Source: Ignavibacteriaceae bacterium
GTDB taxonomy: Bacteria; Bacteroidota; Ignavibacteria; Ignavibacteriales; Ignavibacteriaceae
Direction: 5' to 3'
Assembly: GCA_013360295.1 (NCBI GenBank)
Contig: JABWCL010000022.1
Span: forward strand, 1 to 64,000
DNA: 64,000 nucleotides
The notes beneath the pieces are model-generated. The model did not search any database. It saw only the letters and a list, made by a program, of their open reading frames with translations, and was not told where the DNA came from. Positions 1 through 64,000 of the stretch are shown in pieces. Each line of letters opens with the position of its first letter. Position 1 is the stretch's first letter. The position numbers and the translations under genes are program-made.

Positions 1-431
1 AGTTTCAATCCACGCACGCGTATAGCGTGCGACATGATATTGTAACACCAAAACCAAATTTATCAAAGTTTCAATCCACGCACGCGTATAGCGTGCGACA
101 ACAAAACTTTCATTCATACAGTCTATAAATCTTGTTTCAATCCACGCACGCGTATAGCGTGCGACACAACTTCAAAACCTGAAGCAATACAAAAATAAAC
201 GTTTCAATCCACGCACGCGTATAGCGTGCGACAAGAAAATTATTTGCATTCACCACATAATCACATTGTTTCAATCCACGCACGCGTATAGCGTGCGACA
301 TTATATAGTAAGAGCAAAAGTTAGAAAGATATGTTTCAATCCACGCACGCGTATAGCGTGCGACGTTATCCGCCGTGTATCCGTTGATAAAGTAATTCTG
401 TTTCAATCCACGCACGCGTATAGCGTGCGAC
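1..431 (-). CRISPR. Type I-C CRISPR array (7 repeats visible, truncated at left edge)
   Basis: Seven identical 32-nt repeats lie at 2-33, 68-99, 134-165, 201-232, 268-299, 333-364 and 400-431. On the plus strand each begins GTTTCAATCC and ends GCGTGCGAC. The six complete spacers are 33-35 nt. The repeat contains a 7-bp stem (CGCACGC/GCGTGCG). Read on the minus strand it ends GTGGATTGAAAC, the usual 3' end of type I-C repeats, so the array is probably transcribed leftward from a leader next to cas2. No repeat variant is seen, so the degenerate distal end is not in view, and base 1 belongs to another spacer. The array therefore continues beyond the window. Confidence 0.98.
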
Positions 432-603
432 TGTAGTATTCCCAACCCATTTGGTTGTAAATACTTAATAATGCTTTTCCGCTAATCTGCCAATTAATTC
501 GGCCATATCAGCGGAAAGAAGTAAAAAACTTCGTTTTAAACGATTTTTCCCACCGCTAAGCCACCATTGTTTTTATGTTTGCTTCGGTTAGCGGCATAAA
601 AAG
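432..603 (-). promoter_or_regulatory. CRISPR leader region with two inverted repeats
   Basis: This noncoding stretch lies between the cas2 stop and the first repeat and should contain the leader and array promoter. It holds two inverted repeats built on a shared CCGCTAA-type core. One is TTTCCGCT/AGCGGAAA at 476-483 and 510-517; the other is CCGCTAA/TTAGCGG at 553-559 and 588-594. The one nearer cas2 could be a cas2 terminator. The one nearer the array could be a leader element used in spacer integration. Both roles are inferred. Confidence 0.6.
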
Positions 604-894
604 TCAAAGTATAAGCGTATCGTCAGCCTTTAAGTTTTTACTGACGCCATAATGTTCGTGCCGCCTTTTCCAATTGGCGCCGAGGTAATAAAATCTAAGG
701 CTGTCTTCCTCCGGATTATAAATTGAGAGCAGCTGATGTTTCAGGAATTCCCATTGAGCGGGATCTACCATACATTCAAAGACCGAATACTGCGCCCTGA
801 TCCCGAAATTGAGGCAGGTCTCCGCCACCTTTTTCAGCCTTTTGCGCCCGGTCAGAGTCTTGGTAGATACATCATAACTGACCACGACCATCAT
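604..894 (-). CDS. cas2: CRISPR-associated endonuclease Cas2
   Basis: This 96-residue protein is the normal length for Cas2. It opens with MMVVVSYDVS, the first beta strand of the ferredoxin-like fold, with the conserved Asp at position 8. The remainder (TGRKRLKKVAETCLNFG, then QYSVFECMVD) is typical of Cas2. Cas2 dimers bridge Cas1 dimers in the complex that integrates new spacers. It is the last gene of the cas operon, 22 nt after cas1, and lies next to the leader and array. The family assignment is secure. Confidence 0.97.
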   Translation of the reverse strand: MMVVVSYDVSTKTLTGRKRLKKVAETCLNFGIRAQYSVFECMVDPAQWEFLKHQLLSIYNPEEDSLRFYYLGANWKRRHEHYGVSKNLKADDTLIL

Positions 895-916
895 ATAAAC
901 CTCTTTTCAAAAAAAA

Positions 917-1960
917 TTATTTTAAATAAAAGGGAGGATATTCATCTATATCGCCTCTTATGTATCTTGCTAAAAGTTGCGCCTGTATATGGGGCAGCAA
1001 GCCTATCGTCATTTTTTCTCCCAGAAATGGATGTATGATTTCCTCCTGCTTCCTCTTTTGGTAAGCGGTCAGCAGTTCTTTTCTTGCCTTATCCGACATC
1101 CGAACTTCGCCAGATTCTCTTATTTCAAAATCATCCTTTGTCACTTGTTTAAGGTTTATCAGGTTCAGCATAATCCTGTCCCCCAGGTATGCGCGGAACT
1201 CTTCCATCATATCAAGCGCGAGGCTGGGGCGCCCGGGCCTGATGCGGTGCAGAAACCCTACCTGCGGATCAAGTCCGACAGTTTCCAGTGAAGACCGGAC
1301 ATCGTTCGCCAGTATAGTATATAAAAATGAAAGCATCGCGTTCGCCGGATCCAGCGGGGGGCGCCGGCTGCGTCCGGTAAAACGGAAATCATTTTCCTGT
1401 TCAACGATCAGTTCGGGCAATACTCCGAAATATTCCGAAGCGCACTCCCCTTCATACCCGCGAAGTTCATCTAAAGATTCTGCCGCCCGTATGTTTCTAA
1501 GCCTCCCGCCAAGAAGTTCAACCGCCGAACCGGTTTCGTCAGAATATTTATCAGGGTGGTTTCTCTGATGCCTTTGCAGCATATACCTGTAATTTGAAAC
1601 TTTTGCGGCTACAATATTTTTTGCAATCTTCAGAGATTCAGGCTCGCTGTCAGAGAGGCTGTACTGTGTCTTCCGGAGCAGCACGTTCCCTTTCTGCGCG
1701 CCATATACACGCGCAAGAAACCTTCCCGTTTCAGTAAGGTAGCTGATCCCCACATTCTTTTCGGCGCAAAATGCCATTATTTGCGGGCTTAATGGTTTGA
1801 AGCCAAAGCACACGATGTTTTCAATTGTATGCACCGGTGCCTGAAGCGCTTTTTTTGTTTCCCCGTCGGCATTCCGCAATTCAACCACAAAGGTCTCGTG
1901 TTCTTTCCGGACGTATGCATCGTCGGAAGTTATGTAAAGCGTATTAAGATGGCGTTTCAT
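917..1960 (-). CDS. cas1: CRISPR-associated integrase Cas1 (type I-C)
   Basis: The protein has 347 residues, usual for Cas1 of subtype I-C. The N-terminal beta-rich part starts MKRHLNTLYITSDDAYVRKE. The C-terminal helical domain carries the expected catalytic acid, histidine and aspartate positions, visible as EYFGVLPEL and then GFLHRIRPGRPSLALDMMEE. Cas1 is the metal-dependent integrase that inserts protospacers at the leader end of the array. The start overlaps the end of cas4 by 4 bp (1957-1960), so the two are translationally coupled. It should act with Cas2 and Cas4 in adaptation. Confidence 0.97.
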   Translation of the reverse strand: MKRHLNTLYITSDDAYVRKEHETFVVELRNADGETKKALQAPVHTIENIVCFGFKPLSPQIMAFCAEKNVGISYLTETGRFLARVYGAQKGNVLLRKTQYSLSDSEPESLKIAKNIVAAKVSNYRYMLQRHQRNHPDKYSDETGSAVELLGGRLRNIRAAESLDELRGYEGECASEYFGVLPELIVEQENDFRFTGRSRRPPLDPANAMLSFLYTILANDVRSSLETVGLDPQVGFLHRIRPGRPSLALDMMEEFRAYLGDRIMLNLINLKQVTKDDFEIRESGEVRMSDKARKELLTAYQKRKQEEIIHPFLGEKMTIGLLPHIQAQLLARYIRGDIDEYPPFYLK

Positions 1961-2580
1961 ACCGTAAATAAATCGTTAATGTAAGAATTAAGTTTGGCCC
2001 TGTCCATTGATTTCGGCTGGCAGATATCCATTAAGGAACAGTTTCTGCACTTCGCGGAGTATGCGGCGCGGGGCGCTTTTTTTGAAGTTACTATTTCCCT
2101 TACCCCGTCAATTACTTTAACCGTTTGTTCTCGCAATATTTCCGATAATTCAACTGAAACCCGCCGCCGGATCTTTCCGTAGAAAAAAGCGCCGTTCATT
2201 ACCCGAATACTGAGCATTTCTTCAAGGCAAAGCGCCTGAGCGCATAGCTGTACTTCATCGCTGATATCGCCTTTAGGTTCGCCAGCCTTGTATTCTACGG
2301 GAATTACTTCAGAAGTATCTTTTGATTTCCGGAATTCCACAACATCGCACCTGCCCGTTAAGCCAAACTCGTAAGAATGAATCCTCAATCCCCTGACGGT
2401 CTTAACATCGCCGCGGGTTTCGAAGGTGTCAGTATCAACTTTTTCGTGCAGTATCTCACCCCTCGCGGTGAAAAGGTTATCCTGCCAGGCATCTTCAACG
2501 TGAATAAGCCCGCATTGACGGGGGCAATAAATATAGTGCTGCAGGGCACTGATCATAATAAAGTCGTCTTCACAGTACAC
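1957..2580 (-). CDS. cas4: CRISPR-associated exonuclease Cas4
   Basis: The protein has 207 residues and is a RecB-like nuclease. It has an N-terminal cysteine pair in YIYCPRQCGLIHVE, the nuclease motif VIPVEYKAGEPKG with the catalytic Glu-x-Lys, the QLCAQALCLEEM helix, and a C-terminal cluster CRNCSLMDIC. The four cysteines should bind a 4Fe-4S cluster. Cas4 trims prespacers and helps select the PAM and orientation in I-C systems. It overlaps cas1 by 4 bp. Only 2 nt separate its start from the stop of the preceding BRO/DinD-like gene, so all three are likely on one transcript. Confidence 0.97.
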   Translation of the reverse strand: MYCEDDFIMISALQHYIYCPRQCGLIHVEDAWQDNLFTARGEILHEKVDTDTFETRGDVKTVRGLRIHSYEFGLTGRCDVVEFRKSKDTSEVIPVEYKAGEPKGDISDEVQLCAQALCLEEMLSIRVMNGAFFYGKIRRRVSVELSEILREQTVKVIDGVREIVTSKKAPRAAYSAKCRNCSLMDICQPKSMDRAKLNSYINDLFTV

Positions 2581-2582
2581 AG

Positions 2583-3428
2583 TTATTCTCCGCTTTTATC
2601 ACGCAGCCTTTTCTTTTTTTCCGCAATGGCATTAAAATTTTGGTTTGTTACAACCTTTTTGCCGGATTTGGCCTCAAGGTCTTTTCTTGCTTTCCCCGCT
2701 ACAGAGCCTCCTTCAACCGCGGCTTTTTTATTTTCCGGGAAACCTTGTGCATTTTTATTCCTGGCGATTTCGGTGGTGGCGGCCTCGCCCAGCATCGTAA
2801 AGATCAGCTCAAGATCGGTCATATGATCCCTAAGGTTCTCTTTAGGTTTGGAGAGCCCTTTGAAGTTTTTATATTCAGCGGGAGTTAATCCGAATGTTGC
2901 TTTGCTGATTTCGGAGGTAAGGATTGCATATTCCAGGCCTTCCTTAACTCCGCGGTTTTTCCACTCGTTAGTAAGTTCATCGCGGACTGCAATGCCCCTT
3001 ACTCTTTTTTCAATCCACTCGTCGCTGTAACCCTTGGCCTTGTATAGTTCCCGCATTCTTTTCTGGGCAAGCTCGGGATTTTCAATTTCCTCCAGGCGTT
3101 CATAGCCGACTTTAGCCAGCCAAAGTTTCAGCGGTTCAACTTTTGGGGAAGGGACAGACTGAATTAACCTTAACAATTGTCCGGCATCGGCAACATCGGT
3201 AAGCCGCATTTTTCCATCGGCGGCAGGTAATTTCAAAGCGTTACAATTTGTAACGGTTTCATTTCCCTCCGCTTTTAACCGCTTTTTCAGGACGCGCCAA
3301 TAAACCTGCGGATTGGGGCTGTCTGTCAGAGCAGCGAGCACATCCACAACGGCAAAATACCACTTTTGTTCTGCATCGTTCCATTGGGAGCGGATTTGTT
3401 TTTGTTCAAATAATTTTATGTTTGGCAC
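2583..3428 (-). CDS. BRO-N / DinD-like protein embedded in the cas operon
   Basis: This 281-residue protein is not a core Cas protein. Residues 1 to about 120 look like a BRO-N (phage antirepressor type) domain: IRSQWNDAEQKWYFAVVDVL, then YWRVLKKRLK and LTDVADAGQLLRLIQSVPS. The C-terminal half resembles E. coli DinD (DNA-damage-inducible protein D), with TSEISKATFGLTPAEYKNFK, then DHMTDLELIFTMLGEAATTE and a basic tail. DinD is reported to inhibit RecA; whether that applies here is unknown. It follows the cas7 stop by 14 nt and ends 2 nt before cas4, on the same strand, so it is positioned as an operon member. A recent phage-derived insertion is an alternative, but no phage neighbours or repeats flank it. 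Confidence 0.85.
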   Translation of the reverse strand: MPNIKLFEQKQIRSQWNDAEQKWYFAVVDVLAALTDSPNPQVYWRVLKKRLKAEGNETVTNCNALKLPAADGKMRLTDVADAGQLLRLIQSVPSPKVEPLKLWLAKVGYERLEEIENPELAQKRMRELYKAKGYSDEWIEKRVRGIAVRDELTNEWKNRGVKEGLEYAILTSEISKATFGLTPAEYKNFKGLSKPKENLRDHMTDLELIFTMLGEAATTEIARNKNAQGFPENKKAAVEGGSVAGKARKDLEAKSGKKVVTNQNFNAIAEKKKRLRDKSGE

Positions 3429-3442
3429 TTTGTTTCCTATTC

Positions 3443-4306
3443 TTAATGCAATTCAATTATTTTAAAGATATCGCTAAAAGTTTTTCCGTCAAGATGAATT
3501 TCGTAGTCGGAGTAATTGCGGGCAGGAACCCCTTCTCCGGTTATCTTCTTATGAGTAACCCTTGAAAAAAGTTCGTGCGCCATCCCGTTTCCTAACGCGG
3601 AACTGTGTTTGAAGACTATCAGTTTGCGCAAATTCATTTCACCTCTTGCGGCGGATCTGTCGTGTTCAAACATATTTTGCATCGCTTCAAAGAACAGATT
3701 TAAATCCTCGTCGCTGAATCCGGTTTGTTCAGCGAGATGCGCTGAAATGAATCCGTGACCTCTGTACAAACCGTAAGGAACGGTGTATTTGCGGCCCATC
3801 GTTCTGTTGTCTCCGCTTTGTTTTTCAGCTTCAGCCTCTGTTGTTACCGCCATACGTGTAATGCTGTGTTCAAGCGCAACAATCGGGTCCACTGAACGTG
3901 CAAAAGTGATTTGAATTGGACCTCGTACTTGACCAGCATTTTTCCCGGTGGACATAACTGCGCCAAAGGCCCGAATATCATAGTAATTTTTACACATAAC
4001 CATTCTAGCGGCTTCTGTTTTCTCCCCTTTTTCTTTCTTCTTAACTTCAGTATCCTCGTGAGCATTGTCAATTAGATTATTTAATATCGCCTTTTCCTTA
4101 ATAAAGATATCGAATGGTGGTTTGCCCGATTTTATTATTGAAATATAATTTCTGACTTTTCTCTTTATACAAACATCAGTAACCAACCCGTTGCCAGTTT
4201 CCGCATCAATCCGAGGTAAATTACCTGCATCCGGGTCGCCGTTTGGATTACCGTCTTTTACATCGAAGTAAAAAACAAAGTCATAACGATTTTTAATTGT
4301 TTCCAT
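3443..4306 (-). CDS. cas7: Cas7 (Csd2/Cas7c), Cascade backbone subunit, type I-C
   Basis: The protein has 287 residues, the usual Csd2 size. It starts [20 protein letters not shown] and continues with [15 protein letters not shown], a hallmark of Cas7 of subtype I-C. Other family segments are [20 protein letters not shown] and [14 protein letters not shown]. Multiple Cas7 copies form the helical filament that holds the crRNA spacer. It lies 21 nt downstream of cas8c. The BRO/DinD-like gene follows it where cas4 would be expected. Confidence 0.96.
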
Positions 4307-4327
4307 TTTTAAATTCTCCTATATGTA

Positions 4328-6076
4328 TTATTGGTTATTTGTTTCTGTTTCGTTTTTTGATTTATCGTTTTTTGGGGTAAAGAAATCCTGCCTTTGATGG
4401 TAATAGCCGATGGCAAAATATGCCTGTTCATTCAAAGATAAATTAGAGGGGAATAAATTGATTCCTTCTATTATTTCTCCGATCAGCTTTTCAAAAAACA
4501 CTTTCTTTCCTTCGCTCAGTTTTTTGATATGTGCGTTTTTCAGGCTCAAGAGCCGGGGAAAGACTGTAACCGGCGTGCTTGATGCCGCACTGTAGAATCT
4601 ATCCCGGATAGTTGCATTTATGCCGGGACTAGATTCTTCCTGAATTTTTTCCAGAACGGCAAATAGTCTTCCCGTTCTGTAAGATATGTTTGTGTTTTGA
4701 GGGTCTAAAGCCATAAGTAGCTCCTTTTGTTTATTATTAAATTTATTATAACGGTTAAAAAATGCTTTTATTATTGCGGCACGGGTACGGTTAACCGACC
4801 TTTCGGCCCTGATCCGAATCATACACTGATGAAGCAGTGCGCGCGGGTAGGGTGTACCGTCTACTATACTCTCAATAACTGCACCGGCGAGGTTGGGAGG
4901 GACATTATCCATTTTGTAACCGAGCGCGGTTGAAGAAAGTATTTGGTATAAACTCAGATATTTTTTCTCATTTGGGCCGTGGATAATCTCGAAATCCTCG
5001 AAATGTGCTTTAATGTTTTTTCCAAAATCTTCCACTGAGGGGGACCTCCAAAAACGGACAGAGATCCGGGCCGAATTTGGGGCAAGACCGAGCAAATAAA
5101 AATGGTTAGAATGCTCGGAAGATAATTGTCCGGTATGAATGGATTCAATGAGTTTTAAAATTTTCTCAGATCCGGCATCGGGATTATCATCCTGTGTTTT
5201 CTGGGCGGCTACAACCCAAGAGAAAATTTCCTCTGGGTTAACCGAGGTACTCCTATTTTCACTCCAAAATACAATAGTAGTGTCTGCAATAGTAACTTTA
5301 TTTTTCGAATCTTTTCCCAACAAACTGTTAAGCGCGGTCGTATAACCGAAGGCAGCTTTCTCAGAAATCGGGGCATTAAAATTTTGTGTGCGTCCGTATG
5401 AATTAAAGGCAGCAAGATTAAAAGAAACGAGGGCGCCCCCCTGAGTATTACCTCCTCTAACACCTTTTATGTTTGGGTGTAACCGGCTGATTGAAGAATT
5501 TGCTTCGCCGGTAATAAGACAAACCCCGGAAGGATTATCTGACTTAATTCTATTTATTTTTGTACGAACATCATCGCATATACAACTATGGGCATACTCA
5601 TCAATCTTGAATACAATAAACGGATTTTCATCAAGCATTATTTTCCATAAATCGTTATATGAAGATTTTTCGATTTGATCAACGGGATCATCCTGAAGAA
5701 AGATCATTAAACTTTTTACAGACGGACTTTCATTAATATTAATCTCTGCTTTAATCTTCTCCAAAAAGAGCCCGAATCTTTCCTCCACATCGGTTCTATT
5801 CCGCGGATTTGCCCCCAGCGCGTATTCGATATTATCCCATAGGAGATTAGCGGATTTTCCAACTGTTCTTTTAACAGATTGGGGCACTAAAAATTTTTTT
5901 GAACGCATCTTTTTACCCTCTCCCTCTTTAGTGTCCTCAATGGCAACAAATTTGCCAAGCATATTTATCACTATCCGGTAAGGTATCTCCTTCCATTCCC
6001 ATCCCTCTGGAGCTATTGAGTTGTTATCGGCAGCGGCTTTTCGGTTGTAATAATCGTTCAACGCCTGTAAAATCAT
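4328..6076 (-). CDS. cas8c: Cas8c (Csd1), large subunit of type I-C Cascade
   Basis: The protein has 582 residues, within the Csd1/Cas8c range. It begins MILQALNDYYNRKAA and contains family segments such as CLITGEANSSISRLHPNIKG and RGGNTQGGALVSFNLAAFNS. A C-terminal helical region is compatible with the small-subunit-like part that I-C systems can produce from an internal start in cas8c. Cas8c recognises the PAM and recruits Cas3. Its start overlaps the cas5 stop by 4 bp. The family call is firm; the internal small subunit is not tested. Confidence 0.95.
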   Translation of the reverse strand: MILQALNDYYNRKAAADNNSIAPEGWEWKEIPYRIVINMLGKFVAIEDTKEGEGKKMRSKKFLVPQSVKRTVGKSANLLWDNIEYALGANPRNRTDVEERFGLFLEKIKAEININESPSVKSLMIFLQDDPVDQIEKSSYNDLWKIMLDENPFIVFKIDEYAHSCICDDVRTKINRIKSDNPSGVCLITGEANSSISRLHPNIKGVRGGNTQGGALVSFNLAAFNSYGRTQNFNAPISEKAAFGYTTALNSLLGKDSKNKVTIADTTIVFWSENRSTSVNPEEIFSWVVAAQKTQDDNPDAGSEKILKLIESIHTGQLSSEHSNHFYLLGLAPNSARISVRFWRSPSVEDFGKNIKAHFEDFEIIHGPNEKKYLSLYQILSSTALGYKMDNVPPNLAGAVIESIVDGTPYPRALLHQCMIRIRAERSVNRTRAAIIKAFFNRYNKFNNKQKELLMALDPQNTNISYRTGRLFAVLEKIQEESSPGINATIRDRFYSAASSTPVTVFPRLLSLKNAHIKKLSEGKKVFFEKLIGEIIEGINLFPSNLSLNEQAYFAIGYYHQRQDFFTPKNDKSKNETETNNQ

Positions 6077-6834
6077 TTTCTTATCTCCTGACTGGTATGG
6101 TGAGGAATATGAACCACTCCATTTTCGATTTTAGCCTGGAAAAACATTGGTTTTGGATCGTTGGGGTCTGTGAAGTCCAGATCATATAGCATAAACCCGA
6201 GTTCTTTTGATTCATCTATTGGTGCCGACTTATCCGTATCAGGGTCTTTTACAAATCTGAAACTGCAGGAAAACTCCCGGTTTCCAAGATACGGCTGATT
6301 GAAACACTGTCCTTTAGTTGCTCGCCTTTCAAAAATGGAAAGATATTTCCCCGGATTTTCGTCCTTCCGGAAAGCATCTTTCTGTTCCTCCCAATCTTTA
6401 ATATCCTGTAAAAGCAACTCGCGTTCTTCAGGATCCCACAAATAATCAGGAACAGTCCTGTGTCTATTGTTCAATCGTTCTGCAATCGGTATAAATTCCA
6501 AAACCGCATAGAACCGGTACTTAACATCACGCAAGAAATAACCTGCTCGCTGCTGCCGGGCGTCTTCGATAATTATTCCGGTTGAGCGCTCAGACGCAAC
6601 TGCCCCAACTTCATTTCGCCTTACTGATATCCATTTGATCGGATTCAGAATTTCAATTTTTACGGGGTGCCAGCGTATCGCGGGTTTCCAGAAAATTGCT
6701 TCGAAAACTGCCCTGACCGCAGAGGGCGTGGGGACATCATAACTGACTCTCTCAACTTTCATCTCAGGCCGTGTGAAGCAGGCATAATCTCCCCACACTT
6801 CCAGGCAAAATGGTTTATGCTTAAGATTATTCAT
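6073..6834 (-). CDS. cas5: Cas5 (Cas5c/Cas5d), crRNA-processing subunit of type I-C
   Basis: The protein has 253 residues. It starts near the typical Cas5c pattern KPFCLEVWGDYACFTRPEMK, followed by VERVSYDVPTPSAVRAVFEA. In subtype I-C there is no Cas6; Cas5 itself cleaves the repeat RNA and keeps the 5' handle. The absence of cas6 in this locus agrees with that. The stop overlaps the cas8c start by 4 bp, and a 61-nt gap separates it from cas3. Later segments (NRREFSC-like strand around NREFSCSFRF and LGFMLYDLDF) fit the family. Confidence 0.95.
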   Translation of the reverse strand: MNNLKHKPFCLEVWGDYACFTRPEMKVERVSYDVPTPSAVRAVFEAIFWKPAIRWHPVKIEILNPIKWISVRRNEVGAVASERSTGIIIEDARQQRAGYFLRDVKYRFYAVLEFIPIAERLNNRHRTVPDYLWDPEERELLLQDIKDWEEQKDAFRKDENPGKYLSIFERRATKGQCFNQPYLGNREFSCSFRFVKDPDTDKSAPIDESKELGFMLYDLDFTDPNDPKPMFFQAKIENGVVHIPHHTSQEIRK

Positions 6835-6895
6835 AAATTGTTCCTTATTGTTTTGAGGTAATTCCTTTTAATGTTTAATTATTAGGTGATCAGGG

Positions 6896-9184
6896 TTAAA
6901 TAACAAAATCTCCTTCTATCCAATCTGATTCATTTGCGAGCAGCCCTATGCCGGGCCTGTAAAGGTTCTCGTCTGCCTGTACCCATAAGCCGTTAATATC
7001 TTCAACGTATCCCGCTTTTTTTATCTCATTAAAAATATAGACGGGTACGTTTACAATATATCTCTGCAGTTTTCTGATTAAACCTTTTGTTCCGCCGGCA
7101 TACTTTAGTTCCCCTATAAATGGCAGGCTGCTTTTTCCTGATTTTGAGCTAGTGTACCGCACGATAATGCTGATTTGCCTTTTTGAATCTATCATTTCGA
7201 ATTTTTCAGCAAGAGCTCTGAAACTAAACTCGAAATTTCCGGCATCTCTAACCATCATATCATAAAATTGAGCGTCGTCGAAAGAATTTAGATTTGCATA
7301 GAGAATGGTGAAATATTCGGAAAGTAATCCCGGTGTAATTTCGTATTCATTATGCTTTCTTAAAATTGCCTTACAGGCATCCTCACATTTTCTGAGGAAA
7401 CCCGGAGGAGAATTTTTTGGGGGAACAAAGATCAAAACATTACCGCCTTCAGGTAATTTATTTTCCCGGTTACAGCGTCCGGAAGCCTGAACAATTGAAT
7501 CAAGGCCCGTCATCGCACGATAAACAACCGGGAAATCAATGTCAACTCCCGCCTCAACAAGCTGAGTGCTAATAACGCGGACGGGTTCGCCATTCTTTAG
7601 CCGGACTTTTATTTCAGAAATTATTTCGCTTATCTCCTCGCCGCACATAAACCGCGAAAGATGTATTGTTCCTTCAGGCATTAGTTTGTGTAATGCGCGG
7701 CAGTCGTTTCTGGTATTAACAATGCATAATGCTTGTTCGTGGGCGCCAATTTGTTTTGCTAAAGCCTCCCAGCTCGATGGATTAATGTAGTTTTCGGGGA
7801 AGTGATACTCAACTCTTTTGAAATCTAAAGCAAGTTTATCCGGATTTTCTATTATTTCTCGCACATTTTCTAAACCATTAATAATGGTTGGAGCCGATCC
7901 CAGAGAACCAATCAATGCAGGTTGTGTGGCTGACATCAACAAAACAGTAACACCGAAATATTTTACAAGACCTTCCAGTACACTCAATATTGGCCTGAAA
8001 TATCCTGTTGGTAACATCTGGGCCTCGTCGAGAATGATAACGCTGTTGCAAATGTTATGAAGTTTCCGGCACACGGAAGTTCTATTTCCGAAGATTGACT
8101 CAAACAATTGAACATTTGTTGTGACAATAATAGGGGCATCCCAGTTTTCGCAGGCAGTTCTGTTGTTGGCTGTTTCTGTTTCGGGGTCCAGGTTGCTGTG
8201 ATGTTCAACAACCTGATCCTCGCCGAACAAATAATTACCCTCCGCTAATCTTTTTGCAATTTCCTCATCAGTGTCAGCTCCGTATTTATAAACCTTAGCG
8301 GTCTGTTCAATTATGCTAGTGTAAGGGATAGCTACTATTATGCGTTTCTTTTTGTGTTTTATGGCGTGTTCTAAAGCAAAAGCCATTGAAGAAAGGGTCT
8401 TTCCGCCACCGGTTGGAACAGTCAAAGAGAAGAAACCGGGTTCTAATTCGGCTTTTTTCCTGCAAATGTCAAGTATCTCTTTTCTTTTCAGATTTAATTG
8501 ATTGTCCCCTGGTTTGGTCTCAATGAAATTATCAAATCTTTGCTTCAGTGTGTCAAGCGGAAGATATCTGCCGCGCTCTTTTTCATCCATATAGCTTTCG
8601 GTGTCAATAAAATCCGCGTCAACCAGAGAAGAAAAGAGCATTCTAACCCATAGATGAAACTGTTCTAAATCAGGAGGATTTTCTTTTGCAACCGCGGGAG
8701 GGGCAGATGGATTTTCGCAATCAAGGAATTCTTGAGCCTCATCTATTGGTTTAATCTTATCTAAATCATTTTTAATAAGGTTACAATCGTTATCAAATAT
8801 CCTATTATAGAGTTGTGGCGTCCAATCAGGCAAGCCGGAATGATGTCCTGCAATTACATAAGCGGTTAGTTTTGCGGCGGGGGAATTTTTAAATTTCTCG
8901 AATAAATGAATAGCTCCGGCAGAGCTGTGATTTGGCCGCGACCTATAATTTTCGATGTGTGCGTCTTCATCATAGTATCCCGCCTTTTTTCTTAAATAGC
9001 TTTGCCAGTCAGGATGATACTTCCCAAGATCGTGCAGCAAACCCACAAGCCTGCCCCAGTCGCCGTTTCCAAATTCAGCGGCAAACTTAGCGGCTCTTTC
9101 GGCTGTTTCTTCTAAATGAAGTTTTAACGGGTGCGGTTCAGCCCAGGTTCCGTCTCTCCGTTTTTTTACGTGCGCCAGATTCAT
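6896..9184 (-). CDS. cas3: CRISPR-associated helicase/nuclease Cas3 (HD + SF2 helicase)
   Basis: The protein has 762 residues. The N-terminal HD nuclease domain shows His23, the His51-Asp52 pair in LLHDLGKYHPDW, and the later AYVIAGHHSG motif. The SF2 helicase follows with Walker A (VPTGGGKT), ILDEAQML, LLMSATQP and a C-terminal QLVEAGVDIDFP plus QASGRCNRE motif. Cas3 is recruited by Cascade to degrade target DNA. It is the first gene of the operon. About 134 nt separate it from the convergent-side neighbour, enough for an operon promoter, though no clear box was picked out. All key motifs are present, so interference should be functional. Confidence 0.97.
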   Translation of the reverse strand: MNLAHVKKRRDGTWAEPHPLKLHLEETAERAAKFAAEFGNGDWGRLVGLLHDLGKYHPDWQSYLRKKAGYYDEDAHIENYRSRPNHSSAGAIHLFEKFKNSPAAKLTAYVIAGHHSGLPDWTPQLYNRIFDNDCNLIKNDLDKIKPIDEAQEFLDCENPSAPPAVAKENPPDLEQFHLWVRMLFSSLVDADFIDTESYMDEKERGRYLPLDTLKQRFDNFIETKPGDNQLNLKRKEILDICRKKAELEPGFFSLTVPTGGGKTLSSMAFALEHAIKHKKKRIIVAIPYTSIIEQTAKVYKYGADTDEEIAKRLAEGNYLFGEDQVVEHHSNLDPETETANNRTACENWDAPIIVTTNVQLFESIFGNRTSVCRKLHNICNSVIILDEAQMLPTGYFRPILSVLEGLVKYFGVTVLLMSATQPALIGSLGSAPTIINGLENVREIIENPDKLALDFKRVEYHFPENYINPSSWEALAKQIGAHEQALCIVNTRNDCRALHKLMPEGTIHLSRFMCGEEISEIISEIKVRLKNGEPVRVISTQLVEAGVDIDFPVVYRAMTGLDSIVQASGRCNRENKLPEGGNVLIFVPPKNSPPGFLRKCEDACKAILRKHNEYEITPGLLSEYFTILYANLNSFDDAQFYDMMVRDAGNFEFSFRALAEKFEMIDSKRQISIIVRYTSSKSGKSSLPFIGELKYAGGTKGLIRKLQRYIVNVPVYIFNEIKKAGYVEDINGLWVQADENLYRPGIGLLANESDWIEGDFVI

Positions 9185-9318
9185 TGCGCTGCCCTTTGTC
9201 TATGGTTTATGAGATTAGTTGCTTGTTATCATCTCGAACACCGGAAAAGAACTTTAGAACAATATTAAATTAATGTTTTTTCCTGAAATAAAAACTAATA
9301 TTATTTATGAGTTTAGGC

Positions 9319-10623
9319 CTATTCCCGCCCCACTATCAGCCTCACATCTTCGGTTCCCAGTCTTGTTTTCAGCCACGCGTTTAGTTTCGCGGTTGCGTCG
9401 GGGGAGAGCGGCTGTTTTGTTTTTATGCTTACAAGAGTATAGCCAATATCAGAGGAATCTTTATTTTCCGTGATCTGGTTGACCGCTGAAGCCGTTATCT
9501 GCGGATACTGTATCCTGAGTTCTCGGTAAATCTGCCGGGATAGTTCTTTCTGGCTGGCGATACTGTCCAGCCGCGACTGAAGTGTTGCGAGGCTCTTATC
9601 CTTTTCTTCCAGTGTTTTCGTGAGTTGGGCCAATCTCGTGGCTTCCGTGGTTGTACTTAAAAATGATATCCCCTGCTTGATTGAAAGGCTGGCACCTGAA
9701 AGTCCGAATAGGTGAAGCTTATCTTTCATTTCCAATATTTTCAGCGAATCAATATCCTTTCCGCCGTAAACCATTGTAATGCTTTTAACCTGCGGGTCAA
9801 TAACTTTGTTGAGCAGATAATTCCCTTCAAAGGAAGAATGAGCCTCGACAAATAGGTTAGCATTGCGGGTGAACCTGTTCTGCTGGATCATAAGATAACC
9901 GAAGTAAACACTCGGTATAAGAGTGAGGAGTGAAACCGCCATTATGACCCGCTGTGACCGCCTGTCAGCCTTGGGGTCTGCGAGGTGCCGGACCGGAAAC
10001 TTAAGAAGCTTAACAGTCATAAAAGTTGCAAGGGCAATAAATACCGTGTTTATAGTAAAGAGGTAGAACGCGCCAAAGAAGAAATTAAAATTCAGCGTGG
10101 CAAGCCCGAATCCCGCGGTACAGAGCGGTGGCATAAGCGCGGTGGCTATAGCGACACCCGGTATTACGTTTCCTTTTTGCCTGCTGGAGTTGGCGACCAT
10201 TCCAGCCAGCCCTCCGAATAACGCGATCAGTACGTCATATATCGTGGGGAAAGTCCGGGCAAGAAGTTCTGAGTATGCGTCATTAAGGGGTGTTAAGAGA
10301 AAATAAACAAACGAAGTAAACAGCCCCACTAAAACGGCAAAACTGAAATTCCGTATTGCCTTTTTAACAAGGGCGAGATCGTTAATGCCAAAACCCAATC
10401 CGATTCCCATAATAGGGCCCATCAGCGGGGAAATAAGCATCGCGCCGATAATGACGGCAGTTGAGTTCACGTTGAGGCCGAGCGAAGCAATAAATATTGC
10501 GAATACAAGAATGATAAGGTTTGTCCCCCGGAAAACAGAATCCTTGCTTATTCTTTCCACAACAAGGTCATATTCCTCTTTTTCATCCATTAGCCTGAAG
10601 TGGCTTAAAAACTTTTCAACCAT
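9319..10623 (-). CDS. DUF389 family membrane protein
   Basis: This is a DUF389-type integral membrane protein with about six transmembrane segments. The family core is seen as NSTAVIIGAMLISPLMGPIM and then VIPGVAIATALMPPLCTAGF. A C-terminal soluble part has a short coiled coil (about residues 335-365) and a domain ending LIVGRE. The start was placed at 10623 (MVEKFLSHFR) because an AGGAAAG ribosome site precedes it; an upstream ATG at 10683 would add 20 polar residues. The function of the family is unknown. It is not part of the cas operon by spacing, although it is on the same strand. Confidence 0.85.
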   Translation of the reverse strand: MVEKFLSHFRLMDEKEEYDLVVERISKDSVFRGTNLIILVFAIFIASLGLNVNSTAVIIGAMLISPLMGPIMGIGLGFGINDLALVKKAIRNFSFAVLVGLFTSFVYFLLTPLNDAYSELLARTFPTIYDVLIALFGGLAGMVANSSRQKGNVIPGVAIATALMPPLCTAGFGLATLNFNFFFGAFYLFTINTVFIALATFMTVKLLKFPVRHLADPKADRRSQRVIMAVSLLTLIPSVYFGYLMIQQNRFTRNANLFVEAHSSFEGNYLLNKVIDPQVKSITMVYGGKDIDSLKILEMKDKLHLFGLSGASLSIKQGISFLSTTTEATRLAQLTKTLEEKDKSLATLQSRLDSIASQKELSRQIYRELRIQYPQITASAVNQITENKDSSDIGYTLVSIKTKQPLSPDATAKLNAWLKTRLGTEDVRLIVGRE

Positions 10624-10831
10624 AAACTTACTTTCCTTTCGCTGATGTTTATTCATCGGAAAATCGTGCCGGGAGCGGAGCACCCGACCGCCTTATTTGT
10701 TCAAGGCAAAGATAAAAAAATAATTTAACTATCCCCCCCACAACCGCGGTACAGAAAAGCCGGAGGTATAACACCCCCGGCTTTAGAATAGAATCAATCC
10801 GCGTGAAATATCTGCGGAAAAAGCGATACGC

Positions 10832-12946
10832 CTACATTCGGTAGTTCAGTCCCAGACTGGCGGAGTAACTTCTTGGTGTTCCCGCTTCATAGAATCTTTT
10901 TGAAGTTGAATTAATATTAATGAATCCGACGTGCTTAACATCCGTAAGGTTCTGTACACCTCCTGAAAACACGATGTTCAGCGGGCCGATGTCATAATTC
11001 AGCCCAAGTGTCAGGTTCAGCATATTATAGGAAGCTGCTTTTTCGGTGTTACCGTCATCCGTGTACATCGCGTCAACATAGCTGTAGCGAAGCTTGCTGT
11101 ATGCCGCCAGATCGCGTGTGATTGCGAGATCGTAATTTAACGCGAAGGAGAAATTATGTTTTGGTATTGATGGCGCCGTATTTCCCGAAAAATCCTTTTT
11201 TGTCTCCGAAACATTTCCTGAGCCGTCAAGAACAATGGCCAGCGAGTTATATGAGTCATATGTGAAATCGGAATAAGTATAATTAAGCACAAAGCTGAAC
11301 CCGTATTCGGTTAGGAAATTACCGCCGGCTTCAAGGCCGTTCCTGACAGTCTTCGCAGCGTTCCGGTAGTAGACACTGCCAAATACTTCGAACGGCACTA
11401 TTTCGTCGGTTATCGTACTCTGAAAGAAAGTAACTTCAAACATAGAGTTTTTAATTACAGGAAATCCGGGCGATAAAATATTTCCTTTCACTCCGAGTTC
11501 ATAGTTCAGTGACTTCTGCGGTTTAAGGTCGGGGTTCAGCAATACTCCGGGCGTGCTGCTTGTGGGGAAGTTATCCATCTCGTTTCCCGCGGGCGAGTCG
11601 AAACTGTATCCCGCGGAACCATAAACGGCAAGGCTGGGAAGTATTTTATAGTTTAGCGCCGCTTTGGGAGTGAAAGCGCGGAAGTCCCTTCTCATACTCC
11701 TGATGGCGAGATCCTGGTCTTTCTGGTCGAAGATAACGTTGTCATATCGTCCGGAAACCAGCAGATACATTTTTTTATCATACAGCTCCAGCGAGTTTTG
11801 TATGTAGTACCCGGCATTGCTGATGACTTCATCAACCAGGAAAAGCACGCCGTCGGCTTTCTGTCCGGCAATATTCCCGTACTCTTCCACGGGTCCCGCC
11901 TGGTAGAAAACATCCCCGCCGAGAGAGAACTCGTTATCGCGCCCGGCAAAGGTGGTTTTATTAATGTATCTTGCGGTCGCCCCAAGCCCGTACCGGTTCA
12001 TTATCCTGAAGGTTTTCTGCGCCCTTTCGAAGTATTTAATCGTGCCGTAAGTTGTAACTTCAAATTCGTTTTGTTTCGCTTCATCCAGAAATCCTTCAAA
12101 GCGGATGCCGATCCTTCCCTTTTTACTGACGCGCCTGTAATCATAATCAGTTTCATTTTTAGCGGCCTGGTTCGGGTCAGCGGCAAACTCTGCGGCTTTT
12201 AATGAACCGGGAAGCCGGATCAGCCCGTCCGCGAAGTAACCGAGCAACTGAAGATTAAGGTTCTCGGAAGGTTTTGTTTCAAAGACCGTATTGAAGATGT
12301 GCCAGTAATCTTCACTGTGCTGCCTGAAACCTTTGTAATTGTGATACGTATAGGTTGTCATCAATTTAAAGTTTTCGCCGAGAGAAAGGCTCTTAAATCC
12401 GTTCCGCCTGTAACCAAACGAACCGAACTCATTGAATACCTGGAATGAAGGGCTCCTGAAGTCAATTTCGTTAATGAAGTTAATTACTCCGCCGGGCGCG
12501 TTTGTATATAGCGAAGATGAGTTCCCCTTTACTATTTCAATTGAACCGACCGAGTTGAAGTCAATGGCTTCAATCCTTGTCTGCCCGTCCGGTTCCGATT
12601 CGGGAATCCCGTCAAGCAGAATCCGTACTCCGCGGATACCGGTATTCGACCTGCTGCCGAATCCGCGAATCGAAATTCTCGCATCGTGATTTCCGTACCT
12701 GCTCTGGAAAAATATCCCCGGGACATCCTGAATGACATTATTAACCGCGGATTTCGGAAGATACTTATAGGTCGCCTTGTCAATGCGGGCAACCGGGTAG
12801 GGGATATCAATAATCTTTTTTGCGACCCTTGTTCCGGTTACGATTATGTCATCTGTCTGATAATAGAGCGTATCAGGCATTGGATCGTTCGCTTGCGCGA
12901 AGGCAAGCGAGGAATATAATAAGAAGATCAGAAAAACATTTTTCAT
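10832..12946 (-). CDS. TonB-dependent outer-membrane receptor (paralog 1)
   Basis: The protein has 704 residues with a signal peptide ending near SSLAFAQ. The plug domain follows: DDIIVTGTRVAKK (TonB-box-like start), VPGIFFQSRYG, RISIRGFGSR, RILLDGIPESEPDGQT and PGGVINFINE. The remainder is a beta barrel ending in the aromatic-rich strand YSASLGLNYRM. It belongs to the siderophore/cofactor/metal receptor type, close to FecA-like receptors, but the ligand cannot be read from sequence. It is a paralog of the next receptor (13138-15309) and both lie on the minus strand, so a tandem duplication is likely. Confidence 0.92.
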   Translation of the reverse strand: MKNVFLIFLLYSSLAFAQANDPMPDTLYYQTDDIIVTGTRVAKKIIDIPYPVARIDKATYKYLPKSAVNNVIQDVPGIFFQSRYGNHDARISIRGFGSRSNTGIRGVRILLDGIPESEPDGQTRIEAIDFNSVGSIEIVKGNSSSLYTNAPGGVINFINEIDFRSPSFQVFNEFGSFGYRRNGFKSLSLGENFKLMTTYTYHNYKGFRQHSEDYWHIFNTVFETKPSENLNLQLLGYFADGLIRLPGSLKAAEFAADPNQAAKNETDYDYRRVSKKGRIGIRFEGFLDEAKQNEFEVTTYGTIKYFERAQKTFRIMNRYGLGATARYINKTTFAGRDNEFSLGGDVFYQAGPVEEYGNIAGQKADGVLFLVDEVISNAGYYIQNSLELYDKKMYLLVSGRYDNVIFDQKDQDLAIRSMRRDFRAFTPKAALNYKILPSLAVYGSAGYSFDSPAGNEMDNFPTSSTPGVLLNPDLKPQKSLNYELGVKGNILSPGFPVIKNSMFEVTFFQSTITDEIVPFEVFGSVYYRNAAKTVRNGLEAGGNFLTEYGFSFVLNYTYSDFTYDSYNSLAIVLDGSGNVSETKKDFSGNTAPSIPKHNFSFALNYDLAITRDLAAYSKLRYSYVDAMYTDDGNTEKAASYNMLNLTLGLNYDIGPLNIVFSGGVQNLTDVKHVGFININSTSKRFYEAGTPRSYSASLGLNYRM

Positions 12947-13137
12947 AAAAATATCTTTGTTAAATAAAAATAATTATATAATTGCGCCGGTGAAAATCAC
13001 TTCGATAACAATCCGGCCGTGATTTCAACGGCATAAACTAATATTCAGGAAATAACTCAGATAACAGTTGTTGCTAAAGTTAAATTCCGTTTTTAAGTTA
13101 AGCCTTCTCCCCGCTTCAGGAGATAAGGCAAAATGAA

Positions 13138-15309
13138 TTAATTCCAGCCCAGCGCAACCGATAGCGTAAAATGACGGGGCATACCGGGCTCTAAGTAAAC
13201 CGGTACTTTCGCGCCTCCCTCAGTTATGAGATCGGGATTAATAAACGCGGAAGCGGCATATTTCGCGTTTGTGATATTATTAACCGAGAGAAAACCGCGT
13301 ACAGTCAGGCCGTCGTAGATCTGGTAAGGCCGACCAAAGCCTATTGAGGCATTGAATGTTGTATATGAAGGGACGGAATATTTATTCGCGTCATCCGCGA
13401 AGTACTCACCCATTCCGTTCATTGACATACTTATATAAGCTCCGCTCAGAAACTCAGGCGAATACTTTACCCCGGCGTTATAGAACAGGTCGGGAATCCC
13501 CGCAACTTTATTATCGGTGTAGGTTGCAATTTTACCCGGATTGTTAAAATGCACGGAATCAATTGTATATTCAACGTATCTGTTGCTGCTGTAAGTCAGG
13601 GCGCTGTTGAACGATAAACCGTGAACAAGCTGCGCATCGAGTCCGAGTTCAAGCCCAATACGGTCGGTTTTGCCGGCGGTGAAGTAGAACCTGCCGCCGC
13701 TGTAAGGGATAATGTCGTTTGCTATTCTGATAAAATAGAGAGCGGCATCATAAGTCAGGGTTCTGATTAAGCTGCCGACGCTGAACCCAATGACCTGTTT
13801 TGTTCCCAGTTCATATGTTGAAGAAGTAATTGGTTCAAGCAAAGGATTTATGCCGTATACGGTATCATATCCGAGTGAAGGCGCGGGATCTGTTTCATTA
13901 CCCGCTGGAACTTCCACGCCGCCTCCGATATTTAAGTAGAGACTATGAAATTTTGAGAAACGGAAGGTGATACCTGCTTTAGGCGTAAACTTCGTGAACT
14001 CCTTCTCCTGCGCTCCCAGCGCCGTCTGACGCGCGACATCGCCGCGGTTGCTATTGGCAAATTCCTCAGAATAATAAGTTACCTTATCATAGCGCCCGCC
14101 GGCGATAATGCTCAGGTTATCACCAAGAACGATTTCCTCCTGGAAGAAAGCGCCGAACGTATTCGCTCCCTCGCGTTTATTCGTTCTCAGCGAATCGCCG
14201 CGTTGATTTTCCGGAGAGAGGTTGTAGAAGAGAATAGCGCCATCCTGGTAAGCCTCATCAATACCGGCAATAAACCTGCTTTCCACATTACCGGAGAACT
14301 CTGTCTGGTTCATCCACAAAAGGTTTCCGCCGATATGATACCTGGTAAAATCACGGAACGTTCCCCGTTCGGATCTTTGCAGGTATTTCGGATTAGCAAA
14401 TACCATTCCCGAAAGTGAATTGCCTTTATCGAGTTTCATATCAAGTGTAAGCCCGATCCTTCCGAGCCGGTTGAATCTTCTCTCGTCGCGGGCGGCGTAG
14501 GTTGTATTTGACATCTGAGAGTTTGCGTCAAATTGTTTTTGAGTCAGCGGCCCGGAAATGTGAAAAGAACTCGAAGCCGCACTGGCATAAGCGCCGAACT
14601 TTGAATTTTCTGAAAGTTCAGATTCGAATGCAAGATTAAACAGGCTTCTGTAGCCGGATGAACGATCCCTCCATCCCTCGTTATTAACATTAGAAAAGGA
14701 GAGGAACACCTTTCCGGAACCGAAGTTTTTACCTGCCTGAACAAGAGCTTTATTGAATCCGTAAGAACCGTAAGTCATAGTTGCGCCCGCGTAGTTTCCA
14801 ACGAAGACCGGCATAGTGGTAATGTTGATTACGCCACCGGCCGCGTTGCCCCAAAGCGCGGAAGAATTAGAGCGGATGATCTCAATGTTCGTTGCCATTG
14901 ATAAATCAATCTGGTCAAACGAAGTTCTGCCATCCGGTTCTGTTTCCGGGATTCCGTCAACCATTATTCTTATGCCGCGGGTTGTTCCGGCATTCGATCT
15001 GTCTCCCGCGCCGCGCGCGCCAAATCCGCGTATCACGAGGCGTATATCCTGGTGCCCCGATCTTGACTGAGCAAGAACTCCGGGCACCTGCGCCATTACT
15101 TCGTCCATCCCGTAGCCGCGGATATTACTCAGATCCTTTTTGTTCAGGGAGGTAATGGCGTACGGAAGCTCGAAGATCATCTCCGGGTAGCGTGTCGCGG
15201 AAACCACAACCTGTTCTGCTGTGAATTTTAACGTATCCGGTTTATCCTGAGCAAACAGGGTAACCGGCAAAATAAATATTGTAAATAAAAATAATTTTTT
15301 AAATTCCAT
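13138..15309 (-). CDS. TonB-dependent outer-membrane receptor (paralog 2)
   Basis: The protein has 723 residues with a signal peptide ending PVTLFAQ. The plug contains EQVVVSATRYPEM, VPGVLAQSRSGHQDIRLVIR, GIRIMVDGIPETEPDGR and NAAGGVINITTMP. The barrel ends with LSVALGWN. An AAAGGAAA ribosome site lies just before the ATG. It would import a scarce nutrient with TonB-ExbBD energy. It precedes its paralog (10832-12946) with a 191-nt gap. A GC-rich leader with several stems lies upstream (15310-15630), suggesting regulated expression. The substrate is unknown. Confidence 0.92.
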   Translation of the reverse strand: MEFKKLFLFTIFILPVTLFAQDKPDTLKFTAEQVVVSATRYPEMIFELPYAITSLNKKDLSNIRGYGMDEVMAQVPGVLAQSRSGHQDIRLVIRGFGARGAGDRSNAGTTRGIRIMVDGIPETEPDGRTSFDQIDLSMATNIEIIRSNSSALWGNAAGGVINITTMPVFVGNYAGATMTYGSYGFNKALVQAGKNFGSGKVFLSFSNVNNEGWRDRSSGYRSLFNLAFESELSENSKFGAYASAASSSFHISGPLTQKQFDANSQMSNTTYAARDERRFNRLGRIGLTLDMKLDKGNSLSGMVFANPKYLQRSERGTFRDFTRYHIGGNLLWMNQTEFSGNVESRFIAGIDEAYQDGAILFYNLSPENQRGDSLRTNKREGANTFGAFFQEEIVLGDNLSIIAGGRYDKVTYYSEEFANSNRGDVARQTALGAQEKEFTKFTPKAGITFRFSKFHSLYLNIGGGVEVPAGNETDPAPSLGYDTVYGINPLLEPITSSTYELGTKQVIGFSVGSLIRTLTYDAALYFIRIANDIIPYSGGRFYFTAGKTDRIGLELGLDAQLVHGLSFNSALTYSSNRYVEYTIDSVHFNNPGKIATYTDNKVAGIPDLFYNAGVKYSPEFLSGAYISMSMNGMGEYFADDANKYSVPSYTTFNASIGFGRPYQIYDGLTVRGFLSVNNITNAKYAASAFINPDLITEGGAKVPVYLEPGMPRHFTLSVALGWN

Positions 15310-15630
15310 TATTTCCTTTCGTTTAATCCGAAGTAATTTCCTTTAGCGGATACATAACAATTAACCCGGCATACATCCGCATCCCGGCGATTACATTAAG
15401 GCGGGGGAGCGGATCCCTTGCCGGTATCCGCCACGGCCTGAACGCCGCGAAGCATTGTCGCGCTGATTTCCGGAAATTAATTCGGGAATCTCTTAAGACG
15501 TATAATTATATAATTAAAAAAACAAGCATACTGTAACTGCGGAATACACCCGTCCATAAATCCGATGGCTGTGACTTATGTTTTTGGGCGAAGCCGTGAT
15601 TAAAACATTACTCTCTTTTAATTTCGTGTG
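15310..15630 (-). promoter_or_regulatory. Structured leader upstream of TonB receptor
   Basis: This 321-nt gap carries no convincing gene. Read toward the receptor it shows an ATCCG/CGGAT stem close to the start, a GCGGAT/ATCCGC stem at 15409-15414 and 15426-15431, and GC-rich repeated GCCGGG segments. Such leaders before TonB receptors are often riboswitches. I could not match the conserved cores of the cobalamin, TPP or FMN classes, so the class is left open. Confidence 0.3.
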
Positions 15631-16167
15631 TCAGGAAAGGAGATAGTCCGGCGGGTGGAATGGCGCGGGGGTGATTCCGGCTAATAAATTGAGGGGTAAC
15701 AGTATTGAGTATTCTCCGGCGGAATAATAACCGCGCGGGAGAAAATCAGAAGGGGTGATCCCTTCCTTTATGAGTAATTTCAGAACAGTCTGGGCCGGTT
15801 GTGTTTTATCCGGCGCCGAACCGCTTTCAATCAGACAGGAGAAAAGTTCATCAAGGGCGTCTTCTTTGGTATCGTGGATGCAGTAGTAAATCACGCGTCC
15901 CGGCTCTTCAATCTTTTTTACGATGTCGTACATTTTTCCGTTCAGGCGGAACTCGTGCGCCTCAACAAGTTTGAACCGGATTTTATTTTCAGCAATATCC
16001 TTTTCATAGATAATTATCTTTTCTATCCGTTCAGAGTTCATCCCCTTTTTTATCTCAGCGCGCATTACACTTTTTATCTGGTACCGTACCTGCTGGTAGA
16101 ATACAACATAACCAAGGCTGTTAAAAAGCAGCAGGAGAGTCAGCAATATGGATATAGCGTGTTTCAA
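15631..16167 (-). CDS. Small membrane-anchored protein of unknown function
   Basis: The protein has 178 residues. One N-terminal hydrophobic segment (ISILLTLLLLFNSLGYVVFY) is either a signal anchor or a signal peptide. The rest is soluble, with a basic helix (RAEIKKGMNSERIEKII), a beta-rich middle, and a C-terminus that is proline-rich (TPAPFHPPDYLLS). I do not recognise a family. It lies upstream of the two TonB receptors on the same strand, with the structured leader between them, so a role in the same uptake function is possible but not shown. Confidence 0.7.
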   Translation of the reverse strand: MKHAISILLTLLLLFNSLGYVVFYQQVRYQIKSVMRAEIKKGMNSERIEKIIIYEKDIAENKIRFKLVEAHEFRLNGKMYDIVKKIEEPGRVIYYCIHDTKEDALDELFSCLIESGSAPDKTQPAQTVLKLLIKEGITPSDFLPRGYYSAGEYSILLPLNLLAGITPAPFHPPDYLLS

Positions 16168-16410
16168 CTATGGAGTCAGATAATAATTGGAAAAATAATC
16201 ATTCCGGGGCAAAAATTATAATAAATCTTTTGACAAATTTTACAAGGAATGGGAAATGGGGGCAATGATCCATGACCAATTATCAATGATCAACGACCAA
16301 TAATCAATGATCAAGGGCGAAGATGGCGATGGAAACAGCGTCAGTGTCAGGAATAGTATCAGTGTCAGTAACGGGTTATGTGCCGGTGCCGGACGGGAAT
16401 TGTGCGGGGT
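16168..16410. repeat. Intergenic region with short tandem-like repeats
   Basis: This gap holds a run of imperfect short repeats at about 16265-16315, built on ATCAATGATCAACGACCAATA-like units (ATGATC, GACCAAT, ATCAATGATC). It also has a CAGTGTCAG repeat at about 16338-16370. A reverse-complement GACACTGACACTG run occurs at about 53433-53446. No gene is visible. Confidence 0.5.
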
Positions 16411-17613
16411 TTACATAACTATGCACTTTACTATATCGCCGCGGACGAACCCGGCGACGTTTTCGGGAACCTCAATAAGGCAGTTTGATTTGCTCATCTC
16501 AAGAAAATTACCGGATGACTGGGAATACCCCGGTTTTACTTTGATCCTGTTGCCGTCATAAGTCAGTTCGCCCCGCATAAAGTGGCGCTTTCCGTCTTTC
16601 TTGCTGATATCAGTATCAAGATGCGCGAAGACCAGGTCAATGCTCTTCTGCATATATAATGAATCAATTGCAGGACGGATGAAAATGTAAAACGCTGCAA
16701 GCGCGGAAACCGGGTTGCCCGGCAGCCCAAAGATATATTTCTTTTTTTGTTCCTGCCTGTAAACGCCAAAAATATTAGGTTTGCCCGGTTTGATGTTTAC
16801 TTTGCGGTACTTGATATCAATTCCCGCTTCATCAAAAATATCTTTAATATAATCAAACTTCCCCGCGCTTACGCCTCCCGTGGTGATCAGAATGTCAATA
16901 TCCGAATTAAGCGCGTTTTGTACCGTATCGCGGAGCTCCTCTTTATCATCCTTTGTAAAGCCAAAGATCACCGGTTCCATTCCGCAGCTCACGGCCGCCG
17001 CGTTAAGCGCGTAAATATTTGACACCCTTACTTTATCCACCGAAGGAGCTTCGGATGCAGGGATAAGTTCACTGCCTGTTCCGAGGATTCCGGCCCTCAC
17101 TTTCTTAATGACCGGAACATTTATTATCCCGCAGGTTGCCAGTACGGTTATCACCTTGGCTTCTATTTTCTGAAACCTCCGCAAAGCTATCTTATCTTTA
17201 ACAAGATCAGAACCTCTTTCGCGTATATTCATTCCCTTCCTTACTATAATACCCTCTTTCAAAGTTACAGTCCCTTCTTCGAAGTTGATATCATCCAGGG
17301 GAATTACGGTATCGATGTTATCCGGAACACGGCTGCCGGAGAGTATCAGGACGGCTTCACCGGGGACGGGGGTCAACTGCTTAAAATTACCGGCGCCGAT
17401 TTCACCAATCACACTCCAGGAAGTATGATTGCTGAAAGCGATTCCATAACCGTCGGTTGAAGAGTAGGTGAAGGCAGGCATGTCGATGTCGGATATTATA
17501 TTCTCCGCCAGGATTCTTCCGGCGGAATTTTCAAGCGGTATATTCTCTGTTGCCAGTTCGATACCACCGATTGATTCGGTTACGCACTTGAGAGCTTCTT
17601 CGTAGGAGACCAT
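16411..17613 (-). CDS. moeA: Molybdopterin molybdenumtransferase MoeA
   Basis: The protein has 400 residues, the normal MoeA length. Visible family features are the N-terminal domain with ILAENIISDIDMPAFTYSST and DGYGIAF, then the MPT-binding domain with GILGTGSELIP, LITTGGVSAGKFDYIKD and IFGLPGNPVSALAAFYIF. MoeA inserts molybdate into adenylylated molybdopterin in the last step of molybdenum-cofactor synthesis. No other moa/mog/mob gene is in the window, so the rest of the pathway must be elsewhere. Another MoeA-like domain protein with a different role is possible but the overall match is good. Confidence 0.93.
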   Translation of the reverse strand: MVSYEEALKCVTESIGGIELATENIPLENSAGRILAENIISDIDMPAFTYSSTDGYGIAFSNHTSWSVIGEIGAGNFKQLTPVPGEAVLILSGSRVPDNIDTVIPLDDINFEEGTVTLKEGIIVRKGMNIRERGSDLVKDKIALRRFQKIEAKVITVLATCGIINVPVIKKVRAGILGTGSELIPASEAPSVDKVRVSNIYALNAAAVSCGMEPVIFGFTKDDKEELRDTVQNALNSDIDILITTGGVSAGKFDYIKDIFDEAGIDIKYRKVNIKPGKPNIFGVYRQEQKKKYIFGLPGNPVSALAAFYIFIRPAIDSLYMQKSIDLVFAHLDTDISKKDGKRHFMRGELTYDGNRIKVKPGYSQSSGNFLEMSKSNCLIEVPENVAGFVRGDIVKCIVM

Positions 17614-17998
17614 GATGAAATCTCTGAATTAATTACAAAAATTTTATATCAGTTACTCCGGCGCGTGACTGTCAATAAACATTTTTTAGACGGACTCTGT
17701 TTACTGAAATCCGATAAAAGAGCAGTCGTTTTATATGAGTCCCTGACCGGAGATTTCATAAATATAAGGTTAAAGTTAACAATAATCTCAGAGCAAAAAA
17801 ACCGTACGGGAAAATAACCCAAGAGAAGTCCTGAAGATTTTTGGTTTACGCGCTTCCCGGGTTGTCATTAGGTAACGTGTGAAAAATCCGTGTACCGGGA
17901 GGATTTCACCGGAATCGGCTGGTGTGACTGCAAATGGTTTTCCTTTTAGCTCTGAAGAAACTATCTTTATATACTACTTTAATAAAAATATTCTTCAC
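17614..17998 (+). promoter_or_regulatory. Intergenic leader with nested stem-loops upstream of MauE-type gene
   Basis: The gap between divergent moeA and the MauE-type gene includes a possible structured RNA on the plus strand. CTTCCCGG (17853-17860) pairs with CCGGGAGG (17895-17902) with one G-U pair, enclosing smaller stems, and CACC/GGTG (17907-17910, 17921-17924) follows. The internal segment GTGTGAAAAATCC loosely recalls the cobalamin riboswitch core, but the CCGCnACTGT segment and the B12 box are not found. Open reading through this region from a GTG at 17879 would give an unlikely N-terminus. Confidence 0.3.
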
Positions 17999-18985
17999 GT
18001 GATATCGAAAATAATTTATATACTGACAGGCCTGGTGTTTGTACTGGGCGGTGTGTTAAAATGGGTGGCTCTGCCTCCGTTTGAATTTCAGATCGTAAAA
18101 GACGGTTTAGCAGACTGGAACTGGGTAGGCTACTTTTCCCGCTTTATTACCGGCGCCGAAATTATATTAGGATTGATACTGATCTTATATAAACCATTAC
18201 GGAAAGCAGTATCTTTTCCGGTTATTGCTATGCTGCTGGCGTTTACGGGATACCTCGTCTTTACTCTTGTTAAATACGGGCCTGCCGGGAACTGCGGATG
18301 TTTCGGGGAAGCGATACCCGTTTCAACAGATGCTTCTATTATTAAGAACCTGATCAATATAGTCCTGCTTATCTGGGCTGTGGCAAAGGATAGGGAGCCG
18401 TTAATCGTTAACTGGAGGTTCCCTTTATTGACCGCTATGGTTGTGTATTCATTATTATTTATCCTTACACCGCTCAGGCAATACGTAAAACCCGCCGATG
18501 AAACACCGATACAGCGGCCGGCAGAGGTTAAAGATACCGCGGTGGTAAAGCCTGAAATTATTGAGGGGGCAGAAACAAAGGATCAGAAGAAAATCGCGGT
18601 CGACAGCTCCGTAAAAAAGGAAGAAGCTAAGCCCCGTGAAACTTTGTATCCGCAAAATAAATCCATATTCGCTAATTATACTTCCTATTCTGACGGGGTT
18701 TATAATCCCGATGAAGGCGAAAAAATAGTGGCGTTGTTCAGCCTGGATTGCGACCACTGCCTTGACGCCGCGACGAAAATGGCAAAGCAGAGGAATTCAC
18801 TTCCCCAGATCCTTATACTTTATTTTGGTGAACCGGAGCAGGTGGGGGCGTTTGTTTCACAATCCGGATTGAACGCGCCGTATATAATTTTACCTCCGGA
18901 AGAGTTTTTCCCGCTGCTTAAGCAAGCCCCGCCGAGAATAGTCCGGCTGGTGAACGGGAATGCTGTGGAGGAGATGAACTTTTAA
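17999..18985 (+). CDS. MauE/DoxX-like membrane protein with C-terminal thioredoxin-like domain
   Basis: From the GTG at 17999 this is about 328 residues: four membrane segments of the MauE/DoxX type (IIYILTGLVFVLGGVLKW first; conserved FLVKYGPAGNCGCFG-like segment visible as YGPAGNCGCFGEAIP), a charged linker, and a C-terminal thioredoxin-like domain with a CxxC pair at about 251/254 in SLDCDHCLD. MauE-type proteins act in periplasmic disulfide chemistry or quinone-linked redox. A GTG at 17879 is in frame but would translate the upstream stem-loops. No clear ribosome site precedes either start. An A/T-rich repeat directly follows the stop codon. Confidence 0.75.
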   Translation: MISKIIYILTGLVFVLGGVLKWVALPPFEFQIVKDGLADWNWVGYFSRFITGAEIILGLILILYKPLRKAVSFPVIAMLLAFTGYLVFTLVKYGPAGNCGCFGEAIPVSTDASIIKNLINIVLLIWAVAKDREPLIVNWRFPLLTAMVVYSLLFILTPLRQYVKPADETPIQRPAEVKDTAVVKPEIIEGAETKDQKKIAVDSSVKKEEAKPRETLYPQNKSIFANYTSYSDGVYNPDEGEKIVALFSLDCDHCLDAATKMAKQRNSLPQILILYFGEPEQVGAFVSQSGLNAPYIILPPEEFFPLLKQAPPRIVRLVNGNAVEEMNF

Positions 18986-19455
18986 TTAAGAGTTAAAAAT
19001 TAAAAGTTAAAAGTCGGCGAAAAATTGCTGTGAAAGACCAGTCGATATTGCCTTTTTTCTGCTGTGATGGACCACAGATTACACAGATAAAATGGATGAT
19101 CACAGATAAACAAATCATTAACCGGCATATTTATCTGACTCAATTACTATTTCTTAGCGGTCTTTGCGATATCCTGGCGTCTTTGCGTTTTCGGGGACTT
19201 AAGAGACTCACGGAACGCATCTATGCCATTGACTTTATTAATCGTTCTATTATTTAACAGAATAGTTTTGTGTACCGTATCGCACCCCGACACATTTTTA
19301 AACTACCAACTACAATCCAGGATCACCATAGCAGACTCATTAAAAAATCTGTGCAAATCTGTCATCATCTGAGTAATCCGCTTTCCATCTGATTTATTAT
19401 TTGGGGAAACCATTTATTTGCCCATATTGTTATACGTTAAAAGAAAACTACAAAA
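18986..19455. repeat. Gene-poor stretch composed of dispersed repeat fragments
   Basis: No gene is supported in this 470-nt gap. It contains an A/T repeat beginning at the preceding stop codon (18983-19013), a CCACAGATTACACAGAT segment (about 19070-19110), a CTTAGCGGTCTTTGCG... GGCGTCTTTGCG segment (about 19150-19190), and an AATCTGTGCAAATCTG segment (about 19345-19386) related to copies near 28133 and 37046. The mixture looks like decayed small repeats. Confidence 0.5.
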
Positions 19456-19836
19456 ATGAAACTTACTTTAAGGATAGCGGCTGTTTATAATATTTTATGG
19501 GGCGCGTGGTGTATACTCTTCCCCAATCACTTATTCGATCTGGTCGGAATGGACCGACTTAACCACCCGATGGTTTGGCAGGGGCTGGGTATGGTTATCG
19601 GATTATATGGACTAGCCTACTGGTGGGCAAGCTATGATCCGGTTAAGTATTGGCCCATCGTCGCGGTTGGACTGCTCGGAAAGATATTCGGGCCGGCGGG
19701 ATTTGTGTTTAACTATCTGCTGGGTATCGTAAGCATTGGGTTTGGTTACACGCTAATAACGAACGACATTATCTGGTGGGTTCCCTTCGGTCATATACTA
19801 CACAGGGCATATAAAGAGACAGGCTTCAGGCTTTGA
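19456..19836 (+). CDS. Small four-helix membrane protein, function unknown
   Basis: The protein has 126 residues and about four hydrophobic segments: AAVYNILWGAWCILFP, WQGLGMVIGLYGLAYWW, YWPIVAVGLLGKIFGPAGFV and a final one near IVSIGFGYTLI. The ATG start is preceded by an A-rich stretch. I do not recognise the family with confidence; DoxX-like topology is possible. The TTG start of the next DoxX-like gene overlaps its TGA stop, so the two are translationally coupled and probably work together at the membrane. Confidence 0.75.
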   Translation: MKLTLRIAAVYNILWGAWCILFPNHLFDLVGMDRLNHPMVWQGLGMVIGLYGLAYWWASYDPVKYWPIVAVGLLGKIFGPAGFVFNYLLGIVSIGFGYTLITNDIIWWVPFGHILHRAYKETGFRL

Positions 19837-20237
19837 TCCGGATAAATATCAGAGGCAAAATTCTTTATGGGCTATTCTTCCTTTTTGCCGGAGCTTACCA
19901 TTTTATCAATCCCGGTTTTTACATTCCCCTTATACCTGATTACTTCCCACTCAAAGAACTAATCAATTATGCATCCGGCGCGGCAGAAATAATAGCCGGA
20001 TTGCTGCTCTTAACCAACAAATACTCCCGTTATGGCGGCAGGCTTGTTCTGGTAATAATGATACTGTTCATTCCTTCACACGTTTATTTCATTCAAATCG
20101 GCAGCTGTGTTGAGAGTGGCTTGTGTGTACCGGCGTGGGTTGCGTGGGTGAGGCTGGTGATTATTCATCCGTTACTGATGTGTTATGGGTGGAAATTGAG
20201 TTCGGTCAATAACAACCTCTTCTTCAATAAAAAGTAA
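19833..20237 (+). CDS. DoxX-like membrane protein
   Basis: The protein has 134 residues. It starts with TTG at 19833, overlapping the stop of the previous gene (TTGA). Its sequence ILYGLFFLFAGAYHFINPGF followed by YASGAAEIIAGLLLL is characteristic of the DoxX family of four-helix membrane proteins. DoxX members have been linked to respiratory or redox complexes and to stress resistance, but individual roles differ. It lies upstream of the arsR operator on the same strand; the 94-nt gap containing the operator separates it from the arsenic cluster. Confidence 0.8.
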   Translation: MIRINIRGKILYGLFFLFAGAYHFINPGFYIPLIPDYFPLKELINYASGAAEIIAGLLLLTNKYSRYGGRLVLVIMILFIPSHVYFIQIGSCVESGLCVPAWVAWVRLVIIHPLLMCYGWKLSSVNNNLFFNKK

Positions 20238-20301
20238 AACATTTAAATCCGCCCGGTTTACTCTCCGTGAAAAAATAATTTTGTGATTTCAATTAACCTT
20301 C

Positions 20302-20329
20302 ATATATTTCGTTAGCTGACGAAATATAT
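20302..20329. promoter_or_regulatory. ArsR operator (perfect 11-bp inverted repeat)
   Basis: ATATATTTCGT at 20302-20312 and ACGAAATATAT at 20319-20329 are perfect inverted repeats around a 6-bp centre (TAGCTG). The site ends 2 bp before the arsR ATG. An ArsR/SmtB repressor usually binds such a palindrome over its own promoter. The TTCG-N8-CGAA core occurs again before the permease gene at 20694-20709. Autoregulation is inferred from position. Confidence 0.8.
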
Positions 20330-20331
20330 TT

Positions 20332-20676
20332 ATGACAGAAAACACCCAAATATTTAAAGCGCTTTCTGATAACAGTAGGCTAAGGATACTTAAAGCTCTG
20401 CAATCGCGCCATCTGTGCGTGTGTGAAATTAGGGAGTTGCTTAAGCTGGCAAATTCCACAGTTTCTCAGCATCTTAAGATATTAAAAGATGCAGGCTTTA
20501 TAGTTGAAGAAAAAGATGGGAAATGGGTTAATTATATGATAAATCCCCGCCCTGATGATAAAAGAATAAGCTCCATATTATCTTCCCTGGATTTCTGGAT
20601 CAATGATGAATTAATGATCGTAAAGGATAAAAATATCATCATAAAATTAGATCGTAATATAATCTGTGCTTCATAA
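20332..20676 (+). CDS. arsR: ArsR/SmtB-family transcriptional repressor
   Basis: The protein has 114 residues with a winged helix-turn-helix: IFKALSDNSRLRILKALQSR, then the metal-site helix RHLCVCEIRELL and recognition helix NSTVSQHLKILKDAG. Cys29 and Cys31 form the CVC pair used by ArsR proteins to bind As(III), with a third ligand possibly elsewhere (for instance the C-terminal Cys). Arsenite binding releases DNA. It starts the arsenic cluster and has a perfect operator palindrome immediately before it. It most likely represses the downstream genes as well as itself. Confidence 0.93.
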   Translation: MTENTQIFKALSDNSRLRILKALQSRHLCVCEIRELLKLANSTVSQHLKILKDAGFIVEEKDGKWVNYMINPRPDDKRISSILSSLDFWINDELMIVKDKNIIIKLDRNIICAS

Positions 20677-20693
20677 GTATTTTATAAAGATAT

Positions 20694-20709
20694 TTCGATA
20701 ATATACGAA
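20694..20709. promoter_or_regulatory. Second, partial ArsR-type operator
   Basis: TTCG (20694-20697), eight bases, and CGAA (20706-20709) reproduce the core spacing of the upstream operator. The flanks are only partly palindromic. It lies between the arsR stop and the start of the permease gene (20722), so it could add a second control point. The match is short, so chance is possible. Confidence 0.5.
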
Positions 20710-20721
20710 CCGAAAGATTAA

Positions 20722-22023
20722 ATGGACTGGAAAGAACAATATAAATCATTTTTATGGATACTTGGATTTTTCCTCTTTGCCTACTTTATGCCCATCGAAG
20801 AACCATTTTTTAAGTCGGCAATTTATTCGGCTTTTAATTTGGCCAAGTGGTACGCGCAAGAGCACGTTCTGTTGTGCCTGATTCCTGCATTTTTTATCGC
20901 CGGCGTGATATCTGTCTTTGTTAGCCAGGCTTCGGTTGTTAAATATTTTGGAGCAAAAGCGAAAAAGTGGTTTGCTTATCTAATAGCTTCAATTTCCGGG
21001 ACCATTCTTGCCGTATGCTCTTGCACCGTCCTGCCTCTTTTCTCAAGCATATATAAAAGAGGCGCCGGTCTTGGCCCGGCCGTGGCATTTTTATATTCAG
21101 GCCCCGCAATAAACATTCTGGCAATAATATTAACAGCAAGGGTGCTGGGTTTTGAACTGGGTATCGCTCGTATTGTCGGAGCAGTGCTGTTCAGCATTGT
21201 TATCGGCCTGATAATGGCGTTCATTTACAGAAAAGAAGAAGCAGTCAAGGCAGACCTGCAGCCGGTGACTCCTTTAATGCAGGAAGACCGGCCATTATGG
21301 CAAACTTTATTTCACTTTTTTGTGCTTGTGGCAATACTTGTATTTGCCAACTGGGGGAAGCCCAGCGCACAAGACGGTTTCTGGTATTTTGTGTTCGCGA
21401 ATAAGTGGTTCATCACCGCTCTCTTTGGCATTGGTTTCGCTGTTTCATTGATGTTTGTCATTAAAGTCAAAAAGCTCTATGTTCTTCTTGGTACAACCGC
21501 GGTTGTAATTGCGTCGGTTCTCTTTTACAGTCAGCCTATGATACCATTTGTTGTTGCGGTTGTTGCGACAACCCTCATACTCACATTCTCCGAAGATGAA
21601 CCAAATCAATGGCTTGGTGAGACCTGGGGATTCGCCCGGCAGATTATTCCTCTGCTTGGCGCGGGGGTACTTCTCGCGGGCTTTATGTTGGGGTCCCACG
21701 AGAATCCGCGGGGCATAATTCCCAACGGATGGATCGTAGCACTTGTCGGCGGTAATTCACCGTTTTCTAATTTCTTTGCCTCTTTTGTTGGTGCGTTTAT
21801 GTACTTCGCGACTCTCACCGAGATACCGATTCTCCAGGGACTTATAAACAGCGGAATGGGTAAAGGCCCGGCTCTTGCTATGCTGCTTGCCGGCCCGGCG
21901 CTGTCCCTTCCAAATATGCTGGTAATAAAAAGTATTATGGGGACACAAAAGACGGTTGTCTATGTTTCGCTGGTGATAATTATGGCAACAATAACCGGAT
22001 TAATATACGGTTCACTGTTTTGA
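20722..22023 (+). CDS. arsP: ArsP-like permease (COG0701 family)
   Basis: The protein has 433 residues with about eight to ten membrane segments. The hallmark is the SCTVLPLFSSIYKRGAGLGP segment, in which Cys99 and Cys101 (CSC) lie, followed by GPAINILAIILTARVLG. A second half repeats the architecture (LTEIPILQGLINSGMGKGPA). Members of this permease family called ArsP export trivalent organoarsenicals. Position behind arsR and in a cluster with arsM makes that role plausible. Other members of the family have unknown substrates, so the symbol is tentative. Confidence 0.8.
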   Translation: MDWKEQYKSFLWILGFFLFAYFMPIEEPFFKSAIYSAFNLAKWYAQEHVLLCLIPAFFIAGVISVFVSQASVVKYFGAKAKKWFAYLIASISGTILAVCSCTVLPLFSSIYKRGAGLGPAVAFLYSGPAINILAIILTARVLGFELGIARIVGAVLFSIVIGLIMAFIYRKEEAVKADLQPVTPLMQEDRPLWQTLFHFFVLVAILVFANWGKPSAQDGFWYFVFANKWFITALFGIGFAVSLMFVIKVKKLYVLLGTTAVVIASVLFYSQPMIPFVVAVVATTLILTFSEDEPNQWLGETWGFARQIIPLLGAGVLLAGFMLGSHENPRGIIPNGWIVALVGGNSPFSNFFASFVGAFMYFATLTEIPILQGLINSGMGKGPALAMLLAGPALSLPNMLVIKSIMGTQKTVVYVSLVIIMATITGLIYGSLF

Positions 22024-22051
22024 TTTTACAACAAATATAAAGGATATACGG

Positions 22052-22306
22052 ATGTTAGACATTAAAGTTTTAGGGCCCGGCTGCGCTAATTGCGTGAAGC
22101 TTGAAACGCTGGTAAAAGAAGTTGTTACAGAAAATGGAGTTGAGGCTGATATTGAAAAAATAACCGACCGGGAGCGGTTTCTCGATTACGGAATAATGCT
22201 GACGCCGGGCTTGGTTGTAAACGGTAAAGTTCTTGCAAGCGGAAAAATTCCGACAAAGTCAACTTTGGTTCATTGGCTGATGAACGAACTTAACAAAGGA
22301 AATTAA
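22052..22306 (+). CDS. Small thioredoxin-fold protein (redox-active disulfide protein 2 type)
   Basis: The protein has 84 residues. It starts MLDIKVLGPGCANCVKLE, with the CxxC pair at Cys11 and Cys14, and has the cis-proline loop LTPGLVVNGKVL. This minimal thioredoxin fold is typical of the TRX2/disulfide protein 2 family often found beside permeases of the ArsP type. It is 28 nt behind the permease gene. It has a paralog at 25934-26182 with the same spacing of motifs. A role as an arsenic-handling or reducing carrier is inferred. Confidence 0.85.
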   Translation: MLDIKVLGPGCANCVKLETLVKEVVTENGVEADIEKITDRERFLDYGIMLTPGLVVNGKVLASGKIPTKSTLVHWLMNELNKGN

Positions 22307-22332
22307 AACTTCTTATTAAAGGAAACCGCCTT

Positions 22333-22881
22333 ATGGACAACACAAAAGAATGGCATTGGTTCAAGGGAGGAATCTTAGTTTCTCTTTTATCTGTTGCCAC
22401 ATACTTCATCTTTGCAGCTTTAGCAGACAGGAATTACCCTTTCGGCATAACAGCCGGCTTCGGTTTTATATCGGCAAAATTAGGCGTCTTATTTCAAGGG
22501 CTTGAAGCAAATCCTGTGATTAAAAGATTTGGAGAAAAACCGGACGCATTTATTGAGTTTTTTACCCTAATCGGACTTATTGCCGGGGGTTATACAGCCG
22601 CAAAAGCCACTAATACGTTTTCTAAGGAAAACATTCCTGCGGTATGGGAAAAATATTACGGAAAGAATCTTGTTAAAAGATACATTGTCGTTTTAGTAGG
22701 AAGCGTGTTTTTAGGTTTCGGCTCCGCACTCTCAGGCGGATGCACAACGGGAAATATCCTTCAGGGTTGGGCGCATCTCTCCTTGGGAAGTATTGTTGCC
22801 GGAGTTTCTTTCTTTGCATCCGGAATTATAACCGCTAAAATCATATACTTAAAACTCGGAGCAGCAAATGATAATAATTAA
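22333..22881 (+). CDS. YeeE/YedE-type sulfur transport protein, first half
   Basis: The protein has 182 residues with about four membrane segments. It carries the conserved signature SGGCTTGNILQGWAHLSLGS with a cysteine in the GGC turn. The family (Sulf_transp / TsuA-like) includes thiosulfate importers that are usually about 350 residues with two such halves. Here the halves are separate genes: this one and 22868-23410, overlapping by 14 bp. Presence in an arsenic cluster is unusual and suggests transport of a sulfur or thio compound related to arsenic handling. Confidence 0.82.
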   Translation: MDNTKEWHWFKGGILVSLLSVATYFIFAALADRNYPFGITAGFGFISAKLGVLFQGLEANPVIKRFGEKPDAFIEFFTLIGLIAGGYTAAKATNTFSKENIPAVWEKYYGKNLVKRYIVVLVGSVFLGFGSALSGGCTTGNILQGWAHLSLGSIVAGVSFFASGIITAKIIYLKLGAANDNN

Positions 22882-23410
22882 TATTCTTTTTGGTCTGAGT
22901 GTAGGGTTTATATTTGGATACATACTTACAAGAACGGGAGTTACAAAATATCCCCGTGTTATGGGAATGCTTCTGCTCAAAGATTTTAAAATCCTGAAAT
23001 TTATGCTTACCGCGGTTACATCATCAATGATATTATTTTATCTATTGGGTGACCTGGGGGTATTAAAAATAACGCTTAAAAATCTTGACTGGGGCAAGTT
23101 TGCAGGAGGGCTGGTTTTCGGTACTGGAATGGGCCTTCTTGGTTATTGCCCCGGAACCATGGCGGCCAGGGTTGGCGAAGGGAAAAAAGAAGCGATTCTT
23201 GCAATGTTCGGTATGTCTTTAGGAATCTTAATCTACGCATTTATGTTCCCGTTGATTAAACCAATTTTGCTTGCGGGAGAGGTGAATGGCGATATCTCGA
23301 TATTGCTTGGGATAAACCGGTGGTTGATCATTATTCCCGCGGCTGCTCTCTTTTCGCTCATAATCTATTTCGTAAATAAAAATTTTAGCGATAATTCAAA
23401 AATATTTTAG
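22868..23410 (+). CDS. YeeE/YedE-type sulfur transport protein, second half
   Basis: The protein has 180 residues with about five membrane segments. The family motif is [20 protein letters not shown], with the conserved cysteine in GYCPGT. The start overlaps the previous half-transporter by 14 bp, so the two are translationally coupled and should form one channel-like unit. Such two-gene arrangements are known in Bacteroidota. It lies 4 nt before acr3. The substrate may be thiosulfate or another sulfur species, but this is not visible in the sequence. Confidence 0.82.
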
Positions 23411-23414
23411 TCTA

Positions 23415-24467
23415 TTGAGTTTTATGAGCACACTTACGAAAAAATTATCTTTCTTAGACCGCTACCTTACACTCTGGATCTTCCTTGCGATGTTTATCGG
23501 AGTGTTTTGGGGATATTTTTTCCCCGGTATAGTGGATTTCTGGAACCGGTTTCAGAGCGGGACAACCAATATCCCCATCGCGGTGGGATTAATACTGATG
23601 ATGTATCCCCCTCTTGCCAAAGTTAAGTATGAGGAGTTGGGGGATGTTTTCAGAAATGTTAAAGTACTAATACTTTCACTGGTTCAAAACTGGGTTATAG
23701 GCCCGGCGCTGATGTTTGTTCTGGCCATTGTTTTTCTTCCCGATTACCCGGAGTATATGGCAGGACTCATAATGATCGGCCTTGCGCGCTGCATCGCGAT
23801 GGTTATAGTGTGGAATGAATTTGCCAAAGGCGATACAGAATATGCCGCCGGACTGGTTGCATTCAACTCTATATTTCAGGTTTTTTTCTTTTCGATTTAC
23901 GCTTATGTGTTTTTGACTGTATTACCCGGCTGGCTGGGCTTGCAGTCTTTTCAGGTTGATATTACAATCGGCCAGATAGCGGAAAGCGTATTTATTTATC
24001 TGGGTATTCCTTTTATAGCGGGAATGTTGACAAGATTTTCGCTGCTCCGCATTAAGAGCAAAGATTGGTATGAAAAAAAGTTTTTACCGGTAATATCGCC
24101 TCTGACACTTATTGCGCTTTTATTTACTATTCTGGTAATGTTCTCACTGAAAGGGGAGTATATCGTTAAGATCCCGCTTGATGTTGTAAGAATAGCGATA
24201 CCACTGGTTATTTACTTCGTAATAATGTTCCTCGTTTCATTTTTCCTTGGGAAGAAGTTTGGAGCGGACTATTCCAAAACCGCAACGCTTTCTTTTACCG
24301 CAGCAAGTAATAACTTTGAACTTGCCATCGCGGTTGCGATAGCCGTGTTCGGAATAAACAGTGGCGAGGCTTTCGCAGCAGTTATCGGTCCGTTGGTCGA
24401 GGTGCCTGTGCTGATAATGCTTGTTAATGTGGCGCTTAAGTTTAAGGAAAAATATTTTAATCAATAA
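23415..24467 (+). CDS. acr3: ACR3-family arsenite efflux transporter
   Basis: The protein has 350 residues with about ten membrane helices. The hallmark is [19 protein letters not shown] with Cys126, the residue needed for arsenite transport in ACR3 proteins. Later segments ([19 protein letters not shown] and [18 protein letters not shown]) are also typical. ACR3 exports As(III) using the proton motive force. It is in a tight run with the two YeeE halves upstream and arsM 12 nt downstream. The call is firm; it might also be labelled arsB in databases. Confidence 0.95.
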
Positions 24468-24479
24468 AGGAGTATTACG

Positions 24480-25274
24480 ATGAAAGAAAATGTGAAGGAT
24501 GTGGTTAAGGAAAAATATGCTGAAATAGCAGAGCAGAATGCAGGTTCCTGCTGCGCTCCCGGATGCTGCGGACCGCAGATACTGGAAATAAGTATGATAG
24601 GTGATGATTATGATAAGATTGAGGGCCATATTGATGAGGCTGATCTCGGCCTGGGATGCGGAATTCCAACCGAATACGCGGACATAAAGTCCGGTGATAC
24701 AGTACTCGACCTCGGGAGCGGTGCCGGTAATGATGCTTTTATCGCAAGCAAATTAGCTGGGCCGTCCGGTTATGTTATTGGTGTGGATATGACCTCGCAG
24801 ATGATTGACCGCGCGAATATAAACAAGGAGAAATTTAAATTTACAAACGTTGAGTTCCGACTCGGTGAGATTGAGGCCCTGCCGGTTCAAGATGACTCTG
24901 TGAATGTCATTCTTAGTAATTGCGTTCTAAATCTTGTCCCCGATAAAATAAAAGCCTTTTCCGAAATCTACAGAGTGCTTAAACCGGGCGGGCATTTCTG
25001 CATTTCCGATGTTGTTATTGTCGGTGAACTGCCAGAAGGTTTTAAGAAGTCAGCCGAACTTTACGCCGGATGTATCTCAGGCGCGATAACCAGGGATGAG
25101 TACATCGGAATCATTAAACAGGTCGGCTTTGCGGAAGTTCAGATCCCTAAAGAGAAAAGAATAGTCATTCCCGAAGAATTGTATGAGAGGTATCTCTCGG
25201 GGGATGAAAAGGAAAAACTTCTTAACAGCGGTTTTGGAATATTCAGCGTTACAGTTAAGGCCCTGAAGAAATAA
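24480..25274 (+). CDS. arsM: Arsenite S-adenosylmethionine methyltransferase ArsM
   Basis: The protein has 264 residues. The N-terminus has a cysteine-rich tag GSCCAPGCCGPQ. The methyltransferase core follows with VLDLGSGAGNDAFIASKLAG (SAM binding) and VIGVDMTSQMIDRA. The three arsenic-binding cysteines are visible as Cys60 (LGLGCGIP), Cys148 (SNCVLNLV) and Cys198 (YAGCISGA). The last two are 50 residues apart, as in well-studied ArsM. ArsM converts As(III) to methylated forms, using thiols such as thioredoxin. It follows acr3 by 12 nt and is the best-supported arsenic-specific enzyme here. Confidence 0.95.
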   Translation: MKENVKDVVKEKYAEIAEQNAGSCCAPGCCGPQILEISMIGDDYDKIEGHIDEADLGLGCGIPTEYADIKSGDTVLDLGSGAGNDAFIASKLAGPSGYVIGVDMTSQMIDRANINKEKFKFTNVEFRLGEIEALPVQDDSVNVILSNCVLNLVPDKIKAFSEIYRVLKPGGHFCISDVVIVGELPEGFKKSAELYAGCISGAITRDEYIGIIKQVGFAEVQIPKEKRIVIPEELYERYLSGDEKEKLLNSGFGIFSVTVKALKK

Positions 25275-25355
25275 TTAACAATAAAGATTAATAAAGTAAA
25301 CCTGCAATTCAATCACATAAATTTTTCGGCATAAATGTTATGAAGGAAAAGTAAA

Positions 25356-25913
25356 ATGAACTGGCTGACAAATTTGGAATCCGCGAAGGAAGAAGCTTCA
25401 GTCTCGCAGAAACCGGTGCTTCTTCAGTTTGAAATGCCCGGATGCGGCGGTTGTAAAAAGCTTTACGAAGAGACATATACGGATGAAAAAACGGCTGCTG
25501 AAATGTCTGATAACTTCGTGTTGCTTAAAGTTGATCTCATTAAAGACAGAGAGATAAGGCGACAGTTCTCGGCATACTGGACACCGTCAATATATTTTCT
25601 GGATCATACGGGCAAATCATATTTTTACTTTAATGGCTACCTGCCGCCCGGGGAGTTCAGGATAATCCTCCGCCTGGGTTATGCTGAGACAATGATACCT
25701 AAGGGAAAATATGATGATGCATATCGCTTTTTAAGTTCAGATCTGGAAGATTTTAGCGAATTAAACCCGCTGCTTCCAAAACTTCTTGCATCGCGCGGAA
25801 TTACCGACTATATAAGAACAAAAGATAAATCGACTTTTATGAGGGTAATGAAGGATATTCAGATTAAATATCCATCCTCTCTTGAAGCAAAAATGTATTT
25901 TTGGAACGAGTAA
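25356..25913 (+). CDS. Thioredoxin-fold protein
   Basis: The protein has 185 residues and no signal peptide. The N-terminal thioredoxin-like domain shows LLQFEMPGCGGCKKLYEETY, with Cys30 and Cys33, and the cis-proline position in YWTPSIYFLDHTGKSY. The C-terminal third is helical (from about residue 115). It resembles cytosolic thioredoxin-like proteins that reduce or relay disulfides. In this cluster it may reduce ArsC or supply ArsM. It is 81 nt behind arsM and 20 nt before the next thioredoxin. Confidence 0.82.
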   Translation: MNWLTNLESAKEEASVSQKPVLLQFEMPGCGGCKKLYEETYTDEKTAAEMSDNFVLLKVDLIKDREIRRQFSAYWTPSIYFLDHTGKSYFYFNGYLPPGEFRIILRLGYAETMIPKGKYDDAYRFLSSDLEDFSELNPLLPKLLASRGITDYIRTKDKSTFMRVMKDIQIKYPSSLEAKMYFWNE

Positions 25914-25933
25914 AGAAACAACAGGTAAATTAA

Positions 25934-26182
25934 ATGATATCAATAAAAATACTTGGCACCGGATGTAAAAGGTGTAATACACTTGAGCTGAAGGTGAAAG
26001 AGCTTGTCTTAAAAAATAACATTGATGCATCAGTGGAAAAAGTGACTGAAATTGATAAGATGATCGAGTATGGAATAATCGCTACTCCCGGGCTGGTTAT
26101 AAATGAAAAGGTTGTGAGCAGCGGCATAATTCCCAAAGAAGACAAAATTTTAGAATGGCTAAAGAAGAATCAAGATGAATAA
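25934..26182 (+). CDS. Small thioredoxin-fold protein, paralog of 22052-22306
   Basis: The protein has 82 residues. It starts MISIKILGTGCKRCNTLEL with the CxxC pair at Cys11 and Cys14, at the same positions as in the paralog at 22052-22306. The TPGLVINEKVVSSGIIP segment also aligns with that paralog. The two copies differ across much of the remainder, so they are not recent duplicates. The stop overlaps the next gene by 8 bp, which supports cotranslation. It is probably a thiol carrier for arsenic chemistry. Confidence 0.85.
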   Translation: MISIKILGTGCKRCNTLELKVKELVLKNNIDASVEKVTEIDKMIEYGIIATPGLVINEKVVSSGIIPKEDKILEWLKKNQDE

Positions 26183-26543
26183 CAGAATTAAAATCATAAT
26201 AATTGTTTTTTGTTTAGTTTCGGCAATTGTCCCGGGGCAATCGAAACCAAAAGTTACCTTTGTTGAACTTGGCTCTGTGAACTGTATTCCCTGTCGTCAG
26301 ATGCAGCCGGTAATGAAGGCTATTGAAAATAAATATGGCGAACAGGTGAAAGTTGTTTTTTATGATGTCTGGAAGCAGGATCAGAAAAAATATGCAACTC
26401 AGTATGGCATAAAACTAATCCCGACCCAGGTGTTTCTTGATGAAGACGGAAAAGAATTTCATCGCCACGAAGGATTTTATCCGGAGTCAGAGATTGATAA
26501 AATTCTCTCGTCAAAAGGGCTTAAACCTCAAAAGCAGAAATAG
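26175..26543 (+). CDS. Exported thioredoxin-like protein
   Basis: The protein has 122 residues. An N-terminal hydrophobic signal (IKIIIIVFCLVSAIVPGQ) indicates export to the periplasm or anchoring. The thioredoxin motif VNCIPCRQMQPVM has Cys37 and Cys40, and the cis-Pro loop is KLIPTQVFLDEDG. It overlaps the preceding small thioredoxin by 8 bp. The CcdA-like gene follows after 103 nt. A plausible route is electrons from CcdA to this periplasmic thioredoxin; that link is inferred from the gene order. Confidence 0.85.
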   Translation: MNNRIKIIIIVFCLVSAIVPGQSKPKVTFVELGSVNCIPCRQMQPVMKAIENKYGEQVKVVFYDVWKQDQKKYATQYGIKLIPTQVFLDEDGKEFHRHEGFYPESEIDKILSSKGLKPQKQK

Positions 26544-26646
26544 GTTCCCGGATAGTGTTTATCTGTGACCGGCCGTATAGTTTATTTGCCTTGCCAGCCT
26601 CTCGGCCTTACATTATCTGTTTTTGTATAAATATTCCGTTTGATTA

Positions 26647-27348
26647 ATGATAGATTATATTTTTAATTCACTGTATGGGGCGATGAATGGGTCGGTGTTT
26701 GTTGTCCTTGGTGCATCACTGACGTGGGGAGTACTTTCAATAATCCTTTCCCCGTGCCATCTCTCAAGTATACCCCTGGTAGTCGGATATATTATTAGTC
26801 AGGGTAAGTTACCGGTCAGAAATACATACAAAATCGCGCTGGTATTTTCAATTGGTCTTTTGATAACAATTGCGCTTATTGGTATAATAACAGCATCTCT
26901 CGGCAGATTGATGGGTGATATAGGGGTCATAGGTAATTATTTGGTTGCCTCAATATTTTTAATAGTTGGGTTATATCTTTTAGATATTATTAAGCTTGAG
27001 TGGAACAACACAAGATTTTTAAGAACAAAACGAACCGGTTTAAGTGGAGCCTTTATTCTGGGTTTACTCTTTGGCCTGGCCCTGGGGCCCTGCACGTTTG
27101 CATATATGGCGCCTGTGCTTGGCGTGGTTTTTCAAACTGCGCAGAGCAATTATTTTACGGCAATATTGTACCTATTGGCTTTTGCGGTTGGGCATTGTTC
27201 GGTGATTGTTGCGGCTGGCAGCTTTACGGGAAAAATTCGGCAGTACCTTGACTGGAGCGAGGGCTCTAAGGTAATCATCCTGATTAAAAAAATATGCGGC
27301 ATCCTTGTTATCGGCGGCGGAATTTATTTGGTCTATACAACATTATAA
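26647..27348 (+). CDS. ccdA: CcdA-like thiol-disulfide interchange membrane protein
   Basis: The protein has 233 residues and about six membrane segments. It has the two Pro-Cys positions typical of CcdA/DsbD: LSPCHLSSIP near residue 38 and LALGPCTFAYMAP near residue 138. These cysteines shuttle electrons from cytosolic thioredoxin across the membrane. It lies after a periplasmic thioredoxin-like gene (26175-26543) and before arsC, so it may be part of the reducing supply for the arsenic cluster. CcdA also serves cytochrome c maturation, but no ccm genes are here. Confidence 0.88.
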   Translation: MIDYIFNSLYGAMNGSVFVVLGASLTWGVLSIILSPCHLSSIPLVVGYIISQGKLPVRNTYKIALVFSIGLLITIALIGIITASLGRLMGDIGVIGNYLVASIFLIVGLYLLDIIKLEWNNTRFLRTKRTGLSGAFILGLLFGLALGPCTFAYMAPVLGVVFQTAQSNYFTAILYLLAFAVGHCSVIVAAGSFTGKIRQYLDWSEGSKVIILIKKICGILVIGGGIYLVYTTL

Positions 27349-27479
27349 TTGCAGGTAATTCGCTTAATGATAATAAAAGATGAAAATATAATTTTAAAAT
27401 GAATACTCGACGACATAATTGTAAATAACTTTTCGTATCATAATTCAATTTTCCGAAACCGATATAAGAGTAATATTTT

Positions 27480-28106
27480 ATGTATCTATTTGAAATGATC
27501 AATAATAATATAAAGAGGATTGCCGCGCTCCAAAACGGCATAAGCGAAGCGAGAAAATCTTTGTTGGAATCATTTGGGAATTATATTTCAGACAAATTAA
27601 GCAAAAAAGAAACCGTTAATCTTAATTTTATTTGTACGCATAATTCGCGTCGCAGCCACATCAGTCAGATATGGGCGCAGACTGCCGCCGCATATTATGA
27701 TATCCCCGGGATAAAATGTTTTTCCGGAGGGACGGAAGCAACCGCTTTTAACCCGCGTGCCGTTAAAGCAATGACTGAGTTGGGTTTTAAGATTGAAAAG
27801 GAGGAGGATTCAGCTAATCCTGTTTATAGGGTTTATTATTCCGAATCAGCGGAACCCATCTTATGTTTTTCTAAAAAGTATGATGATCCGTTTAATCCGC
27901 ATTCAGATTTTGCTGCTATTATGACCTGTTCGGACGCTGATGATAATTGTCCTTATATACCGGGCGCTGCGGCAAGGTTCCCGGTCAGGTACGAAGATCC
28001 TAAAAAATATGATGATACTGAACAGGAGAACTCGAAGTACAGGGAAAGATGCGAGCAGATCGGTGCCGAAATGTTATATGCCTTTTCGTTAATCAAGAAA
28101 TATTAA
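27480..28106 (+). CDS. arsC: Thioredoxin-coupled arsenate reductase ArsC (LMW-PTP fold)
   Basis: The protein has 208 residues, longer than classical ArsC (about 130), with an extra N-terminal helix region of about 45 residues. The phosphatase-like loop CTHNSRRSHISQIWAQ has Cys52 and Arg58 (CX5R). The second region MTCSDADDNCPYIPGAA has Cys150 and Cys157, seven apart, the same spacing as the relay pair in S. aureus ArsC. This marks it as the thioredoxin-coupled type, fitting the many thioredoxins around it. It reduces As(V) to As(III) for Acr3 and ArsM. It closes the cluster. Confidence 0.92.
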   Translation: MYLFEMINNNIKRIAALQNGISEARKSLLESFGNYISDKLSKKETVNLNFICTHNSRRSHISQIWAQTAAAYYDIPGIKCFSGGTEATAFNPRAVKAMTELGFKIEKEEDSANPVYRVYYSESAEPILCFSKKYDDPFNPHSDFAAIMTCSDADDNCPYIPGAAARFPVRYEDPKKYDDTEQENSKYRERCEQIGAEMLYAFSLIKKY

Positions 28107-28206
28107 TAATTTTAATTACAAGCATATAATCTAATCTGCGAAAATCCAAATTATCTGGGTCACCCGCGTTCCATTTATCAATTATATGAATCAGATTGTG
28201 TTATAT
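28107..28206. repeat. Copy of AATCTGCG-type dispersed repeat
   Basis: This short gap holds AATCTGCGAAAATCC at about 28133-28147 and then a TCTGGGTCACCCGCGTTCC segment to 28172. Related copies lie near 19345 and 37046. No gene is seen here. Confidence 0.5.
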
Positions 28207-28989
28207 CTACACTTCGATCTCGCCGCGAAGATAAGTAGCCGCGCGACCGGATATTTCAACGCGGTCACCGCTATACACACATTTTAAATATCCTCTTCTT
28301 GCGGAAAGTTGTACGGCCGACAATTCTGTTTTATTAAGCTCCTTTGACCAGTAAGGAGTAAGCGTAGTATGTGCTGAGCCGGTTACGGGGTCTTCATTTA
28401 TTCCCGCACAGGGGGCGAAGAAGCGAGAAACAAAATCGCATTCTTTCCCGGGCGCGGTAACTATAATGCCGCGAGATTCAACCTGGCCAAGTTTTGTAAA
28501 GTCCGGCATCAGATTAAGTATCATATCCTCGTCGCTGTAGGCGAGCATATAATCAGACCGACCACGGAAACAGCGGTTTGGTGCTGTGCCAAGCGCCTCA
28601 TATAATCCGGCAGGGGGCGGTACTTCTTCAATCCTGTCTGACGGGAAATCCAGTATAAGTAATTCATCTTTTTTCAACACACGGAGTGAACCGCTTTTCG
28701 AATCAAATTTAATTTCAGATGCATTATGATTTAGCTCGTTAAACAGGACGTGTCCCGAAGCCAGTGTTGCGTGTCCGCATAGATCAACCTCGGTTACAGG
28801 GGTGAACCAGCGTATATTGAGTTTATCCGCGCATCCGGAGACGAAAGCGGTTTCGGAAAGATTATTCTCCGCGGCTATGCTTTGCATAAGGGTTTCGCCG
28901 AGTGGTTCATCGGTAATGATCACCGCCGCGGGATTTCCGCTGAAGACGCCACGGCAAAAAGCGTCAACCTGCCAGATGTTTAGTTTCAT
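28207..28989 (-). CDS. PhzF-family isomerase/epimerase-like protein
   Basis: The protein has 260 residues, usual for the PhzF family. It has the hallmark FSGNPAAVIITDEPL near residues 16-30, SETAFVSG, the GHATLASGHVLF loop and a C-terminal GSAHTTLTPYW motif that repeats the fold. PhzF-like proteins isomerise or epimerise small acids; most bacterial homologs outside phenazine gene sets have unknown substrates. No phenazine genes are nearby. It lies alone between the arsenic cluster and PIN-PhoH. Confidence 0.88.
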   Translation of the reverse strand: MKLNIWQVDAFCRGVFSGNPAAVIITDEPLGETLMQSIAAENNLSETAFVSGCADKLNIRWFTPVTEVDLCGHATLASGHVLFNELNHNASEIKFDSKSGSLRVLKKDELLILDFPSDRIEEVPPPAGLYEALGTAPNRCFRGRSDYMLAYSDEDMILNLMPDFTKLGQVESRGIIVTAPGKECDFVSRFFAPCAGINEDPVTGSAHTTLTPYWSKELNKTELSAVQLSARRGYLKCVYSGDRVEISGRAATYLRGEIEV

Positions 28990-29218
28990 AAAAATGATAG
29001 ATGTTGTTTGTCAATTGTATGGTGTTGTTAAGAATGCTGAGTTTAATAACCCCTCCCAGCCTCCCCTTTCGTAAAGGGGAGGAGCTTTTTGTTACCCCTC
29101 CCAACTTTCCACTTCGGATCCTCAGCGCATCGCCTTTATAAAGCTGGGAGGAGAACTTCTGTTTTAATTTTTAACTCTTAACTTTTAACTCTGAATTCTT
29201 AACTCTTAATTTTTAATT
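28990..29218. repeat. CCCC/GGGG palindromic element and A/T repeat
   Basis: A perfect 9-bp stem CTCCCCTTT/AAAGGGGAG lies at 29061-29069 and 29073-29081 with a 3-nt loop. It is followed by a second, longer CCTCCCA...TGGGAGG arrangement to about 29155. An A/T-rich repeat runs from about 29164 to the stop of phoH (29219). The element family also occurs near 53302 and, in frame, inside 41748-41788. Confidence 0.6.
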
Positions 29219-30559
29219 CTACAACAGGTTGCTCGCCAATTCTGCCAGTTCAGATCTTTCACCTTTTTCCAGATTTATATGCGCGTACAAACGTTGTCCT
29301 TTGAAGTGATCAATAAGGTATGACAAACCGTTTGACTGTGAATCGAGATAAGGGTGGTCTATCTGGTATATGTCACCTGTAAACACGATCTTTGCGCCCT
29401 GTGCCGCGCGGGTAATTATGGTTTTTATTTCGTGCGGGGTGAGGTTCTGCGCTTCGTCAACAATAAAATAGATCCGCTGAAGGCTTCTGCCCCTGATGTA
29501 ACTCAGAGGTTCAATTACAAGTTTATTGTCTTTTGTTAACTGATTAATCAACTGATGCTGTTTATCCTCTTCGGGATACTGATCCTGTATTACCTTTAAG
29601 TTGTCCCATAGAGGCTGCATATAAGGCGCAAGTTTGCTTTCAACATCACCGGGGAGGAACCCGATGTCTTTATTGCTGAGCGGTATTACGGGCCGCGCGA
29701 TATATATCTGCCGGTAACTCTTCCTCACATTTAATGCTGAGGCAAGAGCGAGGAGTGTTTTACCGGTTCCCGCTTTACCGGTCAGAGAAACGAGGGGAAT
29801 GTCGTTATTAATAAGAGCGTCAATCGCGAATGTTTGTTCGGAGTTGCGGGGTTTAATTCCATAGACCGAGTTCTTGTCAATCCTTTTAAAGAATTCCATA
29901 TTCTGATCCAGACAGGCAAGTACTGACCGTTCGGGATTTTTAATCACATAGTATTTATTTGGAACAAGCTCTGTCTTTGAGTGTTTCAGCAGCTCTCTGG
30001 CGGAAACCTCGTAAGGGGGCATATAAAATTTCATAAGGACTTCATCTGGAAAGTTTTCAATCGTTTCCTTTCCGCTGTAAAGTTCATCAACGCTTGAGAT
30101 CATATCCGTGGTATAGTCTTCCGCGGGGATGGCAAGCGCCTTGGCTTTCATACGCAGATTGACATCCTTGCTTACAAGGATTACTTTTCCCGAGCCCTTC
30201 TCTTTTTTCATCAGTTCAAACGCCACGCTGAGTATGCGGTGGTCGGCGTTATCTTCTTTAAAGGAGTCTTGTATCTCTTTACTAAGCCCCTTTGTAATTG
30301 CAATTCTTACTTTCCCCTTCCCCCTGCCAAGAGAAATGCCACCGTTAAAGACATCCTTGCCGGAGATGTTATCGAGAGTCCTCGCGAACTCACGCGCGTT
30401 AAGGTTAATTATCTGGCTGCCGCGTTTGAAATGGTCAATTTCCTCGATCACGGCGAGGGGGATAACAATGTTGTTTTCCTGGAAGTGGTGGATACTGCTG
30501 GCGTCGTGCAGTATGACATTTGTATCAAGAACAAAAGTTTTCGGGGTTTTGCTTTTCAT
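29219..30559 (-). CDS. phoH: PIN-PhoH family protein (PIN domain + PhoH ATPase)
   Basis: The protein has 446 residues in two parts. Residues 1 to about 150 form a PIN-like nuclease domain (TFVLDTNVILHDASSIHHF, then ILSVAFELMKKE). The C-terminal PhoH ATPase domain has Walker A (LTGKAGTGKTLLALASALN) and Walker B (IYFIVDEAQNLTPHEIKT). Such fused proteins act as RNA helicase/nucleases. The stop codon is followed directly by an A/T repeat shared with two other genes. It is on the same strand as the HAD phosphatase upstream. Confidence 0.92.
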   Translation of the reverse strand: MKSKTPKTFVLDTNVILHDASSIHHFQENNIVIPLAVIEEIDHFKRGSQIINLNAREFARTLDNISGKDVFNGGISLGRGKGKVRIAITKGLSKEIQDSFKEDNADHRILSVAFELMKKEKGSGKVILVSKDVNLRMKAKALAIPAEDYTTDMISSVDELYSGKETIENFPDEVLMKFYMPPYEVSARELLKHSKTELVPNKYYVIKNPERSVLACLDQNMEFFKRIDKNSVYGIKPRNSEQTFAIDALINNDIPLVSLTGKAGTGKTLLALASALNVRKSYRQIYIARPVIPLSNKDIGFLPGDVESKLAPYMQPLWDNLKVIQDQYPEEDKQHQLINQLTKDNKLVIEPLSYIRGRSLQRIYFIVDEAQNLTPHEIKTIITRAAQGAKIVFTGDIYQIDHPYLDSQSNGLSYLIDHFKGQRLYAHINLEKGERSELAELASNLL

Positions 30560-30580
30560 AAAAACACCTTGTTTAGGGAT

Positions 30581-31252
30581 TTATTTAATTGGCGGATGAC
30601 CGTCGGGGATAATGCCCGCTAATTCATCCATTCCGTTTATTATATATGAAGGGCTGTAATTTCTCAGGTCAGTTTCTGTCCTGTACCCGTATGTAACTGC
30701 GCAGGTATCGACGCCCGCGCCTTTTCCGCACATTATATCAAGCTCAGTATCACCGACCATAAGGGTTTCTGAAGGAGGCACCGAATTCTCACTGCATACG
30801 ATCAGTAACGGTTCGGGAGAAGGTTTTACTTCAATACCTTCACGCCGCCCCATTATGTAGTCAAAAAACGCGTCCAGTTCAAAGTGTGTGATTATCTTGT
30901 CAGCCTGATCCTGGGCTTTTGTGGTTAGCAGTGCGATTTTATGCCCGGTTTCTTTTAATTGTTTTAATGTTTCGACGACGTTAGGGTACAAATATGAGCT
31001 GTCGATGTATTTAAAATAATAGCCTTTGTAAACATCTATGAATCCTTCAAAGTCGTCTACAATGATATTAAGTTCGTCGAAAATATCCTGGAAGTGCGCG
31101 CCGATCCTCTTATCGAGGATCTCACGAGTGAGGTTATGCGGGATTTTCAATTCCGCGAGAGCTTCAATTGTCGCGTCGTATATTGTCCCGGCTGAATCTA
31201 CCAACGTTCCGTCCAGGTCGAATACGACCAGTCTGATTTTGTTTGGAGTCAA
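30581..31252 (-). CDS. HAD-superfamily phosphatase (phosphoglycolate phosphatase-like)
   Basis: The protein has 223 residues. It starts with motif I RLVVFDLDGTLVDSAGTI, has motif II LLTTKAQDQADKI and the motif III/IV region MVGDTELDIMCGKGAGV. The cap domain is the small helical C1 type. The overall pattern is that of phosphoglycolate or pyrophosphate phosphatases (Gph/PpaX). The exact substrate is not visible. A gap of 10 nt precedes it after the DUF2203 gene (31263-31643), so these may be cotranscribed. Confidence 0.88.
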   Translation of the reverse strand: MTPNKIRLVVFDLDGTLVDSAGTIYDATIEALAELKIPHNLTREILDKRIGAHFQDIFDELNIIVDDFEGFIDVYKGYYFKYIDSSYLYPNVVETLKQLKETGHKIALLTTKAQDQADKIITHFELDAFFDYIMGRREGIEVKPSPEPLLIVCSENSVPPSETLMVGDTELDIMCGKGAGVDTCAVTYGYRTETDLRNYSPSYIINGMDELAGIIPDGHPPIK

Positions 31253-31262
31253 ATTTTACTAA

Positions 31263-31643
31263 TTAATAAAAAGATTCTTCCGGAATAAGTTTTCTTCCGG
31301 CGTAGCCCGATTCCAGATCGTGATAGTACATAATACTTTCTTCATCGCTCCGCCAGCAGAGGAAAACCTCTTTTCCGTTAATTATCGCAGGAAAATCAAC
31401 GAGCCCGAGAGTAAAGTTCCAGTCTTTATAATAACATCCAATCTCCGAAAGCTCCTGTATATAAGCGTCGATGCGCTGAAGGCGGTCTTTTATTTCCGGA
31501 TCAGAGGTATCAACCTGCTCCTTCGATTCAATCAACAGCCTGAATTCCTTTGCTTCGGCAAGAATGTCTGTGACGATAGTCTTTACCAGAGGAAGGGTTC
31601 TTTTTGCCTCACCGGGTGTAAAGTATTTTACCTGAGTTTCCAT
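31263..31643 (-). CDS. DUF2203 family protein
   Basis: The protein has 126 residues. The family pattern is FTPGEAKRTLPLVKTIVTDI at the start and the C-terminal ending DFPAIINGKEVFLCWRSDEE with ESIMYYHDLESGYAGRKLIP. The N-terminal half is a predicted helix pair. The function of DUF2203 is unknown. It lies 10 nt upstream of the HAD phosphatase gene on the same strand. Confidence 0.88.
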   Translation of the reverse strand: METQVKYFTPGEAKRTLPLVKTIVTDILAEAKEFRLLIESKEQVDTSDPEIKDRLQRIDAYIQELSEIGCYYKDWNFTLGLVDFPAIINGKEVFLCWRSDEESIMYYHDLESGYAGRKLIPEESFY

Positions 31644-31697
31644 TAATAATCTGAAATATTCCTTATATAAATATAACTATCTGAACTGTAATATATT

Positions 31698-32690
31698 TTA
31701 ATTAATTGTTAAATTTGTGACCCGCGTCAGGTGCCCATAAATTAAACAACCTGATCCCTGGATTTGTTCCATTCCACGGGAAAGCGCCGGCAGTGCCCGG
31801 TTTACCTGACAAAAAAGCAAAGCAATCCCGATTACAGCGATTACGGTACCGGCGATTCCGCGCAGGGTGGGATGTTCTTTGTATATTATTCTCATCAGCG
31901 GGATCATAAGCACGGGCATTGTGGACATAAGCGTTGAAGCAATTCCCACTTTTGTATTTGCAACAGCTATAAGGCTGAAGGTGATTCCCAGGAAGGGGCC
32001 GGTGACGCTGCCCGCGGAAGTGAACAACAGTGCCCTGCGGTGCTCTGTGTAAAGCGCCACGGGGTTCCGGTACTTTCCGGTGAGAAGGAGTACCGGAAGC
32101 AGGATAACCGCCGATGAAGCGACCCTGTAAAATGTGGCTACAAAACCGTTGATCTCCCCCAAATTAAAAGCCTGTTTCGCGAAAAGCAATCCAGCCGCCT
32201 GTCCCAACGCGCCTAGAAACCCCATAACCAGTCCGTAGAAAGTGAGCGTGTATTTTGAAGCCGCGCTCTTTTTCTCAGTACCCGCCAGAGCAATGCCCGC
32301 CGCGGTGATTATTATTCCAAGAATCACGGTCAACCCAAGAGCCTCACCCAGAAAAAAGTAACTTAAGATAGCCGCCATTCCCGGGGAAAGTGCCATCAGC
32401 AGCATCGCGTACCTCGGGCCAATGATCATATAAGATTTGAAAAGAAATGCGTCACCAAGTACAAGCCCGATAGTGCCGCTTATGACCAGGTTGGTGATCT
32501 GGGCGGTGGAGAGCCGGTAATCCAGCCCGCCGATAACAATAACGCCCAGAAGCAGGAACGAGGCAATGATGAGCCGGTTGATATTCAGCTGAACCGAGCC
32601 GGTTCTTTTAGCAGCTTCGGCGAAAAAAATGGAGGTGAAGGACCACAGTACCGCGGTAATCAGCGCCGCGATTTCGCCCAGGTATAACAA
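31698..32690 (-). CDS. EamA-type (DMT) membrane transporter
   Basis: The protein has about ten hydrophobic segments in two EamA halves, with LYLGEIAALITAVLWSFTSI at the start of the first. I chose the TTG at 32690, just before the first membrane helix. An ATG at 32762 would add 24 residues (MSPNCKNYAL...) that do not look like an EamA start. Family segments include MALSPGMAAILSYFFLGEAL and GSVTGPFLGITFSLIAVANT. The substrate is unknown. A C-terminal tail of about 35 residues follows the last helix and has no clear homology. Confidence 0.85.
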   Translation of the reverse strand: MLYLGEIAALITAVLWSFTSIFFAEAAKRTGSVQLNINRLIIASFLLLGVIVIGGLDYRLSTAQITNLVISGTIGLVLGDAFLFKSYMIIGPRYAMLLMALSPGMAAILSYFFLGEALGLTVILGIIITAAGIALAGTEKKSAASKYTLTFYGLVMGFLGALGQAAGLLFAKQAFNLGEINGFVATFYRVASSAVILLPVLLLTGKYRNPVALYTEHRRALLFTSAGSVTGPFLGITFSLIAVANTKVGIASTLMSTMPVLMIPLMRIIYKEHPTLRGIAGTVIAVIGIALLFCQVNRALPALSRGMEQIQGSGCLIYGHLTRVTNLTIN

Positions 32691-32820
32691 ATAATTCTCA
32701 AAATTCTGTAAAACGGTAACAAATATAGCAGGAAGCGCGTAATTTTTACAATTCGGTGACAAAATAATCCCTTAAATTTATCAGGTTAATACCTGAAACG
32801 CTAATAATTATTGTAAAGCC

Positions 32821-33342
32821 TTGAAAAACCTCCATTTAACAATCTTATTTATGATGCTGGCAGGCTGTTCAGCCTCAGCCCAGACAAATCTCTCGACTCT
32901 CTCGGCGGGTGATAGTATGTTATATAAAAACGTTTTCATAACAGGTATTTACGGTGACAGCCTTCATTTCAATTCGGACAGCAATAATTGTTCGGTTAAA
33001 CTTGAAGAGATTAAAAGTTTCAGGCTTTACGTTAAAGATACCCGGTTTAAGATCGGAATTGTGAAAGGGCTTGCCGGGGGATTAGTCCTTGCGCTGCTGA
33101 TCGCCTCACTTCCGGAAGATTCAGAAAAAGTTTTTGATGATTTTGGCAACCGGTTAAAAACCGGGTTGATCATAGGCCTGCCTGTTGGACTGCTTGTCGG
33201 AATAATTGGTGAGATCGTGCAGGCATCGGAGAAAAAAATCAAAGAAGCCGACACAACATTTAATTTATCCGTGCTGACAAACGAAGATAAGAAAATGATG
33301 CTGATTGAAATTCAGCAAACGCAAAACGAGTTGCTTAAATAA
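32821..33342 (+). CDS. Signal-peptide membrane-associated protein, paralog A
   Basis: The protein has 173 residues. It starts with TTG; the N-terminal signal (KNLHLTILFMMLAGCSASA) has a cysteine typical of a lipoprotein lipobox. The domain includes ITGIYGDSLHFNSDSNN, a Gly-rich membrane-like segment (VKGLAGGLVLALLIASLP) and LIIGLPVGLLVGIIGEIV. It is a paralog of the gene at 33511-34053 by layout and by the shared pattern of a variable strand pair then a glycine-rich helix. I do not recognise the family. Confidence 0.7.
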   Translation: MKNLHLTILFMMLAGCSASAQTNLSTLSAGDSMLYKNVFITGIYGDSLHFNSDSNNCSVKLEEIKSFRLYVKDTRFKIGIVKGLAGGLVLALLIASLPEDSEKVFDDFGNRLKTGLIIGLPVGLLVGIIGEIVQASEKKIKEADTTFNLSVLTNEDKKMMLIEIQQTQNELLK

Positions 33343-33510
33343 ACGTAAAGTATGTTCACCTGAGAGAGGTTGTTTGTTTTAAATATTTCCCTCCTTTTAA
33401 ATCCTTAAAACTAAGAATAGTTTTTTTATTTACCGCACCAGCTTAAGAATTAATAAATACTTCTTAAATTTCGGTTATCGTTCTGTTAACCTGTTTTTAG
33501 TAATCATTTT

Positions 33511-34053
33511 ATGAAAGCCGTTATTAATCGCTGTCTGATAATCCTGCTGCTTTTTCTTACGTGCGACGCACTATCGCAGAATAATATCTTTAATGTATAT
33601 GATAACGCGGGCAAGATACACGTGGGGATGGTTATCCTGGAGCGGAATGACAGCACGGTTGAATTTAATGATTTTTACGGGCGATTCTCCATTCCCATTG
33701 ATTCAATCAGAATAGTGCATATATATAGAAAGGGAGGAATGCTGATGGGGTTTCAGGAGGGATTCAGTACGGGGTTTGTATATGGCGCGCTTGCCGGCGC
33801 GGTCGGCGGGTTGTTCATTAAGAATAATCAGCCGGGCACCACAGACATAGAGTTCAAGATACTGGCGATCGCCGGATCGGGGCTTGCCGGGTCTGCGGTG
33901 CTGTCAATTGCCGGAGGAATAGTCGGTGCCATTCTTAATATCGGCAGTTCCATTGACGAGCAGTTCCTCTTCACGGGTATGGACAGCGTTAGTAAGAGAG
34001 TATTACTTGATAAGTTTATCGAATTCAGAAGAACAGGCAGAAAAGATTTCTGA
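33511..34053 (+). CDS. Signal-peptide membrane-associated protein, paralog B
   Basis: The protein has 180 residues. An N-terminal signal (NRCLIILLLFLTCDALS) is followed by IFNVYDNAGKIHVGMVILER and NDSTVEFNDFYGRF, then a Gly-rich hydrophobic region (FSTGFVYGALAGAVGGLFI and GSGLAGSAVLSIAGGIVGAI). The arrangement matches paralog A (32821-33342): signal, short beta segment, two Gly-rich helices and a charged tail. The two genes are 168 nt apart. Family and function are unknown. Confidence 0.7.
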   Translation: MKAVINRCLIILLLFLTCDALSQNNIFNVYDNAGKIHVGMVILERNDSTVEFNDFYGRFSIPIDSIRIVHIYRKGGMLMGFQEGFSTGFVYGALAGAVGGLFIKNNQPGTTDIEFKILAIAGSGLAGSAVLSIAGGIVGAILNIGSSIDEQFLFTGMDSVSKRVLLDKFIEFRRTGRKDF

Positions 34054-34141
34054 CAACTATTCCTCCGCAAAACCATTACTGCCTCTGAAACTTAAACCTT
34101 TTCCGGATTGTTCAGACAAGAAATTACTATAGGAAACAAAA

Positions 34142-34561
34142 TTGACTGATATCGGACTTCTTTTTCTCCGGATTGCTTCCAGGGCGATGATGGCTTTCGC
34201 GCACGGTTTGCCCAAACTTCAAAGAATCCTCGCCGGCGGCGAGCTAAAATTCCCTGACCCGATAGGGCTGGGTACCACCGCCAGCCTCTACCTCGCGATG
34301 CTGACGGAACTTGGGGCTTCTCTCCTGGTTATGCTGGGGCTGTTCACGCGTATCAACTCCCTGTTCCTTGCCTTCACTATGTTTGTCGCGGGCTTTATAC
34401 AGCACGCCTCTGATCCTTTCAAACAAAAAGAACTGGCGCTCCTCTACTTAACTATATATATAATGCTGATTTTCACCGGTCCCGGTAAATATAGCTTTAG
34501 CAACTTTGTCACCGGACACCTTCCGGAGAACGACCGGGTCAAAAGGCTTATTCTTGGCTGA
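34142..34561 (+). CDS. DoxX-family membrane protein
   Basis: The protein has 139 residues with four membrane segments. It starts with TTG and shows DIGLLFLRIASRAMMAFAHG, LTELGASLLVMLGLFTRINS and LALLYLTIYIMLIFTGPGKY. This matches the classic DoxX family layout. DoxX proteins are linked to quinone or redox roles, but no partner is visible. The gene is solitary, 88 nt behind paralog B (33511-34053) and 195 nt before the S46 peptidase. Confidence 0.85.
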   Translation: MTDIGLLFLRIASRAMMAFAHGLPKLQRILAGGELKFPDPIGLGTTASLYLAMLTELGASLLVMLGLFTRINSLFLAFTMFVAGFIQHASDPFKQKELALLYLTIYIMLIFTGPGKYSFSNFVTGHLPENDRVKRLILG

Positions 34562-34756
34562 TGCCCCTTCCCAACGGCGCTAAATGGCAATTATTTATAA
34601 ATTCGTTTGGCTAAATTAAACCCGGATATTAATAATTATCTTTAGAGTTTACCCGTAATTTGATTATTTTTACAGTTTAATTTCCCGGTGAAACATTGCT
34701 TTTACCCCTGATTTTTTAACAAACTAACCGATTTCCAAAATATTAAGGATCGCATA

Positions 34757-36940
34757 ATGAATAACAAACTGAGAGTGGTTTTTGCCAGGGTGCTGGCTAT
34801 AACCGCAATGATTGTACTTGTAGGATGCGCCGGTTCGCAGGATACTATGAATACCTCGAAATCTTCGGCATCTTCCACAACCTGGTTTAACCTCGATACG
34901 GTTAAGGCAGGGAAGTTCGATACAGGTAAAATGTGGACTTTCGACTATCCGCCGAAAGATTATTTCAAATCAGAATATAACTTTAACGCCTCAGACGAAT
35001 GGCTGAATAAAGTACGTATGGCGGCGCTCAGGTTCGCCACTTACTGTTCCGCATCGTTCGTTTCGGAAGACGGGCTTGTAATGACCAACCACCATTGCGC
35101 GCGTGAAAGCGTAACTGAAGTTACAAAAGAAGGCGAAGATCTGCACAAGGATGGCTTTATAGCAGCTACACTTGAAGATGAAAGGAAAGTCCCGGGGCTT
35201 TTTGTTGATCAGCTTGTTCTTATTATGGATGTAACCGCAGACATGCAGGAGGCAATTGATAAGGGCGCGACAAACGAAGAAAAAATAAAAAACCGCGAAG
35301 CGAAGAAAAAAGAACTCGAAACAAAGTACAAGGGTGAAACCGGACTTGAAGTTTCTGTCGTTACGCTCTACAACGGCGGCAAATATTCTCTCTACGGATA
35401 CAAGAGATATAATGACGTGCGCCTCGTATTCGCTCCCGAAACCCAGCTTGGTTTCTTCGGCGGCGATCCTGATAACTTTACCTATCCACGTTACGCGCTC
35501 GACTGCTCATTCTTCAGAGTATATGATGAGGAAGGCAAGCCGCTCAAAACAGAGAACTATTACAAATGGAGCCAGAACGGCGCCGCTCCGGGAGAACCTG
35601 TGTTTGTAGTTGGTAACCCCGGCACCACAACAAGATTAAGAACAGTAGCGCAGCTTGAATATCAGAGAGATATCCAGGGCCCCGTTACGGTTCAGATGTT
35701 AAACGGACTTACAAAAGTTTATTCAGAGATCATCAAGGAAAATCCCGAAAGGGAATTTGAACTTCAGGACCGCCTGTTCAGCATTTCAAACAGCGAAAAA
35801 GCCTGGACAGGTATACTTGGTGGATTACGCGATCCGATACTTATGCAGAAGAAACGCGATTTCGAAAAGAGTTTCAAGGCTGCAGTAATGGCAAAACCTG
35901 ATCTCGCGAAAAAATACGGCCACCTCTGGGGCGAAATTCAAAATTCACGTAACGACGCGAGGAAGATCGCGCTCGAAAACACCGCGTATAATCTTAACCC
36001 GAACTCATCATCACAGTATCTGCTGATCGCGAAGAAACTTGTTGACCTTGCGAACCAGTTGAATCTGCCGGAAGACAAAAGAGACGCGAAGTATAAAGGC
36101 GAGATGCTCGCGCAGACAATAGCAGGCATTTTCCCCGCCAACTTCGATGAGAAATTACAGTACAAACTATTTGTGCTTAATATGGAGATGATCTCAGGCC
36201 TGCTTGGCGAAGGCCATCCGCTTACTAAAACCCTTACCGGCGGTAAAAAAGGTCGTGATGCCGCTGATTACGCGCTCGCGAACTCAGCCGTGGCAAAGAA
36301 AGAATCCGTTGTAAAGATGGCAGAAGCCGGCGCAAATGCCATTCTTAATAATTCTGATCCGGTTATTCAGTATATGAAAGTCGCGGCGGAAAAATCCAAA
36401 GAATACAGCGAGAAACTGAAACAGATCACTCAGGCGGAGAACGATAACGTTCAGCAGCTTGGCAGGGCCCTCTTTGAAGTATACGGCACATCCATTCCGC
36501 CTGACGCGACATTCACGCTCAGGATATCCGACGGCGTTGTTGAAGGATATAAATATAATGGTACCGTTGCCCCTGAATTCACCACGTTCTACGGGCTTTA
36601 TGACAGGTGGGCTTCGTTCGGAAAGAAATTCCCCTGGAGCCTCCCGGAAAGATGGATAAACAGGCCGGCTGAATTCGACCTGGAGACACCGATCAACTTT
36701 GTATCAACAAATGATATTATCGGCGGCAACAGCGGAAGCCCCGTAATTAACGCGAAGGCCGAAGTTGTTGGGCTTGCTTTTGACGGAAACATCGAAAGCC
36801 TCCCCGGACAGTTTATCTTTACCACCGAATCCAACAGGACCGTCTCCGTTCACTCGGAAGGTATGATTGAAGCTATACAGGATCTGTATCAGTTCAAACG
36901 CCTTTCGAAAGAACTCGACGCGGGAAAAATCGTAAAGTAA
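34757..36940 (+). CDS. S46-family dipeptidyl-peptidase (lipoprotein)
   Basis: The protein has 727 residues, typical of S46 peptidases. The N-terminus has a lipobox (IVLVGCAGSQ). The protease core has TNHHCARESV (His112/113), GGDPDNFTYPRYALD with the candidate acid, GNPGTTTRL, and NDIIGGNSGSPVI (nucleophile Ser659). S46 enzymes (DPP7, DPP11) release dipeptides in the periplasm of Bacteroidota and relatives. A strong terminator follows at 36962-37000. The S9 peptidase at 56746-58776 could complete the peptide degradation. Confidence 0.93.
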   Translation: MNNKLRVVFARVLAITAMIVLVGCAGSQDTMNTSKSSASSTTWFNLDTVKAGKFDTGKMWTFDYPPKDYFKSEYNFNASDEWLNKVRMAALRFATYCSASFVSEDGLVMTNHHCARESVTEVTKEGEDLHKDGFIAATLEDERKVPGLFVDQLVLIMDVTADMQEAIDKGATNEEKIKNREAKKKELETKYKGETGLEVSVVTLYNGGKYSLYGYKRYNDVRLVFAPETQLGFFGGDPDNFTYPRYALDCSFFRVYDEEGKPLKTENYYKWSQNGAAPGEPVFVVGNPGTTTRLRTVAQLEYQRDIQGPVTVQMLNGLTKVYSEIIKENPEREFELQDRLFSISNSEKAWTGILGGLRDPILMQKKRDFEKSFKAAVMAKPDLAKKYGHLWGEIQNSRNDARKIALENTAYNLNPNSSSQYLLIAKKLVDLANQLNLPEDKRDAKYKGEMLAQTIAGIFPANFDEKLQYKLFVLNMEMISGLLGEGHPLTKTLTGGKKGRDAADYALANSAVAKKESVVKMAEAGANAILNNSDPVIQYMKVAAEKSKEYSEKLKQITQAENDNVQQLGRALFEVYGTSIPPDATFTLRISDGVVEGYKYNGTVAPEFTTFYGLYDRWASFGKKFPWSLPERWINRPAEFDLETPINFVSTNDIIGGNSGSPVINAKAEVVGLAFDGNIESLPGQFIFTTESNRTVSVHSEGMIEAIQDLYQFKRLSKELDAGKIVK

Positions 36941-36961
36941 TCAGATAACTGATATTTAAAG

Positions 36962-37000
36962 AAGCGCCGGAATGTGGGAATGTTCCGGCGCTTTTGTTTT
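36962..37000 (+). terminator. Rho-independent terminator after S46 peptidase
   Basis: AAGCGCCGGAA (36962-36972) and TTCCGGCGCTT (36983-36993) form a perfect 11-bp stem with a 10-nt loop, and a T-rich run follows. It lies 21 nt after the peptidase stop codon. Confidence 0.9.
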
Positions 37001-37045
37001 AAATGCGGAAGGTTTTGCGGGAGATTAAAACCCGCCAATCACGGG

Positions 37046-37093
37046 AATATCTGCGACAATCCGTTTCGTCTGAGTCATCTGTGTTCCCAACAG
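37046..37093. repeat. Copy of AATCTGCG-type dispersed repeat
   Basis: AATATCTGCGACAATCCG is followed by TCTGAGTCATCTGTGTTCC. It aligns with the copies near 19345 and 28133 with several substitutions. Confidence 0.45.
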
Positions 37094-37107
37094 AGCTTAC
37101 GCGGCAG

Positions 37108-37857
37108 TTATCTCCCTGTTAACGGGTCGATCTTTGAATTAGTATTTATTGTATTAGGAGATGTATAGTATGAAACCGTTTGCTTTGGCAAAATCGTTTT
37201 TGCATACAATGTTTTTTTGAAAATAAGTATGTTGTTAGAATACCTGAAATACGCCACGTAACCGATGTCCGGAGAATAACAGAGATAAGTCCATAAAGAG
37301 CCGCTGCCGTACCTGTAAACGACAGACTTTAAAGCGCCTATTCCCGTTATTATCAGTGAATCGGTCGCAACACAAGTATACATCACGCTGTCAGTCTGGC
37401 GGAATGTTGAGTCGTTGAAATAGGAATAATTGTAATGCAGCCAGGATTCATTTTTTGTGACCGGGTATTTAGCATTAATTGATTTGTCAAAAAGATAAGT
37501 TCCTTTCGCAGATATACCGCCGTAAAAACTTAAACCGTCATCGCAGATTTTAGCTAACCACTTATAATGAGTAGGCGTGTTGTTGGCAATATTAACCCAC
37601 ATCCAGTGAAAGAATTCCGTATTTGTGCCTTTATAAGTCAGCATTGAGCTTCCCGTAATTCCCAGCTTTGAAGAATCAACGCGCTGGAATGAGCCGTCAG
37701 AATTAAAAGTGGAGTCGATATAGCTCCAGTAGTTGCCGATCTTTAAGGGCATAATTACCGAGGGGGTGGAGTTATTTACCGGGTTGTCGTCGTCCTTGCA
37801 TCCGGAGATGAGAAGGAGAGAAAGGAGAACTAAGAACGCAAGATAGTTTAAACGCAT
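37108..37857 (-). CDS. Lipoprotein of unknown function
   Basis: The protein has 249 residues. The N-terminus is a lipoprotein signal (AFLVLLSLLLISGCKDDDNP) with lipobox Cys. The mature part is beta-rich and full of Tyr, Ser and Trp (KIGNYWSYIDSTFNSDG first). It looks like a surface or periplasmic lipoprotein. No family is recognised. Proteins starting with the PLKIGNYW segment are common in Ignavibacteria-like genomes, by general recall. It converges on the S46 peptidase gene, and a repeat copy lies between them. Confidence 0.75.
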   Translation of the reverse strand: MRLNYLAFLVLLSLLLISGCKDDDNPVNNSTPSVIMPLKIGNYWSYIDSTFNSDGSFQRVDSSKLGITGSSMLTYKGTNTEFFHWMWVNIANNTPTHYKWLAKICDDGLSFYGGISAKGTYLFDKSINAKYPVTKNESWLHYNYSYFNDSTFRQTDSVMYTCVATDSLIITGIGALKSVVYRYGSGSLWTYLCYSPDIGYVAYFRYSNNILIFKKTLYAKTILPKQTVSYYTSPNTINTNSKIDPLTGR

Positions 37858-38063
37858 AGAATGCCTTTTTATGAATATATATTATTTACTATCCGGCTGA
37901 TAGGGTCGGAAATATTTGTTTTTTCAGTTCAATATTAATAAGAAAAATTCAATCAGAACCTGACCGCCGTCAATTTTTACAATTTTTTATAAATATTCCG
38001 TTTTCCCGTTTCTCACTTTTTTTCGATATTTTATGAAACAATTTTCAAATATTGGAAACCTCT

Positions 38064-41000
38064 ATGAAACACACACTATTACTCTCCGTATTTATACTGT
38101 TTTTTACAGTGTCACTTTATCCGCAGAAGAAAGATTCAATTGGCGCAGATGTAACCGGTGCGCTCAAATGGCGGGGCATCGGTCCGGCGCTGGCATCGGG
38201 CAGGATAGGCGATTTTGCTGTTAATCCGCAAAATCCTTTTGAATATTATGTCGCGGTTGCGAGCGGCAATATCTGGAAAACCACAAACTCCGGCACAACA
38301 TTCGAACCGGTTTTTGACAGCTACGGTTCATACTCTATCGGGTGCCTTACAATGGATCCGAATAATTCAAAGGTTGTCTGGGCAGGAACCGGTGAAAACA
38401 ATCATCAGCGTTCGGTGAGTTATGGCGACGGCGTTTATAAAACCACGGACGGCGGAAAGTCGTGGAAAAATATGGGATTGAAAGAATCACGCCACATCGG
38501 AATGATCGCCATTGATCCCCGTAATTCGAATAATGTGTTTGCCGCGGCTGAAGGCTCTCTCTGGGGCCCGGGCGGCGAGAGGGGCTTATATAAGACAACA
38601 GACGGCGGTAAGACCTGGCGCAAGACTCTCAATATCTCTGAGAACACCGGCGTTAATAATGTAATTCTGGATCCCCGAAATCCTGACGTAATGTACGCGA
38701 CAAGCGAACAGAGGCGCAGGCACGTATGGACGAAAATCGGAGGCGGGCCGGAATCGGCGGTTTATAAATCATACGATGCAGGGGAAACCTGGGAGAAGAT
38801 AATGACAGGGCTTCCGACGGTTGATATCGGCGGTATGGGTATCGCGATATCACCGGTCAATCCCGATGTGCTTTATCTTATACTTGAAGCCGCGGATAAA
38901 CAGAGCGGTTTCTACCGTTCGACTGACCGAGGCGCTACGTGGGAAAGAATGAGCGACCACGCTGAATCGGGGCAGTACTATAATGAAATTTTCTGCGACC
39001 CAAAAGACGTTAATAAAGTTTTCTCGGTTGAGACCTTATCTCATTACACGCTTGATGGAGGGAAAACCTGGAAAAGAATTCACAACGACAAACGCCACGT
39101 TGATGATCACGCGCTATGGATTAACCCAGCCAATACAGATCATTATATTATCGGCGGCGACGGCGGTATATATGAAACTTTTGATTTCGGGGCGACGTTT
39201 GAATTTAAGGCGAACCTTCCCGTTACACAATTCTACCGCGTTAATGTTGATAATGCTTTCCCGTTTTATAATGTTTACGGCGGAACGCAGGATAATAACA
39301 GTATGGGCGGGCCTTCAAGAAATATTTATTCTTCCGGCGTCGCGAATTCAGACTGGTTTATGACTAATGGCGGCGACGGTTTCTGGACCGCTGTAGATCC
39401 TAAAGACCCGAATATTGTTTATGCCGAAGCGCAGTATGGAAATATGGTGCGGTTTGACCGGGCAAGCGGTGAGATTATGGATATTCGTCCGGAACCCGCC
39501 AAAGGCGAGCTTTCGTACAAATGGAACTGGGATACCCCGCTTTTTATCAGCAGTCACAGCAACACAAGGTTATATTGCGCCGCGAATTTTGTATTCAGAA
39601 GCGATGACCGCGGACATACCTGGACGAGGATCAGCGATGACCTCACGAGAAAAATAGACAGAAACACATTCCAGGTTATGGGTAAATACTGGAGCATTGA
39701 CGCGGTGGCGAAGGATAAATCCACCTCGCAGTTTGGCACCATTGTTTCGTTATGTGAATCGCCGGTTAAGGAAAACCTGATGTATGCCGGTACCGATGAC
39801 GGTCTGATACAGGTAAGCGAAGACGCGAAGACGTGGCGCCAGATCGGGGAGTTCCCCGGAGTGCCCGAATACACTTATGTGAGCGATGTTTACGCTTCAC
39901 GCTTTGATGAGAATGTTGTGTTTGCAACATTTAATAACTGGAAAAGAGACGACTTTAAACCTTACGTATTAAAAAGCACCGACAAAGGAAAAAGCTGGAA
40001 ATCAATTTCCTCCAATCTTCCCCTGAACGGCCCGGTGCATTCAATCGAACAGGATTTTGTTAATCCGGATCTGCTTTTCGTCGGCACCGAATTCAGCTTC
40101 TTCTTCTCAATTGACGGCGGAAACAGCTGGAATAAACTCTCTGCCGGTTTGCCCACCATAGCCGTCAGGGATATAGCTATTCAGCAGAGGGAAACAGATA
40201 TCGCGCTGGGTACCTTCGGGCGCGGTTTTTACCTGCTTGAAGATTATTCGCCGCTGAGGCAGCTTACTAAAGCCAATCTGGATAAGGAGGCAATTCTCTT
40301 CCCGGTAAAGGACGCGCTGATGTATGTACAAGCCTGGAAAGGTACCTCGCCGGGGCAGGCACATTTTACGGTTCCTAATCCGGAATTCGGCGCGGTGTTT
40401 AGTTACTACCTGAAGGAAGTGCCGAAGACCGCGAAACAGGAAAGGAAGGAAAAAGAAAAGGAATTATTTAAAAAGGGAGAAAAGATACCTATCCCTTCTA
40501 ATGAGGCGCTGATCGCCGAAGAGAGGGAGGTGGCCCCTTATCTCGTTCTTACTGTAACCGATGAGGCAGGGAACATTACCAGGAAGATCAATAAATCAGC
40601 TTCAAAAGGCATCAGCCGTGTTAACTGGGATCTTCGTTACGCACAGTTTTTCCCAATTGAAACACGGGATAAGTTTGACCCCACCGCCAAGCCGGGAAGC
40701 GGCACGATGATAATGCCGGGTAAGTATAAAGTTAGTTTATCAATGGTATACGGCAACACCATTAAAGAATTAGCGGGGCCGGTTGAGTTTAACGTTGAAT
40801 CGCTGCGAAATACAACACTGCCCGCTCCCGACAGGCAGCAGTTAGTCGCTTTCCAGAAGAGAGCCGGAGACATAACAAGGGCGGTACAGGGTACAAACAG
40901 GTTCCTCGGCGAAATGATGAAGCGTGTTGAGACATTGCGTCAAGTGGCGGTGAATACCCCCGAAGCGCCGTTTGATGTTCAGAGAAAAATTGCCGGTCTC

Positions 41001-41312
41001 TCAAATCAGCTTCAGGACCTGAATCTCCGTTTCAATAGGCCTTCTAACAAACCGAGCGCTGAAGAGAATCCGCCTGCACCTCCGACGCTTAATGACCGCG
41101 TGAATGTTCTGGCATACACGCATTCAATGTCAACCGCGGCACTAACAAGGAACGAACAAAACGCCCTTGACGCGATTATGGAAGAGTTTCCTCCGGTGTA
41201 TGAAAAGATCAGATCACTTTATGAGACTGACCTGAAAAATATCGAAGCGGAACTTGAGAAGTACGGCGCGCCCTGGTCAACCGGGCGTTTACCGGAGTGG
41301 AAAGTAAAGTAG
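38064..41312 (+). CDS. Secreted VPS10/sortilin-like BNR-repeat protein
   Basis: The protein has about 1082 residues. I chose ATG at 38064, giving MKHTLLLSVFILFFTVSLYP as the signal; a TTG at 38052 would add four residues before it. The body contains many BNR/Asp-box-like repeats (VYKTTDGGKSW, LYKTTDGGKTW, FYRSTDRGATW, VLKSTDKGKSW) making one or more beta propellers. The C-terminal third is different: a beta domain and a helical region. Such large proteins are common in Bacteroidota and are called sortilin-like; the ligand is unknown. A hairpin terminator follows. Confidence 0.88.
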   Translation: MKHTLLLSVFILFFTVSLYPQKKDSIGADVTGALKWRGIGPALASGRIGDFAVNPQNPFEYYVAVASGNIWKTTNSGTTFEPVFDSYGSYSIGCLTMDPNNSKVVWAGTGENNHQRSVSYGDGVYKTTDGGKSWKNMGLKESRHIGMIAIDPRNSNNVFAAAEGSLWGPGGERGLYKTTDGGKTWRKTLNISENTGVNNVILDPRNPDVMYATSEQRRRHVWTKIGGGPESAVYKSYDAGETWEKIMTGLPTVDIGGMGIAISPVNPDVLYLILEAADKQSGFYRSTDRGATWERMSDHAESGQYYNEIFCDPKDVNKVFSVETLSHYTLDGGKTWKRIHNDKRHVDDHALWINPANTDHYIIGGDGGIYETFDFGATFEFKANLPVTQFYRVNVDNAFPFYNVYGGTQDNNSMGGPSRNIYSSGVANSDWFMTNGGDGFWTAVDPKDPNIVYAEAQYGNMVRFDRASGEIMDIRPEPAKGELSYKWNWDTPLFISSHSNTRLYCAANFVFRSDDRGHTWTRISDDLTRKIDRNTFQVMGKYWSIDAVAKDKSTSQFGTIVSLCESPVKENLMYAGTDDGLIQVSEDAKTWRQIGEFPGVPEYTYVSDVYASRFDENVVFATFNNWKRDDFKPYVLKSTDKGKSWKSISSNLPLNGPVHSIEQDFVNPDLLFVGTEFSFFFSIDGGNSWNKLSAGLPTIAVRDIAIQQRETDIALGTFGRGFYLLEDYSPLRQLTKANLDKEAILFPVKDALMYVQAWKGTSPGQAHFTVPNPEFGAVFSYYLKEVPKTAKQERKEKEKELFKKGEKIPIPSNEALIAEEREVAPYLVLTVTDEAGNITRKINKSASKGISRVNWDLRYAQFFPIETRDKFDPTAKPGSGTMIMPGKYKVSLSMVYGNTIKELAGPVEFNVESLRNTTLPAPDRQQLVAFQKRAGDITRAVQGTNRFLGEMMKRVETLRQVAVNTPEAPFDVQRKIAGLSNQLQDLNLRFNRPSNKPSAEENPPAPPTLNDRVNVLAYTHSMSTAALTRNEQNALDAIMEEFPPVYEKIRSLYETDLKNIEAELEKYGAPWSTGRLPEWKVK

Positions 41313-41345
41313 CAGTATTTAGTTAATAAATAATTCATAACAGAG

Positions 41346-41382
41346 ACGGTTCTTATCTGTTTGTCGCAGTAAGAACCGTTTC
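41346..41382 (+). terminator. Hairpin terminator after sortilin-like gene
   Basis: ACGGTTCTTA (41346-41355) and TAAGAACCGT (41370-41379) pair perfectly with a 14-nt loop, followed by a short T run. It lies 33 nt after the stop. Confidence 0.7.
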
Positions 41383-41510
41383 TGCATTTAAACGATCTTA
41401 TGTTGGTTTCGGTGATAATAAAAAGTGGAACAATAAATAAAATAAAGCGGAAACAAACAATCGAAAGGACGCAGGAGATGGCTATCTGTGAAATGTGTAC
41501 ATCAATGCGC

Positions 41511-41538
41511 GGCGAGACGCACGGGATGCGTCTCGCGG
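41511..41538. repeat. GGCGAGACGC hairpin repeat, copy 1
   Basis: GCGAGACGCA (41512-41521) pairs with TGCGTCTCGC (41527-41536) around a 5-nt loop. It resembles the hairpin at 61665-61686. It lies just downstream of the T9SS cargo gene stop (on the minus strand), so it may double as its terminator. Confidence 0.6.
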
Positions 41539-41551
41539 CACATTAATACAA

Positions 41552-43333
41552 CTATTTTACTAACTGCATTTTTCTGGTTGAATTAGCACTACCCGCGGTT
41601 AACCGATAGATATAAATTCCTGAAGGCAAATCACCAGCCTTAAATTCAACCTCATAATTTCCGGCACCCTGTTTCTCATTTACAAGTGTGGCTACCTCGC
41701 GTCCTAATAAATCGTAAACACGAAGTGAAACCGCCTCGCCGTCAATCTCACCCCCGGCCCCTTTTCCTGCTAATGATAGGGGTGCTGAAGGTACTGAATA
41801 TTTAATAATTGTTGACGGATTAAACGGATTTGGATAATTCTGGTGTAAAACAAAATCATTCGCCATACCTGCATTGACATTAATAATATCTGAATAGGTA
41901 TAACTCCCGTCAAAATCTATTTGCTTAATGCGGTATTTGTTATCTCCGTTTGTTGGGTATACATCCGTGAAAAAATAGTTGTTAGGGGTCAAAGAATTTC
42001 CCGCCCCTTTTACTTTTCCCAGGCTTTCCCAATCCTCATTTCTTGGTTCTTCATTCTTGATCCCCCGCGGAACAAATTTTTCAACCTCAAACCCCCTGTT
42101 ATTCCTCTCCGTCCCCGTTGACCATCTCAGTTCAACCGCTCCGTCAATATATTGCCCGGAGAAAGATGTAAACTCTACCGGCACTACGCCGAACAGGTTA
42201 GCGCGCTTCCGGAAAATATCACAGACAACAAGCGTGTTTCTTACTCCCCCCGGCGCGTAAAGCACTGTGACATCGCCGTTTCCGCCTGCAACCACAAATG
42301 AGGAGTTTCTCGTTACATATTCGGAGGTGAGATTGTAAACAAGAATAGTATCAGAAAAAACATAATCCTTGCCGTGAATTAAATAAAAACCCCTGCCCGA
42401 GGCAGCCTGGCTGGACTGATAAACGATATATACACGGTTGCTGTCGTCGAAGGCGAAGTTTTGATAACCCGCAGGACGCTGAGCGTTTGGTGTTATGGCG
42501 ACCGGAGTTGTGAATGTATTGCCCGTACGATTGGTCAGGTACAGTTTAAGATCGCTTTCGTTCCTGAACAGAATGTATGGAACACCGTTCTTATCAATAG
42601 TAAGTTTCGCGTATGAAATTGCAGCGGTGACCCCCGTCGGGTATTCGGTCATAGTTCCGGTGGAATTATTATAATACTTTAATGCACCCGAAAGGCTGCT
42701 TGTGCCCGATCTTGTTGCAAGATGAACAACGCCCGATGCATCCACGTCAAGCGCGGCTTCAAAGTCACCCCCGGCTTCGGCTGTTGTTAACTGATATTCC
42801 GGGGAAAGGGTGGATGTCCGCAGATCATAATAGCGGTAATAAACATAATCCGTGCCGGTAACGTAAGTGAAATAGACAAAATGCATCACGCTGTCCGGGC
42901 CGATCTTGCTGAACGGTGTTGCTTTATTCAGCCCGCCGGTAGTAATCCAAATTGGCTCGGTGAAATTACCGGAAATATTATTTGTATACTTTATCTGGAA
43001 AAGGTTACCCGCGTCCCTCCCGGTGAAGCCGATATGCATTTTCCCGTTGCCGTCCATTGAAATAGTGGGATAGTTGTCGGTAACGGCATTGTTGGTTACA
43101 TTTATAGTCTGGAACCCGGAAGTTGATTCCTTTGCGTAGTAAATTTCAGTAGTGGCGCTGTTGGTTCCCTGAGATCCGCTGTAAACAACGTGCAGGAATC
43201 CGCTGTTATCAATTACTCCATATTGTCTGTTATTAAAAATGTCATTACGAGCGACAGTATCTTCAATAAACTGAACTGTCTGCGCGTTCATAATTGTGAG
43301 AAGGGAAGAGAGAAAAAGTATAAAGATTTTCAT
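41552..43333 (-). CDS. Secreted protein with T9SS type A sorting domain
   Basis: The protein has 593 residues. An N-terminal signal (KIFILFLSSLLTIMNAQ) is followed by a beta-propeller-like region rich in VVHLATRSG-type strands. The C-terminal sorting domain holds NYPNPFNPSTIIKYSVP and REVATLVNEKQG and ends in KMQLVK. Such tails direct proteins through the type IX secretion system. The variable loop between the two hallmark motifs contains APLSLAGKGAGGEID, which looks like a translated CCCC/GGGG repeat element (41748-41788). The function of the cargo is unknown. Confidence 0.9.
   Translation of the reverse strand: MKIFILFLSSLLTIMNAQTVQFIEDTVARNDIFNNRQYGVIDNSGFLHVVYSGSQGTNSATTEIYYAKESTSGFQTINVTNNAVTDNYPTISMDGNGKMHIGFTGRDAGNLFQIKYTNNISGNFTEPIWITTGGLNKATPFSKIGPDSVMHFVYFTYVTGTDYVYYRYYDLRTSTLSPEYQLTTAEAGGDFEAALDVDASGVVHLATRSGTSSLSGALKYYNNSTGTMTEYPTGVTAAISYAKLTIDKNGVPYILFRNESDLKLYLTNRTGNTFTTPVAITPNAQRPAGYQNFAFDDSNRVYIVYQSSQAASGRGFYLIHGKDYVFSDTILVYNLTSEYVTRNSSFVVAGGNGDVTVLYAPGGVRNTLVVCDIFRKRANLFGVVPVEFTSFSGQYIDGAVELRWSTGTERNNRGFEVEKFVPRGIKNEEPRNEDWESLGKVKGAGNSLTPNNYFFTDVYPTNGDNKYRIKQIDFDGSYTYSDIINVNAGMANDFVLHQNYPNPFNPSTIIKYSVPSAPLSLAGKGAGGEIDGEAVSLRVYDLLGREVATLVNEKQGAGNYEVEFKAGDLPSGIYIYRLTAGSANSTRKMQLVK
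41748..41788 (-). repeat. CCCC/GGGG repeat captured in frame in the T9SS sorting domain
   Basis: Plus-strand TCACCCCCGGCCCCTTTTCC with a later GATAGGGGTG resembles the reverse orientation of the palindromic element at 29061-29081. In the T9SS gene it encodes PLSLAGKGAGGE, an unusual loop between the sorting-domain motifs. Coding phase is kept. Confidence 0.55.
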
Positions 43334-43400
43334 AAAACACTCCGATTAATTATACTAATGTAGTAATTAATATTATTATAGAAAATATTAGTCCAGACTT

Positions 43401-43913
43401 ATGCCGATTAAAGCCAAGGAAAAACGTCCGGTCATAAAAACCGATTTTACCACAATGGATATTATCCTTCTGGCGGTTAATATCCTGACCCTGATATTTG
43501 TCTGGACGTATATCGTCTTTGTTTACAACGAATTAAGTCAAAACATCCCCACACACTTCGGCTTTGACGGCAAGGCGGATGCTACCGGGCCCAGGTCGAC
43601 GCTTTTTCTTCTGCCCGCCATTGCGCTGGGTATGAGCATACTCTTATGGGCGATAAGTTTCTATCCGCATACATTTAATTACGCGGTAAAGATCACCGAA
43701 GAGAACGCGCCTTATCAGTACAGGCTCGGGGTTAATCTTGTAAGATGGACGAGCGTGATTATTTGTCTGCTGTTTACCTATATAACATACATTACCATCA
43801 GTACCGCGAGGGGAGAGAGCGGCGGTTTCGGCGGGTGGTTTATTCCGGGGTTTATGGGAATTACAACGATCATGCTGATAATTTATTTTGTACTCTCCGG
43901 AAGGAAGAAATAA
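43401..43913 (+). CDS. DUF1648 membrane protein
   Basis: The protein has 170 residues with four hydrophobic segments. The DUF1648 pattern is YNELSQNIPTHFGFDGKADA (residues about 40-60), in the loop after the first membrane helix. The N-terminus is basic (KAKEKRPVIKTD). Members of the family occur alone or in transport gene sets; the function is unknown. It lies 67 nt from the T9SS cargo gene, divergently. Confidence 0.85.
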   Translation: MPIKAKEKRPVIKTDFTTMDIILLAVNILTLIFVWTYIVFVYNELSQNIPTHFGFDGKADATGPRSTLFLLPAIALGMSILLWAISFYPHTFNYAVKITEENAPYQYRLGVNLVRWTSVIICLLFTYITYITISTARGESGGFGGWFIPGFMGITTIMLIIYFVLSGRKK

Positions 43914-44372
43914 AATTGTTCCCGACGGGAGGAATGCGAATAAATTATATAAACATTGTCAGGGAAGATATTTAAACACAGCGGATTTCCGAGAAGCAGC
44001 CGATAATATCTATTATCAGATTGACCTTCTGGTGAATCAAACTCCGACCAATGTTACATTCCTCAGGTGTCCTGTAAATATTTGATTTGTATCCGTTACT
44101 AAATTATCTTTCTGTTTTAAGTCTACTTAAAACATCCGGGTTTTTGTAAAGAATTTTAAGTATACTCAAAAGATTATCAGGGGAGTAAAAGTGCTTTTAT
44201 CTCTTCTGGGCGGCGAGAGTACCCGGAACCCAATCTGCTAAATTCATAATGCTCACCGCGGATCTGAAAATACGCCGAGAATTTCCTCACTCACTTATAC
44301 AGAAAATCCCCCAAATATTCAGCTAAATACTTAAATTATCGTATCATTTTTTATAATTTACCGGCAACCAAT
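43914..44372. promoter_or_regulatory. Intergenic region with palindromes upstream of Lon-like gene
   Basis: No gene is supported here. Two near-identical 18-bp palindromes lie at 44115-44132 (TTTTAAGTCTACTTAAAA) and 44154-44171 (TTTTAAGTATACTCAAAA), 39 bp apart start to start. A third weaker one (TAAAAGTGCTTTTA) lies at 44186-44199. They are likely binding sites for one regulator, but no regulator gene is adjacent. They are 200-260 bp upstream of the Lon-like start. Confidence 0.55.
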
Positions 44373-46886
44373 ATGACACTGCAAAAAGCTGAACTCCCCG
44401 CCCCGTTAAAACCGGCAGACTTGCGCTGGAAGTGCAATCCCCAGATATTTGAATTCGAGTCCACACTTGAACTTGATCCCGTGGAGGGGATTGTCGGTCA
44501 GGACAGGGCTCTCAGGGCGATTAAGCTCGGAGTAGATTTGCAGGCGCCCGGGTACAATATTTATATCTCAGGACTTTCAGGCACCGGCAAGGCTACAACG
44601 GTCAAAAAAATGCTGGAAAAGATCAGCGGTAAACCGGTTCAGTTAAGTGATTACGCGTATGTGAATAATTTCAGTGATCCCGACCGCCCCACACTTCTTA
44701 CTTTTCCCGCGGGTTTAGCAAAAGAGTTTAAAAAAGATATAGGCTCGCTGATAAAATACCTCCGGGAAAAAGTGCCGCAGGTGCTGGAGTCAGAGACGTA
44801 TACCGATAAAAGAAAACAGGTAATTCAAACTTATTCCAACAAACAGAGTAAACTGGTCGGTACATTTGAAAAACAGCTGGCGGAAAACAATTTTTCGCTC
44901 GGGCAGATACAGGTTGAAGGAGTGCCCCGCCCCGAAATCTTTCCGGTCATTGGTGAAGAGAGAGTCCCGATTTACGAACTGCAAAAGTTCGTCGGTGAGG
45001 GGAAATTAACCGAAGAGAACGCGCAGGAATTTATTGATAAATATAACAGTTTTCAGAGTGAGCTGGTTAAGGTTTTCAAACAGGGGATGAAACTCAGCCA
45101 GGAAATGCAACAAACACTCGCAGAACTTGAACGGGCAGAAGTTGAACTGCTGATCAAATCAACAATAGCACAGGTGAGGGATAAGTATGACGTGCCGAAG
45201 GTGGAAGAGTATTTTAACGGAGTTGAAAACTCCATTCTCGAAAACCTTTCTGTTTTCACGGGTGCAAAACCGGAAGGAGAGCAGACAGCTGAGGGTTTTA
45301 TTATCGACTACTTCCGTGACTATGACGTGAATATAATACTGGATAACTCGAACGCCGCGGAACACCCGGTAATTATCGAGATATCACCATCCTACACCAA
45401 TCTCTTCGGGACAATTGAGAAAGTAAGTGACGGCAGGGGCGGATGGTACGCGGACTTTACCAGAATAAAAGCCGGATCTCTCCTTAAAGCTAACGGCGGA
45501 TACATCGTCATTAACGTGAATCACCTCTTTGAAGAACCCGGCGTCTGGAAAACACTCAAACGGGTGCTGACTTACAGGAAACTGGAAATTCAGGATTATT
45601 ATAATTACTTCCAGTTCTCTCCGTCCATTTTAAAACCTGAAGCGATTGATATTGACGCGAAAGTTATTCTGACCGGAAGCGCTTACGTTTATCAGCTTCT
45701 CGCGGGTTATGAAGATGACTTTAAAAAGATATTTAAGGTGAAAGCCGATTTCGATTATGAAATTGAGAACACCGGCGACGTGATGGTTGAGTATGCAAGA
45801 GTTATTAAAAAAATGATCGCGCAGGAGAACCTTCTTGAGTTTGACAAAACAGCGATCGCGTACCTGCTTGAGCTTGCAGCCAGATTCGCCGGAAGAAAGA
45901 ATAAACTTACCGCCAGGTTTTCCATTCTCGCGGATTTCGCGCGCGAGGCGGACTTCTGGGCGAAAAGCGAAGAAGCAAAAGTTGTAACGGCAAAGCACGT
46001 GGAAACCGCTTATGACAGGGCGAGAGAACGGCACTCCCTGATGGAGGATAAGTACGGAGACCTGATTAAAGAGAACACCATATTGATAGATACAACCGGA
46101 GCGAAGGTCGGACAGGTAAACGGGCTCGCGGTTTATGGCGGTGATATTTACGGTTTTGGTAAACCTGCACGCATAACAGCCTCGGCGGCGCTGGGCGGCG
46201 GCAATATTGTAAACGTTGAGCGTGAATCTGGTTTGAGCGGAAAATCTCACGATAAAGGAATTCATATTATAAGCGGTTACTTTCGCGACAGTTTCGGAAA
46301 AAACTTCCCGCTTTCGTTTACCGCGAACATAGTATTCGAACAATCATACGGCCCAATTGACGGCGACAGCGCTTCCTGCGCGGAAATATTCGCGCTTCTC
46401 TCAGCTCTTTCGGGCATCCCCTTAAAGCAAAACATAGCCGTTACCGGTTCCGTAAACCAGAAAGGGTTTGTTCAGCCAATCGGTGGAGTAAATGAAAAGA
46501 TAGAGGGATTCTTCAGCGTGTGCAGAGAGCGCGGTCTGACGGGGGACCAGGGGGTAATAATACCTGTTCAGAACATTAACGATCTAATGCTGAAAGACGA
46601 AATTATTTCTGCGGTTAAGAAAAGGAAGTTCAGCGTCTATGCCATTACCACAATATCTGAAGGAATAGAGATACTTACAGGCTTTAAAGCCGGAATTCGT
46701 CAGTCAACCGGAGAATACGCGAAGAATACGGTTTTTGGTAAAGTTGAGTCAAACCTTATTCATATGTATCACAGGAGCAAACATCCATTTCCGCATAAGG
46801 AGAAAGAACCGGCGAAAACTACGGAGAAGGCAAAACAGCCCGCAAAAAAGAAACCGGCCGCAAAACCGGTTAAGAAAAAGAAATAG
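44373..46886 (+). CDS. Lon-like ATP-dependent protease (AAA_32 type)
   Basis: The protein has 837 residues. It is not a classical LonA because there is no N-terminal LAN domain. The N-terminal AAA_32-type part has NIYISGLSGTGKATTVKKML, in which the Walker A Lys is followed by Ala. The C-terminal protease domain has DGDSASCAEIFALLSALSG with the nucleophile Ser and GGVNEKIEGFFSV with the catalytic Lys. The tail is lysine-rich (EKAKQPAKKKPAAKPVKKKK). It would degrade misfolded or regulatory proteins. Its upstream palindromes suggest control. Confidence 0.9.
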   Translation: MTLQKAELPAPLKPADLRWKCNPQIFEFESTLELDPVEGIVGQDRALRAIKLGVDLQAPGYNIYISGLSGTGKATTVKKMLEKISGKPVQLSDYAYVNNFSDPDRPTLLTFPAGLAKEFKKDIGSLIKYLREKVPQVLESETYTDKRKQVIQTYSNKQSKLVGTFEKQLAENNFSLGQIQVEGVPRPEIFPVIGEERVPIYELQKFVGEGKLTEENAQEFIDKYNSFQSELVKVFKQGMKLSQEMQQTLAELERAEVELLIKSTIAQVRDKYDVPKVEEYFNGVENSILENLSVFTGAKPEGEQTAEGFIIDYFRDYDVNIILDNSNAAEHPVIIEISPSYTNLFGTIEKVSDGRGGWYADFTRIKAGSLLKANGGYIVINVNHLFEEPGVWKTLKRVLTYRKLEIQDYYNYFQFSPSILKPEAIDIDAKVILTGSAYVYQLLAGYEDDFKKIFKVKADFDYEIENTGDVMVEYARVIKKMIAQENLLEFDKTAIAYLLELAARFAGRKNKLTARFSILADFAREADFWAKSEEAKVVTAKHVETAYDRARERHSLMEDKYGDLIKENTILIDTTGAKVGQVNGLAVYGGDIYGFGKPARITASAALGGGNIVNVERESGLSGKSHDKGIHIISGYFRDSFGKNFPLSFTANIVFEQSYGPIDGDSASCAEIFALLSALSGIPLKQNIAVTGSVNQKGFVQPIGGVNEKIEGFFSVCRERGLTGDQGVIIPVQNINDLMLKDEIISAVKKRKFSVYAITTISEGIEILTGFKAGIRQSTGEYAKNTVFGKVESNLIHMYHRSKHPFPHKEKEPAKTTEKAKQPAKKKPAAKPVKKKK

Positions 46887-47036
46887 TCGGGAGGCCCTTC
46901 TTAACCGGTGGCTTCTGATTGATCCCGTTTGTTAATATTAATTTAACGTCCGGTAAAATTTTTTGTGTTAATAATTTAGTAAATTTACTTGCAGTTGTAT
47001 TATAAATAACTTTTCACCTTTCAACACAGGAAGAGT

Positions 47037-48476
47037 ATGATCCACGATATTAAGAACATTTTCGCGAAGACTAAGATATTATGCACGCTCGGTCCGGCAA
47101 CATCTACAAAATCAGAAATCAAAAAACTGATGGAAGCGGGCGTGGACGGAGTGCGCCTGAACTTTTCTCACGGTGATTATAAATTTTTTGAGAACCTCTT
47201 CCTTGAAATTAATCAGGCGTGCGTGGAAGAACACGCGCCGCTGGCAGTGCTTCTGGACCTGCAGGGGCCAAAGATAAGAATCGGAGAACTGGCGGAACCG
47301 GAAATCGAAATAAATAACGGCGATAAAATTGAGATCACCACGGAAAAAATTCCCGGCACGAAAGAGAAAGTATCCACCTCTTATCTTCCGCTTCCGAAGG
47401 ATGCTCAGGTAGGGGATATAATACTGATAGATGACGGCCTGATCAAACTAAAAATTACTGGTAAGAGTGAAGCCTCGGTGTTCTGCGTAGTCGAAAACGG
47501 GGGGAAACTAAAACCCAAAAAAGGAATGAACCTTCCCGGTATGAAGCTTTCAACAGCGTCTGTTACGGAAAAGGACCTCCGCGATCTTGAATTCGCTCTG
47601 CAGCATCGTGTTGATTTTATAGCCTTATCATTTGTGAGGCGTGAAAAAGATATTACGGGACTAAGAGACTGGCTTAAAGAGCGCGGTCACTCCATACCGA
47701 TTATCGCGAAGATAGAAAAACCGGAAGCAGTTGAAAATTTTGAAGAGATACTTAAAGTGGCTGACGGAATAATGGTCGCGCGCGGTGACCTTGGCGTTGA
47801 AATGGAAGCGCACGAAGTGCCGATAGTGCAGAAGAATATTATTCGCAGATGCAATGAAGTGGGTAAGATGGTAATAACAGCGACCCAGATGCTTGAATCA
47901 ATGATAAGCAACCCGATCCCCACCAGGGCAGAGGCATCCGATGTTGCTAACGCAGTCTGGGACGGGACTGATGTAGTGATGCTCAGCGGGGAAACTTCCG
48001 TTGGGAAGTATCCTGTCCGCGCGGCGGAGATAATGAATAATATAATAAAAAATGCGGAGAGAAACCTGCAGTCAAGGCAGGAGGTGCGGTACGAAATACC
48101 CGATGCACTGAGCGAAAACCTTTTTGATTCTTTCAGCTCGGCAATATGCCAGATGAGCAGGCAGGTAAACGCGAAGGCAATAGTTGTGTTTACAAGCAAG
48201 GGAAGAACCGCGATAAGCCTCTCTAAGTTCCGCCCTGCCGCGAGGATAATCGCCCTCTCAGACAGTTTTGAAACAATGAACCACCTTTGCCTGAAGTGGG
48301 GGGTAACGTCAGTGTTCTTTAAGGATATCGCCCACGGAACGGAGGGGGTTGATGAGGCAAAGAAACTGATTCTCCAGTCTGAAAACGTTAAGGAAGGTGA
48401 CCTTGTTATCTTTACCGCAGGCGCGCCTTATTCGGAGAAATCACGGGTCAACTGGCTGAAATTTGAAACATTATGA
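47037..48476 (+). CDS. pyk: Pyruvate kinase
   Basis: The protein has 479 residues, normal for bacterial pyruvate kinase. Motifs are KILCTLGPATSTKSEIKK at the start, GVRLNFSHGD, LLDLQGPKIRIG, the signature IPIIAKIEKPEAVENFEEIL and GIMVARGDLGVEM, plus ATQMLESM. The C-terminal domain has IVVFTSKGRTAISLSK. It makes ATP and pyruvate from phosphoenolpyruvate. No allosteric partner gene is nearby. Confidence 0.96.
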   Translation: MIHDIKNIFAKTKILCTLGPATSTKSEIKKLMEAGVDGVRLNFSHGDYKFFENLFLEINQACVEEHAPLAVLLDLQGPKIRIGELAEPEIEINNGDKIEITTEKIPGTKEKVSTSYLPLPKDAQVGDIILIDDGLIKLKITGKSEASVFCVVENGGKLKPKKGMNLPGMKLSTASVTEKDLRDLEFALQHRVDFIALSFVRREKDITGLRDWLKERGHSIPIIAKIEKPEAVENFEEILKVADGIMVARGDLGVEMEAHEVPIVQKNIIRRCNEVGKMVITATQMLESMISNPIPTRAEASDVANAVWDGTDVVMLSGETSVGKYPVRAAEIMNNIIKNAERNLQSRQEVRYEIPDALSENLFDSFSSAICQMSRQVNAKAIVVFTSKGRTAISLSKFRPAARIIALSDSFETMNHLCLKWGVTSVFFKDIAHGTEGVDEAKKLILQSENVKEGDLVIFTAGAPYSEKSRVNWLKFETL

Positions 48477-48575
48477 TCTGCAGGCGTTGAGCATCTGAAG
48501 ATGTTTTTACGGAGGGGGTTAAAGGATAAGGAGCTGACAGAGTAAATTATTCTGCCGGGACAATCCTCCGGGCAC

Positions 48576-49784
48576 TCATACTTTTTCTATTATCAGCGCG
48601 GAAATATCATCTTCAAATTCCGATGCGTGTTTGAAGCCTATCACTGCATTTTTGATTTCGTCAAGAAGCGCCGGAGAATTAATATTTCTTTTATCTCTAA
48701 GAAAATCCTTAAAGCGGTCGAATCCAAAGACTTCATCATTTTCCCTTATACATTCAGTAATGCCATCCGAATAAAGAATAAGCCTGTCACCCGCTGACAG
48801 CGTGAACTCTGCCTCTTCAAAGTTTGTTTCCGAAAGAAGTGCTATCGCGGAACCCTTGATATCAATGAACTCAACATTGCCGTCGTTTTTTAATATTATC
48901 GGCATAGTGTGTCCTGCCCGTGAGAGCTTAATTTTATCAGTCTCCGGATCAATGATGCCATATATAATGGTGAAGTATTGCATCGAATCGTGACTCTTGA
49001 AGAAATGCTCATTCAGTTTTTTGAAGAGCATCGCGGGAGATGAAACAAGCAGCGAGGACTCACCTGAATCGAAACGGGTAAAAATTGCATTCTCGGTTGA
49101 GTACGGAGCGAGTATGTTGTTAAGAGTAAAGGAAAGCATTGAAGAAGAAACGCCGTGCCCGGCTACATCAAGCAGAAAGAAAACTATCTTGCCGTCATCA
49201 AGCAGGTAGTAGTTAAAAATATCACCCGCCAGTTGTTTGGTGGGGATAAGGAACCAGTTGAATTTATAGCTGCCGTACTGCACGTTATTGGGAGGGAGAA
49301 GTTCGTTTTGCAGCGCCGCGGCTGTGTCTATATCCTTTTGAATGATTGAGAGGGCGTGTTCAAGTTGTTTCTTGGCGTCGGAAAGATGCAGGTTTTGCTC
49401 TGCGAGTTTCTTTTCGAGGTCCAGAATTCTTTCTCCCGCTCGTATCCTTACGCGCAGTTCGTGGGTATTAAATGGTTTTACCACGTAATCATCAGCGCCT
49501 GCCTCGAGCCCTTCGATCATCTCATTCTTTCCGCTCTTCGCCGTCAGTATAATAATGTAAATATAACGGTCAAGATTCAGTGACCGGATTGCCTTTACAA
49601 GTTCCTTGCCGTTCATAACTGGCATTTCCCAGTCTGTAAGTACAAAACTTACATCCGAAGAAGTTAGTATATCAAGTGCTTCTTTGCCGTTTGAGGCGGC
49701 AATCACTTCGTGGCCCGAACGGCTCAACAGGCTTTCGAGCATCACGATGGTTTCCGGCATATCATCCGCGATAAGTATCTTCAT
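48576..49784 (-). CDS. Response regulator with SpoIIE/PP2C phosphatase output (RsbU-like)
   Basis: The protein has 402 residues. The N-terminal receiver domain shows ILIADDMPETIVMLESLL, the phospho-acceptor Asp in VLTDWEMPVMNG, and KPFNTHELRVRI. A coiled linker follows (LDLEKKLAEQNLHLSDAKKQ). The output domain is a PP2C/SpoIIE phosphatase with FFLLDVAGHGVSSSMLSF, GHTMPIIL and GDRLILYSDGITEC. These proteins switch anti-sigma/anti-anti-sigma pairs in stress control. No Rsb partner kinase or sigma factor is nearby, so partners must lie elsewhere. Confidence 0.9.
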   Translation of the reverse strand: MKILIADDMPETIVMLESLLSRSGHEVIAASNGKEALDILTSSDVSFVLTDWEMPVMNGKELVKAIRSLNLDRYIYIIILTAKSGKNEMIEGLEAGADDYVVKPFNTHELRVRIRAGERILDLEKKLAEQNLHLSDAKKQLEHALSIIQKDIDTAAALQNELLPPNNVQYGSYKFNWFLIPTKQLAGDIFNYYLLDDGKIVFFLLDVAGHGVSSSMLSFTLNNILAPYSTENAIFTRFDSGESSLLVSSPAMLFKKLNEHFFKSHDSMQYFTIIYGIIDPETDKIKLSRAGHTMPIILKNDGNVEFIDIKGSAIALLSETNFEEAEFTLSAGDRLILYSDGITECIRENDEVFGFDRFKDFLRDKRNINSPALLDEIKNAVIGFKHASEFEDDISALIIEKV

Positions 49785-49916
49785 TTTACGCCGTTTAATT
49801 TATTTGGGTATATAGCTGAAAAATATAATTAAATCTAATGCGGTGAAATTTACGAAATTTGTTCATTATTAGATATATTAAAGCCCCCATTTATATTTTA
49901 TCAGAAAGGTGTTACT

Positions 49917-50558
49917 ATGAAAATCGGAATACTCGGCTCGGGTATGGTAGGCAAAGTTTTATCAAAAGGCTTTTTAGGCCTTGGGTATGAAGTTATGACG
50001 GGATCCCGGAATCCCTCTAAACTGGAGCAATGGCATAAAGAGATGAATAACCCCAAATTATCTGTCGGGACGTTTGCCGAAACCGCTTCATTCGGCGGGG
50101 TGGTTGTGTTGGCGACCCACGGCACCGCAACCGTCGATGTGTTAAATCAATCCGGAAAGGAAAACTTCACCGGAAAAACGGTAATTGACGTTACCAATCC
50201 GCTCGATTTTTCAACAGGCAAACCGGTGTTCGCGGCGGCTTTAGGCAATTCACTTGGCGAACAGATACAAAACGCCATCCCGGAGGCTAAAGTGGTGAAG
50301 GCGTTTAATATCGTGAATTGTAATATTATGATCAACGCGAAGATGCAGGAGGGTCAGCCCGATATGTTTATCGCCGGAAACGATAAAGATGCCAAGGACT
50401 GGGTTGGCAAGCTAGCACTCGACTGGGGCTGGAATTCCTGCATTGATCTTGGCGGAATAGAAGAGTCTTACTGGCTCGAGACTTTCGCGATGCTGTGGAT
50501 CAAATTCGGCGCCGCTAATAACCATTGGACCCACGCGTTCAAATTACTGAAGAAATAA
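49917..50558 (+). CDS. NADP-dependent F420-reductase-like oxidoreductase
   Basis: The protein has 213 residues. It begins with a GxGxxG nucleotide-binding fold (KIGILGSGMVGKVLSKGF) and MTGSRNPSKLEQW. The remainder (VVVLATHGTATVDVLN and VIDVTNPLDF) fits the COG2085 family of F420/NADP reductases, found in many non-F420 bacteria with a different role. It is the first gene of a tight run (49917-52761) with an SDR and an aldo-keto reductase, 7 nt before the SDR. Confidence 0.85.
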   Translation: MKIGILGSGMVGKVLSKGFLGLGYEVMTGSRNPSKLEQWHKEMNNPKLSVGTFAETASFGGVVVLATHGTATVDVLNQSGKENFTGKTVIDVTNPLDFSTGKPVFAAALGNSLGEQIQNAIPEAKVVKAFNIVNCNIMINAKMQEGQPDMFIAGNDKDAKDWVGKLALDWGWNSCIDLGGIEESYWLETFAMLWIKFGAANNHWTHAFKLLKK

Positions 50559-50565
50559 ACAGCGG

Positions 50566-51246
50566 ATGCAAAAGAAAATAATACTTGTGACGGGCGCCAA
50601 CAGAGGGATAGGAAAAGAGATATGCCGTCAGCTTGCGGAGAGCGACGCGTCCGTGCTCCTTTCGGCGCGGGACTTTATCAAAGCCAAAGGCGCCGCTTCG
50701 GAGATGAAAGGGCGCGTTACTCCCGTTCAGCTGGATGTAACCTCGCCGGAAAGCGCGGAAAATGTTGTTAATACAATTAAAAATGAATTCGGGCGGCTTG
50801 ACGTACTGATAAATAATGCCGGCATTATCGGGAAAAAACCGCTGGCCGAATGCGCCGTTGATGACCTGAAGGAAGTATTTGAGGTGAATTATTTTGGTGC
50901 GGTCAGACTAACCAAAGCCTGCCTCCCTTTATTAAAACAATCGCAGGGGTCCATTATAAATATATCAAGCGGTATGGGCGCCCTGGGTGATCTGACCGGA
51001 GGTTACGGACCCTACCGCCTTTCCAAGGCCCACCTTAATGCATACACTATCCTGCTTGCTAATGAACTAAGAGGCAGCGGTGTGCGGGCAAATGCTGTTT
51101 GTCCCGGCTGGGTGAAAACGGAAATGGGGGGAGCCGGTGCCACAAGGACTGTGGAAAAAGGAGCTGAAACTCCTGTGTGGCTTGCGCTTGAGGATAAAGA
51201 AATAACAGGTAAATTTATTCGTGACAAAAAAATAATTTCCTGGTAA
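50566..51246 (+). CDS. Short-chain dehydrogenase/reductase
   Basis: The protein has 226 residues. It has the TGANRGIGKEICRQLAES nucleotide-binding motif, DVLINNAGIIGKKP, the active-site SIINISSGMGALGD with Ser, and the YRLSKAHLN Tyr-x-x-x-Lys-type pair. The substrate is unknown. It follows the F420-reductase-like gene by 7 nt and precedes the aldo-keto reductase by 19 nt. Confidence 0.9.
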   Translation: MQKKIILVTGANRGIGKEICRQLAESDASVLLSARDFIKAKGAASEMKGRVTPVQLDVTSPESAENVVNTIKNEFGRLDVLINNAGIIGKKPLAECAVDDLKEVFEVNYFGAVRLTKACLPLLKQSQGSIINISSGMGALGDLTGGYGPYRLSKAHLNAYTILLANELRGSGVRANAVCPGWVKTEMGGAGATRTVEKGAETPVWLALEDKEITGKFIRDKKIISW

Positions 51247-51265
51247 ACAGATTAAGAAAGGTAAT

Positions 51266-52234
51266 ATGGAAAAAGTAAAATTCGCTAAAAGTAACGAAGA
51301 TGTTTCGAGGCTTGGATTCGGATGCTGGGGCATCGGTAAATCAATGTGGATAGGCGCGGAGGATAACGAGTCAAAACAGGCGCTCCACCTCGCGATAGAG
51401 CAGGGGATCAATTTTTTTGATACCGCGCTTGTCTACGGTAACGGCCACAGCGAAAAGCTCGTGGGTGAAGTGGAAAAGGAAAGCGGGCAGAAGTTATTTA
51501 TAGCCTCTAAAGTACCATCCAAACTTATGGAGTGGCCGGCGAAGGATACATCCGCGCTTGCCGACTCTTTCCCTGAAGATTATCTCATTCAGAAAACTGA
51601 AGAAAGCCTTCGGAATCTCGGACGGGATTATCTAGACCTTCAGCAGTTCCACGTATGGAGCGATACCTGGGCCGAGCGTGATGAGTGGAAAGAAGCGGTA
51701 ATGAAATTAAAACAATCGGGCAAAGTGCGTTACTGGGGCATTTCGATTAATGACCACCAGGCATCAAATGGCATAGCCGCCGGAAAGACCGGACTAATTG
51801 ACTGCTTCCAGGTTATATTCAATATATATGACCAGTCGCCGCTAGACGAACTGCTTCCGTTTTGCGAAGAGAATAAAATTAGTGTGCTTGCCAGGGTTCC
51901 GCTGGATGAAGGCGGGCTTACGGGAACAATTAAACCCGAAACCACCTTCCCGGAAAAGGACTGGCGAAACTATTATTTCAGAGGAAAGAGAAAGCAGGAA
52001 GTTTTTGAGCGCGCGAATAAAGTATTTCAAGACGTGAAAATCGAGTGCGATACTCTCGCCGAAGCCGCTCTCAGATATACCATAAGTTTTAACGCGGTTA
52101 CCTCGGTTATACCGGGAATGAGAAGCAGGAAAAATTTATTAAGTAATGTACAGAGCGTAAACAAAGGAAAGCTTTCTCAGGAAACACTGGAGAAACTCAA
52201 AACACACCGCTGGACCAGGAATTACTATCTGTGA
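51266..52234 (+). CDS. Aldo/keto reductase
   Basis: The protein has 322 residues with the classical TIM barrel motifs: LGFGCWGIGKSMW at the start, the catalytic Asp and Tyr in FDTALVYGNGHSEKLVG, the Lys in LFIASKVPSK, and His in LQQFHVWSD. The C-terminal part has GISINDHQASNGI and the cofactor region SVIPGMRSRKNLLSN. It reduces aldehydes or ketones with NADPH. Its TGA stop overlaps the GTG start of the next gene (52231), so the two are coupled. Confidence 0.93.
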   Translation: MEKVKFAKSNEDVSRLGFGCWGIGKSMWIGAEDNESKQALHLAIEQGINFFDTALVYGNGHSEKLVGEVEKESGQKLFIASKVPSKLMEWPAKDTSALADSFPEDYLIQKTEESLRNLGRDYLDLQQFHVWSDTWAERDEWKEAVMKLKQSGKVRYWGISINDHQASNGIAAGKTGLIDCFQVIFNIYDQSPLDELLPFCEENKISVLARVPLDEGGLTGTIKPETTFPEKDWRNYYFRGKRKQEVFERANKVFQDVKIECDTLAEAALRYTISFNAVTSVIPGMRSRKNLLSNVQSVNKGKLSQETLEKLKTHRWTRNYYL

Positions 52235-52761
52235 AAAAAACAGTAACTATTTTTGGAAGTTCACTCCCCAAACCCGGTGAAAGGGAGTACGAAGATGCGT
52301 ATGAAATTGGCAGGAGGTTTGCACTTGCCGGATTGAACGTATGCAACGGCGGAAACAGCGGTATTATGGAAGCCTCGGCAAAAGGCGCATTTGAAAACGG
52401 AGGTAAAGTTACGGGTGTGACTTTAAGCGTTTTTAAGGTCAGTCATAATAATTATCTTTCGGAACATATATCCTGCGGCACAATGTTTGAGCGGATGCAG
52501 AAGTTAATTGATTTAGGTGACGCCTATGTTGTGCTTAAAGGAGGTACGGGAACGATGTTTGAACTTGCCACAGTGTGGGAAATGTTCAACAAAGGGTTCA
52601 TCGGTATAAAACCATTTGCGTGTCACTCGTCAATGTGGAAAGAAATAGCCGCTGTAATGGAGATACAAATTGCTTACGAAAAAAGGAGAAGCGGTTTGTT
52701 AAAAGCGTTTGACGGCATCGGCGAGTGCGCGGATTACATAATTGATTCATTAAACAAATAA
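52231..52761 (+). CDS. LOG/TIGR00725-family nucleotide-binding protein
   Basis: The protein has 176 residues. It starts with GTG at 52231, overlapping the previous stop. The family pattern is TVTIFGSSLPKPGEREYEDA, NVCNGGNSGIMEASAKGAF and LKGGTGTMFELATVWEMF (a variant of the PGGxGTxxE motif of LOG proteins, with Lys-Gly-Gly). LOG proteins cleave nucleotide monophosphates or bind them; the missing proline may change activity. It ends 11 nt before a lipoprotein gene. Confidence 0.85.
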   Translation: MKKTVTIFGSSLPKPGEREYEDAYEIGRRFALAGLNVCNGGNSGIMEASAKGAFENGGKVTGVTLSVFKVSHNNYLSEHISCGTMFERMQKLIDLGDAYVVLKGGTGTMFELATVWEMFNKGFIGIKPFACHSSMWKEIAAVMEIQIAYEKRRSGLLKAFDGIGECADYIIDSLNK

Positions 52762-52772
52762 CAAAACACACA

Positions 52773-53195
52773 ATGAAAAAAACACAATATTTATTTTTAT
52801 TCTTTGCCTTATTATTTGCCGCCTGTGATAAAACAGAAGAAGTTAAACTCGAAGCATTCAGCGCTGAGGCATTCGCGTATGATATTGAAACCTCGTGGGA
52901 AATCAATTCTTCCATACGGGTAAAAGGGTTTGCCCAGTCGGAAGAAGGGGGGGTATTCAAGCACTCAGTTAATTACGAAGCCTCGATAATTACTCCTTCT
53001 GGTGAATCGATTCCCGGGATCGCGTCAGGGACTCTTAACGAATCCTCCAAAGAAAAACTTCAGGATCTTGGCATAGAAGTGCAGTATGAACTCGACAAAT
53101 CCCGTGGGCCCGGCAAATACAAAATAGTCTACGCGATCAAAGACGACCGCACGGGACAGACGGTAAAAGGGGAAAAAGAGTTTGAAGCGTTGTAA
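52773..53195 (+). CDS. Lipoprotein of unknown function
   Basis: The protein has 140 residues. The N-terminus (YLFLFFALLFAACDKTEE) has a lipobox with Cys. The mature part is beta-rich with a central KYKIVYAIKDDRTGQT strand. I do not recognise the family. It is 11 nt behind the LOG-type gene, so it may share its transcript. An A/T repeat directly follows the stop codon. Confidence 0.75.
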   Translation: MKKTQYLFLFFALLFAACDKTEEVKLEAFSAEAFAYDIETSWEINSSIRVKGFAQSEEGGVFKHSVNYEASIITPSGESIPGIASGTLNESSKEKLQDLGIEVQYELDKSRGPGKYKIVYAIKDDRTGQTVKGEKEFEAL

Positions 53196-53509
53196 TTAAA
53201 AATTAAGAATTAAAAATTAAAAATTGTTTTATTATCAATAGACTACTTCTCGTATTGATAACCACCCCGGGGAATAGTAAAATTTTTTAATATTGGCTCC
53301 TCCCCTTTTACTCTGTCTAACGGTCGTAAAAGGGGATGCCAAAATTCTCTTCCCGGAGTCCCAAATCTTCCCCCGATATTTCCCATCTCCTCAACCTCAA
53401 CATCAACCCCAACACTGACACTGACACTTTTCCCTGCATTTTCTCCCCAGATTTTTATTGCTATATTATAAGTTTACGTTATTTTTTTTAGGATTTTACC
53501 CTCGCTTTT
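53196..53509. repeat. Intergenic repeats upstream of alaS
   Basis: No gene is seen in this gap. It contains an A/T-rich repeat starting at the preceding stop (53193-53226), a CCCC/GGGG-type stem CCCCTTTTA/TAAAAGGGG at 53302-53310 and 53327-53335, and a short tandem CTGACACTGACACT stretch near 53433. The alaS promoter presumably lies in the last 60 nt. Confidence 0.55.
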
Positions 53510-56098
53510 ATGACTTCTAGAGAGATCAGGAAACAGTTTTTAGACTATTTTGAGGGGAGGCAGCATAAGATTGTGCATAGCGCCCCGGTTATTCCTTTTG
53601 AGGACCCGACCCTGCTTTTTACCAACGCGGGAATGAACCAGTTCAAGGATGTTTTCCTCGGTACGGGAACAAGGGAATATAAACGCGCAGCCGATACCCA
53701 GAAATGTATCCGGGTTAGCGGAAAGCACAACGATCTTGAGGAAGTAGGGCACGATACCTATCACCATACCTTTTTTGAGATGCTCGGCAACTGGTCGTTC
53801 GGGGACTATTATAAAGCTGAAGCTATTGAGTGGGCGTGGGAATTACTGTCAAAGGTTTGGGGACTGCCGAAAGAACGCCTTTTTGTGACGGTTTACAGGA
53901 CAGACGACGAAGCCTTTGAACTATGGAAAACCAAAACCGATATTAAACCCTCCCATATCCTTCGTTTTGACGAAAAGGATAACTTCTGGGAAATGGGCGA
54001 TACGGGTCCCTGCGGCCCCTGCTCGGAAATACATATTAATTTAACCGATGATTATGATGACCCCTCGCTGGTAAATGCCGGCACCGCGGGATGCATAGAA
54101 ATTTGGAACCTGGTTTTCATACAGTATAACCGTGATGAGAACGGAACTCTTCACGACCTCCCGGCGAAACACGTGGACACCGGTATGGGTTTTGAGAGGC
54201 TCTGCGCGGTTCTGCAGGGGAAGAGCAGCAACTATGACACGGATATTTTTATGCCGCTGATCAGGGAAGTGGAAAAACTTTCCGGATTTAAGTATGGCAG
54301 CGAAGAGGAAAAAATACCGATGCGCGTGATCGCCGATCATATCCGCACACTTACCTTCGCGATAACCGACGGCGCTGTTCCGAGTAACGACGGAAGAGGT
54401 TATGTGCTTCGCAGGCTTCTGAGAAGAGCATCGCGTTACGGAAGAAAACTCAATCTTAAAGAACCTTTCCTGCATAAACTCGTACACATCTTAACCGAAA
54501 CGATGGGAGATGTCTTCCCAGAGATCATTCACAAAAAAGAATTTGTTGAAAGAGTGATCAAAAGCGAAGAAGAAAGTTTCAACAGGACTCTCGACCGCGG
54601 CATTGAACTCTTTGACGAGATCATTAAGGGGCTTAAATCATCCGGCGGGACGGTTATCCCCGGCGCGGATATCTTTAAGCTGTACGACACATACGGATTC
54701 CCCGTTGATCTTACAAATGTTATGGCAAGGGAGCTTGGCTACGGCGTTGATGAAGACGGCTTTAACGAACTGATGAATGAACAGAAGACCCGCGCGCGCG
54801 AGTCATCGAAGGATAAATTTTCATCAGTGAATATTAATGTTAATGATATTTCGTTTGACGGAATAGATGATCTTCCCGAAACAGAATTCACCGGCTATGA
54901 TGATCTTCGCACTCCGGCCCACATACTCTCTTCGAAGAAACAGCAGGACACGGAATTTATTATACTTGACCGCACGCCGTTTTATGTGGAAGCAGGCGGA
55001 CAGATTGATGATACGGGAAACATACTGATTGCGGATAACTCCCTCGAAGTGATTGACCTTGTGAAGGTTAATAACCGTATAGCTCACGTTATTAAAAATG
55101 AAAACGGCGTGGCGATAGAAAAAGGGCTTGAAGCAATTGCCGATGTTGACTCCGGCAGAAGATGGGACATAATGCGTAACCACTCCTGCACGCACTTTAT
55201 GCACGCGGCGCTCCGCAAGGTGCTTGGCACACACGTTCAGCAGGCTGGCTCTTATGTGGGTCCCGAAAGGCTGCGTTTCGACTTCTCACACTTCGGTAAA
55301 ATGACCGCTGAAGAAATTAAAGAAGTTGAAATTATTGTAAATGAACAATTGAGGCGTAACCTTCCCAAAATACATCACAGGAATATACCGTTTGAACAGG
55401 CAAAGAAAATGGGCGCGCTGATGTTCTTCGGCGATAAGTACGGTGATAAAGTCAATGTGGTTCAGTTTGGTGATTTTACGATGGAGTTCTGCGGCGGTAC
55501 GCACGTCCGCAACTCCTCGGAGATCGGATTGTTTAAGATCCTTAGTGAAGCGTCCATATCAAGCGGCGTGAGAAGGATTGAAGCTACAACCGGGCTGGGA
55601 GTAGAGCGGTATATCGAGTCGCAAATGCACAAACTCCACGAGCAGGAAGAAAAATACCAGGAACTGCTCGAACAGAAGAAGAAGCTTGAAAAAGAGATGG
55701 CAGAGCTGAAGTTTAAACAAAAACTCGATATTATCCCGAAGATACTTGCGGCCCCCGATAAAGTTAACGATGTTCCTGTTTACAAGGGAGTAGTTCCCGC
55801 GGAAAATCAGGACGAAATGAAATCATTTGGAAATGAAATGCAGTCGAGGGTTAAGTCGGGAGTCGTGCTGCTTGTCGGTGTGGTGGAGGAAAAAGCCTCA
55901 CTGATCTGTATTGTGACTGACGATCTAATAAAGTCCGGTAAACTAAGCGCCGGAAAACTTGTCGGCGATGCCGCGAAAATGCTCGGAGGCGGCGGGGGGG
56001 GCAGACCGAATATCGCCACGGCAGGCGCTAAAGATGTCAGCAAAATTGATGATATGCTATCGGCATTTAACGGGATCGTCTCGAAATATTTAAACTGA
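53510..56098 (+). CDS. alaS: Alanyl-tRNA synthetase
   Basis: The protein has 862 residues, close to the usual length. Class II motifs are visible as FTNAGMNQFKDVFLG and GDTGPCGPCSEIHINL. The editing domain has the zinc-type HxxxH (NHSCTHFMHAALRKVLGTHV) and CGGTHV. The C-terminal part includes a coiled coil (EEKYQELLEQKKKLEKEM) and a glycine-rich DHHA1 domain end. It charges tRNA-Ala and removes mischarged Ser and Gly. Preceding repeats are noncoding. Confidence 0.97.
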   Translation: MTSREIRKQFLDYFEGRQHKIVHSAPVIPFEDPTLLFTNAGMNQFKDVFLGTGTREYKRAADTQKCIRVSGKHNDLEEVGHDTYHHTFFEMLGNWSFGDYYKAEAIEWAWELLSKVWGLPKERLFVTVYRTDDEAFELWKTKTDIKPSHILRFDEKDNFWEMGDTGPCGPCSEIHINLTDDYDDPSLVNAGTAGCIEIWNLVFIQYNRDENGTLHDLPAKHVDTGMGFERLCAVLQGKSSNYDTDIFMPLIREVEKLSGFKYGSEEEKIPMRVIADHIRTLTFAITDGAVPSNDGRGYVLRRLLRRASRYGRKLNLKEPFLHKLVHILTETMGDVFPEIIHKKEFVERVIKSEEESFNRTLDRGIELFDEIIKGLKSSGGTVIPGADIFKLYDTYGFPVDLTNVMARELGYGVDEDGFNELMNEQKTRARESSKDKFSSVNINVNDISFDGIDDLPETEFTGYDDLRTPAHILSSKKQQDTEFIILDRTPFYVEAGGQIDDTGNILIADNSLEVIDLVKVNNRIAHVIKNENGVAIEKGLEAIADVDSGRRWDIMRNHSCTHFMHAALRKVLGTHVQQAGSYVGPERLRFDFSHFGKMTAEEIKEVEIIVNEQLRRNLPKIHHRNIPFEQAKKMGALMFFGDKYGDKVNVVQFGDFTMEFCGGTHVRNSSEIGLFKILSEASISSGVRRIEATTGLGVERYIESQMHKLHEQEEKYQELLEQKKKLEKEMAELKFKQKLDIIPKILAAPDKVNDVPVYKGVVPAENQDEMKSFGNEMQSRVKSGVVLLVGVVEEKASLICIVTDDLIKSGKLSAGKLVGDAAKMLGGGGGGRPNIATAGAKDVSKIDDMLSAFNGIVSKYLN

Positions 56099-56107
56099 TT
56101 TATAGCC

Positions 56108-56140
56108 GTATGGAACGGCGGGGCTTGCCCCATAAACTAT
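56108..56140 (+). terminator. Hairpins after alaS
   Basis: GCCGT/ACGGC and GGGGC/GCCCC stems occur side by side just after the alaS stop (56096-56098). They may act together as a terminator; no U-run is present, so the call is weak. Confidence 0.4.
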
Positions 56141-56191
56141 TTACTAATTAAGAAGCAACTATTACTTAAATAAATATTACAGGCTCTAAGT

Positions 56192-56461
56192 ATGACAACT
56201 TTACCTCCTCCTTCGGTTAATCAATTTCCGATAGATTCTGTTGAGAAACAGGTTTACGGAATAGTAGAGAATCTGCAGGAATATTTACCCATAGCCAACG
56301 ACAGGAACCGCCTCGGTTTTAACCTGTATAAATTTGTTATGGGAGAAGGCGACGAACCGAAGATAATGGTTAAGAACGCTAAAGTTAAAATTCAGGGGAT
56401 CGAGTATGACGACCTCGTAAAGAAACTCGAAGACGCGCTGAAAGAAGTTAAAAAGCCCTGA
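56192..56461 (+). CDS. Small conserved-looking protein of unknown function
   Basis: The protein has 89 residues with no signal or membrane segment. It starts MTTLPPPSVNQFPID and has a helical middle (YGIVENLQEYLPIANDRN) and a lysine-rich end (LVKKLEDALKEVKKP). The start follows an A/T-rich stretch. I do not recognise a family. It sits between alaS and a strong hairpin, so it is probably its own short transcript. Confidence 0.65.
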   Translation: MTTLPPPSVNQFPIDSVEKQVYGIVENLQEYLPIANDRNRLGFNLYKFVMGEGDEPKIMVKNAKVKIQGIEYDDLVKKLEDALKEVKKP

Positions 56462-56509
56462 TAACCGGGTAATGTTCCGGTAATCCCGGATTTACGCACA
56501 ATTTACCCT

Positions 56510-56540
56510 CCCCGGCTGCGGAGCTGATCCGCGGCCGGGG
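56510..56540 (+). terminator. Strong GC-rich hairpin
   Basis: CCCCGGC-T-GCGGA (56510-56522) pairs with TCCGC-G-GCCGGGG (56528-56540) with a single mismatch and a 5-nt loop. It lies 49 nt behind the small gene. A second, smaller hairpin (CCGGG/CCCGG at 56465-56489) lies between. Confidence 0.75.
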
Positions 56541-56712
56541 ATTACAAAACCTGCCTCCCGGCGGGTTGGGTGGTTGATTTCTCACGCTTCGGCAATTCGG
56601 CTTAACTGCGGGTGCCAGGGTTATTCCCCTGACCGCCTCTACGGTAATGGTTTATACGCAAAAACCGGTGCCAACCATAAAAATTTCCCCTCAAGATTTA
56701 CGCTAAATTCCC

Positions 56713-56720
56713 TAAATTTG
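56713..56720 (+). promoter_or_regulatory. Bacteroidota-type promoter box (TAAATTTG)
   Basis: TAAATTTG matches the TAnnTTTG -7 consensus and lies 25 bp before the S9 peptidase start. No clear -33 partner was seen. Confidence 0.35.
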
Positions 56721-56745
56721 TTAATTATAAATTTCCCGAGGTTTT

Positions 56746-58776
56746 ATGTATCGCAAACTGCTAATAATCGTTTTCATTTTATCTTCCCTTGCTTTTCCTC
56801 AGAAAAGAAACCTTAATTTTGACGACCTCTTCGCAATGCAAAGGATCGGAGAAATGGACCTTTCCCCCGACGGAAGAACTATTGTGTTTACTGCCAGCTC
56901 ATTCAGTATTGACCTTAACAGAGGAAATTCTGATATATTCCTGATAGACTCTGACGGGAAGAACCTGCGCGCTCTTAAGAACTCGGAAAAGAGCGAAGGG
57001 AATCCAAGGTTTTCACCGGACGGCAGGAAGATTGCGTATACACTCGACGGGCAAATACGCGTCTGCAATACGGATGGATCTTCTGATGAACAACTGACTT
57101 CACTATATACCGGCGCCTCGGGTATTGTCTGGTCAAAGGACGGCTCGAAAATGCTATTCGTTTCTTCTGTTTATCCCGATTGTCAAGACCAGGAATGCAA
57201 TAAGAACCGCGACGAAGCTCAGGAAAGAAGTAAAGTTAAAGCAAGTATATTTACCGAATTGCTTTACAGGCATTGGAACGACTGGCGCGGCGATAAAAGA
57301 AGCCATCTATTCATTCTTGATGTTTCATCAAAAGAAGCAATTGACCTTAACCTTTACGGCAAGTATGATGTTCCGCCGATAGCCCTGGGAAGCGCTAATG
57401 ATTATTCCTTTTCCCCCGATGGCAAAGAAATAGCTTTTACAATGAATACCGACAGCTTTCCCGCGACCAGCACAAACAACGATATCTTCCTGATAAACAT
57501 CAGCGATATCAGCACAGGCAAAGTTACCAGGCACAAAAAAATCAGTATAAGCAAAGGAAATGACAACCAGCCCGTTTACTCCCCCGACGGCAGGTACATA
57601 GCATTCTCCTCGATGGAAAGAGCTGGGTTTGAAGCGGATAAACAGCGATTAATGATCTATGACCGCGAAAAAGGAACACTGACCAGCCTGACAGATAAGT
57701 TTGACCGGTCGGTAGCTGAAATTGTCTGGGCTAAAGACGGCACCTCGATTTTCTTTAACGCGGCAAATGAAGTATATGAATCAATTTATAAAATTAACCT
57801 GATGTCGAGAGAAGTCACTCCGGTTCTTAAAGAAAGAATCAACACTTCTCTGAAATTATCACCCGACGGAAACACGCTTTATTTCAAACAGCAGCGCAGC
57901 ACGCTTCCTTATGAAATATTTTCAATGGGAACTGACGGCAAGAATCTTAAGCAGCTTACATTCCTGAACGCCGAACGTTTGTCACAAATTGAAATGAACG
58001 AAATAGAGACCTTTACAAGTAAGGGCGCGGGCGGAACACCGGTACAGTCAATAATTGTAAAACCGCCGTTCTTTGATCCGAATAAAAAATATCCGATGAT
58101 ATTCCTCATTCACGGCGGGCCGCAGGGCGCGTGGAATGATGATTTCCATTTCCGGTGGAATATTCAGATGTTCGCATCTGACGGGTATGTTGTTGTTGCG
58201 CCAAATCCCCGTGGAAGTACTGGTTACGGACAAAAATTCACCGATGAAATTTCGGGCGACTGGGGCGGTAAAGTTTACACCGACCTGATGAATGCTTATG
58301 ATTATGCGGTAAAGAATTACAAATTCATTGACGGCAGAAATACTTTTGCCGCGGGCGCTTCTTACGGCGGATATATGATAAACTGGATTGCCGGACATAC
58401 CGACAGATTTAACGCGCTTGTATCGCACGCGGGTGTCTTTAATCTCGAAAGCATGTATGGTACTACGGAAGAACTCTGGTTCACGGAATGGGAGTTCAAG
58501 GGTACGCCGTGGACGAACAGAAAGCTTTACGAAAAGTTTTCGCCGCACAGGTACATTCACAATTGCAAAACACCGGTGCTGGTTGTGCACGGTGCTTATG
58601 ATTTCAGGGTGCCGGAAGAACAGGCCTTCCAGTTATTCACCTCCCTTCAGAGGCTGGGAGTCAAAAGCAAATTCCTCTATTTCCCGGATGAGACGCATTT
58701 TGTTGCCAAGCCCCAGAACGCGCGCCTCTGGTGGAAAACAGTGTTTGAATGGTTTAATGAGAATTATAAAAAGTAA
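56746..58776 (+). CDS. S9-family prolyl oligopeptidase/acylaminoacyl peptidase
   Basis: The protein has 676 residues with an N-terminal signal (KLLIIVFILSSLAFPQ). A beta-propeller region (PD40-type SPDGR repeats at several points) leads into the alpha/beta hydrolase domain. Catalytic residues are Ser539 (GASYGGYM), Asp619 (HGAYDFRVPEE) and His651 (DETHFVAK). It cleaves peptides after proline or removes acylated residues. With the S46 peptidase it suggests a peptide-using life style. Confidence 0.93.
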   Translation: MYRKLLIIVFILSSLAFPQKRNLNFDDLFAMQRIGEMDLSPDGRTIVFTASSFSIDLNRGNSDIFLIDSDGKNLRALKNSEKSEGNPRFSPDGRKIAYTLDGQIRVCNTDGSSDEQLTSLYTGASGIVWSKDGSKMLFVSSVYPDCQDQECNKNRDEAQERSKVKASIFTELLYRHWNDWRGDKRSHLFILDVSSKEAIDLNLYGKYDVPPIALGSANDYSFSPDGKEIAFTMNTDSFPATSTNNDIFLINISDISTGKVTRHKKISISKGNDNQPVYSPDGRYIAFSSMERAGFEADKQRLMIYDREKGTLTSLTDKFDRSVAEIVWAKDGTSIFFNAANEVYESIYKINLMSREVTPVLKERINTSLKLSPDGNTLYFKQQRSTLPYEIFSMGTDGKNLKQLTFLNAERLSQIEMNEIETFTSKGAGGTPVQSIIVKPPFFDPNKKYPMIFLIHGGPQGAWNDDFHFRWNIQMFASDGYVVVAPNPRGSTGYGQKFTDEISGDWGGKVYTDLMNAYDYAVKNYKFIDGRNTFAAGASYGGYMINWIAGHTDRFNALVSHAGVFNLESMYGTTEELWFTEWEFKGTPWTNRKLYEKFSPHRYIHNCKTPVLVVHGAYDFRVPEEQAFQLFTSLQRLGVKSKFLYFPDETHFVAKPQNARLWWKTVFEWFNENYKK

Positions 58777-58797
58777 TTTGACGGAAGGACAGAGAGT

Positions 58798-59139
58798 ATG
58801 AGTTCAGAACTTGAATGGAGAAACATCCGGTACGAAGACACGGAAAATATGACGCAAGCCGAAAAAGAGAATTTTGTTGAATCGGGCCTGTGGGATAAAC
58901 TGGAAAAATACGGAAAGAAGATATCTTTTGCCAAAGATGTTATCGCTCTTTATAATTATATGAAAGATAAGTACGTCCCCTGGTACAGGAAAAGCATTGT
59001 CGTGGGAGCGCTGGTCTATTTCATTTCCCCGATAGATACTATACCCGATCTCGCGCCTCTGATCGGGTATCTTGACGATCTCGGCGTTATAACCGCGCTG
59101 ATCAAATACCTTGGTAACGAGATTCGCGCTTACTATTAA
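58798..59139 (+). CDS. DUF1232 (YkvA-like) membrane-associated protein
   Basis: The protein has 113 residues. The DUF1232 core is VPWYRKSIVVGALVYFISPI followed by DTIPDLAPLIGYLDDLGVIT, a hydrophobic helix pair. The N-terminal half is charged (DTENMTQAEKENFVES). The function is unknown. It follows the S9 peptidase by 21 nt and precedes the NUDIX gene by 22 nt, so all may share an operon. Confidence 0.88.
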   Translation: MSSELEWRNIRYEDTENMTQAEKENFVESGLWDKLEKYGKKISFAKDVIALYNYMKDKYVPWYRKSIVVGALVYFISPIDTIPDLAPLIGYLDDLGVITALIKYLGNEIRAYY

Positions 59140-59161
59140 TTTGGCTGTACAAAAAAGATAA

Positions 59162-59713
59162 ATGAGTAAAATAAATTTTAAGGTTACAAAGAGCGACATA
59201 ATTTTCCGCGGCAAGGTATTCGATATCAGGGTGGATGAAATTGAATATGACAGCGGAAACAAGGGGGTGCGCGAAACAATACTCCACCCCGGCGGCGCGG
59301 TGGTAGTGCCGGTTAAAGATGACGGCAAAATTATATTGATTAAGCAATACCGTTATCCGCTCAATAAATTTGTTTACGAACTTCCCGCCGGAAAACTTAA
59401 TCTGGATGAAAATCCACTCCACTGCGCTGAACGGGAGCTTGAAGAAGAGACCGGATATAAAGCCGGCAGTATTATTAAATTGGGCGCGATCTGCACAACA
59501 CCCGGTTTTTGCAGCGAAGTACTCCATATTTATCTGGCCGAGTTTCTGACTCCCGGCGATCACAACCGTGAAGAAGGGGAGTACGGTATGGAAATTCACG
59601 AATTCACCTTTGATGAGATAAACACAATGATCTCCGAGGAAGAAATTTATGACGGGAAAACATTGTCAGGATTATTTATGGCGCGGCTCTTTTTTGAAAG
59701 GACTAGCCGCTGA
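59162..59713 (+). CDS. NUDIX hydrolase (ADP-ribose pyrophosphatase-like)
   Basis: The protein has 183 residues. The Nudix box is KLNLDENPLHCAERELEEET followed by GYKAG, with preceding IILIKQYRYPLNKFVYELPA. This is the ADP-ribose pyrophosphatase pattern. It would recycle ADP-ribose or related nucleotides. Its TGA stop is immediately followed by the recN ATG (59714), so they are cotranslated. Confidence 0.92.
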   Translation: MSKINFKVTKSDIIFRGKVFDIRVDEIEYDSGNKGVRETILHPGGAVVVPVKDDGKIILIKQYRYPLNKFVYELPAGKLNLDENPLHCAERELEEETGYKAGSIIKLGAICTTPGFCSEVLHIYLAEFLTPGDHNREEGEYGMEIHEFTFDEINTMISEEEIYDGKTLSGLFMARLFFERTSR

Positions 59714-61414
59714 ATGCTGAAGTCTCTTCAGATTAAAGATTACGCGCTTATTGAAAGCATAAATGTTGAATTCGGCCACGGGCTTAATATTATCACCGGG
59801 GAAACCGGAGCCGGTAAATCTATTCTTATTGACGCGATGGGGCTTCTCCTCGGAGAACGCGCGTCGGTTGAGGTTATTCGTAAGGGCGCGCCGAAGAGTA
59901 TAGTTGAGGGGATATTCAGCCTCGACGGTAACAAGAAAGTCAGAAAAATTCTATCTGAAAATGACATTGACGCGGATGATGAACTTATTGTCAGGCGGGA
60001 AATCTCGTCCAAAGGAAGCAACCGTTGCTTTATAAATGATACCCCCGTAACTCTTAACCTTATAAAGGAAATCGGCGACCTGCTCGTGGACCTTCACGGG
60101 CAGCACGAACACCAGAGCCTTCTGCGTCCCGAAACGCACATCGAAATGCTTGACGGTTTTGGCAGTTATACGAAAGAAAAAGATGAATACTATGAACTGT
60201 TTAAGCAGCTTAACTCGGCTGTAAGAGAGCTTGGAGAGATAAAAGGGAAAGAAAAAACTCTTCACGAAAGAAAAGACCTTTACTCGTTTCAGTTAAAAGA
60301 AATTGAAGCGGTTATGCCTGAAGAGGGAGAGGACGAGAAACTATCAAACACGCTGAAGGTACTGGAAAACTCTGAGAAGCTTTTTGAAACCACCGGGTCT
60401 GTCTACAATCTTTTGTATGATAATGAACTCTCCATTCACGATCAGCTGACAAAAGTTAAGAACGAACTTGCCTCCGTCGCGCAGTATGATGAGTATTTTA
60501 ACGGATTAATTGAAGAACTGACCCAGGCCATTGCGCTGATTGATGACGTTACGGCTTCTGTCCGCGATTATAACACAAAGCTTGACGTTGATCCCTCTGA
60601 AATTGACGCGAAGAGGCTGAGGCTCTCCTCGATAAATATGCTGAAGAAGAAGTTCGGCGGGAGCGTCAGCGCGGTATTGCAGCATCTTGAAATGATTCGA
60701 GGTGAACTGCTCCTCGCGGGAAATTACGATCTTGAGATCGCCCGTATTGAAGGAGAAATAGAGGTGCTGCGTAAGAAGTGCGGTGATAAAGCCGCGCTTA
60801 TTTCCGAGAAGAGAAAAACCGTATCCAAAAAAATTGCCGGCGAACTGATCAAAACGCTTTCCTCTTTGGGGATAGATAACGCGGCGTTTGAAGTCAGGAT
60901 CACGAACACCGAATCCGCGGCCGATTATCTCTATGTACACGGTAAAAAATTAAAATACGGTTCCGACGGCATAGACGAAGTGGAATTTTACGTATCAACT
61001 AACGCCGGAGAAGATGTTAAACCGCTGATAAAGGTAGCCAGCGGCGGAGAAATATCGAGAATAATGCTTTCGATAAAATCCATTCTGGCGAAAAGCGATA
61101 AACTGCCGCTGCTGATCTTTGATGAAATTGATACGGGAGTAAGCGGAAGGATAGCCCAGAAAGTCGGAAACGCTCTTAAAGACCTTGCGGGTTATCACCA
61201 GATAATTGCAATTACACACCTGCCGCAGATAGCAGGACTCGCGGATCACCACTTTGTGGTTGAAAAGGGGAAGCAGGATGAGCGTGTGGTAAGCTCAATC
61301 AGGAAACTCAGTACAGATGAACAGATTAAGGAAGTAGCCAAATTAATGAGCGGTGAGAACATCACCGATGCGAGCCTTAAAGGCGCGAGAGAATTGATGG
61401 GGTTAAAGAATTAA
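59714..61414 (+). CDS. recN: DNA repair protein RecN
   Basis: The protein has 566 residues, normal for RecN. The SMC-like head has Walker A ITGETGAGKSILIDAMGLLL (Lys35), a long coiled-coil middle (about residues 160-360), signature VASGGEISRIMLSIKS and Walker B LLIFDEIDTGVSG. RecN acts early in double-strand break repair. It follows the NUDIX gene directly. A CRISPR-linked DinD-like protein at 2583-3428 could interact with repair in principle, but no direct link is seen. Confidence 0.96.
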   Translation: MLKSLQIKDYALIESINVEFGHGLNIITGETGAGKSILIDAMGLLLGERASVEVIRKGAPKSIVEGIFSLDGNKKVRKILSENDIDADDELIVRREISSKGSNRCFINDTPVTLNLIKEIGDLLVDLHGQHEHQSLLRPETHIEMLDGFGSYTKEKDEYYELFKQLNSAVRELGEIKGKEKTLHERKDLYSFQLKEIEAVMPEEGEDEKLSNTLKVLENSEKLFETTGSVYNLLYDNELSIHDQLTKVKNELASVAQYDEYFNGLIEELTQAIALIDDVTASVRDYNTKLDVDPSEIDAKRLRLSSINMLKKKFGGSVSAVLQHLEMIRGELLLAGNYDLEIARIEGEIEVLRKKCGDKAALISEKRKTVSKKIAGELIKTLSSLGIDNAAFEVRITNTESAADYLYVHGKKLKYGSDGIDEVEFYVSTNAGEDVKPLIKVASGGEISRIMLSIKSILAKSDKLPLLIFDEIDTGVSGRIAQKVGNALKDLAGYHQIIAITHLPQIAGLADHHFVVEKGKQDERVVSSIRKLSTDEQIKEVAKLMSGENITDASLKGARELMGLKN

Positions 61415-61432
61415 TTAAACAAAGGAAAGACC

Positions 61433-61651
61433 ATGAAAGCATACGAAGGAAACATTCATCTCACAAAAGCAGGCAAGATAGTTGTGCCTGACGAACTCTT
61501 AAAATTGCTGCCAAAAGAAGAAAGCATACGCGCTATATTTCTCGTTGATGAACCAATTGACAAGAAGTACAAATCCGCCGTAACCGATATCAAAACACAG
61601 GAATACTATTACGGCCTCCCCACCGACGAAGCTGTTTACGACGATTTTTAA
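61433..61651 (+). CDS. Small protein, possibly AbrB-like antitoxin fold
   Basis: The protein has 72 residues. The stretch IHLTKAGKIVVPDELLKLLP resembles the swapped-hairpin motif of AbrB/SpoVT-type antitoxins, but only weakly. The end is acidic (DEAVYDDF). No toxin gene follows: the next ORF is an outer-membrane-type protein. A hairpin repeat lies after the stop. It could also be an unrelated small protein. Confidence 0.6.
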   Translation: MKAYEGNIHLTKAGKIVVPDELLKLLPKEESIRAIFLVDEPIDKKYKSAVTDIKTQEYYYGLPTDEAVYDDF

Positions 61652-61664
61652 TATATGATATGCG

Positions 61665-61686
61665 GGGCGAGACGCCTGTCTCGCCC
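61665..61686. repeat. GGCGAGAC hairpin repeat, copy 2
   Basis: GGGCGAGAC (61665-61673) pairs with GTCTCGCCC (61678-61686) around GCCT. It shares GGCGAGACGC and GTCTCGC with the hairpin at 41511-41538. It lies just behind the small AbrB-like gene. Confidence 0.6.
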
Positions 61687-61858
61687 TTCACCCAAATGAT
61701 AAATATTGGGTCCACTTTCGGAAAGTATGCCAAACCGTGAGTAGTTTCACCCAAACAAGCGCTTTTGCTTAGTTCCTGCTTTATCAAACCGATTTGAACA
61801 TCAATTATTCTTCCTAAAATTCTTTTTAATTCTGTAGGAATCTTGTATACAATTTCTT

Positions 61859-61866
61859 TAAATTTG
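61859..61866 (+). promoter_or_regulatory. Bacteroidota-type promoter box (TAAATTTG)
   Basis: TAAATTTG matches the TAnnTTTG -7 consensus about 62 bp before the outer-membrane-type protein start. No convincing -33 element was found. Confidence 0.35.
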
Positions 61867-61928
61867 TAATACTAAAGCCTCGTTTTATGGCGGCTTGAAA
61901 TAAACCAAAATAATTAGGAAATACTGAT

Positions 61929-62867
61929 ATGAAAAGAGTTATTAGTGTTCTTATCCTGCTCACCTCACTCCTGCCTGGCGTTACACATCGCCCCGATAAA
62001 ATTGCGCTTCAAGACCCGAAAATCCACTCTTGTTCGATTGCCGAAAGCAGCGGCAAGGCTGCACTGGTTTTAATTCCGGGCGGCGATATTTTACCTGCCC
62101 CGGTTAAAAGTGAGGAAATTTTTTCTGAAATCGATTCAAAAGAAGAGTGTGTACACGAAAAGGGGATACGATGGTCTATGGGATTTATTTATTTCCCGTA
62201 TACTAAAGCGTATTCTCTGACAGTTGAAAATAATTTATATGCTTTGCCTTCCTATCTCCAAACAGCCATACTGGAAAACGATCAGTTTGTATCCCGGATG
62301 GATTTCGAAATAGGTTTGGAACCGGTAAAAATGCCGGTTAAGTTTACTGTATCTTTCAGTTATATCAGCAACATCCGGTCACAGAGGATTGAGCAGTATT
62401 ATCGTCCATCCAATCCCTTATCAACGGCTTCAGAGGAAGGAAAGGATCAATCGTCAGAACTGCAATTGACGAGATTGTTTATCGGTGCACAATACTATAT
62501 TATGAAACCAACGGCCGGAGGGTCAAGCATTTACTGTATTGTTGGTTTAGGTAAACAGTTTGCGGGCGGAACCCACAGTTATAAAGGCTTATTCCTTGAT
62601 TCTACTGATCTTGTAACAACCGACAACAGGGATGAATTTGTCAAAAAAATGAATTCGCCTTTCTTCGTAAGGTTTGGTGCGGGCGGAGAATACTTCTTTA
62701 ATGATAATTTTTCAATTAACGGAACCGTACGGTTTGAATATTATCGCGTGTCCGCTGTTCTGAATACAAGCATAGTTTCAAGCACTCTTTCACAAGTTAT
62801 TAACGAGAGTATCAGTCGTGGGGGCTGGAGTACGGATGTGGGGCTGGGTGTAAACTTTTACTTTTAA
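61929..62867 (+). CDS. Probable outer-membrane beta-barrel protein
   Basis: The protein has 312 residues with an N-terminal signal (RVISVLILLTSLLPGVTH). The mature part alternates polar and hydrophobic residues in beta strands (GIRWSMGFIYFPYTKAYSLT and KFTVSFSYISNIRSQR) and ends in an aromatic (VGLGVNFYF), typical of outer-membrane barrels. I do not recognise a family. The next gene starts 14 nt later, so they form a pair. Confidence 0.75.
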   Translation: MKRVISVLILLTSLLPGVTHRPDKIALQDPKIHSCSIAESSGKAALVLIPGGDILPAPVKSEEIFSEIDSKEECVHEKGIRWSMGFIYFPYTKAYSLTVENNLYALPSYLQTAILENDQFVSRMDFEIGLEPVKMPVKFTVSFSYISNIRSQRIEQYYRPSNPLSTASEEGKDQSSELQLTRLFIGAQYYIMKPTAGGSSIYCIVGLGKQFAGGTHSYKGLFLDSTDLVTTDNRDEFVKKMNSPFFVRFGAGGEYFFNDNFSINGTVRFEYYRVSAVLNTSIVSSTLSQVINESISRGGWSTDVGLGVNFYF

Positions 62868-62881
62868 CGGGGGGAGACGGT

Positions 62882-64000
62882 ATGAAACAAACCAGTATAT
62901 GTTCTGCGTTATTAGCTCTGTTTATCATTTCAGTTTACGGACAGGAAAAATCTTTCGGGCAAGATAACGGAAGTTCCTGGCGGGTACCGATTAAACTCGA
63001 AGCTTATAAGAATGAGTTTGCGGTAAATGATTATTCGGAAAAATTTCCGGCAAATCAGACATACCTGAAAATGGCTAAAGGTCCTGACGGAACAATAGCC
63101 GCGGTATATGTTGACAGAGCAAACGTTGTTTCGGAATTGGTTATAACCATAATAAATCCGGACGGATCCCTCAGAACCCAGGGTGCGCCGGTTATCTCAT
63201 CAGAATATGTGGATTATGACAAGATTATTCTCCGGTGGATTGACACGGAAAAAGTGGTGATCGGCTGTTCTGAAGAATACAGAACATTGCTTATTACAGT
63301 TAATAAAAACGGAGAGGTGTTAAAGCAAGCCGAGTGCGGAAAAGCATTTTATGAAGAGCAGGATCAGTTTTACGGTCTTTCTGTCAGCAGCAATAATAAT
63401 ATTATCGCGGTTCATTCCCGATATAGGCAGATGCTGTATGCTGAGATCTTTAATTCGGATCTCGAATTGATTGCTGATTCTATATTAATAACCACACGAA
63501 TCAACTACTCGTCCATTTCACCCGTTAAAATCACGGCAACTGTTTTGCCGGTTAATAGCGCTTTCTATGTTTTTTGGGTAAATTATGCGGATGGCGGCAG
63601 TTTGTGCTATCGTATTGTGAATGACGATGGCTCGATTACAACGCCCGAGGTAATGTTGCAAACACCGATAGGAATTGATTTGAGCACGCCTCCGCAGCTG
63701 TTATCTCTTCCTGACGGGGGATTCGTCGCGATGTATGGTGATCCGCTGGACAACTACCCGGCATATCTGCGTGCCCAGTATTATACGGCTGATGGTATGC
63801 CGTTAGGGAACCCCGTAGTAGCTGTCGACAGCTCATTTACCGGCAACAGTTTTGTCTTGCTTAGCCTTGGCGGAGACACGTGCGCCGTAATTCTCGTTTC
63901 AAGTTACAATAACTGCAATTACTTTGTGTTTACAAAAACGGGTGCTGTCCCGGGGAGGTCAGGACAATTAAACCTGGGAACCGCGGCAGATATCCGGAAC
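62882..64000 (+). CDS. Secreted protein, 3'-truncated by window edge
   Basis: An open frame begins ATGAAACAAACC at 62882 and stays open to the last base (373 codons). It starts with a signal (ICSALLALFIISVYGQ) and continues as a beta-rich protein with repeated strand units such as LKMAKGPDGTIAAVYVDRA. The content resembles a beta-propeller or repeat surface protein, as for 41552-43333. It lies 14 nt behind the outer-membrane-type gene (61929-62867). The C-terminus, which might hold a sorting domain, is outside the window. Confidence 0.8.
   Translation, partial: MKQTSICSALLALFIISVYGQEKSFGQDNGSSWRVPIKLEAYKNEFAVNDYSEKFPANQTYLKMAKGPDGTIAAVYVDRANVVSELVITIINPDGSLRTQGAPVISSEYVDYDKIILRWIDTEKVVIGCSEEYRTLLITVNKNGEVLKQAECGKAFYEEQDQFYGLSVSSNNNIIAVHSRYRQMLYAEIFNSDLELIADSILITTRINYSSISPVKITATVLPVNSAFYVFWVNYADGGSLCYRIVNDDGSITTPEVMLQTPIGIDLSTPPQLLSLPDGGFVAMYGDPLDNYPAYLRAQYYTADGMPLGNPVVAVDSSFTGNSFVLLSLGGDTCAVILVSSYNNCNYFVFTKTGAVPGRSGQLNLGTAADIRN

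Follow-up and report, generated by a model that had tools for sequence, protein, structure and literature searches.

The BRO gene embedded in the type I-C cas operon of this Ignavibacteriaceae bacterium is best explained as encoding a DNA-binding protein that recognizes a palindrome within its own coding DNA and probably acts there as an autorepressor or roadblock, with the recognition helix and its site being exchanged between genes as one cassette. We give this reading as a whole a probability of roughly 0.6. The covariation of protein residues with palindrome bases points to a sequence-specific DNA-binding protein with its site in its own gene. The window, i.e., the whole 64,000-nucleotide stretch of DNA analyzed, carries on its minus strand a complete type I-C operon in the order cas3, cas5, cas8c, cas7, BRO, cas4, cas1, and cas2, as established from the open reading frame (ORF) list and profile searches. 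The features of the locus are as follows.

1..430, no strand: CRISPR repeat-spacer array with a 32-bp repeat, cut by the window edge, read by eye
604..894, minus strand: cas2
917..1960, minus strand: cas1 (type I-C)
1957..2580, minus strand: cas4, downstream neighbour of BRO and first gene of the adaptation module
2583..3428, minus strand: BRO gene (281 aa, GTG start, PDC-S13 profile), with a predicted Bro-N winged helix-turn-helix and helical C-terminal domain
3162..3389, minus strand: codons 14 to 89, predicted winged helix-turn-helix, proposed exchangeable specificity cassette
3235..3259, no strand: palindrome AAAGCGTTACAATTTGTAACGGTTT (plus-strand letters) in codons 57 to 65 of the BRO gene, the site that the BRO protein is proposed to bind
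3270..3311, minus strand: codons 40 to 53, predicted recognition helix, in which residues 41, 42, 45, 46, and 49 covary with palindrome bases
3443..4306, minus strand: cas7 (csd2), upstream neighbour of BRO
4328..6076, minus strand: cas8c (csd1)
6073..6834, minus strand: cas5c
6896..9184, minus strand: cas3

The position of the gene is as the sequence-only reading had described it, namely, a 281-residue BRO gene between cas7 and cas4 on the minus strand, 14 nt after cas7 and 2 nt before cas4, and the type I-C setting was upheld by profile searches, in which the neighbours were clear type I-C proteins. The BRO protein passed the curated cut-off of the Pfam Bro-N family (PF02498; 31.4 bits over residues 11 to 106, cut-off 25.6) and matched the PADLOC profile PDC-S13 at 426 bits over residues 3 to 275. 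PDC-S13 is a candidate label only, and its name was not found in the open-access literature searched. The DinD-like label given earlier proved weak, with the match to the NCBIfam DinD equivalog (NF008573) being limited to residues 147 to 242 and reaching 21.3 bits against a curated cut-off of 242; a true DinD identity was rejected on this ground. No nuclease or integrase family was matched by the window BRO protein in the profile searches.

Bro-N phage antirepressors share the Bro-N domain, which is above the Pfam cut-off in BRO, but end in Ant or KilA-C domains (PMC2701414), neither of which was found in the window protein by profile search. Matches to BRO were present in 4 of 50,697 phage records, all of them short records without annotation, and in 11 of 72,556 plasmids, too few for a phage gene or a phage-borne antirepressor, and this candidate was rejected. 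Searching 600 bases of one locus against phages for close matches only, which is a weak test, returned none. A short plasmid "antirepressor" carried a weak repeat at the corresponding place, as judged by eye, and was left out of the counts below.

The palindrome occupies a fixed place within the family. The strongest inverted repeat of the entire gene was located at codon 50 to 72, mostly near codon 60 to 61, in 98 of 100 BRO genes (two short genes having been left out before this count), and the repeat sequences differ among genes; the strongest repeat lay elsewhere in L029, L075, and a further BRO copy, L228 (L and G numbers are our handles for loci and genomes). Only 47 of the 100 palindromes outscored every one of 60 synonymous shuffles, because part of the palindrome is dictated by the amino acid sequence. 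Synonymous codon identity, calculated for same-residue codons in the 100 genes, was 0.69 in codons 56 to 66 versus 0.40 outside. For the covariation analyses, the palindrome centre was picked for each gene as the best within 5 codons, and the 87 genes with a common centre were retained, yielding 78 unique segments, while the 13 genes with other centres were dropped. Pairing at distances 3, 4, 5, 6, 7, and 8 from the centre was found in 78, 78, 77, 76, 75, and 73 of the 78 segments, respectively, with shuffle means of 27 to 39 and three or four pair types at each of the distances 5 to 8. Across distances 3 to 11, 634 of 702 cells paired in register, compared with 86 to 212 of 702 when the arms were slid by 1 to 4, and 67 of the 78 segments were perfectly paired at distances 3 to 8. 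The centre reads ACA-NNN-TGT in most sequences, and the flanks give 15 core types. Among the titles and abstracts listed in the open-access literature searches, none described a palindrome inside Bro-N, RhuM, or DinD genes.

Such a repeat might work in the transcript, as a hairpin for translation control, as an RNase site, or as the place where the protein binds its own mRNA, considering that the transcript is able to fold at the palindrome and that BRO is codirectional within the operon. However, the mismatches comprised 10 G:T, 9 A:C, and 49 others, and with G:T and A:C at such similar counts there is no G:U (wobble) excess; moreover, the palindrome bases obey a canonical helix-to-duplex code at residue 46 (see below), and the fold predicted for the protein is a winged helix-turn-helix. 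A function as RNA is thus very improbable in our judgment.

Outside codons 57 to 65, the alignment columns most informative on the palindrome were 42, 45, 46, and 41, followed by 54, 49, 53, and 39. The nine variable columns of the model-bounded helix (40 to 53) exceeded the 23 other variable cassette columns in MI/H (p 5e-4), and the helix face formed by columns 41, 42, 45, 46, and 49, which was picked post hoc, exceeded the 27 other variable segment columns (MI/H p 3.5e-5); columns 39 and 54, which flank the modelled helix, reached an MI/H of 0.56. Distances on the helix face were correlated with palindrome distances at a Mantel r of 0.70 (partial 0.60 given the C-terminal and flanking segments), compared with 0.46 (partial 0.31) for the other variable columns in and around the helix, 0.53 for residues 67 to 90, and 0.28 for residues 11 to 36. 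The clearest correspondence was that between residue 46 and the base at distance 5, where V occurred with T in 33 genes, K with G in 25, R with G in 14, and D with C in 6 (78 of 87 in total), and the remaining nine broke this rule (R-T 3, K-T 2, and K-C, M-C, V-A, and A-C 1 each). Contacts of Val with T, Lys or Arg with G, and Asp with C are usual in the major groove. In addition, R45 was accompanied by C at distance 8, i.e., by G on the other strand, in 29 of 30 cases.

Since the helix codons and the palindrome codons are adjacent, linkage explains part of this covariation, as is evident from the correlation of residues 67 to 90, the partial r of the other variable helix columns, and the signal at columns 39 and 54. 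We argue that linkage alone does not explain all of it, because the signal is concentrated on the helix and the contact chemistry fits. The exceptions to the residue-46 rule, the post hoc choice of the helix face, the contribution of codon linkage, the per-gene choice of palindrome centres with 13 genes dropped, the limited number of palindromes that outscored their shuffles, and the three BRO genes whose strongest repeat is elsewhere all count against the preferred reading. Judged from the aligned genes, these results show a dyad kept as DNA, in frame and at a fixed place, and matched to the helix in the manner of usual helix-to-base contacts. The BRO protein very probably binds its palindrome, on which we infer that it dimerizes.

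Structure prediction is consistent with this assignment. The AlphaFold2 model of the BRO protein, built from 89 sequences (pLDDT 89, pTM 0.71), comprised strands 14 to 17 and 22 to 26, helices 27 to 34 and 40 to 53, strands 63 to 68 and 74 to 80, and then further helices, predicting a winged helix-turn-helix with recognition helix 40 to 53 plus a helical C-terminal part; in the model, the palindrome codons encode the turn into the first wing strand. By sequence, no solved relatives were found at E values up to 1, while the structure search of the PDB returned six chains at E 0.001 or better, all of them DdrC of Deinococcus (best E 7.6e-6). The DdrC match had a Z of 14.3 over 210 residues with an rmsd of 11 to 12, a Z that helical proteins may reach by common arrangement, and the N-terminal domain by itself gave a Z of 7.3; matches to other folds had low scores and were disregarded, and a fold's absence from the match list carries no weight. 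DdrC of Deinococcus radiodurans resembles the BRO model in having an N-terminal winged helix-turn-helix and a helical C-terminal part but differs in sequence, with about 11 to 15% identity over the whole chain. According to PMC5436757, DdrC shows no sequence specificity in its DNA binding and also anneals and circularizes DNA. That the nearest fold belongs to a DNA-binding protein favours the preferred reading, and its reported lack of specificity speaks against it.

Similar palindromes were present in two further groups of genes. One comprises genes that we take, from their sequences, to belong to the RhuM family. Thirty of these loci were collected, and four with a wrong short ORF were left out; the strongest repeat was located at codon 65 to 79 in 25 of the 26 remaining ORFs and was second best in the exception. 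Among 21 distinct RhuM genes, the palindrome lay 46 to 49 codons after the common motif used for alignment in 20, and the helix motifs of the 21 genes tracked the palindrome types by eye. RhuM genes are like BRO in that the palindrome precedes an "ADGK" turn, in that they occupy the cas4 site, and in that they adjoin BRO genes in several genomes, but they have another C-terminal part and other palindromes. RhuM has been proposed as a toxin of restriction-modification loci (PMC3710099). The genome of the window itself carries a RhuM-like gene (G000:C91:51109-52113, L204) with a palindrome of its own.

The other group is DinD. In six DinD-like Bro-N genes (L220, L222, L225, L230, L231, and L234), the strongest repeat was found at codon 67 to 71, while the Bro-N loci L213, L214, L218, and L223 had wrong or unresolved ORFs. 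The dinD gene of Escherichia coli K-12 (b3645; NC_000913.3 3817760-3818584) contains TGACCATTTCGAGGAGATCCTCGATATGGTCA at codon 63, with 15-bp arms and one mismatch, whereas no other repeat of the gene is longer than 5 bp and six neighbouring genes reach top repeat scores of 5 to 7. DinD is under SOS control and inhibits RecA. It is like BRO in its distant C-terminal similarity, in the in-frame palindrome of its N-terminal domain, and in an N-terminal block that differs between strains, and it is unlike BRO in that its palindrome is different and in that the window protein falls below the DinD equivalog cut-off. A dinD match was detected in 4,668 of 5,426 E. coli genomes, at ≥95% identity in 1,932, at 80 to 90% in 2,732, and lower in 4, and 415 of the 4,668 matches covered <80% of the gene. 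Compared with K-12, the alleles of O157:H7, F11, and E20 differed in codons about 12 to 85, with about 56 to 58% identity mid-segment, and were 87 to 100% identical per 45-nt step outside this region, to the end of the gene. As judged from these alleles, the N-terminal difference is a cassette swap. The second dinD type, represented by the three intact alleles, has a weaker palindrome (10 of 12 pairs), which is a point against the preferred reading, and in two of the three another repeat scores equally. In the E. coli loci compared (K-12 dinD and L236 to L242), two or more N-terminal types of dinD stand on a nearly identical remainder of the gene, and other alleles are internally deleted or lack dinD altogether; in one strain, dinD is deleted from shortly after the palindrome to near the 3' end.

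The recurrence of the palindrome at the same place in three families also bears on whether it could be a mobile palindromic repeat, of the REP or Rickettsia palindromic element kind, that has lodged in frame and is tolerated. RAYT-like genes do share the cas4 site, and palindromes do persist as nearly solitary remnants. Against this, a Rickettsia-type element in ORFs is the same repeat scattered in unrelated genes, while the palindromes here are not scattered; the two exact cores searched were not dispersed in 196 related genomes, and the palindrome covaries with helix residues coded outside it. A tolerated mobile repeat is accordingly an exceedingly improbable account.

The core CGTTACAANTTGTAACG occurred once each in 8 of the 196 genomes, always in a BRO gene or a BRO remnant, and the RhuM core occurred at 13 places in 11 of the 196 genomes, 12 of them within RhuM ORFs or fragments; the remaining place is a short remnant that resembles RhuM. 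In the window's own genome, two sites were found at up to 2 mismatches, namely, the palindrome itself and one site with 2 mismatches; the reversed control also gave two, and because the control was equally rich, this search neither adds nor removes support. Because the searched cores occur in BRO or RhuM genes, fragments, or remnants, the good site of the BRO protein would be its own gene as far as searched.

Remnants of former residents were observed beside some intact genes. Intact BRO genes lay directly behind remnants of resident genes with another palindrome sequence in L023, L035, L036, L037, L085, and L096. Two or three differing palindromes in a row, like layers of former residents, were seen upstream of intact BRO or RhuM genes or by themselves (L254) in L252, L254, L023, and L262. 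Most measured remnant ends came from 20 stretches hand-picked from the short BRO fragments of the 196-genome search; L096/L251 and L065/L265 are the same places and were counted once, remnants in which the expected palindrome was missing or not scored were left out (L037, L256, the first pieces of L030 and L036, and one L166 piece), and L006, L010, L168, L240, L268, and L270 were without a measured palindrome. Of the 28 measured ends, 13 fell no more than 20 nt downstream of the palindrome, and the other 15 lay farther on (30 to 261 nt, with L255 continuing after a frame change). The remnants fit replacement or breakage near the palindrome but are not decisive.

These observations could be taken as traces of a self-spreading gene, whose protein binds the palindrome and thereby targets its gene, or the N-terminal cassette, to the corresponding site in relatives already resident, perhaps in a homing-like manner with DdrC-like strand annealing and with new copies entering just behind the resident palindrome. 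Multiple copies, a patchy distribution, and high identity between phyla would suit such a process, as would the other-palindrome remnants directly upstream of intact copies, the 13 ends close to the palindrome, the stacking of palindromes, and the frequent change of palindrome type on the C-terminal tree (a count without a shuffled control; see below). On the other hand, the other 15 ends run past the palindrome, the remnants were mostly hand-picked from short fragments, fragments beside the main gene were present in just 14 of 102 loci, and the N-terminal swap in E. coli resembles ordinary homologous recombination. In addition, no conserved sequence beyond the ORF ends was seen by eye in the flanks of the 102 loci, on which ground a classical transposon was rejected, and the match to a nuclease or integrase family is absent. 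Self-spreading therefore seems unlikely, although as a rival it has genuine backing.

Exchange of the N-terminal segment is suggested by the family tree. A quick tree of the BRO C-terminal part had 100 rows and 97 inner branches, of which 11 were starred. The cas label was given to 13 rows, i.e., 11 beside cas4 plus L056 and L059, whose type I-E label was deduced from neighbour sizes and two CT1975 matches; L060, beside cas4, was unlabelled. The label changed 4 times on the tree, versus a shuffled mean of 12.4 (none of 500 shuffles as low), and the starred branches by themselves force 2 changes. A clade of 13, with support 84 but no star, took in eleven cas-labelled rows plus L060 and L038, while L056 and L059 were elsewhere, as were most non-CRISPR BRO copies of the same bacterial families. 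The palindrome core type changed 45 times on the same tree, and palindrome and C-terminal distances gave a Mantel r of 0.03. Because the cas-labelled rows cluster while the palindrome type changes so often, with which the low r agrees, the C-terminal part seems to be long resident beside cas4 and the N-terminal segment repeatedly exchanged. As to the expectation that the gene tree follows the cas loci, the cas-adjacent C-termini largely cluster, but the tree is weakly supported and the palindrome type changes repeatedly on it.

Close cas4 genes were found in 21 of the 196 related genomes, the window's genome counted, and the contents of the stretch before cas4 were assigned from match coordinates and site reading (G000, G005, and G065 were read from coordinates and other locus maps). 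An intact BRO gene was present in eight genomes (G000, G002, G005, G065, G084, G126, G145, and G184), a broken one in four (G026, G029, G052, and G154), another small gene without BRO in six, and no gene in three (G031, G165, and G180). The small genes, named from their sequences, were RhuM-like in G028, G067, and G139, DUF559-like in G097 and G106, and RAYT-like in G090; in G029, a RhuM-like gene lies between the broken BRO and cas4, and in G026, a RAYT-like ORF precedes the broken BRO. BRO was upstream of cas4 on the same strand in the cas4-adjacent loci mapped. The cas7-cas4 junction of relatives (L157, L160 to L163, L166, and L168) is a hot spot of interchangeable BRO, RhuM-like, DUF559-like, and RAYT/IS200-like genes. 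The absence of mobile-element signs noted earlier thus holds for the immediate flanks in the window, but not for relatives, in which the same site has other interchangeable genes, one of them RAYT/IS200-like. The stretches with DUF559-like genes before cas4 (L160/G097 and L162/G106) contain strong inverted repeats, with CCCCTTCTCTTTGAAGAGAAGGGG in both, unlike those of BRO and RhuM. In G002, G028, and G139 (L172, L158, and L159), the last 25 to 28 residues of a type I-C cas7 were matched before BRO or RhuM, while the effectors are of another CRISPR type, and the effector module has probably been exchanged as far as the boundary between cas7 and cas4.

The sequence-only reading had suggested that BRO may be an accessory Cas protein of the DinD kind, perhaps limiting RecA at Cas-made breaks. 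The clustering of cas-adjacent copies on the C-terminal tree, the distant C-terminal similarity to DinD, and the predicted structural similarity to the DNA damage protein DdrC lend this some appeal. Nevertheless, BRO is not a regular component of other type I-C loci, with the 12 genomes that have a strong type I-C cas8c comprising four with an intact BRO, three with a broken one, and five with none, and most sampled BRO copies are outside cas loci. We therefore regard a RecA-limiting Cas factor as highly improbable. The gene is not CRISPR-specific, and cas4 was next downstream in only 12 of 85 sampled loci, which argues against a dedicated Cas gene; together with the mixed contents of the cas4 site, these context counts also weakened the candidate of an accessory Cas protein as such.

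BRO is a conserved coding gene that is widespread, often multi-copy, and mostly outside CRISPR loci, with at least 571 relatives confirmed among 584 candidate stretches in the genome contig scan, of which the best 80 were kept. Matches occurred in 65 of the 196 related genomes, often as several copies with many fragments, and some of these genomes had distant Bro-N relatives only. The window's genome has a second BRO copy outside cas genes that is 53% identical (G000:C7:146933-147754, L002), and its palindrome is of another type than that of the window copy. Archaeal relatives at about 60 to 73% identity were found on contigs labelled DPANN (L027, L051, L058, L061, L066, L067, L071 to L074, L076, and L078) and on contigs labelled archaeon (L039, L069, and L080); DPANN genomes are small. 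After the removal of 9 duplicate loci, the neighbours were codirectional with BRO upstream in 72 of 97 loci and downstream in 76 of 98. The neighbour tally took in 79 of 88 upstream and 85 of 89 downstream ORFs, and the upstream count of Cas7 is low because the cas7 genes of L016 and L022 were among the ORFs left out. Downstream, Cas4 was matched in 12 of 85 loci and an N6/N4 methylase domain in 7, with type III methylase profiles likewise matching in 7, while the other families among the first 25 of 84 Pfam families listed had 1 to 4 members each, except PDDEXK_1 (11), which overlaps Cas4. The gene lies in many operons, as seen from this tally; cas4 is its commonest downstream neighbour in a sample selected for similarity to the window copy.

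We propose that BRO is a DNA-binding protein, consisting of a Bro-N winged helix-turn-helix at the N-terminus and a C-terminal domain of helices, whose specific site would be the palindrome in its own frame (codons 57 to 65), right after the codons of the recognition helix (40 to 53). Because the site lies within the reading frame, protein and site would always travel together, and the helix-plus-site segment may pass from gene to gene as a single cassette, leaving the C-terminal part in place. Such binding would most likely serve negative autoregulation, with a dimer on the palindrome blocking transcription through its own gene, and on balance we expect, with some reservation, that binding lowers transcription of BRO itself. 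In the window operon, such a block would separate the effector genes from cas4-cas1-cas2 and keep the adaptation genes repressed until removal or titration of the protein; that binding also lowers cas4-cas1-cas2, proposed because the site lies between the effector and adaptation genes, is speculative and rather unlikely.

Some known autoregulators, PurR among them, have their operator within or close to the gene that encodes them. Proteins of this type resemble BRO in binding a dyad in or near their own gene, as proposed for BRO, but the BRO site differs in being in the frame of the DNA-binding domain, beside the recognition helix codons, at the same place across families, and swapped together with the helix. 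To our knowledge, no known operator is coded within a DNA-binding domain beside the recognition helix, kept in place across families, and swapped with the helix, and none appeared among the open-access papers listed. Tentatively, then, PDC-S13 BRO, RhuM, and DinD, from archaea to E. coli, might form a class of genes in which a DNA-binding protein and its site share the same nucleotides as an exchangeable cassette with a readable helix-to-base code; the act would be directed at the gene itself, as a roadblock, by cis-tethering, or in self-spreading, and not at other genes as in ordinary regulation, and in CRISPR operons it would form a valve before cas4-cas1-cas2.

For Bro-N, RhuM, and DinD proteins, few of which have a known function, this would provide a concrete predicted activity and a helix-to-base code, also for the product of K-12 dinD. 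The at least 15 natural core site types and their helices may be useful as orthogonal DNA-binding modules. Moreover, the arrangement suggests how a single gene could be accommodated in a wide range of operons with no need for outside regulators, and from it one would expect that in some CRISPR operons the adaptation genes lie behind a self-made block.
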